Source of the DNA: an uncultured Bacteroidaceae bacterium
GTDB lineage: Bacteria; Bacteroidota; Bacteroidia; Bacteroidales; Bacteroidaceae
Direction of reading: 5' to 3'
DNA length: 40,447 nucleotides
Assembly (NCBI GenBank): GCA_905235525.1
Contig: CAJOLW010000029.1
Coordinates: forward strand, 1 to 40,447
The notes under the pieces: generated by a model
The model's database searches: none
What the model saw: the letters and a program-made list of their open reading frames with translations, nothing else
What the model was told of the DNA's origin: nothing
Position numbers and translations under genes: made by a program
In this document: positions 1 through 40,447 of the stretch, piece by piece
Position numbering within the stretch: position 1 is the first letter of the stretch
Layout of the letters: every line of letters begins with the position of its first letter

Positions 1-4
1 TTTT

Positions 5-742
5 TCACCAATCGTCATCCTCGTTGCCTACAAGCCCGTTCTTCACCGCTTCCTGAATCTTGTCCATCACGGCGTTGGAGTAGGCATGCGTCATCACGAG
101 TGCCTTGGAGCAGGTGCGCTTCTGGGGGTCTTTCTCCACAAAGGGATAGTGGCGGGCTATCTCCCACTGCTCGTCGTAGAGACGTGCATTCGTCTTGTCA
201 TCAGCCTTACGCTTCGAGTCGCCATAAGTTTTCTTGTTCTCGTCGGGCACGCTGAGCCATCCACCACTGGTGTCGGCCAGAATGTCGTAGTTCTGAACAG
301 TATAGGTCACGCGGATGCGTCCTTCCTTGATGTCGATACGGATGACAGGAGTGATGCTGACGGCATACTTGTTGATGGTGCCAGTATGCTCCACAATGTC
401 TTTGATGGTGGAGGAAATGATGATGCAGCCCACCTCCTTGTCGTTAAGAGTGATGGCCTGCTTGTCCTTGAAGGTGGCGGTTGCCCAGTAGTTCAGAGCC
501 ACATAGAGTTGCTGCCTCGTCTTGCCAGGAGCCTCAATCACCTGCTGATAGGTCAGCGATTCATTCTTGTCAAGTTCCAATCCATGGGCAAGATTAGCCG
601 CTGCATCCAGCCATCGATCGCCGTAACGCTCCTTGGCATACCTCTCCAAGTCAGCCGCTTTCATGATTTGTGCCTGAGCACTTCCGACACCGCAAAAGAG
701 GAAAAAGATGGCGGTGAGCATCCCAAATTTCACTGTTTTCAT
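5..742 (-). CDS. Secreted DUF4468 domain protein
   Basis: A 245-residue protein with an N-terminal signal peptide (charged start, hydrophobic stretch LTAIFFLFCGVG, likely cleavage after AQA), so it should be exported to the periplasm or outer membrane. The body resembles the DUF4468 family of Bacteroidetes, which is described as having a TBP-like fold and has no established function. I base this on the overall pattern: an early SLTYQQVIEAPGKTRQQLY segment, then alternating beta strands ending in YTVQNYDI. The C-terminus is acidic (EDDDW). It is transcribed alone from a TACCTTTG box about 50 bases upstream. No neighbour suggests a role. Confidence 0.75.
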   Translation of the reverse strand: MKTVKFGMLTAIFFLFCGVGSAQAQIMKAADLERYAKERYGDRWLDAAANLAHGLELDKNESLTYQQVIEAPGKTRQQLYVALNYWATATFKDKQAITLNDKEVGCIIISSTIKDIVEHTGTINKYAVSITPVIRIDIKEGRIRVTYTVQNYDILADTSGGWLSVPDENKKTYGDSKRKADDKTNARLYDEQWEIARHYPFVEKDPQKRTCSKALVMTHAYSNAVMDKIQEAVKNGLVGNEDDDW

Positions 743-788
743 CTGATAATTGTCTTCAATCTACTCTTTGTAAGTAACTTACAGACTG

Positions 789-796
789 CAAAGGTA
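789..796 (-). promoter_or_regulatory. -7 box of the DUF4468 gene
   Basis: Minus-strand TACCTTTG, an exact match to the Bacteroidetes TAnnTTTG box. A CTTG lies 20 bases upstream at the -33 position. It lies about 50 bases ahead of the start codon at 742. Confidence 0.65.
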
Positions 797-843
797 CAAC
801 AAATCGTTCACACCCACAAGAAAACAGCAAAATAATCGTCTCG

Positions 844-1830
844 TCAAGAGCGGAACACAATCATCAGCCGTCCGTTGTCCACCAGAGCCTGAAAACCATG
901 CTCACATTCGGGCGTGAGAGCCACAGTCGCACCTGAGCCATATTGTTCATACAGCAACAGAGCGAGAATGCCCATGTTCATGCGGAAATTGATTTCGAGG
1001 CATGGATGGATGCTGCCATCGGAGGTCTTGAGCATGTCGATGCCTACGGGGCCGTGATAGGCTGTTTTGGAAAGATTTTCCCTATGATAGGCTATGAGCC
1101 GTTGCAACATGGCTTCGTCCACATCAATGCGCCGCAGCAGCTCCTCTTGGCTCTCCACAAAATTATAGCCATACGCCCCACTATCTCCTGCATGGAAGAC
1201 GGAATAGCCCAGAAATTCTGCCGAGTGATCTGCATGGATGAAAAACTCCATCGCAAAGTCAAGCACCTTGTCTGCATAGAACCTGTCAGCCACAAAGCCA
1301 CCTTGCGAAGAAAGGAAACCTCCCACCCTTGTGCGGGTGTGAGCATCATCCCAACTCCCCACCAAAACGCCTCGTCCAGACGATGACCAAGGCGACTTGA
1401 AGATGTACAAATCAGCAGCATTCCCCTTCTTCCGCATTTTCTTCTCCAAGTTCCATTCCCCATCGTCACTCCACGCCGTTGGCATCCTGTCCAAATATCT
1501 CATATTCCACCCCAACAGGTTCACATCTTTCAGAGTCCCTAATAGTTGCTTCAGGTAGAACCAGGCAAACTTCCTGCTCGACAGCCGCCTCAGCTCCGTC
1601 AGCCACTCGTCCGAAGGCAACACATCCACAGGCACCCCCATCTGTCTATACCGCTGCTTTGTGGCGAGACTCCACCCCCAAGGCCCAGCCATCGGCGTGT
1701 CTTCCCACACACGGGCCAAGTCCGCCAAATCCGCCTCCATCTGCTGGATGCGCTTCGGTGGCAGATACTGACGCACGTTGGCAGCCAATGCCATGTCGTT
1801 GGAACAGTTAAAAAGGCTTGGTAAAATCAT
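844..1830 (-). CDS. ATP-grasp-like protein of unknown substrate
   Basis: A 328-residue cytoplasmic protein without signal peptide or membrane segments. The segment KSPWSSSGRGVLVG near residue 146 resembles the glycine-rich ATP-binding loop of ATP-grasp ligases. The late segment HPCLEINFRMNMG near residue 276 resembles the metal- and phosphate-binding E-x-N-x-R strand of that fold. ATP-grasp enzymes join a carboxylate to an amine through an acyl phosphate, but I cannot identify the substrate. It opens with LFNCSNDMALA and is transcribed alone, divergently from the small membrane protein gene. I regard the fold as probable and the role as unknown. Confidence 0.65.
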   Translation of the reverse strand: MILPSLFNCSNDMALAANVRQYLPPKRIQQMEADLADLARVWEDTPMAGPWGWSLATKQRYRQMGVPVDVLPSDEWLTELRRLSSRKFAWFYLKQLLGTLKDVNLLGWNMRYLDRMPTAWSDDGEWNLEKKMRKKGNAADLYIFKSPWSSSGRGVLVGSWDDAHTRTRVGGFLSSQGGFVADRFYADKVLDFAMEFFIHADHSAEFLGYSVFHAGDSGAYGYNFVESQEELLRRIDVDEAMLQRLIAYHRENLSKTAYHGPVGIDMLKTSDGSIHPCLEINFRMNMGILALLLYEQYGSGATVALTPECEHGFQALVDNGRLMIVFRS

Positions 1831-1850
1831 CTGCTTCCCTTTTTCTGCTA

Positions 1851-1858
1851 CAAAGGTA
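1851..1858 (-). promoter_or_regulatory. -7 box of the ATP-grasp-like gene
   Basis: Minus-strand TACCTTTG about 20 bases ahead of the start at 1830, giving a very short leader. It is divergent from the plus-strand box at 1892. Confidence 0.6.
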
Positions 1859-1891
1859 CGTGTTTTTTGGAGAAAAATGAAATAAAAAGCC

Positions 1892-1899
1892 TACCTTTG
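1892..1899 (+). promoter_or_regulatory. -7 box of the small membrane protein gene
   Basis: TACCTTTG on the plus strand, with a TTTG about 22 bases upstream. It lies downstream of the ATG at 1867, which therefore cannot be the start of the following gene and supports the ATG at 1933. Confidence 0.6.
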
Positions 1900-1932
1900 T
1901 ACTCTCAAAAACATATACGACATCAAACACAG

Positions 1933-2229
1933 ATGAAACGACTTCTCCAACGCATCAAACACTGGCTGAGCCTCCTCTCCTTCAAGACAGGTGTCATCGT
2001 CCTCTCTCTCTGCATCCCCTTCTATGCCCTCTCTTTTGCCCAAATGGCCCTGCCCATCAGTGCCGCCGCCAAGAGCGTCCTCTGGGTCGTCCTTTTCGGA
2101 CTTGCCAAGACTTTTCAATATGGCGGACTCACCATCCTCGGAGCGGAAGGGGTGAAGCGAGTAAAAAGGTTTTTCAAGAGGGAGAAAAATCCCCCCAAAC
2201 AAAGTCATGACCTCACTTTTGGGGGATAA
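1933..2229 (+). CDS. Small two-helix membrane protein (transporter-suffix-like)
   Basis: A 98-residue protein read from the ATG at 1933. The open frame continues back to 1867, but that ATG lies upstream of the -7 box. Two hydrophobic helices (about residues 17-37 and 45-70) are followed by a basic tail (GVKRVKRFFKREK), predicting an inner-membrane hairpin. The pattern of two helices, then a glycine-rich ILGAEGVKRVK turn, resembles the short family annotated as transporter suffix domain proteins. That match is from memory and tentative. No function is assigned. Confidence 0.6.
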   Translation: MKRLLQRIKHWLSLLSFKTGVIVLSLCIPFYALSFAQMALPISAAAKSVLWVVLFGLAKTFQYGGLTILGAEGVKRVKRFFKREKNPPKQSHDLTFGG

Positions 2230-2284
2230 AAAGAAAGAGATTGTGAAAAATGTTGTATCTTAATTAATCACGACAGACGGACGT

Positions 2285-2980
2285 ATGCTTGGAACTATCG
2301 TCAACACAACCACCATCATTGCAGGAGCAGTGATTGGTTCTTATCTGAAACGTGGCATCAAGCCTCAATACCAGCAAGCCTTGTTCAATGCCATGGGGTT
2401 GTGCTCTTTGGCATTAGGCTTTAATGCTTTTTGTCAGAACATGCCAAAGAGCCATTATCCTGTGCTGTTCATTGTGAGTTTGGCTTTGGGGTCACTCATC
2501 GGATTCATGCTGAGATTGGATGAACGATTTAAGAGGTTGGTGGATAGAAAGAAAAAGAAAGATGGAGTTGCCCCTCTTTCCGAAGGTCTTTCCACTGGCA
2601 TTCTCCTTTATTGCATCGGCACGTTCTCGATGGTGGGTCCAGTGCTGAGTGCGTTGTATGGCGACAACACTTACTTATATACAAATGCAACGCTTGACCT
2701 CATCACTTCTGCAGTACTTGCCACCACATATGGCATCGGAATGGTATGGGCGGCTCCTGTATTGTTTTGCTGGCAGGGTATGTTTTATCTCATCGCAAAA
2801 TTGTCTGCCAACACTATCACTGACGACATCCGCACAGAATTGTGCATTGTGGGTGGTGTTTTGATTGCCGCCTCAGGATTGAGCATCCTGAAAATAAAGG
2901 ATTGTAAGACCATCAACATGTTACCAGCCTTTCTGGTCATCATCCTGTTTTTTGTAGCGAAGAGACTTTTCGGACTATAA
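2285..2980 (+). CDS. DUF554 family integral membrane protein
   Basis: A 231-residue, strongly hydrophobic protein with about six or seven transmembrane segments. The opening MLGTIVNTTTIIAGAVIGS is typical of the DUF554 (YdfK-like) family: a glycine-rich first helix, then a conserved NA-G-CSLALG segment. A basic cytoplasmic loop (RKKKKDG) occurs near residue 93, followed by a glycine- and serine-rich second half. The family is thought to be a transporter or channel but has no proven substrate. It starts 55 bases after the small membrane protein gene, with no clear TAnnTTTG box between, so the two may be co-transcribed. Confidence 0.8.
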   Translation: MLGTIVNTTTIIAGAVIGSYLKRGIKPQYQQALFNAMGLCSLALGFNAFCQNMPKSHYPVLFIVSLALGSLIGFMLRLDERFKRLVDRKKKKDGVAPLSEGLSTGILLYCIGTFSMVGPVLSALYGDNTYLYTNATLDLITSAVLATTYGIGMVWAAPVLFCWQGMFYLIAKLSANTITDDIRTELCIVGGVLIAASGLSILKIKDCKTINMLPAFLVIILFFVAKRLFGL

Positions 2981-3038
2981 TGTTACACAGGTGACAGTTT
3001 ATGTAACATCAACAGAAGAAGATTTGCGACAAAAGCCG

Positions 3039-3046
3039 TACCTTTG
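3039..3046 (+). promoter_or_regulatory. -7 box of the GH127 gene
   Basis: TACCTTTG about 35 bases ahead of the ATG at 3081. It sits inside the longer open frame that begins at 2991, so 3081 is the likely start. No convincing -33 box lies at the usual spacing. Confidence 0.6.
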
Positions 3047-3080
3047 CAACACGAATATTTTTATCAAACCATCTACTAAT

Positions 3081-5496
3081 ATGTATAAGAAAATTCTATC
3101 TGTTGCTTTGGCATCGTCACTTCTGTTTGCAGAAAGAGCGACAGCGCAAAGCGAAATTTACCCACAGCACTTCGACCTTTCTGAAGTCACGCTGCTGGAT
3201 GGTCCTATGAAGACCATGATGGAAACCAACGACGAATTGTTGTTGAAGTATGATGCTGACCGACTGATGACCCCGTTCATCCGTCAGGCAGGACTCTCAA
3301 AGAACCCCTCCTCCAAGTATAACGGATGGGAGGAGAAGCATCCCAACTTCCCCAACTGGGGCGGCGATGCAGGTTTCGACCTCAGCGGTCACGTGGGTGG
3401 TCACTATGTGAGTGCGTTGGCATTGGCATACGCAGCCACCAATGATGCCAGCATGAAAGCCCGTATGAAAGAAAAACTGGACTATTGCCTCAATATCATG
3501 AAGGACTGCCAGGATGCCTACAAGGACGACACGAAGGGGCGGTTTCATCGGTGGTCAGCCTCTCAATCACATTTGGACAGGTCTCTATGAAGGCGACATC
3601 ACGCAGTTCCGCCGCTCTGGTGGCTGGGTGCCTTTCTACTGTCAGCACAAGGTGTTGGCTGGTCTTCGCGACGCCTATCTCTACACGGGCAGCCCATTGG
3701 CAAAAGAACTCTTCCGCGGACTTTCCGACTGGAGCGTGAACGTGGTGAGCAACATCTCCGACGAACAGATGCAGCAAGTACTCGGCTCTGAACATGGCGG
3801 CATGAACGAAACCTTGGTGGATGCTTACAAAATCTTTGGCGACAAGAAGTATCTGGATGGTGCCAAGAAGTACAGCCACCGTCAGATGATTGACGGCATG
3901 AAGACCTTCAACCCCACCTTCCTCGACGGCAAACATGCCAATACACAAGTGCCTAAGTACATCGGCTTTGAACGTGCATGGCAGGAAGACAAGTCGCTGA
4001 CCGACTACCGCAATGCCGTGCTGAACTTCTGGAACGATGTGGCACAAAACCGCACCGTCTGCATTGGTGGTAACTCCATCAGCGAACACTTCCAGAACCA
4101 CCAGAACGGACAACTCTACATCAACAACATGGAAGGGCCTGAGTCATGCAACTCCAACAACATGCTGAAACTTTCCGAAGACCTCTTCGACGATACGCAC
4201 GATGCCAAGTATGCTGACTTCTACGAGGCAACGATGTGGAACCACATCATGTCCACCCAAGACCCAGAGACAGGTGGCTATGTGTATTTCACGTCACTGC
4301 GCCCCCTCTCCTACCGCATCTACTCACAGGTGAACCAAGGCATGTGGTGCTGCGTGGGTACAGGTATGGAGAACCACAGCAAGTACGGTCACTTCATCTA
4401 CACTCATAGTGCCACCAACGATACGCTTTATGTGAACCTCTTCACCGCCAGCGAACTGAAATCGAAGAAGTTCGGCATCCGTCAGGAGACAAACTTCCCC
4501 TATGAGCAGAAGACTAAACTGACCATCACCAAAGGTGGCAAGTTCACCCTCGCCATTCGCAAACCTTCATGGGCAAGTGCTGACGGCAAGGCTTCCTACA
4601 CCTACCAAACCAAGAAATGGAAGGCTGGCGAAGTGGTCAATGTGGCTCTGCCCATGACGCTTCGCTACGAAGAATGTCCTGACTACAAGAGTTACATCGC
4701 CTTTAAGTATGGTCCTATCCTCCTCGGTGCCCGTACAGAGACAGAGGCACAACTGCCCAACGAATATGGTGGCGAAGGACGTATGGACCACTCTCCTGGC
4801 GCACGTTCCACAGCGAAGCCCCTCTCTTCTGCCCCACTTCTCATCGGCAACCGCTCAGAGGTGTTCAGCAACATTCAGACAAAAGACCTCAGCAAACTGA
4901 GTTTCACCCTTAATACAGACAAGGGCACCCTGCCACTTGTTCCATTCTACAGCATCCAGCACTCACGCTACTCCTGCTACTTCTTCCAAGGCACCAAGGA
5001 AGACTATGCCAACTCAGACATGGGTCGCAAGGATGCTGAAGAACAAGCATTGCAGGCACGTACCCTTGACTACGTAGCCACAGGCGAACAGCAGAGTGAA
5101 GCGGGCCACGAAGTGAAGTTCTCCACAGGTTCCACCAGCGGCAGTTATCGTGGTGAAAACTACCGTGACGCCAAGAACGGTGAATTCATCCAGTATGTTG
5201 TGGAAAACACCCAAGGTCTCAAGACCGACCTCTCCCTAATGCTCCGCTTCATCACCTCCGATCGTGGACGCACTGCCGACATCTTCATCGATGACCAGAA
5301 ACTGGGCGACATCACCATCCAGCCCCGCATGCAAGGTGCCGATGAACAAGGCTTCTTCAATGTCGAATACGCCATCCCAGAATCCTTGCTCCTCGACAGC
5401 AAAGGCAACGTGAAGAAGAAACTCACCTTCAAGATTGCAGCATCCCCCAACACCATGTGTCCAGGACTTTACTACGTGCGACTGATGAAGAAGTAA
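3081..5496 (+). pseudogene. GH127 beta-L-arabinofuranosidase, frameshifted
   Basis: The gene encodes a secreted glycoside hydrolase of family GH127 (DUF1680), which removes terminal beta-L-arabinofuranose from plant glycans. The signal peptide is residues 1-23 (cut near ATAQ). Reading breaks at 3536-3539, where a GGGG run has one G too many. Removing one G restores KGGFIGGQP and an unbroken frame of 804 codons. In the corrected protein Glu354 and Cys356 (PESC) and Cys423-Cys424 (WCC) correspond to the zinc ligands and cysteine nucleophile known for GH127. A C-terminal beta-sandwich follows from about residue 660. As read, the gene yields a short N-terminal fragment and a separate large frame. 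This may be a sequencing error or a real lesion. Confidence 0.85.
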
Positions 5497-5512
5497 TCGA
5501 ACGGTCACAAAA

Positions 5513-5570
5513 TAATCATAAGAATGAGCCCCGAAAGTTTGTGTACTTTCGGGGCTCATTCTTATGATTA
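5513..5570. terminator. Perfect 26-bp hairpin terminator after GH127
   Basis: Arms 5513-5538 and 5545-5570 are perfectly complementary, with a 6-base loop (5539-5544). A-rich flanks allow termination in both directions, which suits the convergent GH127 and DUF262-HNH genes. The stem is unusually long for a simple terminator. Confidence 0.8.
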
Positions 5571-5573
5571 AAA

Positions 5574-5640
5574 TCGACATCGTCGACATCGGTTTGCCGA
5601 TATCGTCGACATCGATGCACCGACGTCGACGACATCGACT
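5574..5640. repeat. Compound palindrome of CGACATCG units
   Basis: The octamer CGACATCG occurs four times (5575, 5584, 5607, 5630). It is interleaved with the palindromes CGATATCG (5598) and CGACGTCG (5621). Overlapping imperfect hairpins result, for example 5574-5592 against 5597-5615. No protein is encoded. It directly follows the terminator hairpin and precedes the end of the convergent HNH gene. Confidence 0.7.
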
Positions 5641-5716
5641 TAGAGGTTGTGGAAGAGGGGCAACGCAGGTCTTGAAGGAGAGAAAGCAACGGAAAGGGAA
5701 TTGGAGATAGTACTTT

Positions 5717-6826
5717 TTATCTGCTTCCCTTCCTCCTGTTGCACTCCCTGCACAGCATTTGGCAGTTCTCAATTATGGTGCGACCACCTTCACGCCAAGG
5801 GGTGATGTGGTCGCCCTCCATAAACTCAAAGTCGAACTCCTTGCCACAATGAGGGCAGATGTGATGTTGCTGTTCCCACACCGCCAGTTTGATATCTTCG
5901 GGGAAGGCGCGGAGGTCGAGGTAGTGCTCGTCACCCGTCAGCACATAGTGCCTCTGAATTTCGCTGTCGCGCATCAGTGCTGAGATTTGCTTCCACATAT
6001 CGACAGTGTCGAGCATCTTCTCATGATAGCGGTCATAGAGCAATGCCCAATCCAAGCCTTTCATAATCTTCTTGAACTTCTTCATGTCAAAATTCGTGAT
6101 AGCCCAGTTCAGCACATTCTGGAAGTATGTCCACAGATTGTTGGCGTTCGGGTCGTGCTGATGGTCAGACATATATCCTACCACCGACTGCCGCTTGCCG
6201 TTGCGTGTCTCGTGGTCAGCCATCCATTGGAGGGCTTGCTTCAAGAAGTCCTGACGGATAGGAGTGCCGTTCACCAAGTCCTTGCCCAATCGGTAGGCTC
6301 CGCAGTTCGACTTGGAGAAGTGGCGTTTGGCATCGGTGACGAAAGGCCCTGCAAAGATGGCGTTGTTGATTTCCTGTTCGTTGAGCGGTTTGCCGGCTAT
6401 GTTGATGGTCTTGAACCATTCCAACTTTTCAGACGGTTCACCTTCGCACACATAGATGGTCAAGGGATAGTCGAGAATCTTCTTCTGGATGTCCTCTGGC
6501 TGGTTGAAGAAGTTCTTGAAGTCGATGGAGAACTTGCCATCCACATACTCACACAGCGAGAGCGTCCTCTGCTGCCCGTCCATCACTTCGTAGGGACATT
6601 CAGCATCGTCGCTCCGTTTCACCCAATACATCACATTGAGCGGATAGCCATGCAGCACGGTGTTGACGACCGCCTGCTGCTCCTTCTCATTGTAGATGAA
6701 CTCACGCTGATAAGGCGGACGGATGTCGAGTTGTCCGTTAAAACCACGAACGCCCTGTTCGTCGTTGTTCACATAACCACAGGTGATTTCACCCACAGTC
6801 ACTTCTGTTCTCTTTATTGTCATCAT
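5717..6826 (-). CDS. DUF262-HNH protein (probable nuclease partner of the methyltransferase)
   Basis: A 369-residue protein from the ATG at 6826, which overlaps the methyltransferase stop in an ATGA arrangement. The open frame reaches back to 6880, but the coupled start is more likely. The N-terminal part is a DUF262 (ParB-like, GmrSD N-terminal) domain with the segments RPPYQREFIYN and EVMDGQQRTLSL, known to use nucleotides. The C-terminus is an HNH nuclease: CPHCGKEF, then GDHITPW and NCQMLCRECNRRKGS, supplying zinc cysteines and a catalytic His. The likely role is restriction of DNA lacking the partner's methylation. That function is inferred from the pairing. Confidence 0.85.
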   Translation of the reverse strand: MMTIKRTEVTVGEITCGYVNNDEQGVRGFNGQLDIRPPYQREFIYNEKEQQAVVNTVLHGYPLNVMYWVKRSDDAECPYEVMDGQQRTLSLCEYVDGKFSIDFKNFFNQPEDIQKKILDYPLTIYVCEGEPSEKLEWFKTINIAGKPLNEQEINNAIFAGPFVTDAKRHFSKSNCGAYRLGKDLVNGTPIRQDFLKQALQWMADHETRNGKRQSVVGYMSDHQHDPNANNLWTYFQNVLNWAITNFDMKKFKKIMKGLDWALLYDRYHEKMLDTVDMWKQISALMRDSEIQRHYVLTGDEHYLDLRAFPEDIKLAVWEQQHHICPHCGKEFDFEFMEGDHITPWREGGRTIIENCQMLCRECNRRKGSR

Positions 6827-7893
6827 AAGGCTTTGGGATGTTTGTTGCGAATGAGGATTCTGTGGTATTTCTTTTGGCATAATACACCATTATACATTTT
6901 CTGTCGTGACTTGTATTCTTTGAATTTGGGCATCTTTCTCAAGGTTTCCAATTTAATACATGGTTCACAACAACTTAAAATCTCAAATTGATTTGGATTA
7001 AAATAGTATAGGAAAGTTATAGGGACCCCTATATACCCATCATAATCAAACGGAACAGCGAAGGTGTCCGACACATCTATAGCATCGTAATCTTCGTAAT
7101 GAGGATACTCTTCTTCAGTATAATGGCATACCAAATCTAATTTCTCCTGACGTTTTGGTATATCCATATTAGTAAACCATGTAACTCCAGAAACCCTAAT
7201 CATACCTTTCCTGTGGTCGCTTGCAGTTGCTGTATCCTCATATGGTGAGACGAAATGGCCAACAGCCCCCTTAAATCCATATCCCAGCCATATTTTGTTT
7301 GCTTTAATCAAAGGGAAAACCTCTTTATAAGGGATGGCATTTTGATTTCCTACAATTAGGAACTTCTTCTCATATTTCATGAGTTGCCCTATATATTCCC
7401 TAAACAATGAGAACGGTGGATTGGTCACCACAATATCAGCCTCTTTCAAAAGTTCTATGCACTCTTGGCTACGGAAGTCGCCATTGCCATGCAGTGACGA
7501 TAGAACATTCTTGTCATCTTTTATTAGAAGTTCCACGTCTGTTAGATCGATTGCTCCATCTCCATTCACATCTGGCACTTCCGTTATCTCAACCTTGTAG
7601 GCAGTCTTTTTCTCATTGCCTTCTGCATCAAGCGAAAACAAAGACAATTGAGTGCCAGCGACAGGAGAGCCATCATAGCACGTGCAAATTAACTTCTTCA
7701 ACCCCAACTGATTAAAACGCAGAGCAAAATATTTGAAGAAGTTACTTTCGTAAGGGTCATCACAGTTGCACAGCACAACCTTGTCGCGAAAGTGCGACCA
7801 ATAATGTTGCAACTCTCGCTCAATGTCCGTCAACTGCGTATAAAACTCATCCTTTTTTGCTGTTTTTGCAGCATTTAGATTCTTGTTAGCCAT
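6823..7893 (-). CDS. EcoRI-family adenine-specific DNA methyltransferase
   Basis: A 356-residue protein opening MANKNLNAAKTAKKDEFYTQ, the characteristic start of EcoRI-family N6-adenine methyltransferases. The catalytic motif IV is NPPF (ADIVVTNPPFSLF, near residue 159). The SAM-binding region is likely VLCNCDDPYESNFFKYF. The C-terminus KYHRILIRNKH matches the usual end of the family, so the gene is full length. It is the first gene of a two-gene unit overlapping the DUF262-HNH gene by 4 bases. It lies behind the leader RNA candidate at 7943-8205, and its start codon sits inside an inverted repeat. The recognition sequence cannot be predicted. Confidence 0.87.
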   Translation of the reverse strand: MANKNLNAAKTAKKDEFYTQLTDIERELQHYWSHFRDKVVLCNCDDPYESNFFKYFALRFNQLGLKKLICTCYDGSPVAGTQLSLFSLDAEGNEKKTAYKVEITEVPDVNGDGAIDLTDVELLIKDDKNVLSSLHGNGDFRSQECIELLKEADIVVTNPPFSLFREYIGQLMKYEKKFLIVGNQNAIPYKEVFPLIKANKIWLGYGFKGAVGHFVSPYEDTATASDHRKGMIRVSGVTWFTNMDIPKRQEKLDLVCHYTEEEYPHYEDYDAIDVSDTFAVPFDYDGYIGVPITFLYYFNPNQFEILSCCEPCIKLETLRKMPKFKEYKSRQKMYNGVLCQKKYHRILIRNKHPKAL

Positions 7894-7914
7894 ACGCTAT
7901 GCATTATGCGTATG
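7891..7914 (-). promoter_or_regulatory. Inverted repeat over the methyltransferase start codon
   Basis: CATACGC (7891-7897) and GCGTATG (7908-7914) form a 7-bp inverted repeat whose last three bases are the start codon. As RNA it would hide the start. As DNA it could be an operator. The spacer is itself ATGCAT-rich. Confidence 0.5.
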
Positions 7915-7942
7915 CTTATCTTCGGAGGCAGGCAACAGGGCA

Positions 7943-8205
7943 GAAAAAGACATGGACGATATTCCCATCCATGCTTCAACGGCCCTAGGAAGCCTAAATA
8001 CACCAGATAAGTCACGCCCATGCATAATACACAGACGTTTGCGACTTATTCTTTCGGCATATTAGTTCTTGAATTTCCTAGGTTCTTGAAGCAATTCCGA
8101 ATAACAGCAAACGCTTGTTAATAAATTTAATATGTCCGTACCAGCACCTCCGCTGAGGCTCCACCCTGCCCATGCAGGCATCACGAATGACGATTTGCCA
8201 GTACT
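7943..8205 (-). ncRNA. Structured leader RNA candidate 1
   Basis: A minus-strand RNA of about 260 bases. It starts behind a TTTG-N20-TTAATTTG promoter and ends at a terminator hairpin (CATGGA 7968-7973, TCCATG 7951-7956) followed by a U-run at 7943-7950. P1 pairs 8086-8093 with 7972-7979 and P2 pairs 8075-8082 (CCTAGGAA) with 7984-7991, with internal loop GAA/GCCG between them. A further helix pairs 8043-8049 with 8007-8013. Upstream small hairpins include CCTGC-ATGG-GCAGG. The same plan recurs at 19160-19559. It could be a cis-acting attenuator of the methyltransferase or a free RNA. The family is not recognised. Confidence 0.55.
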
Positions 8206-8211
8206 CATTTG

Positions 8212-8243
8212 CAAATTAAGCACATTTTCCGTTATCGACCAAA
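8212..8243 (-). promoter_or_regulatory. Promoter of leader RNA 1
   Basis: Minus-strand TTTG (8240-8243), 20 bases, then TTAATTTG (8212-8219), one mismatch from TAnnTTTG. Expected transcription start is near 8205. It is the only good promoter between the exonuclease terminator and the methyltransferase. Confidence 0.6.
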
Positions 8244-8286
8244 CATTTTCGAGGATTTGTTTGAAAAAACATGAAATGGGAAAAAG

Positions 8287-8319
8287 AAAAGCGTAAACAA
8301 ATCTCTCGTTTACGCTTTT
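8287..8319. terminator. Terminator of the exonuclease gene
   Basis: AAAAGCGTAAAC (8287-8298) pairs perfectly with GTTTACGCTTTT (8308-8319) around a 9-base loop. The A- and T-ended arms make it bidirectional. It separates the exonuclease gene from leader RNA 1. Confidence 0.75.
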
Positions 8320-8416
8320 GTCAAGGGAATTATCCATTCTTCTGATTCATCAGGTTCACCACCAACTTACCATCACATCCTTCTCTTCTATCCTCCCAAT
8401 ATTCTTCTACCCAAAA

Positions 8417-8908
8417 TCACAATATTTCTCGTGCTATCCACGCACAGGCTTCTGCATCGGCAAGGGCATGATGGTGGTTGTCCAAACAATAGCCACAGGC
8501 TTCAGCAACTGTATGGAGTTGATGGTTCTCCAAGCAAGGAAGCACTCGCCGTGAAACACAAAGTGTGTCATAAAATTCATAGTCTGGATAATCCATCTGA
8601 TAGACACGGAACACGGCTTTCAGGCAGCCTTCATCAAAAGGTTTGTTGTGGGCAACAAGGGGAAGCCCTTCAATCAGGGGTTCTATCTGTGCCCACACTT
8701 TAGGAAAGACTGGAGCATCATCGGTATCAGCACTGCAAAGACCATGCACCTGTGAGCACCAATAGTTGTAGTAGTTCGGCTCTGGTTGAATGAGTGAGTA
8801 GAACGAATCCACTATCTCGCCATCACGCACAATGACCACTCCCACTGAGCAAACGCTGCTACGCTCATTGTTTGCCGTCTCAAAGTCTATTGCTGCAAAA
8901 TCCTTCAT
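8417..8908 (-). CDS. DEDDh 3'-5' exonuclease (DnaQ-like)
   Basis: A 163-residue single-domain exonuclease that would remove 3' nucleotides from DNA or RNA using two metal ions. Exo I is FAAIDFETAN (Asp8 and Glu10 bind metal). Exo II contains PLVAHNKPFDEGCL, and Exo III is HHALADAEACAWIA with the catalytic His and last Asp of the DEDDh type. The length fits a free-standing proofreading-like domain rather than a polymerase subunit. It is a lone gene: the hairpin at 8287-8319 ends it, and no clear TAnnTTTG box precedes it. The substrate is unknown. Confidence 0.85.
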   Translation of the reverse strand: MKDFAAIDFETANNERSSVCSVGVVIVRDGEIVDSFYSLIQPEPNYYNYWCSQVHGLCSADTDDAPVFPKVWAQIEPLIEGLPLVAHNKPFDEGCLKAVFRVYQMDYPDYEFYDTLCVSRRVLPCLENHQLHTVAEACGYCLDNHHHALADAEACAWIAREIL

Positions 8909-8960
8909 TTATTCAAGTATTTATCTCCTATCATATTCTACTTCCAATAGCCGATAAAGG

Positions 8961-9017
8961 TGTGTCTTGCCCTGAAAAATGTCGATTTTTATTCAACGTT
9001 TTTCAGGGCAAGACACA
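8961..9017. terminator. Terminator of the OmpA-family gene
   Basis: A perfect 19-bp inverted repeat (8961-8979 with 8999-9017) with A and T runs at the loop side. The stem can extend by three more pairs including a G-U. It lies just past the end of the minus-strand OmpA-family gene. Confidence 0.75.
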
Positions 9018-9064
9018 ATTAAATAGATTGAGCGGATTTCTTTACCGCTATTCCTCATTCTTCC

Positions 9065-10255
9065 CTATTCTTTACGGTCAAACGTCGGGATTTCGTCACC
9101 AGGGTCTTCCATGATGAAGTTGACGGCTGGCACCCATTCACGCACGGTCTTATAGGACTGTAGAGCCTTGTTGTCAATAGAAGTACGAATACGTGTGGGA
9201 TCGACGTGGAAATTCAGCACAAGGGCTTGACGAACCGCTTCTGCACGTTTTTCAGCGAGAACACGGTGATATTCTTCATCCTCATCAGGAATGATGTCAG
9301 GATGACCTACTATATTGAGATTGACCAAAGGATGAGACTGAAGGAACTTTGCCACATGCTCTACACGTTTCGTGGTGGTGGCATTCAAGTAGTAAAAACC
9401 TGAATAGAAGGGAATCTCAGTGTACATGGATTCGCCATATCGCACCGTTTCTTGATAATCACGCATTTGATCCATCAACACAGGGTCAACAAATGGCTCT
9501 TTCGGAGGTTCACGAAAACGGCGCAACTGTTGTTTACCATTCTTGAAATGATAAACAAAATTGACCATCAAATCAAGGTAGAAATCAATGCTATTTCCAT
9601 CGGAGGCACCATTATACTCATTATCTGTAGCATTGGCTCGTAAATCTACAAGAATGTCCCACGGCTCATTCAGACGAATGCCCATCTGAAATCCTGCATG
9701 TCCCACAATGAAACGCCTGTTTTCCTTATTTACAGGATAGTAGGGCTTTTCAGCATTGGGCGTCACATTCCATTTCGCCAATTTTTCATCAAAACCAAAG
9801 GTCTGTATGGCACCTGCACCAAAAGCAAGCCCCCACGTGACAGGCCGGTCGGCATCATAACCAAAAAAGACGTTGGTGAGATTCACAATACCTGAAAGAG
9901 AAGCAGAAAGAAACCGAAACGAATAACGCCCATTGCCATAGACTTCCGGCATGGCGTTGACTGCTGCCTCGCTGCATCGAGACACCTGCGAGGTGATACT
10001 TCCGGAGAGTTGAACTCCGAAGGCTGGAGAGAAATTATGGCCCAAAACAGCGTCGATGGAAGGCATCTGGTGAAAGATGAAATCGGTAGCATCTGCATTC
10101 TCTGCCAGTGATTGGCTAAAACCACCTCCTACACCCATATACCAATCTCCATGCTTATGCTTTGGGGCATTGCTTGATTGAGCCGACACAACTAATGCAC
10201 ACATCACCAGCCCCATCGTCCAGACCACCTTAATCCATATGTTCGTTTCCTTCAT
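9065..10255 (-). CDS. OmpA-family outer membrane protein
   Basis: A 396-residue protein with a signal peptide (hydrophobic core VVWTMGLVMCALVV, cut after SAQ). The first two thirds alternate in the manner of a small beta barrel (GVGGGFSQSLAEN through DLMVNFVYHF). The last third resembles the OmpA peptidoglycan-binding domain: FLQSHPLVNLNIVGHPD, then LAEKRAEAVRQAL. In the family this domain anchors the outer membrane to the cell wall. The canonical D-x10-R pattern is only partly visible. It is a single gene with its own promoter at 10284-10291 and a strong terminator. Confidence 0.8.
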   Translation of the reverse strand: MKETNIWIKVVWTMGLVMCALVVSAQSSNAPKHKHGDWYMGVGGGFSQSLAENADATDFIFHQMPSIDAVLGHNFSPAFGVQLSGSITSQVSRCSEAAVNAMPEVYGNGRYSFRFLSASLSGIVNLTNVFFGYDADRPVTWGLAFGAGAIQTFGFDEKLAKWNVTPNAEKPYYPVNKENRRFIVGHAGFQMGIRLNEPWDILVDLRANATDNEYNGASDGNSIDFYLDLMVNFVYHFKNGKQQLRRFREPPKEPFVDPVLMDQMRDYQETVRYGESMYTEIPFYSGFYYLNATTTKRVEHVAKFLQSHPLVNLNIVGHPDIIPDEDEEYHRVLAEKRAEAVRQALVLNFHVDPTRIRTSIDNKALQSYKTVREWVPAVNFIMEDPGDEIPTFDRKE

Positions 10256-10283
10256 TTTTTCATCCGTATTAGTAATCTATTTG

Positions 10284-10291
10284 CAAAAGTA
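10284..10291 (-). promoter_or_regulatory. -7 box of the OmpA-family gene
   Basis: Minus-strand TACTTTTG, with TTTG sequences about 20-23 bases upstream (10311-10318). It lies about 30 bases ahead of the start at 10255. Confidence 0.6.
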
Positions 10292-10355
10292 ACATCAAAA
10301 ATCCAAATTTCAAACAAAAATCCACAATAAAATCAAAAATCTCAATAAAAATCCT

Positions 10356-10363
10356 TAACTTTG
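10356..10363 (+). promoter_or_regulatory. -7 box of tRNA-Arg
   Basis: TAACTTTG on the plus strand, 21 bases before the first base of the tRNA. Confidence 0.6.
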
Positions 10364-10384
10364 CCGCAGAAATGCAATATTAAT

Positions 10385-10458
10385 GGCTCGGTAGCTCAGT
10401 TGAATAGAGCGTCAGATTCCGGTTCTGCAGGTCATGGGTTTGAGTCCCATCCGAGTCA
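10385..10458 (+). tRNA. tRNA-Arg (anticodon CCG)
   Basis: A cloverleaf folds clearly. The acceptor GGCTCGG pairs with CCGAGTC (one G-U), the D stem is GCTC/GAGC, the T stem is ATGGG/CCCAT with a TTTGAGT loop, and the discriminator base is A. The anticodon loop TTCCGGT places CCG at positions 34-36, reading the arginine codon CGG. The outermost anticodon-stem pair is a T-C mismatch. CCA is not encoded. It has its own promoter and terminator. Confidence 0.93.
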
Positions 10459-10465
10459 CTTCGCT

Positions 10466-10496
10466 AAAGGGTCCCCAAAGTGACCCTTTTTCTTTT
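10466..10496 (+). terminator. Terminator of tRNA-Arg
   Basis: AAAGGGTC (10466-10473) pairs with GACCCTTT (10482-10489), followed by a T-rich run. It is a classic intrinsic terminator directly after the tRNA. Confidence 0.85.
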
Positions 10497-10606
10497 TAGC
10501 CACACTTTTTGAGACAAAGAAAGATTGTTAACTAATAAACTAATAAAACAATAAATTGTTAAAATTGGTCTATTTGTTAACAATCGTCATTTTTTGTTAA
10601 TAAGAA

Positions 10607-11173
10607 TCAGTTTGCGCTGAAGGTCTCGAACGTGCCATCATCGAAGAAAATGCGCACTTCCACAACCTTCCTGAGAGGTTTCTGCTGTTGTTTCAACGTT
10701 TCAGCAACAATCTCTTGAACACTCAAAGCATTTGAATTTGAGCGAGTTGACACAGAATCACGACGTGATGGGGCTATAGCGGAAGAGGAGGTGGACATGG
10801 AAGCCCCTCCAGCATTTGCAGCACCTGTTCGGACTGGAGATCCAGAGGAAAATGCGAATAGAGGTAATTGACCATCTTCTGCCGAAGTGGTTTCTTCTAC
10901 ATTATTATTAATGGGGGCTTTCTCATCCTCATCATTGTCAGGGGTAGAGGAGTCCGTTTTTTTATACATGGGTTCTTCTCCATAGAACAACCAGGCAGGG
11001 TTGATGTCAGGAAATGCCTGGGCGATGCTCCGAAGAATGTTGAGGGTCGGTTCTGTTCTTCCACTACGAATGTGGGAGAGGGTACCAGGTGCTATGCACA
11101 CCTCATTACAAAATTGGGTATTGTTGAGATGCTTTTCTTGGATGATCAACTCGATTTTTTCTTTGTCAGTCAT
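10607..11173 (-). CDS. XRE-like helix-turn-helix protein with Ser/Thr-rich linker
   Basis: A 188-residue protein. Residues 1-70 form a lambda-repressor-type helix-turn-helix (NTQFCNEVCIAPGTLSHIRS, then TEPTLNILRSIAQAFPDINP), ending in the WLFYGEEPMYK segment common in Bacteroidetes members. Residues 70-150 are low complexity, acidic and then serine- and alanine-rich. A short C-terminal part (VVEVRIFFDDGTFETF) looks like a beta hairpin. It probably binds DNA, with unknown targets. The gene-free region upstream carries repeated TTTGTAAA words, one of which overlaps its own promoter, so autoregulation is possible. Confidence 0.8.
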   Translation of the reverse strand: MTDKEKIELIIQEKHLNNTQFCNEVCIAPGTLSHIRSGRTEPTLNILRSIAQAFPDINPAWLFYGEEPMYKKTDSSTPDNDEDEKAPINNNVEETTSAEDGQLPLFAFSSGSPVRTGAANAGGASMSTSSSAIAPSRRDSVSTRSNSNALSVQEIVAETLKQQQKPLRKVVEVRIFFDDGTFETFSAN

Positions 11174-11211
11174 GTTTTGATGGGTTTTATAGGGTAATTT
11201 CTATTTTTTTA

Positions 11212-11242
11212 CAAAGGTAGGGACTATTTTCCAAATATCAAA
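11212..11242 (-). promoter_or_regulatory. Promoter of the XRE-like gene
   Basis: Minus-strand TTTG (11239-11242), 19 bases, then TACCTTTG (11212-11219). The box runs directly into TAAA, creating one TTTGTAAA word at the promoter. Confidence 0.65.
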
Positions 11243-11313
11243 ACTTTTTCATTTCTTTTTGTAATCATAAATTTTATGTTTTGATTTTGAAAGTTTGGGG
11301 TTGCAAAACACTC

Positions 11314-11722
11314 AAAGGGTTTTCTTTTGTAAAAGCCGTATTTTTGTAAAAACACATCTGTAAAACACACCTTTTCTTTCACTTGATGTATTCCATGCAA
11401 CTATTTGATTGAAATGCTGTTATTTTTTACCAAAACTTGCCAGAGGCGGGGAAAGGCATCAAAAACGAGGTGACAAAGAAGTGGAAAGGTGATTCATTTT
11501 TACCTTTTTAGTACAATAAAGCCATGTAAATAACTTTAACACAGACAATTAAAGGAAAATAAACTTGTGTGCATACATTGACTTTTATCTTTAGAAAACT
11601 TTTAGATTGCAAAATGTAAAAGAGTTGAAGGGTTTTATTTTGTAAATGATCCGTGCGACCGAATCTGTTTTGCCTTGTAAAAAATGTTCACAAAAGGGGT
11701 TCTTTCATTTTGTAAATCGTAG
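11314..11722 (+). repeat. Scattered TTTTGTAAA repeats in a gene-free AT-rich region
   Basis: The stretch 11220-11978 holds no convincing gene. TTTTGTAAA occurs at 11325, 11342, 11638 and 11708, with weaker copies near 11358, 11612 and 11674. Three copies sit in a longer degenerate repeat of the form AAGGG-TT-(5-8 bases)-TTTTGTAAA, near 11315, 11629 and 11694. The core is nearly palindromic. They could be operator sites or remnants of a degenerate repeat family. The rest of the region is plain AT-rich sequence. Confidence 0.5.
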
Positions 11723-11978
11723 TTCTTTATGCCTTAAAGAGTGTTAATGTAAAATTTTCGTGCTTCTGTTTCCAAGAAAAAAGGCTCAAATTTGCGAGAA
11801 TCGAACAGATGATTTTGACTTCATTTTCGAGTGAAAAAACGGGCTTTTTTAGCACCTTTTTAAGGGTTAAATTGCTGATATTCCGAAAAAATGGACGTGA
11901 TTTTTTTGTTCGGATTTTGAGCCGAAAGAGATTTTGTTTGAGTTTTTGAGGCTAAAAAATGAATGAATAATGAGGTCA

Positions 11979-12010
11979 AAAAATAAAAAAAGGGTGACTT
12001 TTGCCACCCT
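11979..12010 (-). terminator. Terminator of holA
   Basis: AGGGTG (11991-11996) pairs with CACCCT (12005-12010). On the minus strand the hairpin is followed by a T-rich run (11979-11990). It lies about 58 bases past the end of holA. Confidence 0.7.
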
Positions 12011-12067
12011 ATCAGACACTCTTAAAACCGTCTCAAAATTTTTTTAGAAGATTTTTTCAGACAAAAA

Positions 12068-13090
12068 TTAATGGAGGATATAAAAGAAAAGTTCGTGCAT
12101 GATGTCAGCATCCGTCAGGTTGCCACGATTGATACCCTTGAGACGAGCATCGGTCTCACGCAATTTGCCGATAATCCGCATCGTCTTCAGTGCTGTATAA
12201 TTGCGCATGGCAGTAGTATATTCGCGCAATTGCCAGTTCAGACGTAAATCAAGTTGTGCCATCATGCCTCTTTCTGTCTTGTCTGGCGAGTAATATGCCA
12301 ACATCACCTGAGCAAAGAAATTGAAGAGCATCGACACTGTTGCAACAGGCGAATTGGCTTTCGGATTTTGGTCGAAATGGAAAACGATTTTATTGACTTT
12401 CGTCATATCTTTGTTAGAAACAGCAGTTCGTAACTCTCGCAAATTGAATTCTTTAGAAATTCCAACATGCTGTTCGACGAGGTCAGGAGTGACACGAGTC
12501 TGTCCTGTTGGAAGAGCCAGAACCAGTTTGTCAAGTTCGCCCGCCATACGATTCAGATCGGCACCCACACTCTCTGCTATCATCAGACATGCACGTTCCT
12601 CGATGGAAATTTGCTTACGCCTCAAATAATCAGTAATGAATTGTGGCAGCATGCCCTCTTTCAATTTGGGGCTTTCGAACACAATTCCCACCTTCTCAAC
12701 GGCTTGTATCAACTTCTTTCTGCCATCGGTCTTACCACTTTTGTAACAAATCACCAAAATTGTGGTCTCCATCGGATTTTGTGCATAAATGGCAAGTTCA
12801 TCGATTTTTAACAAATTCTGCGCTTCTTTAACAATTACCACTTGATATTTTGCCATCATCGGGTAACGGCGTGCATAATTTATCACGTCGGCGACATTCG
12901 TTTCGCGTGTACAATAGATGACCGTTTGGTTGAAATCCTGCTCGTCTTTCGTCAACACATTGTCAACAATATACTCAGAGATACGGTCGATGTAGTAAGC
13001 CTCCTCTCCCATCAGGAGATAAATCGGCTTATACTCCTGCTGGCGAATCTGTGCCACAATATCGCGATGTGTAATATTTGCTTTTGCCAT
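12068..13090 (-). CDS. holA: DNA polymerase III subunit delta
   Basis: A 340-residue protein of the usual length for the clamp-loader delta subunit, which opens the beta sliding clamp during replication. The start THRDIVAQIRQQEYKPIYLLMGEE contains the typical YLLMGEE-YYID segment. A central stretch FITDYLRRKQISIEERACLMIAESVGADLNRMAGELDKL corresponds to the conserved lid region; only its ends are diagnostic (SVGADL, ELDKL). As usual for delta, no working P-loop is present. It is transcribed divergently from dinB with a TACCTTTG box at 13110. Confidence 0.92.
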   Translation of the reverse strand: MAKANITHRDIVAQIRQQEYKPIYLLMGEEAYYIDRISEYIVDNVLTKDEQDFNQTVIYCTRETNVADVINYARRYPMMAKYQVVIVKEAQNLLKIDELAIYAQNPMETTILVICYKSGKTDGRKKLIQAVEKVGIVFESPKLKEGMLPQFITDYLRRKQISIEERACLMIAESVGADLNRMAGELDKLVLALPTGQTRVTPDLVEQHVGISKEFNLRELRTAVSNKDMTKVNKIVFHFDQNPKANSPVATVSMLFNFFAQVMLAYYSPDKTERGMMAQLDLRLNWQLREYTTAMRNYTALKTMRIIGKLRETDARLKGINRGNLTDADIMHELFFYILH

Positions 13091-13109
13091 AACGGGACGT
13101 TCTTTTGTG

Positions 13110-13117
13110 CAAAGGTA
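13110..13117 (-). promoter_or_regulatory. -7 box of holA
   Basis: Minus-strand TACCTTTG, 20 bases ahead of the start at 13090. Confidence 0.6.
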
Positions 13118-13162
13118 ATAAATTATTAGGAATTAGGAACGAGGAATCAGGAATGAAATGCT

Positions 13163-13170
13163 TATCTTTG
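13163..13170 (+). promoter_or_regulatory. -7 box of dinB
   Basis: TATCTTTG on the plus strand, 34 bases before the ATG at 13204. It lies inside the longer open frame from 13105 and so supports 13204 as the start. Confidence 0.65.
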
Positions 13171-13203
13171 CAAATCTTTTCACAAAAACAGGCACGAACG
13201 ACG

Positions 13204-14316
13204 ATGGACACCACACGGAAAATCATACATATCGACATGGATCAATTCTATGCGGCGGTGGAGCAACGGGACAACCCTAAGTTGAAGGGATTGCCCGTGG
13301 CTGTGGGACATGATGCGGAACGTGGCGTGGTGGCGACGGCGAGTTATGAGGCACGGAAGTTTGGAGTGCATTCGGCACAGAGCATACAGGTGGCGAAACG
13401 GCTGTGCAAGGAGTTGGTGATTGTGCCGCCGAGGTTCAGCGTGTACAAGGAAGTGTCGCACCAGATTCGCGACATCATGTCTGACTACACCGACATGATT
13501 GAGCCGCTGTCACTGGACGAGGCATTTCTTGACGTGACGCACAACAAGAAGGACATGGAACTGGCTGTGGACGTAGCGAAGGAAATCAAAAGCCGCATCC
13601 TGAAAGAGACAGGATTGACCGCCTCAGCAGGAGTGTCGTACTGCAAATTTTTAGCAAAAGTAGGCTCCGACTATCGTAAACCCAACGGGCTCTGCACCAT
13701 CCATCCCGACCGTGCCCTCGACTTCATCGCCCGTCTGCGCATCGAGCAATTCTGGTTGGTCGGCAAAAAAACAGCGGAAAAGATGCACAAGATGGGCATC
13801 CACAACGGGGCACAACTGCGAGAATATTCCTTGCAAGGACTGACATCGGCTTTCGGCAAAGCGGGACAACTCTTCTATGACTTCGCCCGAGGTATCGACA
13901 ACCGTCCTGTGGTGACTGAATGGGTACGCAAGTCGGTGGGATGCGAACGCACCTACGAGCATGACCTCGTCACCCCATCGGCCATCACCATCGAACTTTA
14001 CCACATCCTTCAGGAACTACTGAAGCGGTTAGAACACACGCAGTTCCTAGGTGCCACCCTCACCTTGAAAGTGAAGTTTCACGACTTCACACAAATCACC
14101 CGTTCCATCACCTCCACAGAGACCCTGACGACAAAAGAGCAAATCCTTCCCCTCTCCAAGCAACTGATGCAGAAAGTCGATTTTGCCGACCGCCCTATCC
14201 GTCTGCTCGGACTCTCGGTAGGCAACCCTGCCAGCGACGAGACTGACGACGATGGGGCTCCCCACCGTCAAGAATGGGTGAACCTGTACCTACCATTTGA
14301 GGACGTGGAATGGTGA
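13204..14316 (+). CDS. dinB: DNA polymerase IV (Y-family translesion polymerase)
   Basis: A 370-residue Y-family polymerase that copies across damaged DNA without proofreading. The start IIHIDMDQFYAAVEQRDNP carries the first catalytic Asp and the steric-gate region. LSLDEAFLDVT supplies the second catalytic Asp-Glu pair. KPNGLCTI and the helix-hairpin-helix GKKTAEKMHKMGI follow, then the little-finger domain. The length equals typical DinB. The C-terminus ends in LYLPFEDVEW and I see no obvious clamp-binding motif. It is a single gene, divergent from holA, terminated by the hairpin at 14339. Confidence 0.93.
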   Translation: MDTTRKIIHIDMDQFYAAVEQRDNPKLKGLPVAVGHDAERGVVATASYEARKFGVHSAQSIQVAKRLCKELVIVPPRFSVYKEVSHQIRDIMSDYTDMIEPLSLDEAFLDVTHNKKDMELAVDVAKEIKSRILKETGLTASAGVSYCKFLAKVGSDYRKPNGLCTIHPDRALDFIARLRIEQFWLVGKKTAEKMHKMGIHNGAQLREYSLQGLTSAFGKAGQLFYDFARGIDNRPVVTEWVRKSVGCERTYEHDLVTPSAITIELYHILQELLKRLEHTQFLGATLTLKVKFHDFTQITRSITSTETLTTKEQILPLSKQLMQKVDFADRPIRLLGLSVGNPASDETDDDGAPHRQEWVNLYLPFEDVEW

Positions 14317-14338
14317 GCACACGAAACATTATCCAGCC

Positions 14339-14358
14339 CCATGTACACACATGGTTTT
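14339..14358 (+). terminator. Terminator of dinB
   Basis: CCATGT (14339-14344) pairs with ACATGG (14349-14354) around ACAC, followed by TTTT. It is a short but standard intrinsic terminator. The remaining 14359-14615 shows nothing I can support as a gene. Confidence 0.6.
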
Positions 14359-14615
14359 GAGCGGTTTGCAAAGTTCAAAAGACCCCCCCTGTGCATGCGA
14401 TTTTCTCCTAACAGTTGTAAATATTTACTCCTGAAGCACATGAAAGTGATTTCTCAGTCAACGGCGACGAACCGTTCAGCACAACCCGACATCCGTTCCA
14501 TCCGCATAATCGCAAGCGTTATTTTTCTCACACGGATTTACAGATATTCTTCACAAAAATCAAGCCACAAGCGAGAGGAGGGAACGGAGCCTATTCTATA
14601 GGACAAACATCCTCA

Positions 14616-15398
14616 TTAACTCCATTCAACCACTCTGATGCTCACCTCATACAGCAGATAGAGCGGTAAGGTAACGAGCACCAATGTCATGATGTCGGGC
14701 GGCGTGATGACGGCAGCCACGAACATGATAAGGATAAAAGCGTGCTTGCGGTATTGGGTGAGCATGCTGGAAGAGATAATGCCCAGTTTACCAAGGAAAA
14801 AGGCAACAACAGGCAGTTGAAACACCACCCCCATAATCAGGGTGAGCGAGATGAAGGTGGTGATGTAGGAGTCCAACGTGATAGTGCTGTGTACTTTATC
14901 CGCTACACTGTAAGTACCAAGGAATCGGAACGAGATAGGGAAAAGCACAAAGTAACTCATCAGCACACCTGCAATGAACAAGACATAGATGGTGAGCACT
15001 ACCTGCACCGAATACTTCCGCTCATTTTCATACAATGCAGGAGAGATGAAACGAAACAACTCATACAGGATGTAAGGCGAAGCGCCCAACAGTCCCAGAT
15101 AGAAAGCAGTGGTGATGTGAGTCATGAACTGGCTCGACAAGTCGGTGGCTATCAGATCTACGTGAAACTCCTCAAAGTGAAAGTCAATACCGATTGTCTG
15201 CATTGCTTGCTCCAAAAGGCGATAGGTGATAAAGTTCCAGTCACTGGGAGCCAGCAGCAATTGCCACGTCGTTTCTTTACAGCACAATATCACTATCGCG
15301 AGACTGCTTGTCACGATGATTATGCGTATAAGCATTTTGCGGAGCATTTCCAAGTGTCCGCCAAATGTTAACCACTCGTCATTCTGTGACTGCTTCAT
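14616..15398 (-). CDS. tatC: Twin-arginine translocase subunit TatC
   Basis: A 260-residue inner-membrane protein with six predicted helices. TatC recognises the twin-arginine signal of folded export substrates. The N-terminus holds the family segment HLEMLRKMLIR, corresponding to the conserved H-x-x-E-L-R-x-R region, and the later FRFISPALYENERKY and VFQLPVV-F are also typical. It is the last gene of the CXXX-repeat operon and overlaps tatA by 20 bases. This implies that Tat export is expressed together with the Cys-repeat lipoprotein, whose signal is twin-arginine. No TatB-like gene is seen. Confidence 0.92.
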   Translation of the reverse strand: MKQSQNDEWLTFGGHLEMLRKMLIRIIIVTSSLAIVILCCKETTWQLLLAPSDWNFITYRLLEQAMQTIGIDFHFEEFHVDLIATDLSSQFMTHITTAFYLGLLGASPYILYELFRFISPALYENERKYSVQVVLTIYVLFIAGVLMSYFVLFPISFRFLGTYSVADKVHSTITLDSYITTFISLTLIMGVVFQLPVVAFFLGKLGIISSSMLTQYRKHAFILIMFVAAVITPPDIMTLVLVTLPLYLLYEVSIRVVEWS

Positions 15399-15612
15399 TG
15401 ATTTCTTTCTTCACGTCTTTGATGGGATCTGAAATTTCTTTCTTCACGTCCTTAATCGGCTCTGACACATCTTTCACCCCTTCCTTAAAACTACGCACTC
15501 CCTGCCCCATTCCTTTCATCAGTTCAGGAAGTTTCTTACCGCCAAAAAGGAGTAAGGCTATGCCCGCGATGAGCATTAGTTCTGTTGTTCCTATAAACAA
15601 TGGTTGTATCAT
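15379..15612 (-). CDS. tatA: Twin-arginine translocase subunit TatA/E
   Basis: A 77-residue protein with one N-terminal membrane helix (ELMLIAGIALLLFGGKKLPEL). The FGGKKLPEL hinge is diagnostic for TatA, which oligomerises to form the export path. An amphipathic helix (KGMGQGVRSFKEGVKD) follows. The C-terminal tail contains two near-identical units, SEPIKDVKKEI and SDPIKDVKKEI, from a short DNA duplication. It overlaps the preceding peptide-modification gene by 4 bases and tatC by 20, so the genes are translationally coupled. Confidence 0.92.
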   Translation of the reverse strand: MIQPLFIGTTELMLIAGIALLLFGGKKLPELMKGMGQGVRSFKEGVKDVSEPIKDVKKEISDPIKDVKKEINEAVTE

Positions 15613-15893
15613 ACTTCGTTTACGACTAATGTTATTTCCAATGTCTGGAAGTTAATTTCCCAATTACCTTTCGGATGGCTTTCCCAACCGTATTTCTTGG
15701 CTTTTTCATCCCACCAAGCCTGAAACTTTGTACCTGTTTCGCCCATGTCCTTGACGAGTTTCTCATACAGTTCAGTATTGTCGGCTGTAACGATTTTTGC
15801 CAACTCCGCCAATCCATTCTTACGTTCAAAGAGTGCTTGTATTTCAGCACATTCTTCAGGGGTTACTCGCCCCACATTTTTTTTCATCTCCAT
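15609..15893 (-). CDS. CXXX-repeat peptide modification system protein (small partner)
   Basis: A 94-residue soluble protein with no cysteines, signal peptide or membrane helix. Position and size match the short third component found with CXXX-repeat radical SAM systems in Bacteroidetes. The residues FQAWWDEKAKKYGWESHPKGNWEINFQT near the end give a tryptophan-rich C-terminal half; the distinctive pieces are AWWDEKAKKYGW and GNWEINF. Its biochemical role is unknown. It may bind the precursor or support the maturase. It overlaps the maturase stop by 10 bases and tatA by 4. Confidence 0.7.
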   Translation of the reverse strand: MEMKKNVGRVTPEECAEIQALFERKNGLAELAKIVTADNTELYEKLVKDMGETGTKFQAWWDEKAKKYGWESHPKGNWEINFQTLEITLVVNEV

Positions 15894-16831
15894 TGATTGT
15901 AATTATTAAAAGGATCCAAATAATCAATTTTCCTGATGTCAAGGCTATTAGCCAATTTCATGCCATTCCTTTTCAACTGCGACTGCAATTCACGAGAAGC
16001 ATTCCGCTCCAGATGAGCCATCACACATTGCTGATGCGATGGCGTGTTGACTTCCAAAGTGGTTTTCTGATTCATCCACACACAACGTCTGCATTGATAG
16101 GCATCACAATGGCGGCAAATGGGGGCATGGTCAAGCCTGAGCAGTTGCTGATTTTTGATATTCAAGCCTACATCTAAACCACCCACATCATCCATCGGTT
16201 TCTCATAATAAAATGCCGGGCATAGATAAAACTTTCCATTGGGAGCCAGCGTGACGGTCGAGTCACCTGCGCCACAATTGTTCATCTGCGACAATAACAG
16301 CCTATCGGTCAGAAGATTCAACTGCACGTTCCTTTCTTGTCCATATAAATCCACAAGACACTCTTTCAATTCTTCCAACAATGCTTTGTAATCATCAATA
16401 TCCCCATCTTTGAACTCCTCCACATCCGTCATGACGATGTTCAAACGATTTACCTTTTTCAGCAACGCATGAACAGAAGACATTGCGCCTCGCAACTTTT
16501 CCCTTGTCGTGCGAATAATATAGGAAACACCGCTTTTCACTTCCACATCTTCACCATTCCATTCAGTTAGCACCACCACATCGGCATCCTCATCTTGACC
16601 TTGCGGTTTTATCTTCGTATGGTCTATCGATTCTATCACCTCATTGTATTCCTGCGGTAACTCATCATCCGGATAGACAAACTGAATGTTCAGGTTCTCT
16701 TTCATCCCCCACACTATGCCACGTTTCAACACATCAAGGTCTATCAAGCGACGGACTTTCGAAGGATTCTCATAGTGACAATACGAAACGCTCATATCGT
16801 CAAGCAATATAATCAGGTACTGCAACATCAT
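15884..16831 (-). CDS. CXXX-repeat peptide maturase (SPASM-like partner protein)
   Basis: A 315-residue protein lying 4 bases after the radical SAM gene. The N-terminal half lacks a CxxxCxxC radical SAM cluster. The C-terminal third is cysteine-rich in the style of a SPASM domain: NNCGAGDSTVTLAPNGKFYLCPAF (key residues NNCGAG and YLCPAF), then ICRHCDAYQCRRC and HQQCVMAHL. It could bind auxiliary iron-sulfur clusters and hold the substrate. The family name follows the known two-protein pairing in CXXX-repeat systems (Haft-type genome predictions). The chemistry is unproven. Confidence 0.75.
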   Translation of the reverse strand: MMLQYLIILLDDMSVSYCHYENPSKVRRLIDLDVLKRGIVWGMKENLNIQFVYPDDELPQEYNEVIESIDHTKIKPQGQDEDADVVVLTEWNGEDVEVKSGVSYIIRTTREKLRGAMSSVHALLKKVNRLNIVMTDVEEFKDGDIDDYKALLEELKECLVDLYGQERNVQLNLLTDRLLLSQMNNCGAGDSTVTLAPNGKFYLCPAFYYEKPMDDVGGLDVGLNIKNQQLLRLDHAPICRHCDAYQCRRCVWMNQKTTLEVNTPSHQQCVMAHLERNASRELQSQLKRNGMKLANSLDIRKIDYLDPFNNYNQWR

Positions 16832-16835
16832 CGTA

Positions 16836-18068
16836 TCAGCAAACGGGGTTCTTTACTTTTTCTTTCTGTTTCTCAAACTCTTCCCGTCTCCCCTCCAATT
16901 CCAACTTGCGGAAGAGTTTGTTCCAATAATAGTTATTGGCACGTACACGAGCCTTATGCATCTTGCAGATGGCGGTGGAACGCTGATAGAGCGTGTGCGT
17001 GTCGGCTGCATCGTAGTTCTCACCCTGGCACCATGCACAGCCACTCGCCACTTCACAATTAACACATTCCTCTGCACTTTGAGTAGTTCGGTCAAGCGTC
17101 AAGAACGGGCGGAGTTTGTTTGAATCAATACCATCCTTCACATTCCCAATAATCCATGCAGGTTTGTTCCTCAAGGAATACTGAGCAAAGCGTGTGCAAG
17201 GATAGAAGTTGCCTGCGGCATCAATCGCCAACATCATACCGGCACCGCACCAATTCCGGTTATCCGTGTCAGGATTAAGCGGTTTTCCAATATGCTCCAT
17301 GAAGAAAGAGCAGAAGTGTTCCTGATACAATTCATGATCAATAATCACATCTGCCAAGTCCACCAATTGTTGTTCAAATACAACATCATCACCATCTTTC
17401 CACACATCCTCAAACACACAATTGATAGCAACATCCTTTATACCCAACTCATATAAATGCAAAACACTCTCGCAAATATATGGTATATCATCAGAACTGA
17501 TAGTCACTTTAGTGTTACCACCCGGAAACTGGCTGAGCCACAAAGGAATATTCCTCACTACATCTTGATAAGAACCACGTCCACTCTTTTTGTATATACG
17601 ATTTAAGTCATGTTTCTTCTCCGTTCCGTCAATCGTGATGCCTATGCTAAGATGCGTCCTGTTCTTTTCTATAAAATGTTGTATCCGAGGCTCATGGTAG
17701 TTGATACCATTAGTGGAGAACGAAAAACGATAAGAATTGAACCAGGGATGTTGAAGCCGATACATCTCCGTTTTAATATAATCGCAAATTCTATCAATCA
17801 GTTCTATCTCCAAGAAGGGCTCACCGCCAATAAAGTCCCAAACAACTGACGGTTGGTTGTAATCTTTTTGTGACAAGACATAATCGATCGCCTGTCTGGC
17901 AACATCCCATGACATACGCTCCTTGCTGTTCTTCCCAACAAGATAACAATACTTGCATGCCAATTGGCAGTCCTTGGTTACTATAAAAGTAATGTTCTTG
18001 GCAACACCATTCTCCCACAGAGGAATGTCTTGACGGATTTTATTATCCATAACGATACGACTGTCCAT
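16836..18068 (-). CDS. Radical SAM peptide maturase, CXXX-repeat target type
   Basis: About 410 residues from the ATG at 18068, which has a GGGGGA sequence just upstream. Starts at 18119 or at 18050, overlapping the precursor stop by 8 bases, are also possible. TKDCQLACKYCYL carries the CxxxCxxC motif (Cys34, Cys38, Cys41) for the 4Fe-4S cluster that cleaves S-adenosylmethionine. DFIGGEPFLE is the GGEP motif. The C-terminus is a SPASM domain (CTRFAQYS, CVNCEVASGCAWCQGE, CKMHKARVRANNYYW) for auxiliary clusters. The adjacent substrate is the Cys-repeat lipoprotein. Thioether or other crosslinking at Cys is inferred. Confidence 0.88.
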   Translation of the reverse strand: MDSRIVMDNKIRQDIPLWENGVAKNITFIVTKDCQLACKYCYLVGKNSKERMSWDVARQAIDYVLSQKDYNQPSVVWDFIGGEPFLEIELIDRICDYIKTEMYRLQHPWFNSYRFSFSTNGINYHEPRIQHFIEKNRTHLSIGITIDGTEKKHDLNRIYKKSGRGSYQDVVRNIPLWLSQFPGGNTKVTISSDDIPYICESVLHLYELGIKDVAINCVFEDVWKDGDDVVFEQQLVDLADVIIDHELYQEHFCSFFMEHIGKPLNPDTDNRNWCGAGMMLAIDAAGNFYPCTRFAQYSLRNKPAWIIGNVKDGIDSNKLRPFLTLDRTTQSAEECVNCEVASGCAWCQGENYDAADTHTLYQRSTAICKMHKARVRANNYYWNKLFRKLELEGRREEFEKQKEKVKNPVC

Positions 18069-19074
18069 AACATCCCCCTCGGCAAGAGTACAAACAACCT
18101 GAGTAGCAACTCGAATCACATCCTCCTGTACAAGTTCTTGTGCACAATAAACGACAAGTTATATCACAGCCACTCGAACAACCTCCACTACAATTGCTGG
18201 AACACTCTGCCGTGCATGATGACTTACATCCTCCCGTACAACTGGCTGAACATTCTCCCGTACATCCGCTGGAACAAGTTCCCGTACACCCACTATAGCA
18301 TCCTCCTGTACATGTCGATGAACAAGTTCCGCTACAACTACCTTCGCACGAATTGCCGCAACCGGAAGCACAAGAACTCATGCAACCTCCTGTACAGGAA
18401 TTGTAACACGTTTCAGAGCAATTACCAGAGCATGCTGCTGTACAATCTGAACAAGAAGAATTAACAATCATTCTTTCATTCCATGAATAGAGAAACACAT
18501 CCCCGACGACAAAACATATATAACCCCAATAATTTGCCACCTTTCCACACACAACGACTGTATCGCCTTCCTTCAATACAGAATTCGTCTTAATTTGAGC
18601 TACTATACTTTCACCGTCATCATCGCCATCGGTCAAAGTAACATTTACAACGTAAGAATAATCCCAACCGTCTGGATTAGGACCATCAAATTCAACACAA
18701 GAATCAACGATACCTTTAACATAAAATCGGGCTGATGATGCCTCTCCATCATTTAGCGTTTTTGCGTATGCAATCACTTCTGCCACACTAAAAGGATGAG
18801 AGACGGAACCATCACCTCTATCGGCTTGTGGTGAATCGCCTCCTTCATGCGGTGAATTGCCTCCTTCATGCGGTGAATTGCCTCCTTCATGTGGTGAATT
18901 TTCATCACCTCTCCCATCATCCCCACTGCCATCATCACCATCGTCCTTACTACATGAAGTGAAAAATGTTGGTCCAAATGCAACAAGACCAATAAATGGA
19001 AGGACACGTTTTCCCGCCTTCTTGAAGAACTCACGCCGTGACTGAAGTTCTTCACTGTTCATCTTTTTCTCCAT
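18043..19074 (-). CDS. Tat-targeted lipoprotein with 33-Cys CXXX-repeat tail (modification substrate)
   Basis: A 343-residue precursor. Residues 13-17 are RREFF, a twin-arginine signal, followed by a hydrophobic stretch and the lipobox FFTSC with Cys41. An acidic linker holds three NSPHEGG-type repeats. Residues about 95-200 resemble an OB-fold (VAEVIAYAKTL, FYVKGIVDSC, LKEGDTVVVCGKV). From Cys211 to Cys335 a cysteine occurs at every fourth residue without exception (32 cysteines, plus Cys208), with mostly Gly, Ser and Thr between. This is the CXXX-repeat target that gives the family its name. The finished protein is probably a crosslinked, surface-anchored rod. It is the first gene of a six-gene operon ending in tatAC. 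Confidence 0.87.
   Translation of the reverse strand: MEKKMNSEELQSRREFFKKAGKRVLPFIGLVAFGPTFFTSCSKDDGDDGSGDDGRGDENSPHEGGNSPHEGGNSPHEGGDSPQADRGDGSVSHPFSVAEVIAYAKTLNDGEASSARFYVKGIVDSCVEFDGPNPDGWDYSYVVNVTLTDGDDDGESIVAQIKTNSVLKEGDTVVVCGKVANYWGYICFVVGDVFLYSWNERMIVNSSCSDCTAACSGNCSETCYNSCTGGCMSSCASGCGNSCEGSCSGTCSSTCTGGCYSGCTGTCSSGCTGECSASCTGGCKSSCTAECSSNCSGGCSSGCDITCRLLCTRTCTGGCDSSCYSGCLYSCRGGCYGQSYRYG
18830..18900 (-). repeat. 21-bp tandem repeat in the lipoprotein linker
   Basis: Three copies of a 21-bp unit (18830-18850, 18851-18871, 18872-18892) plus 8 bases of a fourth. The copies are nearly identical and encode NSPHEGG. Recent duplication and variable linker length between strains are likely. 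Confidence 0.85.
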
Positions 19075-19159
19075 AATAATAACAGTTTGAGATTAAAAAA
19101 GATTAAGCCTATAAGTCTCCAGATTCGGCTGCGGTTAAAGATTCATGTTAAGCCCATAG

Positions 19160-19559
19160 ATACAAAAAACGTGAGACCTGCACCAGTTGCTCGTCCCACT
19201 CTTCGAGGCGCCTAGGAATTGCCCAACAATCAAGAACGAGCAACCTAGACCTCACGCCGATATATTATATAGGCACACTCTATGCGACACAGTCATTGTC
19301 ATACAATCAAGCGACCTCCAGCCGGAAGTGCACTTTCTTATATAAATAATGTGTACAAAGAGGGCTGTCATATAACATACCCATGAGCATCTATCGTTGC
19401 ATTGTCCTTTGATTGTCTCGTTAAGTTTCCTAGGCTTTCCGAAGAGTCAAGAACAAAGCGCGTGATAAACGCTTTTTCCATATATGGTATCCCCACGGCA
19501 CTGGTCCGCCACAGCGAAGGAGCCTTTCCCGCCACTCTGAAGGTGGCTTCGGCATGAAG
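19160..19559 (-). ncRNA. Structured leader RNA candidate 2
   Basis: A minus-strand RNA of about 400 bases upstream of the CXXX-repeat operon. P1 pairs 19440-19446 with 19199-19205 and P2 pairs 19427-19434 (CCTAGGAA) with 19211-19218, with internal loop GAAAG/CGCCT. A third helix pairs 19409-19416 with 19226-19233. It ends in a terminator: GTGGGAC (19193-19199) with GTCTCAC, then six T near 19166. An alternative long helix joins GTTGCTCGT (19235-19243) to ACGAGCAAC (19185-19193). Near the 5' end GCCAC-GTGGC forms a hairpin. P1 differs from candidate 1 but keeps its pairing. No family recognised. Confidence 0.55.
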
Positions 19560-19565
19560 ATGTGG

Positions 19566-19597
19566 CAAAGATATATACTTTCTGAAAAATTTCCAAA
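19566..19597 (-). promoter_or_regulatory. Promoter of leader RNA 2 and probably the CXXX operon
   Basis: Minus-strand TTTG (19594-19597), exactly 20 bases, then TATCTTTG (19566-19573). Expected start is near 19559. I see no other good box between the leader terminator and the lipoprotein gene, so the operon may depend on read-through from here. Confidence 0.7.
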
Positions 19598-19676
19598 AAA
19601 AATCCTAAAAAAATGGAAAAGAAACAGGAAAAAGCAAACTGATAAAAGGAGGAATGTCTATTTTGAGAAAAAATCG

Positions 19677-19684
19677 TACCTTTG
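19677..19684 (+). promoter_or_regulatory. -7 box of the HsdR-N-like gene
   Basis: TACCTTTG lies inside the open frame beginning at 19654, so the start must be one of the ATGs at 19699, 19702 or 19705. Expected transcription start is only a few bases before them. Confidence 0.65.
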
Positions 19685-19698
19685 CAGGAAGGGATGTA

Positions 19699-20172
19699 AT
19701 GATGATGCAGCCGTTGAACCTGCCGCCATTTGAGGCAAACATCAAGAAGATGGACGGAATGGTGAAGATACTCGATGTGCTTCGCCGCAAGTTTGTGGCA
19801 CTCACGCCAGAGGAGTGGGTGCGGCAGCATTTTGTGCATTTCCTGACGGAACGGAAGGACTACCCTGCCACGCTGATGGCAAATGAGGTGGCGGTGTCGC
19901 TGAACGGCATGAGCAGAAGGTGCGACACGGTGGTGTATCGGCAGGAGGGGTTGAAGCCACTGATGATTATCGAATATAAACGCCCCGATGTGGAAATCAC
20001 ACAAAAGGTGTTTAATCAGATTTGCAGGTATAATATGGTGTTGGAAGTCGAGTGGCTGGTGGTGAGCAATGGGTTAAAGCACTATTGCTGTCATGTGGAC
20101 ATCAAAAACGGTGGGTATGCCTTTCTGGAAGACATACCCACGTATGAGAAATTATTGAAAAATGAAGAGTGA
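19699..20172 (+). CDS. Type I restriction HsdR N-terminal-like protein
   Basis: A 157-residue protein from the first of three consecutive ATGs downstream of the promoter. It resembles the stand-alone HSDR_N family of Bacteroidetes. RRCDTVVYRQE followed by LMIIEYKRPDVEI gives the D-(x)n-E-x-K core of a PD-(D/E)XK nuclease, and EEWVRQHFVHFLTE is the conserved helix before it. There is no helicase domain and no HsdM or HsdS gene nearby, so it is not a working type I enzyme. These small proteins are common in the phylum and their role is unknown. It converges on the zinc-ribbon gene. Confidence 0.82.
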   Translation: MMMQPLNLPPFEANIKKMDGMVKILDVLRRKFVALTPEEWVRQHFVHFLTERKDYPATLMANEVAVSLNGMSRRCDTVVYRQEGLKPLMIIEYKRPDVEITQKVFNQICRYNMVLEVEWLVVSNGLKHYCCHVDIKNGGYAFLEDIPTYEKLLKNEE

Positions 20173-20224
20173 AAAATCTTAGTGACTTTCCATCAGAATG
20201 GTTGGCAACTTAGATTTTTCACTC
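20167..20224. terminator. 17-bp hairpin between convergent genes
   Basis: Arms 20167-20183 and 20208-20224 pair with one mismatch. A- and T-rich arms make it suitable for termination in both directions between the HsdR-N-like gene and the zinc-ribbon gene. It begins inside the last codons of the former. Confidence 0.65.
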
Positions 20225-20234
20225 TTTATTTCAT

Positions 20235-21054
20235 TTATTCGTCCTCTTTCTTCGTGCGGCGAGTGCGGCGCTTTGGCTTCTCCTCGGCTGGTGCATCGGG
20301 CTTAACGCCTGCCAGTTCTGGGTCGATAAGAATGCGTCCACAATATTCGCAGACGATAACCTTCTTACGCATACGGACATCCAATTGACGCTGTGGCGGA
20401 ATCTTGGCGAAGCAACCACCACAGGCATCACGCTGCACATATACAATGCCAAGACCATTTCGGCTGTTCTTTCTGATACGCTTGAAACTCTGCAACAGGC
20501 GTGGTTCGATGAGTGTTTCGAGGTTCTTTGCCTTTTCACGAAGTTTCTCCTCATCAGCCTTCGTTTCTGCAACGATTTCGTCGAGTTCATTCTTCTTCAC
20601 TTCAAGATCCTGCACGTCCATCCAGTTCTTCCTTGCTCTTAACAAGGGCTTCTTCCCTGCCCTTTTCCAATGTCTGAGCCTCACGGATACGTTTGTTACA
20701 AAGTTCAATCTCAAGTGTCTGGAACTCAATTTCCTTGTTGAGCAGGTCGTATTCGCGGTTGTTGCGCACATTGTCCATCTGCTCTTTGTAAGTGGCAAGT
20801 TGTGAATTTGCCAAATCAATCTTACCTTTGTATTCGTTTATTTTTGCACGAAGATCTGCTATTTCAGTCTCAGTCTTACTGATTCGAGTTTTCAATCCCT
20901 CAATAGTGTCTTCCAAATCTTCGACCTCAAGGGGAAGTTCACCACGTAAGGTACGAATACGGTCAATCTCTGTCAAGATTGTCTGCAACTGGAAAAGGTT
21001 TTTGAGCCTTTCTTCCACAGGCATCTCAGCAGGGTTCTCTTTCTTTTTTGCCAT
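20235..21054 (-). pseudogene. Coiled-coil C4 zinc-ribbon protein, frameshifted
   Basis: A long antiparallel coiled coil (about residues 15-190) precedes a C-terminal zinc ribbon (CGGCFAKIPPQ, then VIVCEYCGRIL) and a basic tail. It belongs to the CT398-like zinc-ribbon family, probably nucleic-acid binding, usually paired with the Nif3-like gene as here. The frame breaks at 20618-20619, where one G too many (minus strand) separates KSKEELD from DVQDLEVKKN. Removing it gives 272 residues without interruption. The gene is normally conserved, so a sequence error is as likely as a true mutation. It starts 17 bases after the Nif3-like gene ends. Confidence 0.8.
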
Positions 21055-21070
21055 TACCTTTATTTAATAA

Positions 21071-21874
21071 TTATAGATACTTTATCGGATTAATATTTGT
21101 TTCTGCCTTGCAGACATGAAGTGATGGAGCGAACCTGGTAATGATGTCACGCAACACCTCGATGGTGTATTGCTCACTCTCGTAATGTCCAACCTCCAAC
21201 AACAAGATATCTTTTTCATAGCCAAAGAAACGGTGGTAACCAATCTCGCCGGTAATAAACACGTCTGCACCCTTCTCTATCGCTTGAGGAATAAGAGAGG
21301 CACCAGCACCACCTGCAAGTGCAACACGCTTGATGGTCTTGGGATTAGCACAGTTGACACGTAAAGATTTCAAACGAAAGGCTTCTTTCACCTGTTCCAT
21401 GAATTCTCTCTTTGACACAGAAGAAGGCAAAGACGCAATGATGCCATCACCAGCCATGAGCGTCTTACCGCCACTAACATAACTATCCTTCTCTGAAAGC
21501 AGTTCCACATTCTGCAGACCCAGTTTCTCTGCAATCTTAAAGTTCACACCACCATAAGCAACATCCAGATTCGTATGAGCGGCATAGACTGCAATGTCGT
21601 TCTTGATGGCCTTCAAAATGGCACGCTCCACATGTGTCTTTCCTGTGAAAGCCTTCACAGGATGGAACATGAGCGGATGATGACTTACAATGAGGTTGCA
21701 GCCACGTAGGACAGCCTCGTTCACTACTTCTTCAGTGACGTCCAAAGACAATAAAACCCCTGTAGCCTCTGCATCCTCTGCTAGTCCAATCTGCAATCCC
21801 GCATTATCGTAGCCGTCTTGCAGGGCCAGAGGAGCGAACTCTTCAAGGGCACCTAAGATATCCTTTATTTTCAT
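21071..21874 (-). CDS. Nif3-like dinuclear metal centre protein
   Basis: A 267-residue protein from the ATG at 21874 (MKIKDILGALEEFAPLALQD). The frame extends to 21943, but that part overlaps the promoter box at 21911. Typical Nif3/YbgI motifs are GYDNAGLQIG, VSHHPLMFHP (metal-binding His pair), AAHTNLDVAYGGVN and, near the end, GHYESEQYTIEVL. The family forms a hexameric ring with two metals per subunit; GTP cyclohydrolase I-like activity has been proposed for some members. It is coupled to the zinc-ribbon gene. Confidence 0.9.
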   Translation of the reverse strand: MKIKDILGALEEFAPLALQDGYDNAGLQIGLAEDAEATGVLLSLDVTEEVVNEAVLRGCNLIVSHHPLMFHPVKAFTGKTHVERAILKAIKNDIAVYAAHTNLDVAYGGVNFKIAEKLGLQNVELLSEKDSYVSGGKTLMAGDGIIASLPSSVSKREFMEQVKEAFRLKSLRVNCANPKTIKRVALAGGAGASLIPQAIEKGADVFITGEIGYHRFFGYEKDILLLEVGHYESEQYTIEVLRDIITRFAPSLHVCKAETNINPIKYL

Positions 21875-21910
21875 AATGTCTGAAATGTGGGGTTTGGCAC
21901 ATTTCGAGTG

Positions 21911-21918
21911 CAAAGGTA
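21911..21918 (-). promoter_or_regulatory. -7 box of the Nif3/zinc-ribbon unit
   Basis: Minus-strand TACCTTTG, 37 bases before the chosen start at 21874. No good -33 box is visible. Confidence 0.55.
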
Positions 21919-22027
21919 GTGAAAAATTGGGAATTAAGCACATGAAAAGAAATTTAAATACTCAAAAAAAATGTTAAATATCCACATTCTTTCTCCTTTT
22001 TGTATTGAAATTTCAATAAAAACATAT

Positions 22028-22059
22028 TACCTTTGCAGTGTATTACTTACGTAGTACAC
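22028..22059 (+). promoter_or_regulatory. Promoter and GntR-type operator of the ABC operon
   Basis: TACCTTTG (22028-22035) with ATTG 20 bases upstream. Immediately after it, GTGTATTAC (22038-22046) and GTAGTACAC (22051-22059) form an inverted repeat with 8 of 9 matching positions and a 4-base spacer. It covers the expected transcription start, a repressor position. The natural candidate is the GntR regulator encoded third in the operon. Confidence 0.65.
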
Positions 22060-22194
22060 CAATAAACAAAGATTCTATACATACAAAAGTTACCTCACCA
22101 ACGTCGGGCGGACAACCCTATCGGTTTTAACTCCTTATAACTCCTTTTACTCCGAAGAAATAAAACATACGAAACTTGAATAAATAATAGAACT

Positions 22195-22941
22195 ATGTTA
22201 CAGATTCAAAACATCACCTATGGCTACAATGCCATGCACAACGTACTGGAAAACTTCTCTCTCCAGTATGACGAACCCGGCATCTACGGGTTGTTAGGTA
22301 AGAACGGAACAGGTAAGAGCACCCTACTCTACCTCATCATGGGACTCTTGCGACCCAAACAGGGAGAAATCACATTCAACGGTGCGAACACCCAAGAGCG
22401 TTTGCCGGAGGCATTGCAGGAGATGTTCATCGTGCCCGAAGAATACAACCTTCCTTCCATCCCGCTACCCAATTACCTGAAGGTGCTCCGTTCCTTCTAC
22501 CCTAACTTCGACGAGCAACTGATGGTGAAACTCCTCGAAATGTTTGACATGCTAAATGTGAATGGTGCCACCACTGACGAGAACGGCATTCCACGTATCA
22601 ACCTCGGTGCCCTCTCTATGGGTCAGAAGAAGAAGGTGTATATGTGCATTGCCCTCGCTGCACGAACCAAACTTCTGTTGATGGACGAGCCCACCAACGG
22701 GCTTGACATTCCCAGCAAGAGCCAGTTCCGCAAAGTGGTGGCTCAGGGCATGAGAGACGATCAGATTGCCATCATTTCCACCCATCAGGTGCGAGATGTG
22801 GAAACGCTGCTCGACCATGTGACCATCATCGAACAGAATGCAGTGTTGCTCAACGAGAGGATGAACATGGAGGAACCTGTCAATCTGGAAGAACTTTTCA
22901 TTGATGCGCTGAACAGATATGGAATAGCAAATGAAAAGTAA
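22195..22941 (+). CDS. ABC transporter ATP-binding protein
   Basis: A 248-residue ATPase subunit. Walker A is GKNGTGKST (near residue 36), the signature is LSMGQKKKV, Walker B is LLLMDEPTNGLD, and the switch His is STHQVRD. The signature is the SMGQK variant seen in YtrB/YxlF-like transporters linked to GntR regulators. It pairs with the permease that starts 42 bases downstream. Such operons usually act in antibiotic or cell-envelope stress responses, but the substrate here is unknown. Transcription probably starts near 22042, giving a leader of about 150 bases. Confidence 0.9.
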   Translation: MLQIQNITYGYNAMHNVLENFSLQYDEPGIYGLLGKNGTGKSTLLYLIMGLLRPKQGEITFNGANTQERLPEALQEMFIVPEEYNLPSIPLPNYLKVLRSFYPNFDEQLMVKLLEMFDMLNVNGATTDENGIPRINLGALSMGQKKKVYMCIALAARTKLLLMDEPTNGLDIPSKSQFRKVVAQGMRDDQIAIISTHQVRDVETLLDHVTIIEQNAVLLNERMNMEEPVNLEELFIDALNRYGIANEK

Positions 22942-22983
22942 AAAATCAAAGTTTCCATTCATCACACAACAAATTGACTCATT

Positions 22984-23934
22984 ATGAATTTCAATAAAGA
23001 AAGATTTGCAAACTTCGCAAAATATGACCTTACCATCAACAAGGCATTCTATCGTAACATGGCACTCATCACCATTGCTGGAGCCATCGGAATTGCCCTA
23101 ATCGCTTTCATGGCACGTTACAGCATCTATACCAACATGCAGTACGACTCTATGAGCGACATATACAGAGACATCGATCCCTATTCCTTCGAAGGTTACA
23201 ACTGGGTGTATTTTACAGCCTTATACGAAATCGGCTTCTTATTCATCATCATGCAGATTTTTGCTGGATGCTGGGCACATAACCTGCGCAACAAGCAGGG
23301 ACGCATCATCGAACTCACCTTGCCAGCCACCAATCTGGAGAAGTTCACGTGGCATGCCCTGCTCATGATTGTGGGCGGCTTCATTGCCTGCGTTGTATCC
23401 CTGCTCATAGCCGATGGACTCAATGCCTTGCTCACCCTCATCACCTATGGGGCTGAAGACGGCATCGCATCACTCTCAGCAGCCATCGGTGATATCTGCA
23501 CCGTAAGAGGCTTCATCGAGAATGTCATCCTGCGTTCAACTCCCTTTAGCGGAAACCTTGACGATAATCCTCCTGTGGTGAGGGCTTATCAAGCGATGAC
23601 CTTCATGATTATATGTGGTTCCATCTGTCAGGTCTTCGTCTATTTCTTAGGCAATGCTCTGAAATATAAGTACAACATCATCCTCACCTACATTTGCCTT
23701 CAAGTGATTAGCACCGTCCTGAGCATTCTGTTCTTCATCGGCACTGCCACCCTATCCAACATACCAACACTCATGGAACTGACTGACGACACGACAGAAA
23801 CGGATGCACTGAACGGCATGACCCTATTGAGTTCTACCCTTGGAGGCATCTTCCTGATTCTTGCCATCGTATTCATTTGGTGGAGTTATAATCGCTACAC
23901 AAAAGCACAAATTACCAGTTCTTTTAATAAATAA
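22984..23934 (+). CDS. ABC transporter permease
   Basis: A 316-residue membrane protein with about six hydrophobic helices (starting near residues 22, 75, 118, 205, 238 and 285). A segment NLRNKQGRIIELTLPATNLEKF after the second helix is a typical cytoplasmic loop of ABC-2-type permeases in Bacteroidetes; the distinctive part is LTLPATNLEKF. It would form the channel for the preceding ATPase. It ends 10 bases before the GntR gene, consistent with one operon. The substrate is unknown. Confidence 0.82.
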   Translation: MNFNKERFANFAKYDLTINKAFYRNMALITIAGAIGIALIAFMARYSIYTNMQYDSMSDIYRDIDPYSFEGYNWVYFTALYEIGFLFIIMQIFAGCWAHNLRNKQGRIIELTLPATNLEKFTWHALLMIVGGFIACVVSLLIADGLNALLTLITYGAEDGIASLSAAIGDICTVRGFIENVILRSTPFSGNLDDNPPVVRAYQAMTFMIICGSICQVFVYFLGNALKYKYNIILTYICLQVISTVLSILFFIGTATLSNIPTLMELTDDTTETDALNGMTLLSSTLGGIFLILAIVFIWWSYNRYTKAQITSSFNK

Positions 23935-23944
23935 TGTGAAAATT

Positions 23945-24310
23945 ATGCGATTCAAAGATAATAAAGCCATATATTTGCAAATCGCAGACCTTATCTGCGA
24001 GGAAATCTTGCAGCAAAAACTGCTGGAAGACGAGCGCATCCCGAGTGTCAGGGAATACGCCGCTATCGTAGAGGTAAACGCCAACACCTGTGCCCGTGCC
24101 TACGACTGGCTACAAGGACAAGGCATCATCTACACAAAACGTGGACTGGGTTACTTCGTCTGCGCAGGGGCAAAAGATGCTATCCGCCAGATGAAACGTC
24201 AGGAGTTCATGACCGAAACCCTGCCAGAAGTGGCACGTCAAATGGTGAATCTCGGCATTACCATGGAAGAACTGACGGAGGGCATTATCAAGTATCAATT
24301 GAAAAAATGA
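23945..24310 (+). CDS. GntR-family regulator (YtrA type)
   Basis: A 121-residue protein. The frame extends back to 23861, but the start at 23945 (MRFKDNKAIYLQIADL) matches family members and follows the permease stop. Residues 5-70 are the winged helix (QKLLEDERIPSVREYAAIVEVN, where IPSVREYA is the recognition part). There is no large effector domain, only a helical C-terminus, as in YtrA-type repressors. It probably binds the inverted repeat at 22038-22059 and represses its own operon. Confidence 0.87.
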   Translation: MRFKDNKAIYLQIADLICEEILQQKLLEDERIPSVREYAAIVEVNANTCARAYDWLQGQGIIYTKRGLGYFVCAGAKDAIRQMKRQEFMTETLPEVARQMVNLGITMEELTEGIIKYQLKK

Positions 24311-24326
24311 CAAAACAGAATAGACA

Positions 24327-25142
24327 ATGAACATCAAGCATCTCTTTTTAGCATTGAGTTTGGGAATGACACTGGTCTATACCAGTTCTTGTAACTTCAG
24401 CGGTGAAGATATCAGACGCATAACCCGAAAGGCTGCGGGCAAGGACGACTTCCGCGATAGCGAAAAATGGGGCAAGGTCGTTACGAACACTATCAACCTC
24501 GCTGATTTCACCCACATTGACCTCAAGGGCACAGCCAACATAAAATTCAAACAAGGCGAAGAATTTTCGGTGGAGGCACACGGCAACGAGAAAGCCATTG
24601 CCCAATACGACATCAGCGTGGCGGACGGAACCCTGACTATCAATCACAAGAAAGACACCCCTTTGAACGTGCCCAGCATCAAACTCACCATCACCGCCCC
24701 CAACCTTGAGAGCATCAAGGTTTCAGGTGCTGGTGACATCGAACTGAAAGATGAAGCAGAATTCTCCGGCGACCTCACCATCAACGTCAGTGGTGCTGGA
24801 GATTTGGACATCGAACGGGTGAAGTGTAAGCAACTTGACATCAACATCAGCGGTGCTGGCGATGTCACTGCCGAGAAAATCAAATGCAATAAAGCCAACA
24901 TCAGCATCAGCGATGCAGGTGACTTAAAGACTGACCTGAAAGCCAACGACATCAACGTGGAAATCAGTGGCGCAGGCGATGCCGACCTCGATGTGAAATG
25001 TAAGAATCTCACGGTCATCGCCGGTGGCACAGGCGAGATTGAGTTGAAGGGTGAATGTGCCCACCTGACCAAAAAGTCGGGTGGTATGGCGAGCATCGAC
25101 TCACGCAAGTTAGCCATCCACGAGAACATTGTGATTCAGTAG
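24327..25142 (+). CDS. DUF2807 head-GIN-domain lipoprotein
   Basis: A 271-residue exported protein. The N-terminal signal ends in a lipobox-like YTSSC (Cys22), suggesting a lipoprotein. From about residue 55 to the end it is a right-handed beta-helix-like DUF2807 domain with repeated SGAGD turns (ISGAGDV, VSGAGDL, ISGAGDA), one altered to ISDAGDL. The family is often called putative autotransporter adhesin, but its function is unproven. It starts 17 bases after the GntR gene and probably belongs to the ABC operon. Confidence 0.88.
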   Translation: MNIKHLFLALSLGMTLVYTSSCNFSGEDIRRITRKAAGKDDFRDSEKWGKVVTNTINLADFTHIDLKGTANIKFKQGEEFSVEAHGNEKAIAQYDISVADGTLTINHKKDTPLNVPSIKLTITAPNLESIKVSGAGDIELKDEAEFSGDLTINVSGAGDLDIERVKCKQLDINISGAGDVTAEKIKCNKANISISDAGDLKTDLKANDINVEISGAGDADLDVKCKNLTVIAGGTGEIELKGECAHLTKKSGGMASIDSRKLAIHENIVIQ

Positions 25143-25146
25143 CAAT

Positions 25147-25331
25147 ATGATGATTCAACTAAAAGGACTCCACAAGACGTACAAGGGCGCAAAGCCACTT
25201 CCACCGAATACCAGGAGTCGAAGACCAACCTCCAGAAAGCCGAGAGCACAGCCCTCCAATCTCGCTACACCTTCCTCTTCCGCCAAAAGATATTAGAGTT
25301 CTATAAAGGACGTCCCTTGGAAAATGATTGA
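25147..25331 (+). pseudogene. Deletion scar joining an ABC ATPase start to a TolC end
   Basis: Five bases after the DUF2807 gene, an ATG opens MIQLKGLHKTYKGA, the usual first residues of a MacB-type ABC ATPase. The match stops after about 14 codons. From 25191, in a different frame, the sequence reads ATSTEYQESKTNLQKAES and ends KILEFYKGRPLEND before a stop, the typical C-terminus of a TolC-family outer membrane efflux protein. The simplest reading is a large deletion that removed an efflux operon between these ends. The remnant is not expected to make a working protein. Confidence 0.75.
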
Positions 25332-25348
25332 TAATCGTTTTCCAAGGG
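25314..25348 (+). terminator. Terminator hairpin at the efflux scar
   Basis: CCCTTGGAAAA (25314-25324) pairs with TTTTCCAAGGG (25338-25348); a mismatch and four further pairs extend the stem inward. It lies over the end of the TolC remnant and probably ends the whole ABC operon now. No gene is seen in 25349-25480. Confidence 0.65.
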
Positions 25349-25480
25349 ATGGGGGATGGTAGTAGTTTTCTGCAAGGCAAGGAACAATATCATGAAGCCA
25401 TAGTTATGAATTTATTTGCCCATATCAATATTTTCGTATATTTTTGTATCAAAAAATGGAAAGATGTGATAAAAAAAGCA

Positions 25481-25488
25481 TACCTTTG
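25481..25488 (+). promoter_or_regulatory. -7 box of the PAP2 phosphatase gene
   Basis: TACCTTTG on the plus strand, 45 bases before the ATG at 25534. A -33 box is not evident. Confidence 0.6.
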
Positions 25489-25533
25489 TACATTATTATT
25501 TAGTTGATAGTATTCTAACTCAACAAAAAAACT

Positions 25534-26394
25534 ATGAAAAAGAATTTTTTGACCATGATGGTGCTCTGTTTGGCAATGACTATGCAGGCACAAGAAAAGG
25601 AGACTGTAAACGCGTATTTCACCCCTGAAGAGATGCCAGACATGATGGTGTTCTTGCCTGGTCCACCTGACAGCACGTCGGTGGCTTTCATGAACGATGT
25701 GGCTCGCTACTATTGGGGCAAAGAGATGCGCAAAGACCCAAAACGTGCTGCTGAAGCCACCCGTGATGCCGTGTATGGTTTGGAGACCATCATCACCGAG
25801 TTTGAGGAGGCTTTCGGAATGAAAATCAGCAAGGAGGAGACACCTGAGATTTACAAGGTGCTATTGGAAGGTACAGCCACCTGCGACAGCATCTGCACAA
25901 TACCGAAGGCCACCTACATGCGCCGCCGCCCCTTCATGGTGTTTAACGAACCCACCCTCTACCCAGAAGACGAACCTATACTGCGCAAGAACGGCTCTTA
26001 TCCTTCGGGACACACCTTGTTAGGTTGGAGTGCAGCACTGCTGATGATGGAGATTAACCCAGAACGTGCCACTGAGATTCTGGCTCGTGGTTATCGCTAT
26101 GGTGAGAACCGTCTGGTGGTAGGCGCCCACTGGCAGAGCGACACCGATGCGGCCCGTTTGGCTGCTTCGGCTGCCTATGCCCGTCTGCACACCAGTGAAC
26201 GTTTCCTGGAACAGATGAAGAAAGCCCGCGAGGAGTACAAGACACTGAAGGGTAATCCCTCTGAAATTCCGTCTGTCAAAGCAGCACCCGTGAACAGATC
26301 GGAAGGACCTGCCTACACCTTGCAAGGCACACCTGCCACAGCCACAACACGGGGCATCATCATCCGTCAGGGGTCAAAGACCTTGCAGCGATAG
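25534..26394 (+). CDS. Secreted class A acid phosphatase (PAP2 family)
   Basis: A 286-residue periplasmic phosphatase with a signal peptide cut after MQAQ. The three PAP2 motifs are present: K-x6-RP (KATYMRRRP), PSGH (SYPSGHTLLGW) and R-x5-H-x3-D (NRLVVGAHWQSD), with Asn in place of the usual Ser before the Arg. This matches class A non-specific acid phosphatases (PhoN type), which release phosphate from organic monoesters through a phospho-histidine. The C-terminal 45 residues after the catalytic core are Pro/Thr-rich and look disordered. It is transcribed alone. Confidence 0.88.
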   Translation: MKKNFLTMMVLCLAMTMQAQEKETVNAYFTPEEMPDMMVFLPGPPDSTSVAFMNDVARYYWGKEMRKDPKRAAEATRDAVYGLETIITEFEEAFGMKISKEETPEIYKVLLEGTATCDSICTIPKATYMRRRPFMVFNEPTLYPEDEPILRKNGSYPSGHTLLGWSAALLMMEINPERATEILARGYRYGENRLVVGAHWQSDTDAARLAASAAYARLHTSERFLEQMKKAREEYKTLKGNPSEIPSVKAAPVNRSEGPAYTLQGTPATATTRGIIIRQGSKTLQR

Positions 26395-26491
26395 CAGCAC
26401 AACTGAGCAAAGTGATGGTGAATGCATTGAGCATATTCGCATAAGTGACCAGATTTTCGCCATCGCACAGAGGAATCCATCTCAAAATAGT

Positions 26492-26529
26492 AAAAAAGCG
26501 TCATCTTTTTTCACCGATGACGTTTTTTT
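26492..26529 (+). terminator. Terminator after the PAP2 gene
   Basis: CGTCATC (26499-26505) pairs with GATGACG (26516-26522), with an A-run on the left and seven T on the right. It abuts the next promoter. Confidence 0.7.
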
Positions 26530-26532
26530 ATG

Positions 26533-26540
26533 TATATTTG
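26533..26540 (+). promoter_or_regulatory. -7 box of the ECF S-component gene
   Basis: TATATTTG, 53 bases before the ATG at 26593. The expected -33 region falls inside the preceding terminator hairpin. Confidence 0.55.
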
Positions 26541-26592
26541 CATTCGATTCACATCTCACATTTGACTTCTAACATTTTACATAAATAACAAC

Positions 26593-27099
26593 ATGACTAC
26601 TAACGTAAAACTCTATTCCTTCAATTACAGTGAGGCGAAGACCTATTTATGGGCTATTATTTTCGTTGCAGCCAACATGGTGCTGCCTCAGTTGTTCCAC
26701 CTCATTCCGCAGGGCGGCATCATGTTTGCCCCACTCTCGTTCGTCATTCTGGTCGGAGCCTACAAATTAGGCTGGAAAACAGGACTCTTGGCGGCCTTGG
26801 CATCGCCAGTGGTCAACCACTTCGTGTGGGGCATGCCAGCATGGGGCGTGGTGCCTGTCATGGCACTGAAATTGGCCATCCTTGCTTTGGCGGCTGGTCT
26901 GACAGCACAGTATTTCAAGCGGGTGAACTTACTTCTGCTCATCGGTGTGGTGCTGGTGGCTGAACTCGTAGGCGGACTTAGTGAATGGGCACTGACAGGT
27001 GGCATCACAGCCACTGTTGCCGACTTCACCATCGGCTGGCCCGGATTGCTGTTGCAAGTGTTTGGCACATGGGGAGTTTTGCAATTGTTAAAGAAATGA
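26593..27099 (+). CDS. ECF transporter S component
   Basis: A 168-residue, very hydrophobic protein with five or six helices. Two features fit the vitamin-binding S components of energy-coupling-factor transporters: the short cytosolic start followed by the helix TYLWAIIFVAANMVLPQLFH, and the Gly-rich LGWKTGLLAALASPVVNH loop. No ATPase or T component is in the window, so it would share a module encoded elsewhere. The ligand cannot be told from sequence. It is followed 21 bases later by a flavodoxin-family gene and probably forms a two-gene unit. Confidence 0.8.
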   Translation: MTTNVKLYSFNYSEAKTYLWAIIFVAANMVLPQLFHLIPQGGIMFAPLSFVILVGAYKLGWKTGLLAALASPVVNHFVWGMPAWGVVPVMALKLAILALAAGLTAQYFKRVNLLLLIGVVLVAELVGGLSEWALTGGITATVADFTIGWPGLLLQVFGTWGVLQLLKK

Positions 27100-27120
27100 C
27101 TTCTAAAGGTTCTATTCGAC

Positions 27121-27744
27121 ATGAAAGTACTTTTAATCAACGGAAGCCCCCGTAAACAGGGCAACACCTTCACCGCATTGAGTGAGGTGGCAAAAACTTT
27201 GGAGAAGAACGGCATTGAAGCCGAAATCGTACAGATGGGCATGAAGCCTGTGCGCAGTTGCATCGCCTGTGGACAATGCAGGGTGAAGGGAGGAAACAAG
27301 TGTGTGTTCGACGACGACGTGTGCAATCGCATCTCAGAGAAGATGGCAACGGCAGACGCCTTGGTGGTGGGTTCACCGGTATATTATGGACAGCCCAATG
27401 GGGCGGTGCTGTCGCTGATGCAGCGCATGTTCTTCTCGGCAGGAGCCTACTTTGTACAGAAGCCAGCAGCCGCTGTGGCGGTGTGCCGCCGTGGTGGTGC
27501 CTCGGCTGCCTATCAGACAATGAACATGCCGTTTGAGATGATGAACATGCCTGTGGTGACTTCACAGTATTGGAACATCGCTTATGGACGTGAAGAAGGA
27601 CAGGCTGCACAAGACGTAGAGGGCATGCAGACCATGCGCACCCTTGCCGAGAACATGGCTTGGTTGCTGAAGAAGATTCATGCCGATGGGCAGTCTGACC
27701 TTCCCACCCATGAACCTTGGACACCGATGAACTTCATCCGATAG
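27121..27744 (+). CDS. Flavodoxin-family (iron-sulfur flavoprotein-like) NAD(P)H-dependent oxidoreductase
   Basis: A 207-residue cytoplasmic protein. VLLINGSPRKQGNTF is the FMN phosphate-binding loop of NADPH-dependent FMN reductases. SCIACGQC followed by KCVFDDDV gives a C-x2-C-x2-C-x7-C pattern like the cluster ligands of iron-sulfur flavoproteins. DALVVGSPVYYGQPNG is the second FMN contact. It probably transfers electrons or reduces small molecules. It is likely co-transcribed with the ECF S component, though no pathway link is evident. Confidence 0.87.
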   Translation: MKVLLINGSPRKQGNTFTALSEVAKTLEKNGIEAEIVQMGMKPVRSCIACGQCRVKGGNKCVFDDDVCNRISEKMATADALVVGSPVYYGQPNGAVLSLMQRMFFSAGAYFVQKPAAAVAVCRRGGASAAYQTMNMPFEMMNMPVVTSQYWNIAYGREEGQAAQDVEGMQTMRTLAENMAWLLKKIHADGQSDLPTHEPWTPMNFIR

Positions 27745-27832
27745 AAGTATATTCCAAAGACGGCTCGTTACCTCAGCAAAAACGACGAAGAACAACTTTT
27801 TTCCGCAACAACTGCATTTTTTCTTGAAAAGT

Positions 27833-27864
27833 GTTGGTGGTTTCGAGAAATGTGCGTACTTTTG
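27833..27864 (+). promoter_or_regulatory. Promoter of the Phe/Tyr operon
   Basis: GTTG (27833-27836), 20 bases, then TACTTTTG (27857-27864). Expected start is near 27871, 15 bases before the leader peptide. Confidence 0.65.
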
Positions 27865-27885
27865 CAGCGAAATTAAAAAAAAGAC

Positions 27886-27942
27886 ATGAAATCATTGTTT
27901 AACGCATATTACTATTTTTACTTTTACTTTAGCAACGAGTAA
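27886..27942 (+). CDS. Tyr/Phe-rich leader peptide (attenuation)
   Basis: An 18-codon frame, MKSLFNAYYYFYFYFSNE. Eight consecutive codons are Tyr or Phe (Y Y Y F Y F Y F), plus Phe5. Such a run is diagnostic of a leader peptide that senses charged tRNA-Phe and tRNA-Tyr. It lies between the operon promoter and a terminator, directly upstream of prephenate dehydratase. Ribosomes stalling on the run when either amino acid is short would leave the following GAGCGGG free. The mixed codons suggest the operon responds to both amino acids, fitting the genes it controls. Confidence 0.9.
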   Translation: MKSLFNAYYYFYFYFSNE

Positions 27943-28027
27943 GAGCGGGTAGTTATGTGTTGAATCAATCATGCGACAGATACATAGAGAATAACAATAT
28001 AGCCCCGCTCTGATGAGTGGGGCTTTT
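27943..28027 (+). promoter_or_regulatory. Transcription attenuator of the Phe/Tyr operon
   Basis: The terminator hairpin AGCCCCGCTC/GAGTGGGGCT (28001-28010, 28014-28023) is followed by four T. The antiterminator arm GAGCGGG (27943-27949) sits immediately after the leader stop codon and is complementary to CCCGCTC (28004-28010) in the terminator's left arm. A ribosome reaching the stop covers GAGCGGG and lets the terminator form. A ribosome stalled on the Tyr/Phe run leaves it free to block termination. Confidence 0.85.
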
Positions 28028-28040
28028 ACATTATATAATT

Positions 28041-28889
28041 ATGAGAAGAATTGCGATACAGGGAGAGATTGGCAGTTACCACGATGTGGCGAGTCATTGC
28101 TACTTCGAAAATGAGGACATCGAGTTGATTTGCTGCGACACGTTCGAGCAGGTATTTGACGAGATGAAGCAGGACTCGAACGTGATTGGCATGGTGGCGA
28201 TTGAGAACACGATTGCAGGGTCGCTGCTTCACAACTACGAACTGATGCGCGAAAGCGGCATGCAGATTGTGGGTGAGCATAAACTCCGCATCTCACACAG
28301 CATCATGTGTCTGCCCGAAGACAACTGGGAGGACATCACGGAAGTGAACTCACACCCTGTGGCATTGATGCAGTGCCGCGACTATCTGAAGCGGCATCCG
28401 CAACTGAAGATTGTGGAGACGGACGACACGGCTGGCTCAGCCAAGAACATCAGCGAGAACGAACTGAGGGGCCATGCCGCCATCTGCTCGAAGTTTGCCG
28501 CCCCTCTCTACGGAATGAAGATTCTGGAAGAGGGCATTGAAACGAACAAGCACAACTTCACCCGCTTCCTGGTGCTCGCCGACCCTTGGCTGGCAGAAGA
28601 ACTGAGCAAGCCGAGCCAATCGAACAAATCAAGCATCGTGTTCAGCCTGCCTCACAGCGAAGGCTCCCTCTCACAAGTGCTGAGCATCTTCTCGTTCTAC
28701 AAAATTAACCTGACTAAGATTCAGTCGCTGCCCATCATCGGAAGGGAGTGGGAGTATATGTTCTACATCGATGTGATGTACGACGACTACACACGATACC
28801 GTCAAAGCATCGACGCGGTGCGGCCGCTGACCAAACAACTGAAAGTGTTGGGAGAATATAAGGAAGGAAAAAGCACAATAAAACAATGA
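28041..28889 (+). CDS. pheA: Prephenate dehydratase
   Basis: A 282-residue monofunctional enzyme converting prephenate to phenylpyruvate for phenylalanine synthesis. The ATG at 28041 is chosen because the earlier one at 28017 lies inside the attenuator hairpin. The catalytic domain shows IQGEIGSYHD, VAIENTIAGSL and NFTRFLVL, where the Thr of TRF is catalytic. The C-terminal ACT domain (GSLSQVLSIFSFYKINLTKI, then SLPIIGREWEYMFYID) is expected to give feedback inhibition by phenylalanine. It is the first structural gene of the operon and overlaps the aminotransferase by 4 bases. Confidence 0.93.
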   Translation: MRRIAIQGEIGSYHDVASHCYFENEDIELICCDTFEQVFDEMKQDSNVIGMVAIENTIAGSLLHNYELMRESGMQIVGEHKLRISHSIMCLPEDNWEDITEVNSHPVALMQCRDYLKRHPQLKIVETDDTAGSAKNISENELRGHAAICSKFAAPLYGMKILEEGIETNKHNFTRFLVLADPWLAEELSKPSQSNKSSIVFSLPHSEGSLSQVLSIFSFYKINLTKIQSLPIIGREWEYMFYIDVMYDDYTRYRQSIDAVRPLTKQLKVLGEYKEGKSTIKQ

Positions 28890-30055
28890 TACAACCAGCA
28901 GACAGACTCTCGCTTGTGAGCGAGTATTACTTTTCGAGAAAATTAAAGGAGGTGGCAAAACTGAATGCCGAGGGCAAGGACATCATCTCGCTTGCCATCG
29001 GGTCGCCCGACATGCCGCCCAGTGCGGAAACTATCAACGTGCTCTGTGAGTACGCCCATCGTCCCGATGCTCACGGCTATCAGCCTACGGTGGGTATCCC
29101 CGAACTGAGAAGGGCGATGGCAGGGTTCTACAGGCGTTGGTATGGCGTGGAACTCGACCCAGCCTCTGAAATTCAGCCTCTCATCGGCAGCAAGGAGGGC
29201 ATCCTCCACGTGACATTGGCCCTGTGCAACCCTGGCGACAAGGTGCTGGTGCCCAATCCCGGCTACCCCACCTACACATCGCTGAGCAAGATTCTCGGTC
29301 AGGAGATTGTGAACTACGACCTCTTGGAGAGCAACGGATGGCAGCCTGACTTCGAACAGTTGGAAGCGATGGACCTGACAGGGGTGAAACTCATGTGGAC
29401 AAACTACCCCAACATGCCGACTGGCGGACGTGCCACCCGCGCACTCTATGAGAAGATTGTGGCATTCGCCCAGAAGCACGACATCGTGGTGGTGAACGAC
29501 AACCCCTACTCTTTCATTCTGAACCGCGACGAGCACCTGAGCATCCTGCAAGTGCCGGGAGCCAAAGAGTGCTGCATCGAGTTCAACTCCATGTCGAAGA
29601 GCCACAACATGCCTGGCTGGCGTGTGGGCATGCTCGCCACGAACAGCACCTTCGTGCAGTGGATTCTGAAGATCAAGAGCAACATCGACTCCGGCACTTT
29701 CCGTCCCCTGCAACTGGCTGCCGCACAGGCTTACGAGAACACGGAGGCTTGGCATACACACGCCAACATCGAGACGTATGCCACCCGCCGCAAGATTGCC
29801 GAGGACATCATGACCACCCTCGGCTGCACGTTCGACCCGAAGCAGCAGGGCATGTTCCTCTGGGGACGCATCCCAGACTCCTATGCCGACGTGGAAGACC
29901 TGACGGAGAAGGTGTTACACGAAGCCCGCGTGTTCATCACCCCCGGCTTCATCTTCGGCTCGAACGGCAAGCGATACATCCGCATCTCACTCTGTGCCAA
30001 GGATGAGAAAATGGAAGAGGCACTGCAGCGCATCAAAAAAGTATTCAAGAACTAA
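28886..30055 (+). CDS. Class I/II aminotransferase (aromatic or aspartate type)
   Basis: A 389-residue PLP enzyme of fold type I. SMSKSHNMPGWRVGM contains the PLP-binding Lys (SKSHN, near residue 234), with Asn and Asp contacts in NYPNMPTG and VVVNDNPYSF. The C-terminal Arg in RYIRISLC should bind the substrate carboxylate. In this operon it most likely transaminates phenylpyruvate and 4-hydroxyphenylpyruvate to Phe and Tyr. The sequence also resembles LL-diaminopimelate aminotransferases, so the specificity is inferred from context. It overlaps pheA in an ATGA. Confidence 0.87.
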   Translation: MIQPADRLSLVSEYYFSRKLKEVAKLNAEGKDIISLAIGSPDMPPSAETINVLCEYAHRPDAHGYQPTVGIPELRRAMAGFYRRWYGVELDPASEIQPLIGSKEGILHVTLALCNPGDKVLVPNPGYPTYTSLSKILGQEIVNYDLLESNGWQPDFEQLEAMDLTGVKLMWTNYPNMPTGGRATRALYEKIVAFAQKHDIVVVNDNPYSFILNRDEHLSILQVPGAKECCIEFNSMSKSHNMPGWRVGMLATNSTFVQWILKIKSNIDSGTFRPLQLAAAQAYENTEAWHTHANIETYATRRKIAEDIMTTLGCTFDPKQQGMFLWGRIPDSYADVEDLTEKVLHEARVFITPGFIFGSNGKRYIRISLCAKDEKMEEALQRIKKVFKN

Positions 30056-30070
30056 AACAACAATACACAA

Positions 30071-31135
30071 ATGGAACTCGAATTAGAACCACTGAATTTG
30101 CCAAGCGACAACGAACGTCCGTTCGTGATTGCAGGCCCATGCTCCGCCGAAACAGAGGAGCAAGTGATGGAAACGGCACGTGAACTTGCCATGAAAGGCT
30201 GTCACAACTTCCGCGCTGGTATCTGGAAACCACGCACCAAGCCTGGAGGCTTTGAGGGACACGGCGAGAAGGCTCTGCCTTGGATGAAGCAGGTGAAGGA
30301 AGAAACCCACATGCTCATCTCCACCGAGGTGGCAACGCCCGAACATGTGGAGCAGGCCCTGAAATACGACATGGACATTCTCTGGGTCGGCGCACGCACC
30401 ACTGCCAACCCCTTTGCCGTGCAGGCACTGGCCGATGCACTGAAGGGTGTGGACATTCCCGTGTTTGTGAAGAACCCTGTCAACCCTGACATCGAGTTGT
30501 GGATTGGTGCTTTGGAACGCATCAACCAGGCTGGCGTGAAGCGCATGGGTGCCATCCACCGCGGTTTCTCTTCTTATGAGCAGAAGATTTACCGCAACGC
30601 ACCGATGTGGCAGATTCCCATCGAACTGCACCGCCGCATACCGAACCTGCCCATCATCTGCGACCCCTCACACATCGGCGGACGCCGCGAACTGATTGCT
30701 CCACTCTGCCAACAGGCGATGGACCTCGGTTTCGACGGACTGATTGTGGAGGCTCACTGCGACCCCGACAAGGCATGGAGCGATGCCAAGCAGCAGGTGA
30801 CACCCGAAGTGCTCGACTACATCCTCTCTCTGCTCGTCATCCGTGACGAACACACCACTACCGAGGGATTGGTAAGCCTGCGTAAGCAGATTGACGAACT
30901 GGACAACCAAATCATGGACATCCTCGCGAAACGCATGCGTGTATGCCGCGAAATTGGCCACTACAAGAAGGAGCACAACATGACCGTGCTGCAAGCCACT
31001 CGCTACAACGAGATTCTCTCAAAACGCGGTGTGCAAGGCTCACTCTGCGGCATGGGACCTGAATTTATTGCCAAGGTGTTTGAAAGCATCCATGAGGAAA
31101 GTGTACGCCAACAGATAGAAATCATCAACAAATGA
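30071..31135 (+). CDS. Bifunctional DAHP synthase / chorismate mutase
   Basis: A 354-residue fusion. Residues 1-255 are a type I-beta (KDO8P-like) DAHP synthase, the first step of the shikimate pathway. Motifs are VIAGPCSAET, GIWKPRTKPGGFEG, VKNPVNPD, HRGFSSYE, CDPSHIGGRRE and VEAHCDP. Residues 270-354 are an AroQ chorismate mutase (LRKQIDELDNQIMDILAKRM, then EIGHYKKEHNM), which makes prephenate. One protein therefore supplies both pathway entry and the branch-point substrate. In this family the mutase domain may also mediate feedback inhibition. It overlaps tyrA by 4 bases. Confidence 0.93.
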   Translation: MELELEPLNLPSDNERPFVIAGPCSAETEEQVMETARELAMKGCHNFRAGIWKPRTKPGGFEGHGEKALPWMKQVKEETHMLISTEVATPEHVEQALKYDMDILWVGARTTANPFAVQALADALKGVDIPVFVKNPVNPDIELWIGALERINQAGVKRMGAIHRGFSSYEQKIYRNAPMWQIPIELHRRIPNLPIICDPSHIGGRRELIAPLCQQAMDLGFDGLIVEAHCDPDKAWSDAKQQVTPEVLDYILSLLVIRDEHTTTEGLVSLRKQIDELDNQIMDILAKRMRVCREIGHYKKEHNMTVLQATRYNEILSKRGVQGSLCGMGPEFIAKVFESIHEESVRQQIEIINK

Positions 31136-31905
31136 AGATACTGATATTAGGAGCAGGCAAGATGGGGTCGTTCTTTACCGACCTGCTGTCGTTCGACCAC
31201 GAGGTGGCTGTCTATGACATTGACCCCAAGCGACTGAGATTCATGTACAACACCCAGCGGTTCACGTCGCTGGAGGAGATTGATGCCTTCGAGCCAGAAC
31301 TGGTCATCAATGCCGTGAGCCTCAAATACACGCTCAAGGTGTTCGACGAGGTCATTCCACATCTGCCCAAATCGTGCATCCTCAGCGACATCTCATCGGT
31401 GAAAACTGGCTTCAAGGAGTTCTACGAAAAGACAGGCTTCCACTACGTGAGCACACACCCGATGTTCGGCCCCACCTTTGCCAACCTCGGCAAACTGAGT
31501 GACGAGAACGCCATCATCATCAACGAGGGCGACTACATGGGACGTTGCTTCTTCAAGGATCTCTACTCTCGCCTTGGTCTCAACATCTTTGAATACACCT
31601 TCGAGGAGCACGACCAGACGGTGGCTTACTCCCTCTCCATCCCCTTCATCTCCACGTTTGCCTTCGCTGCCGTGATGAAGCATCAGGACGCACCAGGCAC
31701 GACCTTCAAGCGTCACATGAAGATTGCCAAGGGAGTGCTCTCCGAGGATGACACCCTGCTGCGAGAAATCCTCTTCAATCCCTACACCAAGGGACAGGTG
31801 GAGCAGATTCGCAAAGAGATGAAGGAAATCATCGAAATCATCGACACCCGCGACGAGGAGCACATGCAGCAGTATCTGACGAAGATACGAGGAAACATCA
31901 AGTAG
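31132..31905 (+). CDS. tyrA: Prephenate dehydrogenase
   Basis: A 257-residue enzyme converting prephenate to 4-hydroxyphenylpyruvate with NAD(P)+, for tyrosine synthesis. The N-terminal Rossmann fold is ILGAGKMGSFF, with Asp in VAVYDID suggesting NAD. SDISSVKTGF and STHPMFGPTFANL form the substrate site (the His of THPMFGP is catalytic in the family). The C-terminal half is helical. There is no ACT domain, so regulation is probably through the attenuator and the synthase-mutase. Last gene of the operon, followed by the long hairpin at 31934. Confidence 0.9.
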   Translation: MKILILGAGKMGSFFTDLLSFDHEVAVYDIDPKRLRFMYNTQRFTSLEEIDAFEPELVINAVSLKYTLKVFDEVIPHLPKSCILSDISSVKTGFKEFYEKTGFHYVSTHPMFGPTFANLGKLSDENAIIINEGDYMGRCFFKDLYSRLGLNIFEYTFEEHDQTVAYSLSIPFISTFAFAAVMKHQDAPGTTFKRHMKIAKGVLSEDDTLLREILFNPYTKGQVEQIRKEMKEIIEIIDTRDEEHMQQYLTKIRGNIK

Positions 31906-31933
31906 TATTCCTCCACGTCCATTTTTACTGATC

Positions 31934-32012
31934 AAGAAAAGCGTACCCCTCGACTACGATGTGGCGTACCCGAGGGGTACGGCATGTCGTAGTCGAGGGG
32001 TACGCTTTTCTT
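31934..32012. terminator. Very long nested hairpin between tyrA and the TPR gene
   Basis: The outer arms (31934-31959 and 31987-32012) are a perfect 26-bp inverted repeat. It continues inward through two G-U pairs, two normal pairs and one mismatch to another 7 bp (31965-31971 with 31975-31981). The whole 79 bases form one stem of about 37 bp. The word GTACCCCTCG appears three times in alternating orientation. A- and T-ended arms suit bidirectional termination of convergent genes. Confidence 0.75.
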
Positions 32013-32025
32013 AAGGTGTCACTCC

Positions 32026-32340
32026 CTAACAATTGGACTTGCCCGACTTAAACTCGCCGTTCAAGTGTTCCAGCAGATGCGGATTGAGGTCAAGCGCCTT
32101 GCGCATATCGTCGAGTGCACCAGTCTTGTCACCTCGCTGCATACGAAGCGTACCACGAAGTTGATAGATTTCGGCATCTTCCGTATGGAGAGCATCAATG
32201 AGGGTGTTAAGATCTTTTTCGGCTTCCTCATACTGCTGCATTTGACAGAGGATGAGGGCACGCTGCTTGTATGCATCAGCATTGGAGGGATTAGCCGCTA
32301 TGGCTTGAGTCGTTTGAGCAATGATTTCAAAAGGAGACAT
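32026..32340 (-). CDS. Small tetratricopeptide-repeat protein
   Basis: A 104-residue protein made of three TPR-like helical pairs: NPSNADAYKQRALILCQMQQ, EEAEKDLNTLIDAL-EDAEIYQLRGTLRMQR (keys AEIYQLRG), and DKTGALDDMRKALDLNPH. It has no signal peptide and no catalytic domain. TPRs bind partner proteins, but no partner is apparent. It follows recQ by about 50 AT-rich bases and may be co-transcribed with recJ and recQ. Confidence 0.8.
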   Translation of the reverse strand: MSPFEIIAQTTQAIAANPSNADAYKQRALILCQMQQYEEAEKDLNTLIDALHTEDAEIYQLRGTLRMQRGDKTGALDDMRKALDLNPHLLEHLNGEFKSGKSNC

Positions 32341-32388
32341 GGGGGTATTTACAATTTGACAATTTACAATTTACTATTTACAATTCTA

Positions 32389-34305
32389 CTATTGATTATT
32401 TAAGGAGACTTCCATTCCTTGTATGACCAGTAACTCCTCCTCTACCATATAACGGATGGCTTCGTCAAGAACAAAGGTCTGAACAGGCAATGCTTTCAGA
32501 TCTGTCAGTTGATGTCCTTTCCCATCTTGAAGAAAAGAAGTGATGGTTTGGACTGCCTTCTTAACATCTTCATCGTGGGAAACAGGCGTTTTCTTCTTTG
32601 CCAGACACACGTCGCACTGTCCACAATCATGACGGCTCTTTTCACCGAAATACTGAAGGAGCATGCGACTGCGACAAGTGTCGGTGGAAGTGACATAGTG
32701 GGCAATCTCATCGATGCGCTGCTGAAAGTCAGCCTTGCGGTCTTCATAAACCATCGGTGGAAGGCTGATGTATTCAGTGTCAACACGAGCAACAGCGTAA
32801 CCGACCGTTGGTGTCTTACGATGAGGGATGAAGTCGATGATGCGGTGATGATGCAAGTCTTTCAGTATCCGATAGACACGTTCGGCAGAAATGCCAGTCA
32901 GATGAGACAGCAAAGTCTCTTCTATATAAACGAAATTGGCAAAGACACCCGAATAAGTACGCAAAATCGTTTGGATGAGCACGTCAGCATCCCCCTCTGT
33001 TTCAGCAATACGATAAAGTTCCTCCTTCCGAAGAATGAAATGCAACGCCGACTTGAAGTCCTGCTCCTCTTGATATTCAAGATAACCCGCATTGTTGAGA
33101 AGATGAAGGGCTGCGTTGGTTTGTACAGGAAACTGATGAAACCGTCGGCAGAAAGTTTCCATCGGGAAATAGAACGTGCGTCCTAAAGCCTCTCCCACAC
33201 CCACTTGCAGGAAGTAAGCCACATTCTCGTAGGTCTGCTTCACATAGTCGAGGTCGGGGTAAGTCTCTGGCACTCGTCGATTAAGGGTCTTGAGGTCTTG
33301 ATGGTTGTAGAGCAGCACAGCGTAGGAAGTCTTTCCGTCACGCCCTGCACGTCCAGCCTCCTGAAAGTATGCTTCAAGCGAATCGGGCATGTTGAAGTGG
33401 ATGACCAACCGTACATCAGGCTTGTCAATGCCCATGCCAAACGCATTCGTCGCCACCATCACACGCACTCGGTTCTTGGTCCAATTGACTTGCCGATAAT
33501 CCTTCTCCGCATCGGTCAAACCGGCATGATAGTTGCTGGCTGTGATGCCATTCTCTTCCAAAAAGCGAGCCACCTCAACTGTTTGCTGACGAGTGCGCGT
33601 ATAGACAATGGCACTGCCATTGGGCACCCCCTGCAAGATGTGCAGCACCTCTCCAGCCCTGTCCTCCGTTTCACGCACTACATAAATAAGGTTCTTACGC
33701 TCGAAACTCATGGAGAAGGCATTTTTCTCCCTGAATCCGAGCCGTTCCTGTATGTCGTCCACCACTTTGGGTGTGGCTGTTGCTGTCAAAGCCAAGACAG
33801 GCACATTCCCATTGGGCAAGAGATTTCGAATCTTTGCAATTTGCAGATACGAAGGACGGAAATCGTAGCCCCACTGTGAGATGCAATGCGCCTCATCAAC
33901 CACAATCATGCTCACTTGACGCATACGCGCCAGTTTTGCCAAAAATATTTCAGTGGAGAGGCGTTCTGGAGACACATACAGCAGTTTGTATGCCCCCAAG
34001 ACTGCATTGTCGAGCACTCTGACGATGTCTTCTCTCATCATGCCCGAATAGACTGCCTCCGCCTTGATGCCACGATTCTTCAACTGCTGCACCTGGTCTT
34101 TCATTAAAGAAATGAGAGGTGTGACCACAATGCACACCCCATCACGCATCAGAGCCGGCACCTGAAAGCAGATGCTCTTGCCACCACCCGTTGGCATCAG
34201 TCCCAACGTGTCACGCCCATTGAGAACACTCTCAATGATATCACTCTGGATGCCACGAAAAGAGTCATAGCCCCAGTATTCCTTCAGTATGTCGAGAGGC
34301 TTCAA
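32389..34305 (-). CDS. recQ: ATP-dependent DNA helicase RecQ
   Basis: A 638-residue 3'-5' DNA helicase of the RecQ family. Motif I is LMPTGGGKSICFQVPA, motif II VDEAHCISQWGYDFRPSY, and motif VI EAGRAGRDGK. The RQC zinc site is CRSRMLLQYFGEKSRHDCGQCDVC (four Cys), followed by a winged helix. An HRDC domain is absent, so this is a shorter RecQ. The frame has no ATG near its beginning: TTG at 34305 is the best start and lies inside an 8-bp tandem repeat. It lies 20 bases after recJ and may share its transcript. Confidence 0.92.
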   Translation of the reverse strand: MKPLDILKEYWGYDSFRGIQSDIIESVLNGRDTLGLMPTGGGKSICFQVPALMRDGVCIVVTPLISLMKDQVQQLKNRGIKAEAVYSGMMREDIVRVLDNAVLGAYKLLYVSPERLSTEIFLAKLARMRQVSMIVVDEAHCISQWGYDFRPSYLQIAKIRNLLPNGNVPVLALTATATPKVVDDIQERLGFREKNAFSMSFERKNLIYVVRETEDRAGEVLHILQGVPNGSAIVYTRTRQQTVEVARFLEENGITASNYHAGLTDAEKDYRQVNWTKNRVRVMVATNAFGMGIDKPDVRLVIHFNMPDSLEAYFQEAGRAGRDGKTSYAVLLYNHQDLKTLNRRVPETYPDLDYVKQTYENVAYFLQVGVGEALGRTFYFPMETFCRRFHQFPVQTNAALHLLNNAGYLEYQEEQDFKSALHFILRKEELYRIAETEGDADVLIQTILRTYSGVFANFVYIEETLLSHLTGISAERVYRILKDLHHHRIIDFIPHRKTPTVGYAVARVDTEYISLPPMVYEDRKADFQQRIDEIAHYVTSTDTCRSRMLLQYFGEKSRHDCGQCDVCLAKKKTPVSHDEDVKKAVQTITSFLQDGKGHQLTDLKALPVQTFVLDEAIRYMVEEELLVIQGMEVSLNNQ

Positions 34306-34340
34306 TTCTTCAATCCTTCAATTCTTCAATCTTTCAACGC
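34301..34340 (-). repeat. Octamer tandem repeat spanning recJ stop and recQ start
   Basis: Five consecutive 8-bp units on the plus strand: TTCAATTC, TTCAATCC, TTCAATTC, TTCAATCT, TTCAACGC. The recJ stop (34326-34328) and the recQ TTG start (34303-34305) both fall inside. Because 8 is not a multiple of 3, copy-number changes would alter the frame relation of the two genes. Confidence 0.7.
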
Positions 34341-36059
34341 TTCTTCATGCGTTCTGATATCCTCAATCTGAAGTTGCACTTCGCCATGCTTGCGAGTGTT
34401 CTCCTCCACACTATACACAATATCGAACGCCTGTTTTGTCTTGATGTAACGCGCTTGCGAACTCTGTCCGAAGGCAATGCCATTCATCACATTGTTCGAC
34501 TTGCTATCCACCAACTCCAACTTGATATGCTCCTGCTGACGCCCCACCACCTTACTGGTGCCATAGTCAAACACGTTCTTCGTGCAGAATATCGGTTTGG
34601 GATTCTCTGGACCATAAGGGCGCATACGTTTCAGGTCATTGAAGAATTTTGGAGTGATGTCCTTGAAGTTGATGACAGCATGAATATCAAGATTCGGGTT
34701 CGTCTGTTCTGGGTCTATGTTCTCATGCACATACGCCTCAAAACGCCGACTGAATTCAGCCACGTTCTCCACCTTCATCGACAAACCTGCCGCATACGTA
34801 TGACCGCCAAAGTTGTCAAGCAAATCCTCACAACTTTGGATGGCTTTATAAACATCAAAACCACTCACACTACGCGCACTGCCTGTCACGATGTCGCCAT
34901 CGAGCGTGAGCACCACAGCAGGACGGAAAAACTCTTCGGTGAGACGTGAAGCCACAATGCCAATGACCCCCTTGTGCCAGTCGGCATTGTAAATCACGAT
35001 GGCGCTCTTGTCTTCCATCTGGGGCAAGTGCGCCACCACCTGACTCGCCTCCTCCGTCATGCGCTTGTCCAGTTCCTTGCGCTCCTCATTATAATGATTA
35101 ATGGTCTGCGCCATCTTCAACGCCTTGTCATAATCACGCTCCACCAACAAATCCACAGACTCCTTCCCGTTCTGGATACGTCCACTCGCATTGATGCGCG
35201 GACCAATCTTAAAGATGATGTCGCTCATGGTCAGATCCTTACCCGTCAGTCCACACACCTCCAGCACAGCCTTCACACCCACACTGGCATTGTTGTTCAA
35301 CTGCTTCAACCCGTGATAAGCCAAGATGCGGTTCTCGCCCATGATAGGCACGATGTCACTCGCAATGCTGATGGCACAGAGGTCGAGCAACGGAATCAAC
35401 CGACTGAACGGGATGCCGTTGCTGATGGCAAAAGCCTGCATGAACTTGAAGCCCACGCCACAACCAGACAAATCAAGATAAGGATAGGTATTGTCCACCC
35501 GCTTGGCATTCAATATCGCCACAGCAGGAGGCAACACCTCGTCGGGCACATGATGGTCACAAATGATGAAGTCGATGCCCTTATCTTTGGCATACTGAAT
35601 CTCATCAATCGCCTTGATGCCACAATCCAACACAATCACCAGTTTCACACCCTGGCTTGCCGCATAATCCACTCCCTTCATCGAAACGCCATACCCCTCC
35701 TCACTACGGTCGGGTATGTAACATTCCACATTGGAGTAGAACTGCGTGATACACCTATAAACCAAAGCCACAGCCGTACAGCCATCCACATCGTAGTCAC
35801 CATATATCATGATGCGCTCACGCTGCCCCATCGCCTCGTTCAATCGCTCCACCGCCCGGTCCATATCCTTCATCAGATAAGGGTCGTGCAGATCCAGCAA
35901 TTGCGGATGGAAATATTTCTTTGCCTGTTCAGCCGTGCGTATGCCACGCGCCACAAGCATTTGCGCAATGGCAGGGTTCACTCTGACTTCTTCAGCCAGC
36001 CCCTCGGCACATGCCTCGTTTTCGGTTGTAGGTGGTTCGTAATTCCATCTAAAATTCAT
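34326..36059 (-). CDS. recJ: Single-stranded-DNA exonuclease RecJ
   Basis: A 577-residue 5'-3' exonuclease for recombination and mismatch repair. The DHH-family motifs are in order: IYGDYDVDGCTA (motif I), VIVLDCG (II), IICDHHVPDEV (III, the DHH), GFKFMQAF with LDLCAI-DIVP (IV), then GPRINASGR, and the DHHA1 domain with GGHTYAAGLSM. The C-terminal OB domain ends near IEDIRTHEEALKD. The length is typical. It is the first gene of a recJ-recQ-TPR run. Confidence 0.94.
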   Translation of the reverse strand: MNFRWNYEPPTTENEACAEGLAEEVRVNPAIAQMLVARGIRTAEQAKKYFHPQLLDLHDPYLMKDMDRAVERLNEAMGQRERIMIYGDYDVDGCTAVALVYRCITQFYSNVECYIPDRSEEGYGVSMKGVDYAASQGVKLVIVLDCGIKAIDEIQYAKDKGIDFIICDHHVPDEVLPPAVAILNAKRVDNTYPYLDLSGCGVGFKFMQAFAISNGIPFSRLIPLLDLCAISIASDIVPIMGENRILAYHGLKQLNNNASVGVKAVLEVCGLTGKDLTMSDIIFKIGPRINASGRIQNGKESVDLLVERDYDKALKMAQTINHYNEERKELDKRMTEEASQVVAHLPQMEDKSAIVIYNADWHKGVIGIVASRLTEEFFRPAVVLTLDGDIVTGSARSVSGFDVYKAIQSCEDLLDNFGGHTYAAGLSMKVENVAEFSRRFEAYVHENIDPEQTNPNLDIHAVINFKDITPKFFNDLKRMRPYGPENPKPIFCTKNVFDYGTSKVVGRQQEHIKLELVDSKSNNVMNGIAFGQSSQARYIKTKQAFDIVYSVEENTRKHGEVQLQIEDIRTHEEALKD

Positions 36060-36389
36060 TTTATGTTGTCATTTTTTATCGTCTAATCTCGCATCAACAC
36101 CACCAGTCAACGCTCCTCCCCACCACTTTTTCAGCCCTCCTCTTCACCACATTCTCACTCTCCTCTCTCTTCATTTCCCTATTCTTTCATTCGCTCATTT
36201 TTTCGCCCCGCATTCTTTCATTTTCTTCTCATCAGCACCTTCTCCCGCAATTTACGATGTAAAATTAAGAATAAAAAATGACATACACACCATTTTCGTC
36301 CAAAGTTTTTTGTTTTTTATGCCTTTTTACTCATTCAGATTGATATAAATCAAGAAAAATCAAAAAAAACTCGTTTTTTCATTTTTTTT
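36060..36389. other. Gene-free region with polypyrimidine tract
   Basis: I see no gene here. From 36105 to about 36240 the plus strand is almost entirely C and T (purine-rich on the minus, recJ-leader strand), and 36250-36389 is very AT-rich. No TAnnTTTG box for recJ is clear. The plus-strand promoter of the short RNA begins at the right edge. Confidence 0.5.
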
Positions 36390-36421
36390 CTTGACAGTGA
36401 CGAAAAAACCCTCTATCTTTG
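36390..36421 (+). promoter_or_regulatory. Promoter of the short RNA
   Basis: CTTG (36390-36393), 20 bases, then TATCTTTG (36414-36421). The expected start is near 36428. No plus-strand gene follows. Confidence 0.7.
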
Positions 36422-36427
36422 CAACGT

Positions 36428-36492
36428 GTTTTTCATAGTATTAGATTTAAGGTTAACAAAGGTTCGGGTTGCAGCGGCAACCCATTTTTTTT
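36428..36492 (+). ncRNA. Short standalone RNA with intrinsic terminator
   Basis: About 65 bases from the predicted start to the end of a T-run. The 3' part is a clear terminator: GGGTTGC (36466-36472) pairs with GCAACCC (36477-36483) around AGCG, followed by ATTTTTTTT. The 5' part, including AGATTTAAGGTTAACAAAGG, is single-stranded by eye. No open frame is present. It lies between recJ (divergent) and the helicase gene (convergent). The sequence reminds me of short Bacteroidetes RNAs of this layout, but I cannot confirm a family. Confidence 0.6.
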
Positions 36493-36513
36493 GCCCTTAA
36501 GTCAAATGCTACC

Positions 36514-39371
36514 TTAAACACTCATATATCCCTGTTCAAACACCCACGGATAGACAAACCTTGATTCCCTATTTGCAAAGGCAACGATGATGAATCGTCC
36601 ATCGAGTGATTTCACCACACCTTTGCCAAAAGATTTGTGAGTGACGGTGTCGCCCACTTGAAGATGTGTCCATGCAGCAGACCCTCCCCTCACCCTCCCT
36701 ACAGGGAGGAAGTGGTTACTTTGTTCTTTTGTTTCCGCATCCGTCACAACATCATTTCCCTCTTTGCCTGAGATACTACCCCCTCCCTGCAGGGAGGGTG
36801 AGGGGAGGGTCTGAAGGGTCTGAAGACTCTTCCTCTCTATCGCCGTATCCCATCCACCAATCACAGTTCCCTTGTGCGTGTCGATGCCAGTGTAGTCAAG
36901 ACTGCTGTCCTCGTATCGTTTGAACTTATACACCGCATCGTTCATCAGTTCGCTGTTGAACACATTCAGGCTCACCAGCAGTTCAAAGTCCTTGATGCTC
37001 AAGCCTGTCACCTTGCGGAACAAGTCTGGTTCCAGATTCACAATCACATCTTTCAGCGAATACTCGCGGAAGTCGGTCAAGTACATGAACACGGGGATGC
37101 GCGTGGCAAACTTGATGAGTTTCTGCTGAATCTCCTTGCGCTTGCTCTTATACTCCTTCTCAGCCTCCGTCAGTTCCTTTTTCTGCTTCGGCGTGAGGTT
37201 TTCACCCTGTTCACGTTTCGTTTTCTTCACCTGCTCACTCTTGTTGATGATGGTCTCGATGTCCTGATTCAGCGAACGGAAGCCCTCGATGTTCATCAGC
37301 GCCTTCATCGCCTCGGGCGAGTTCATCAGGCGTCCCAGCGTGGCATTGTCCACGTTGACCAACACCGCACTCTCCCATCGCCTTGCCAACAGCGTGGCTG
37401 TGGTGCCGCTCATCGCCATATCGAGGATGCCAGCCGCATCGATCTCCTTCATCGAACTGCCGTCATACGCCAGCACAGGCAGGAATCGGATGAACTCCTC
37501 CACCTTCTTCTCTGGGTTCGGCTCGTGCAGATTCAGTTGGCAACTGTACTCCTCCACTTGCCGCAAGGCACGATTAGGCGCAAAGTCAAACACATAGCAG
37601 TAAGGTTTCAAGATGACCTCGTTGCCCCATTCGTCACGAGTCGTCCAAGGCGACTGCACACGGAACGCCGCCTGAAAGTAGGTCTCTGGCGAACGGGCGT
37701 TGCGCAGCATCAGGATGCCCGTCCAGGGTCTCACCGTCACACCCGTGGAGAGTTTGCCGCACGACAGGGTGATGGTCTTCGTCTCCTGCGGGTCGCCCTG
37801 CACATTCATCGCCCCATACACAGGCACCACCGCTTCGGCACCCATGCCCGCCTCACTGCCAGCCGCCACCACCACTTCATAGTCGTGGTAGAAGCGGTTG
37901 ATAGGCTTTGCCATCAGTCGCTCCATCGCCTTGCAAGCCGCCACTGAGGGCAGGAACCAGTAGGTGTGTTGCAGATAGCCGTGCAGACGCACGTCGCTGA
38001 ACGGCATGGGCGGGCGTTCCGTGCCCTGCTTCAGTTCCGTGATGATGTTCTCCTTATAAGACCCCCTGATGAGGTCGAGCCACTTCTGCACGTGCTCCTC
38101 ATGCACAAAGCCTCTCTCGTCGGCACGGAAGAACTCGTTCAGGTCGAACTCGTCAAACTCTCCCTGGTCAGCCACCTCCTTGATGCTGTCGGGCAGTTGA
38201 TAGGTCATCATCACCATCTTGGGCAAGGCTTGATAAGGGTTCGGCTTCCCCTTCGTCTCAGGGTTCCTGTCCCACGCCTCCTTCGCGCTCTGTTCGTCCG
38301 AGTAAGTCCAGTTGTAGATTTGCTCCTCGATGAACTCGCCTGTGCTGATGGCACGGAACGGAGTGCCCGACAGATAGAGGTAGGCATGCGTGGTCAGCGG
38401 CATCAGCCCCTCGTCGTAGAGTTCGCGGCTGTCCAGTTCCTTGCGGTCAGCAGCATCCTCCGCCATCAGTTCACCCACCTCGACGGCACGAGCCAACTGC
38501 TCCACGTCCTGCTTGCTGTAGAAGTCCTTGGCATGCTTGCCCCATGCCCCATAGTGGTACTCGTCCAGCACGATGCAGTCCCACTCCACCTCCTGAATCC
38601 ATTCGTTCGTCGCCTTGATGCCGCCAGCGGCATTGCGTCCCAGCACATCCTGGAAGGAAGCAAAGCACACAAAAGGCTCTCGTTCGTTCACCCGATTGAA
38701 CTGTGCGTTCTCCTGTTTCTCGCAAAACTGCCAGCCCTCAAAGTCACGGTGCGTCAGCAAGTCTTCCTTCCAAGCCGTCTTCACCGCAGGCTTGAACGTG
38801 AGCACTAAGAGCCGTTTCCACCTCATGCGCAGTGCCAACTGATAGGTGGTGAACCAAAACGCATCTTGGCATTCCACAGGAAGTGCGGCACCAACTGAGG
38901 CAAGCCAGCCTTTCCCGTCCGTCCTGCTGCCAGTTCCTCCCGATAGAACGCCTCAAAATATTCTGCCGTCTTCTTCACAGCCGCCCGTTGTTCGGGGCGC
39001 ATGTCGAACACCTCCGTTCGCTCCAGCATCGTCTCGCTTCCTGCCTTCACCGCCTTGATGGCACGCTCCACATCCCTCACCGAGCAGCGGAACCATTCCC
39101 CTTCTGGATTGGAAAAGCCAGCCCCACGCAGCACCCGATGCACCGCATGGTCGTCAAACGAGGTGCCATCCGCCTTCATGGCAGAGCGCACCAACACAAT
39201 CCTGTACTTCAGATGAGCAGTCCTGCACTGCTCCACCACCCGTTCCTCAGCGGTTCGCACGGTGTAACCCACCTTCAGCATCCCGCGATGCGAAGGCACC
39301 TCAGGCAGTTCGTAAGCATAGATGGAAGGTTGCCCCTCCACTCTGGCTTGTAGTAGTTCTGTAGTTGCCAT
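36514..39371 (-). pseudogene. GIY-YIG nuclease / DEAD-like helicase, broken at Walker A
   Basis: The intact gene would encode about 954 residues. The N-terminal domain (residues 15-100, IYAYELPEVPSHRGMLKVGY) is of the T5orf172/GIY-YIG type. An SF2 helicase follows, with motif II as LDEYHYG. The frame changes at about 38853: the first part ends WNAKMRFG and the second resumes FTTYQLALRMRWKRLL. Family members read MRFGKT-FTTYQL (recalled), so about 7 bases, including the Walker A Lys-Thr codons, are missing. The coordinate frames agree with a loss of 1 mod 3. The C-terminus carries a small beta domain (VGDTVTHKSFGKGVVKSLDG) and an inserted palindromic element. The enzyme should be dead. It was probably the restriction or translocation part of the adjacent methyltransferase locus. 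Confidence 0.8.
36678..36813. repeat. Palindromic mini-element inserted in frame in the helicase gene
   Basis: Arms 36678-36709 and 36782-36813 are 32-base inverted repeats with one difference. Each also contains an internal palindrome (CCTCCCTACAGGGAGG and CCTCCCTGCAGGGAGG). The 72-base centre has no special feature. It is translated as about 45 residues beginning TLPSPSLQGGG and ending VGRVRGGS. These words typify GC-rich repeats I recall inside Bacteroidetes genes. It lies in a linker before the C-terminal domain. Confidence 0.75.
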
Positions 39372-39390
39372 AAGCAGTTTTGTTTATGGC
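39367..39390 (-). promoter_or_regulatory. Inverted repeat over the helicase-gene start
   Basis: GCCATAA (39367-39373) and TTATGGC (39384-39390) form a 7-bp inverted repeat containing the start codon (39369-39371). It resembles the arrangement at the EcoRI-family methyltransferase start. Confidence 0.4.
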
Positions 39391-39418
39391 ACGAACTCTG
39401 AAAAAAAGGGGAAAACTT

Positions 39419-39724
39419 TTAGAGCACGGCAGCGCAGACCTTACGTATATTCAGCAAACGAGGTAATGTTGGCTTCTGTTTCGCAAAGGCCATATTGTAA
39501 CGGTTCTGCATATTGATGAGCAGTTCGGGCGAGATGCCCAACGCCGCTTCCACCATCAAGGCAAAATCAGTTGAGACAGGACGTTTCCCATTCAGAATCT
39601 CATTCAGTTGCGTGTAAGGAACTCCCAACAATTCAGCAAATCTCTTCTGTGAGATGCCTCTGCTTTCAATTTCTTCTTTCAGCACATCACCCGGATGTGT
39701 CGGTAGTCTCTTGATCGTTTCCAT
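39419..39724 (-). CDS. higA: HigA-family antitoxin (XRE)
   Basis: A 101-residue DNA-binding antitoxin. LPTHPGDVLKEEIESRGISQ is the typical opening of HigA/VapI-type proteins, followed by the helix-turn-helix QKRFAELLGVPYTQLNEIL and the conserved NGKRPVSTDFALMVEAALG. It would neutralise the toxin encoded upstream and repress the operon. It lies 14 bases after the toxin gene, in the toxin-first order of higBA. It ends 47 bases before the GIY-YIG/helicase gene. Confidence 0.87.
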   Translation of the reverse strand: METIKRLPTHPGDVLKEEIESRGISQKRFAELLGVPYTQLNEILNGKRPVSTDFALMVEAALGISPELLINMQNRYNMAFAKQKPTLPRLLNIRKVCAAVL

Positions 39725-39738
39725 TGTAGTGCTCCTTT

Positions 39739-40047
39739 CTATTGATAGTGATTCGTAATATCTGTTACGGTGCAGATGCTGATCAACGTCTCTTCGCCTT
39801 CAACTCTAATCTTAAACTCCAACCTATAGTGATAATCTATGCGGATAGAGTAATAGCCATTGTCGAGTGCTTCGAAGTTCAACGAATTAAAGACAAACAA
39901 GTCCTCCATGCGTGTGGCTGCCATCAACGTATCTATTCGTTTCTGATATTTTTGTACCACCGGCTTCTGAAATCTGTACTTTTTGTTCTTACAGACACCA
40001 GACTCGTAGAGTTCTCGTAAATAGTCCTTCTCGTATTCTATGACCAT
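39739..40047 (-). CDS. higB: HigB-family toxin (RelE/ParE-like)
   Basis: A 102-residue protein of the RelE/ParE fold, whose HigB members cleave mRNA on the ribosome. The visible features are KNKKYRFQKPVVQKYQKRID, then ALDNGYYSIRIDYHYRLEFKIR with a basic beta-sheet surface (key SIRIDYHYRLEF). CTVTDITNHYQ ends the protein. It is upstream of the antitoxin as in higBA, with its own promoter at 40066. An inverted repeat (TTGCACT 40047-40053, AGTGCAA 40062-40068) overlaps the start codon and the -7 box and may be the operator. Confidence 0.85.
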   Translation of the reverse strand: MVIEYEKDYLRELYESGVCKNKKYRFQKPVVQKYQKRIDTLMAATRMEDLFVFNSLNFEALDNGYYSIRIDYHYRLEFKIRVEGEETLISICTVTDITNHYQ

Positions 40048-40073
40048 TGCACTTCATTTTGAGTGCAAAATTA
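40047..40073 (-). promoter_or_regulatory. Promoter and probable operator of higBA
   Basis: Minus-strand TAATTTTG (40066-40073) is the -7 box. TTGCACT (40047-40053) and AGTGCAA (40062-40068) form a 7-bp inverted repeat overlapping it, a good position for autorepression by the HigA-like protein. Confidence 0.55.
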
Positions 40074-40196
40074 CAAAAACTTTTTATATTCACAAAAAAA
40101 GTGAACTTTTTTAAGATTTTTCCCTTTTTTCAAAGAACGCGCCGAGCCACTTGAAGGCTCTATTTCCTTTCTATTCTATTTTCTTCATCACTCCTC

Positions 40197-40295
40197 TTCC
40201 ACAGCCTTAAAACACGTGAGACTCTCACCTATGGTACACGTCTGAGTCACACCTATGACAGGGGTGTGAGTCACACCGATTTTGAGGCTGTGGAA
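40197..40295. repeat. Compound palindrome with TCACACC(TATG) units
   Basis: Outer arms 40197-40212 and 40280-40295 pair over 16 bases with one G-U. Inside are GTGAGA-C-TCTCAC (40216-40228) and GGTGTGA-G-TCACACC (40263-40277). The words TCTCACCTATG, GTCACACCTATG and GTCACACCGAT are related direct copies. It lies between the methyltransferase end and the higBA promoter, where a terminator is expected. Confidence 0.65.
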
Positions 40296-40333
40296 CAGGC
40301 TATTTTCCGAGTCTCTCGCAACCCCGTTTCCGC

Positions 40334-40447
40334 CTACTCCATCGGGCGAATCATACTCTCGATAAAAGCCACCTCTTCATCGGTCAACCCATACTTCTTG
40401 TAAAGCATCTCATCTGTCCACGGATGGGAGAAGTCTTGGAGGGGGAC
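40334..40447 (-). CDS. C-terminus of a probable restriction-modification DNA methyltransferase (partial)
   Basis: The last 37 codons of a minus-strand gene that runs out of the window. The end, WTDEMLYKKYGLTDEEVAFI followed by ESMIRPME and a stop, resembles the C-terminus of large N6-adenine methyltransferases of the Eco57I type: a target-recognition tail with the D-L-Y-K-GLT-EE-FIE pattern. This identification is from memory of such tails. The gene would be the upstream member of the broken GIY-YIG/helicase locus, with higBA lying between them. Confidence 0.6.
   Translation of the reverse strand, partial: VPLQDFSHPWTDEMLYKKYGLTDEEVAFIESMIRPME

Follow-up and report, generated by a model that had tools for sequence, protein, structure and literature searches.

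The minus strand of the window (the whole stretch of 40,447 nucleotides analysed, from an uncultured Bacteroidaceae bacterium) carries a 5′ leader of about 400 nt in front of a CXXX-repeat/radical-SAM operon. Comparative sequence analysis placed this leader in an RNA family, class I, whose two sets of helices are backed by covariation and whose promoter and gene positions recur among its members. The RNA is likely to be a cis-acting transcription attenuation leader, in which a long stem would compete with an intrinsic terminator. An earlier note on this DNA had placed a class of structured leader RNAs, kept paired by compensatory substitutions, before the CXXX operon, and both covariation and gene positions bore this out.

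The range 19160 to 19597 coincides exactly with a minus-strand unit bounded by the T tract and the −33 promoter element, with a predicted RNA 5′ end near 19560 and the end of the terminator at 19164. The inverted arms described earlier (19198-19218 and 19427-19447) are present, the terminator adjoins P1 as claimed, and P1-P2-P3-P4 form one long imperfect stem. The features of the locus are as follows.

19566-19597, minus strand: Bacteroidetes-type promoter, TTTG (19597-19594), 20 nt, TATCTTTG (19573-19566), conserved in homologues
19549-19559, minus strand: P0 5′ strand CTTCATGCCGA, where the RNA is predicted to begin; it complements the terminator 5′ half at 19250-19260
19455-19475, minus strand: H4 hairpin, AAAGCG-loop-CGCTTT, the most conserved hairpin in the alignments
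19440-19447, minus strand: P1 5′ strand ACTCTTCG, partner 19198-19205
19427-19434, minus strand: P2 5′ strand CCTAGGAA, partner 19211-19218
19409-19416, minus strand: P3 5′ strand ACAATCAA, partner 19226-19233
19396-19400, minus strand: P4 5′ strand GCAAC, partner 19240-19244
19198-19244, minus strand: 3′ strands of P4, P3, P2 and P1, from which the terminator hairpin also builds its loop and its upper 5′ arm
19164-19256, minus strand: intrinsic terminator CGTGAGGTCT...AGGTCTCACG-TTTTTT, from homologue alignments (lower stem 19247-19256/19170-19179, upper stem 19236-19244/19186-19194, T6 19164-19169)
19107-19129, minus strand: post-terminator element D, GCCGAATCTGGAGACTTATAGGC, of which GAGACTT (19119-19113) complements the terminator 3′ strand
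18043-19074, minus strand: CXXX-type precursor, first gene of the operon, start codon 19074 (TIGR04117, 30.7 bits, below the 50-bit cut-off)
16836-18119, minus strand: radical SAM maturase of the CXXX-repeat target family (TIGR04115, 638 bits)

Within the genus, homologous DNA was found in 34 of 81 relatives, and alignments of these homologues back the choice of strand. A plus-strand leader of the HSDR_N-like open reading frame (ORF) at 19654 was rejected on two grounds: a TTTG..TACCTTTG promoter belonging to the ORF lies beyond the element, and it is the minus strand that carries the conserved promoter and terminator. The ORF itself (HSDR_N domain, 19654-20172, plus strand) is divergent from the leader and has its own promoter of the Bacteroidetes type. 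The segment 19455-19475, which resembles a plus-strand terminator, corresponds to H4, a conserved internal hairpin. The P2 word CCTAGGAA occurs 5 times in the window (0.75 expected), a count reached in 0 of 100 shuffles. Behind the CXXX-type precursor, which has a twin-arginine/lipobox-like start (judged by eye) and for which a protein search of the genome contigs found no relatives, the operon continues with the TIGR04115 radical SAM maturase, a TIGR04119 maturase and TatC.

Distribution of class I

Two covariance models of class I were used, R1 for the central 116 positions and R2 for the 3′ 100 positions. The home genome has 2 copies by both models, the second of which precedes a UpxY-type NusG paralogue. 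Under strict filters, by which weak matches are lost, R1 matched 182 of 301 genomes (22 of 30 genera) in the family. At the level of the order it matched 17 of 198 genomes, and the one match among 247 genomes of the phylum was the home genome itself. The maximum per genome in the family was at least 12 (12 candidates were scored per genome). An exact-pattern scan returned 58 stretches, with carriers including Xylanibacter, Palleniella, Hallella, Prevotella and Paraprevotella; a phage-borne element was rejected, the pattern having 0 matches in viral contigs.

The copies analysed were high-scoring R1 matches from the family together with exact-pattern matches, a non-random set that includes related copies. 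Ninety-nine sources yielded 100 R1 and 95 R2 matches, which gave 95 ordered pairs with a spacer of 19 to 126 nt (R2 was absent from 5 of the 99 R1-positive sources), and these were reduced to 87 distinct copies for statistics. More than 400 nt of room was available in 85 copies, a first gene was taken from 84 and P3 was scored in 83; flanks sufficed in 83 copies for the promoter, T-run and ORF tests, in 84 for P0 and in 86 for D.

A few loci stood out. Hallella multisaccharivorax DSM 17128 (L140) carries two copies, which lie on opposite strands and some 2.3 kb from each other; a UpxY-like ORF follows one of them, and an abiF RNA match lies beside the second. At L013, L093 and L143, the leader lacks the 3′ domain and is followed by a tyrosine-recombinase-like ORF (by eye), as if an integrative element had used the leader as its insertion site. 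Three copies (L102, L105 and L124) lie in MAGs labelled Clostridium sp. or Bacillota, which are perhaps binning errors given the otherwise Bacteroidales distribution.

No Rfam 15 family matched the class I locus, either at the gathering score or with E as high as 5, and this held for the SAM riboswitch and T-box models. The JUMPstart and EAR (epsC) models gave no match there either, nor did the 6S model, and the element has a leader position instead of that of a standalone gene. This agrees with the earlier note, in which the RNA was not recognised as SAM-I/II, 6S or T-box. An Rfam scan of five relatives returned only abiF, beside the copy in H. multisaccharivorax. Bacteroidales RNA motifs from the same host group described in 2010, among them Bacteroidales-1, Bacteroid-trp and 6S-flavo (PMC2864571), differ from class I, which matches no Rfam family at E up to 5. 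Among the open-access papers listed by the literature searches, no title or abstract start described this leader.

Covarying helices and alternative folds

P1 consisted of standard pairs in 777 of 781 cells (99.5%) across the 87 copies, with 222 changed on both sides; when 3′ strands were swapped among copies, 72.8 ± 1.1% were paired. P2, whose strands were located by string search for scoring, scored 17.3 with its own strands versus 11.1 ± 0.39 with swapped strands (87 copies), and the longest run of P3 was 5.5 versus 3.2 (83 copies). P4 is almost invariant, so its pairing (93.5%, versus 93.7% swapped) provides no covariation test and says nothing either way. For the terminator lower stem the excess was modest (18.9 versus 17.7 ± 0.17). 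D scored 16.7 with the terminator 3′ strand of its own copy versus 13.9 ± 0.3 with swapped strands (86 copies). P0 reached a longest run of 10.7 with the terminator 5′ half, versus 9.9 swapped and 8.4 with shuffled upstream sequence (84 copies), a statistically modest difference. Sequence conservation in the internal loops was very high.

From these complementarities, the terminator 5′ strand has P0 and P4 as alternative partners and the 3′ strand has D. The terminator loop contains the 3′ strands of P1, P2 and P3, and because strands are shared, the long stem and the terminator are mutually exclusive; covariation in P1 to P3 backs this alternative to the terminator. A pseudoknot reading of P2 was rejected, as P1 to P4 are nested and only P0 and the terminator cross them. 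In nested folding, with P0 left out of the count and stem formation unforced, the fold in which the terminator 3′ strand is free was close in energy to the fold with the terminator hairpin (mean difference, −3.6 kcal/mol; standard deviation, 4.5; 87 copies) and was the lower of the two in 70 of 87 copies. The unconstrained minimum (mean, −137.8) lay below both modelled states (−126.8 and −123.2), which indicates that mixed folds compete. The covariation is strong enough for decisive mutants to be designed directly.

Leader position, mechanism and rival explanations

Among the 85 copies with room, 74 had a same-strand ORF of at least 60 amino acids within 160 nt and 11 did not; a larger opposing ORF was found in 1. 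The median distance from leader to gene was 77 nt. A −33/−7 promoter pair preceded the RNA in 65 of 83 copies and 80 of 83 had a T run of at least 4 at the terminator, and the post-terminator spacer contained a full promoter in 0 of 83 copies (a lone −7-like motif in 2). Same-strand genes, with a promoter upstream and none in the spacer, identify the RNA as a leader, and class I has both a promoter of its own at the front and an intrinsic terminator ahead of the gene. A covariance-model search with inspection of the following genes, the kind of check suggested in the earlier note, recovered a covarying family in which most copies precede a same-strand gene, and no Rfam family matched the locus.

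The commonest of the 84 first genes, among the families listed (25 of 47 Pfam families and, in a second list, 25 of 52), were LRR_5 (BspA-type leucine-rich repeats; 17), CXXX targets (7) and UpxY/NusG (4). Outside the repeat models and NusG, nearly all of the 25 of 47 Pfam families listed occurred once or twice. Hydrophobic N-termini were found in 57 of 75 first genes of at least 100 amino acids versus 41% of 344 control ORFs, by a crude criterion and with non-genes among the controls. At six loci (L088, L131, L025, L043, L044 and L045) a short helix-turn-helix-like ORF (by eye) follows soon after the leader. No SAM-dependent family was prominent among those listed, and the link to S-adenosylmethionine (SAM) drawn earlier for both elements is not supported for class I, class II being the exception.

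In the attenuation reading, RNA polymerase would start just upstream and transcribe about 400 nt. The nascent RNA would fold into the long nested stem P1-P2-P3-P4, perhaps with help from P0 at the 5′ end, and this stem would occupy the 5′ half and loop of the terminator, allowing read-through into the gene; alternatively, the terminator hairpin would form and transcription would stop. After read-through, the terminator 3′ strand would pair with D, about 20 to 45 nt before the start codon, and lock the read-through state. A signal at the conserved internal loops (a small molecule, an RNA-binding protein or another factor) would presumably shift the balance. We infer that the two states alternate in vivo and that such a signal exists, and the leader probably decides whether the gene is switched on. 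In Prevotella, translation is reported not to be inhibited by a strong structure placed 20 bp before the start codon (PMC3155529), and for this reason D would more likely act on RNA folding than by blocking ribosomes.

Riboswitches and intrinsic-terminator attenuators such as SAM-I and T-box resemble class I in being 5′ leaders with a conserved core and a stem that excludes a terminator near the start codon; class I differs in having no Rfam match, in preceding diverse accessory genes instead of one pathway and in the extra post-terminator strand D. The heterogeneity of the first genes, unusual for a metabolite sensor, counts against the attenuation reading, as do the near-invariance of P4, the slight excess of P0 over its controls, the unconstrained folds lower than both modelled states and the 11 of 85 copies with no ORF in range. 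More tentatively, and somewhat short of probable, the leader RNA may be a new class of signal-sensing RNA switch, so far found only in Bacteroidales, that places an accessory regulon under one common signal. That signal could be a second messenger or an indication of phage attack, and a cascade of four strands (P0, terminator 5′, terminator 3′, D) would couple transcription to what happens close to the start codon. The regulon would comprise restriction-modification and helicase defence genes, BspA-type surface proteins, CXXX radical-SAM peptides and capsule antiterminators.

Protein-dependent antitermination, the foremost rival, appears unlikely: a NusG paralogue such as UpxY/LoaP or another RNA-binding protein would recognise the conserved loops and let the polymerase pass. 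JUMPstart/ops, LoaP and EAR leaders recur in front of horizontally variable operons, as class I does; class I differs from them in having no Rfam match, no obligatory NusG paralogue and a large covarying structure. UpxY-family genes made up 4 of the 84 first genes, including the one that follows the home genome's second copy (L182). UpxY is reported to keep transcription from ending early in leaders that precede upxY (PMC7819879), and these Bacteroides capsule leaders share with class I the host order and the premature termination predicted for it. However, most of the 84 first genes belong to other families, and a single NusG-domain match (E ≤ 0.001) was found in each of five RNA-bearing genomes that are 95 to 99% complete: G098 (99%, 6 copies), G123 (99%, 5 copies), G016 (98%, 3 copies), G132 (95%, 5 copies) and G214 (96%, 5 copies). 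Near-complete genomes with 3 to 6 copies and one NusG-domain match, barring a missed weak one, suggest that the dedicated paralogue on which UpxY-dependent leaders rely is not needed here; a protein partner other than NusG is possible.

By analogy with put, the RNA could modify RNA polymerase so that it reads through horizontally acquired operons, an improbable reading with which the very high conservation of the internal loops and the many accessory targets (defence, capsule and surface) would agree; against it, class I carries a terminator at the end of the RNA itself, and the strands of that terminator have other possible partners. That the element is a standalone small RNA ending at its terminator, with the neighbouring gene incidental, was the other option offered in the earlier note and is highly improbable. 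It has a promoter and terminator of its own, and the window holds a small RNA of a paralogous Bacteroidetes family, FopS (RF04319; 36426-36495, plus strand; 76.2 bits). The 74 same-strand genes in 85 copies at a median of 77 nt (1 larger opposing ORF) argue against it, as do the covariation of D, which lies beyond the terminator, with a terminator strand and the 0 of 83 spacers with a second full promoter. Leader-peptide attenuation, in which ribosomes on a short leader ORF would choose the structure, is hardly credible, since behind the conserved core motif ATGCYCATGGG (its ATG found in 69 of 83 copies) the frame runs for 4 to 86 residues, or stays open through the 100 codons read (3 copies), with no conserved length.

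The class II sister leader and the wider family

For the attenuation reading, the other candidate element of the earlier note (candidate 1) provides a relative within the same window. Its features are as follows.

7944-8243, minus strand: class II leader, supported by homologue alignment and covariation
8212-8243, minus strand: promoter-like TTTG (8243-8240) and TTAATTTG (8219-8212)
8119-8003, minus strand: core
8093-8086/7979-7972, minus strand: P1
8082-8075/7991-7984, minus strand: P2
8049-8043/8013-8007, minus strand: P3
7974-7944, minus strand: terminator
6823-7893, minus strand: EcoRI-type adenine DNA methyltransferase behind the leader (PF13651, 474 bits)

Both candidate sites show P1, an asymmetric internal loop, P2 and additional helices, as had been described. 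The plan common to the two classes comprises P1, P2 within GAA..TTC, P2′ followed by GCC, P1′ and the terminator. Class I models matched candidate 1 weakly: R1 gave no more than 2.9 bits, and R2 gave 11.7 bits (E of 0.0054) in 491 bases in which a neighbouring hairpin already reached 10.6 bits. Rfam gave three sub-threshold matches to unrelated families. Class II homologues were found at 11 further loci in the genus, and the class II model R3 matched 42 of 201 genomes (12 of 30 genera).

A 21-row alignment was built from 14 of 27 loci and 7 of the 11 further genus loci, with the more divergent ones excluded. In its helices, 97.2% of cells were paired (84.6% shuffled) and covariation was 0.418 (0.183 shuffled; reached in 0 of 500 shuffles), with 22 further pair types versus a shuffled mean of 21.8. 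Over the 27 loci, the best-helix score was 21.0 versus 15.4 ± 0.58. The covariation first read from the two copies of the window spans two subclasses and by itself proves little; within each subclass it is strong.

Both classes have the P1/P2 core, in which GCC stands directly after P2′ and ahead of P1′, and L236, L240 and L244 are intermediates, L236 carrying the class I motif GGGCAA-P2′-GCCTC. Class I and class II are regarded here as one superfamily, of which candidate 1 represents a divergent sister class, and the kinship of the two elements was recognised correctly from the outset.

Among the 28 class II first genes scanned (including that of L242, whose offset is unreliable because its contig is truncated), 11 EcoRI-type and 2 HsdM-type methylases all use SAM. 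Many of these methylases look orthologous, so their occurrences are not independent events. Another 4 first genes were HKD/Snf2-type helicases, and 2 had WYL domains, defence-associated according to PADLOC. As first genes are often SAM-dependent methylases, SAM is a possible signal for class II.

An attenuator leader is of a known kind; what is new, as far as Rfam and the open literature searched extend, is the family together with its sister class, the D strand and the set of accessory genes. With them, gut and rumen Bacteroidales gain a widespread family of leader RNAs that had not been catalogued, in which one control device recurs before defence, surface, peptide and capsule genes. Finding the signal of the leader would tell when phage defence and surface change are switched on in these bacteria.
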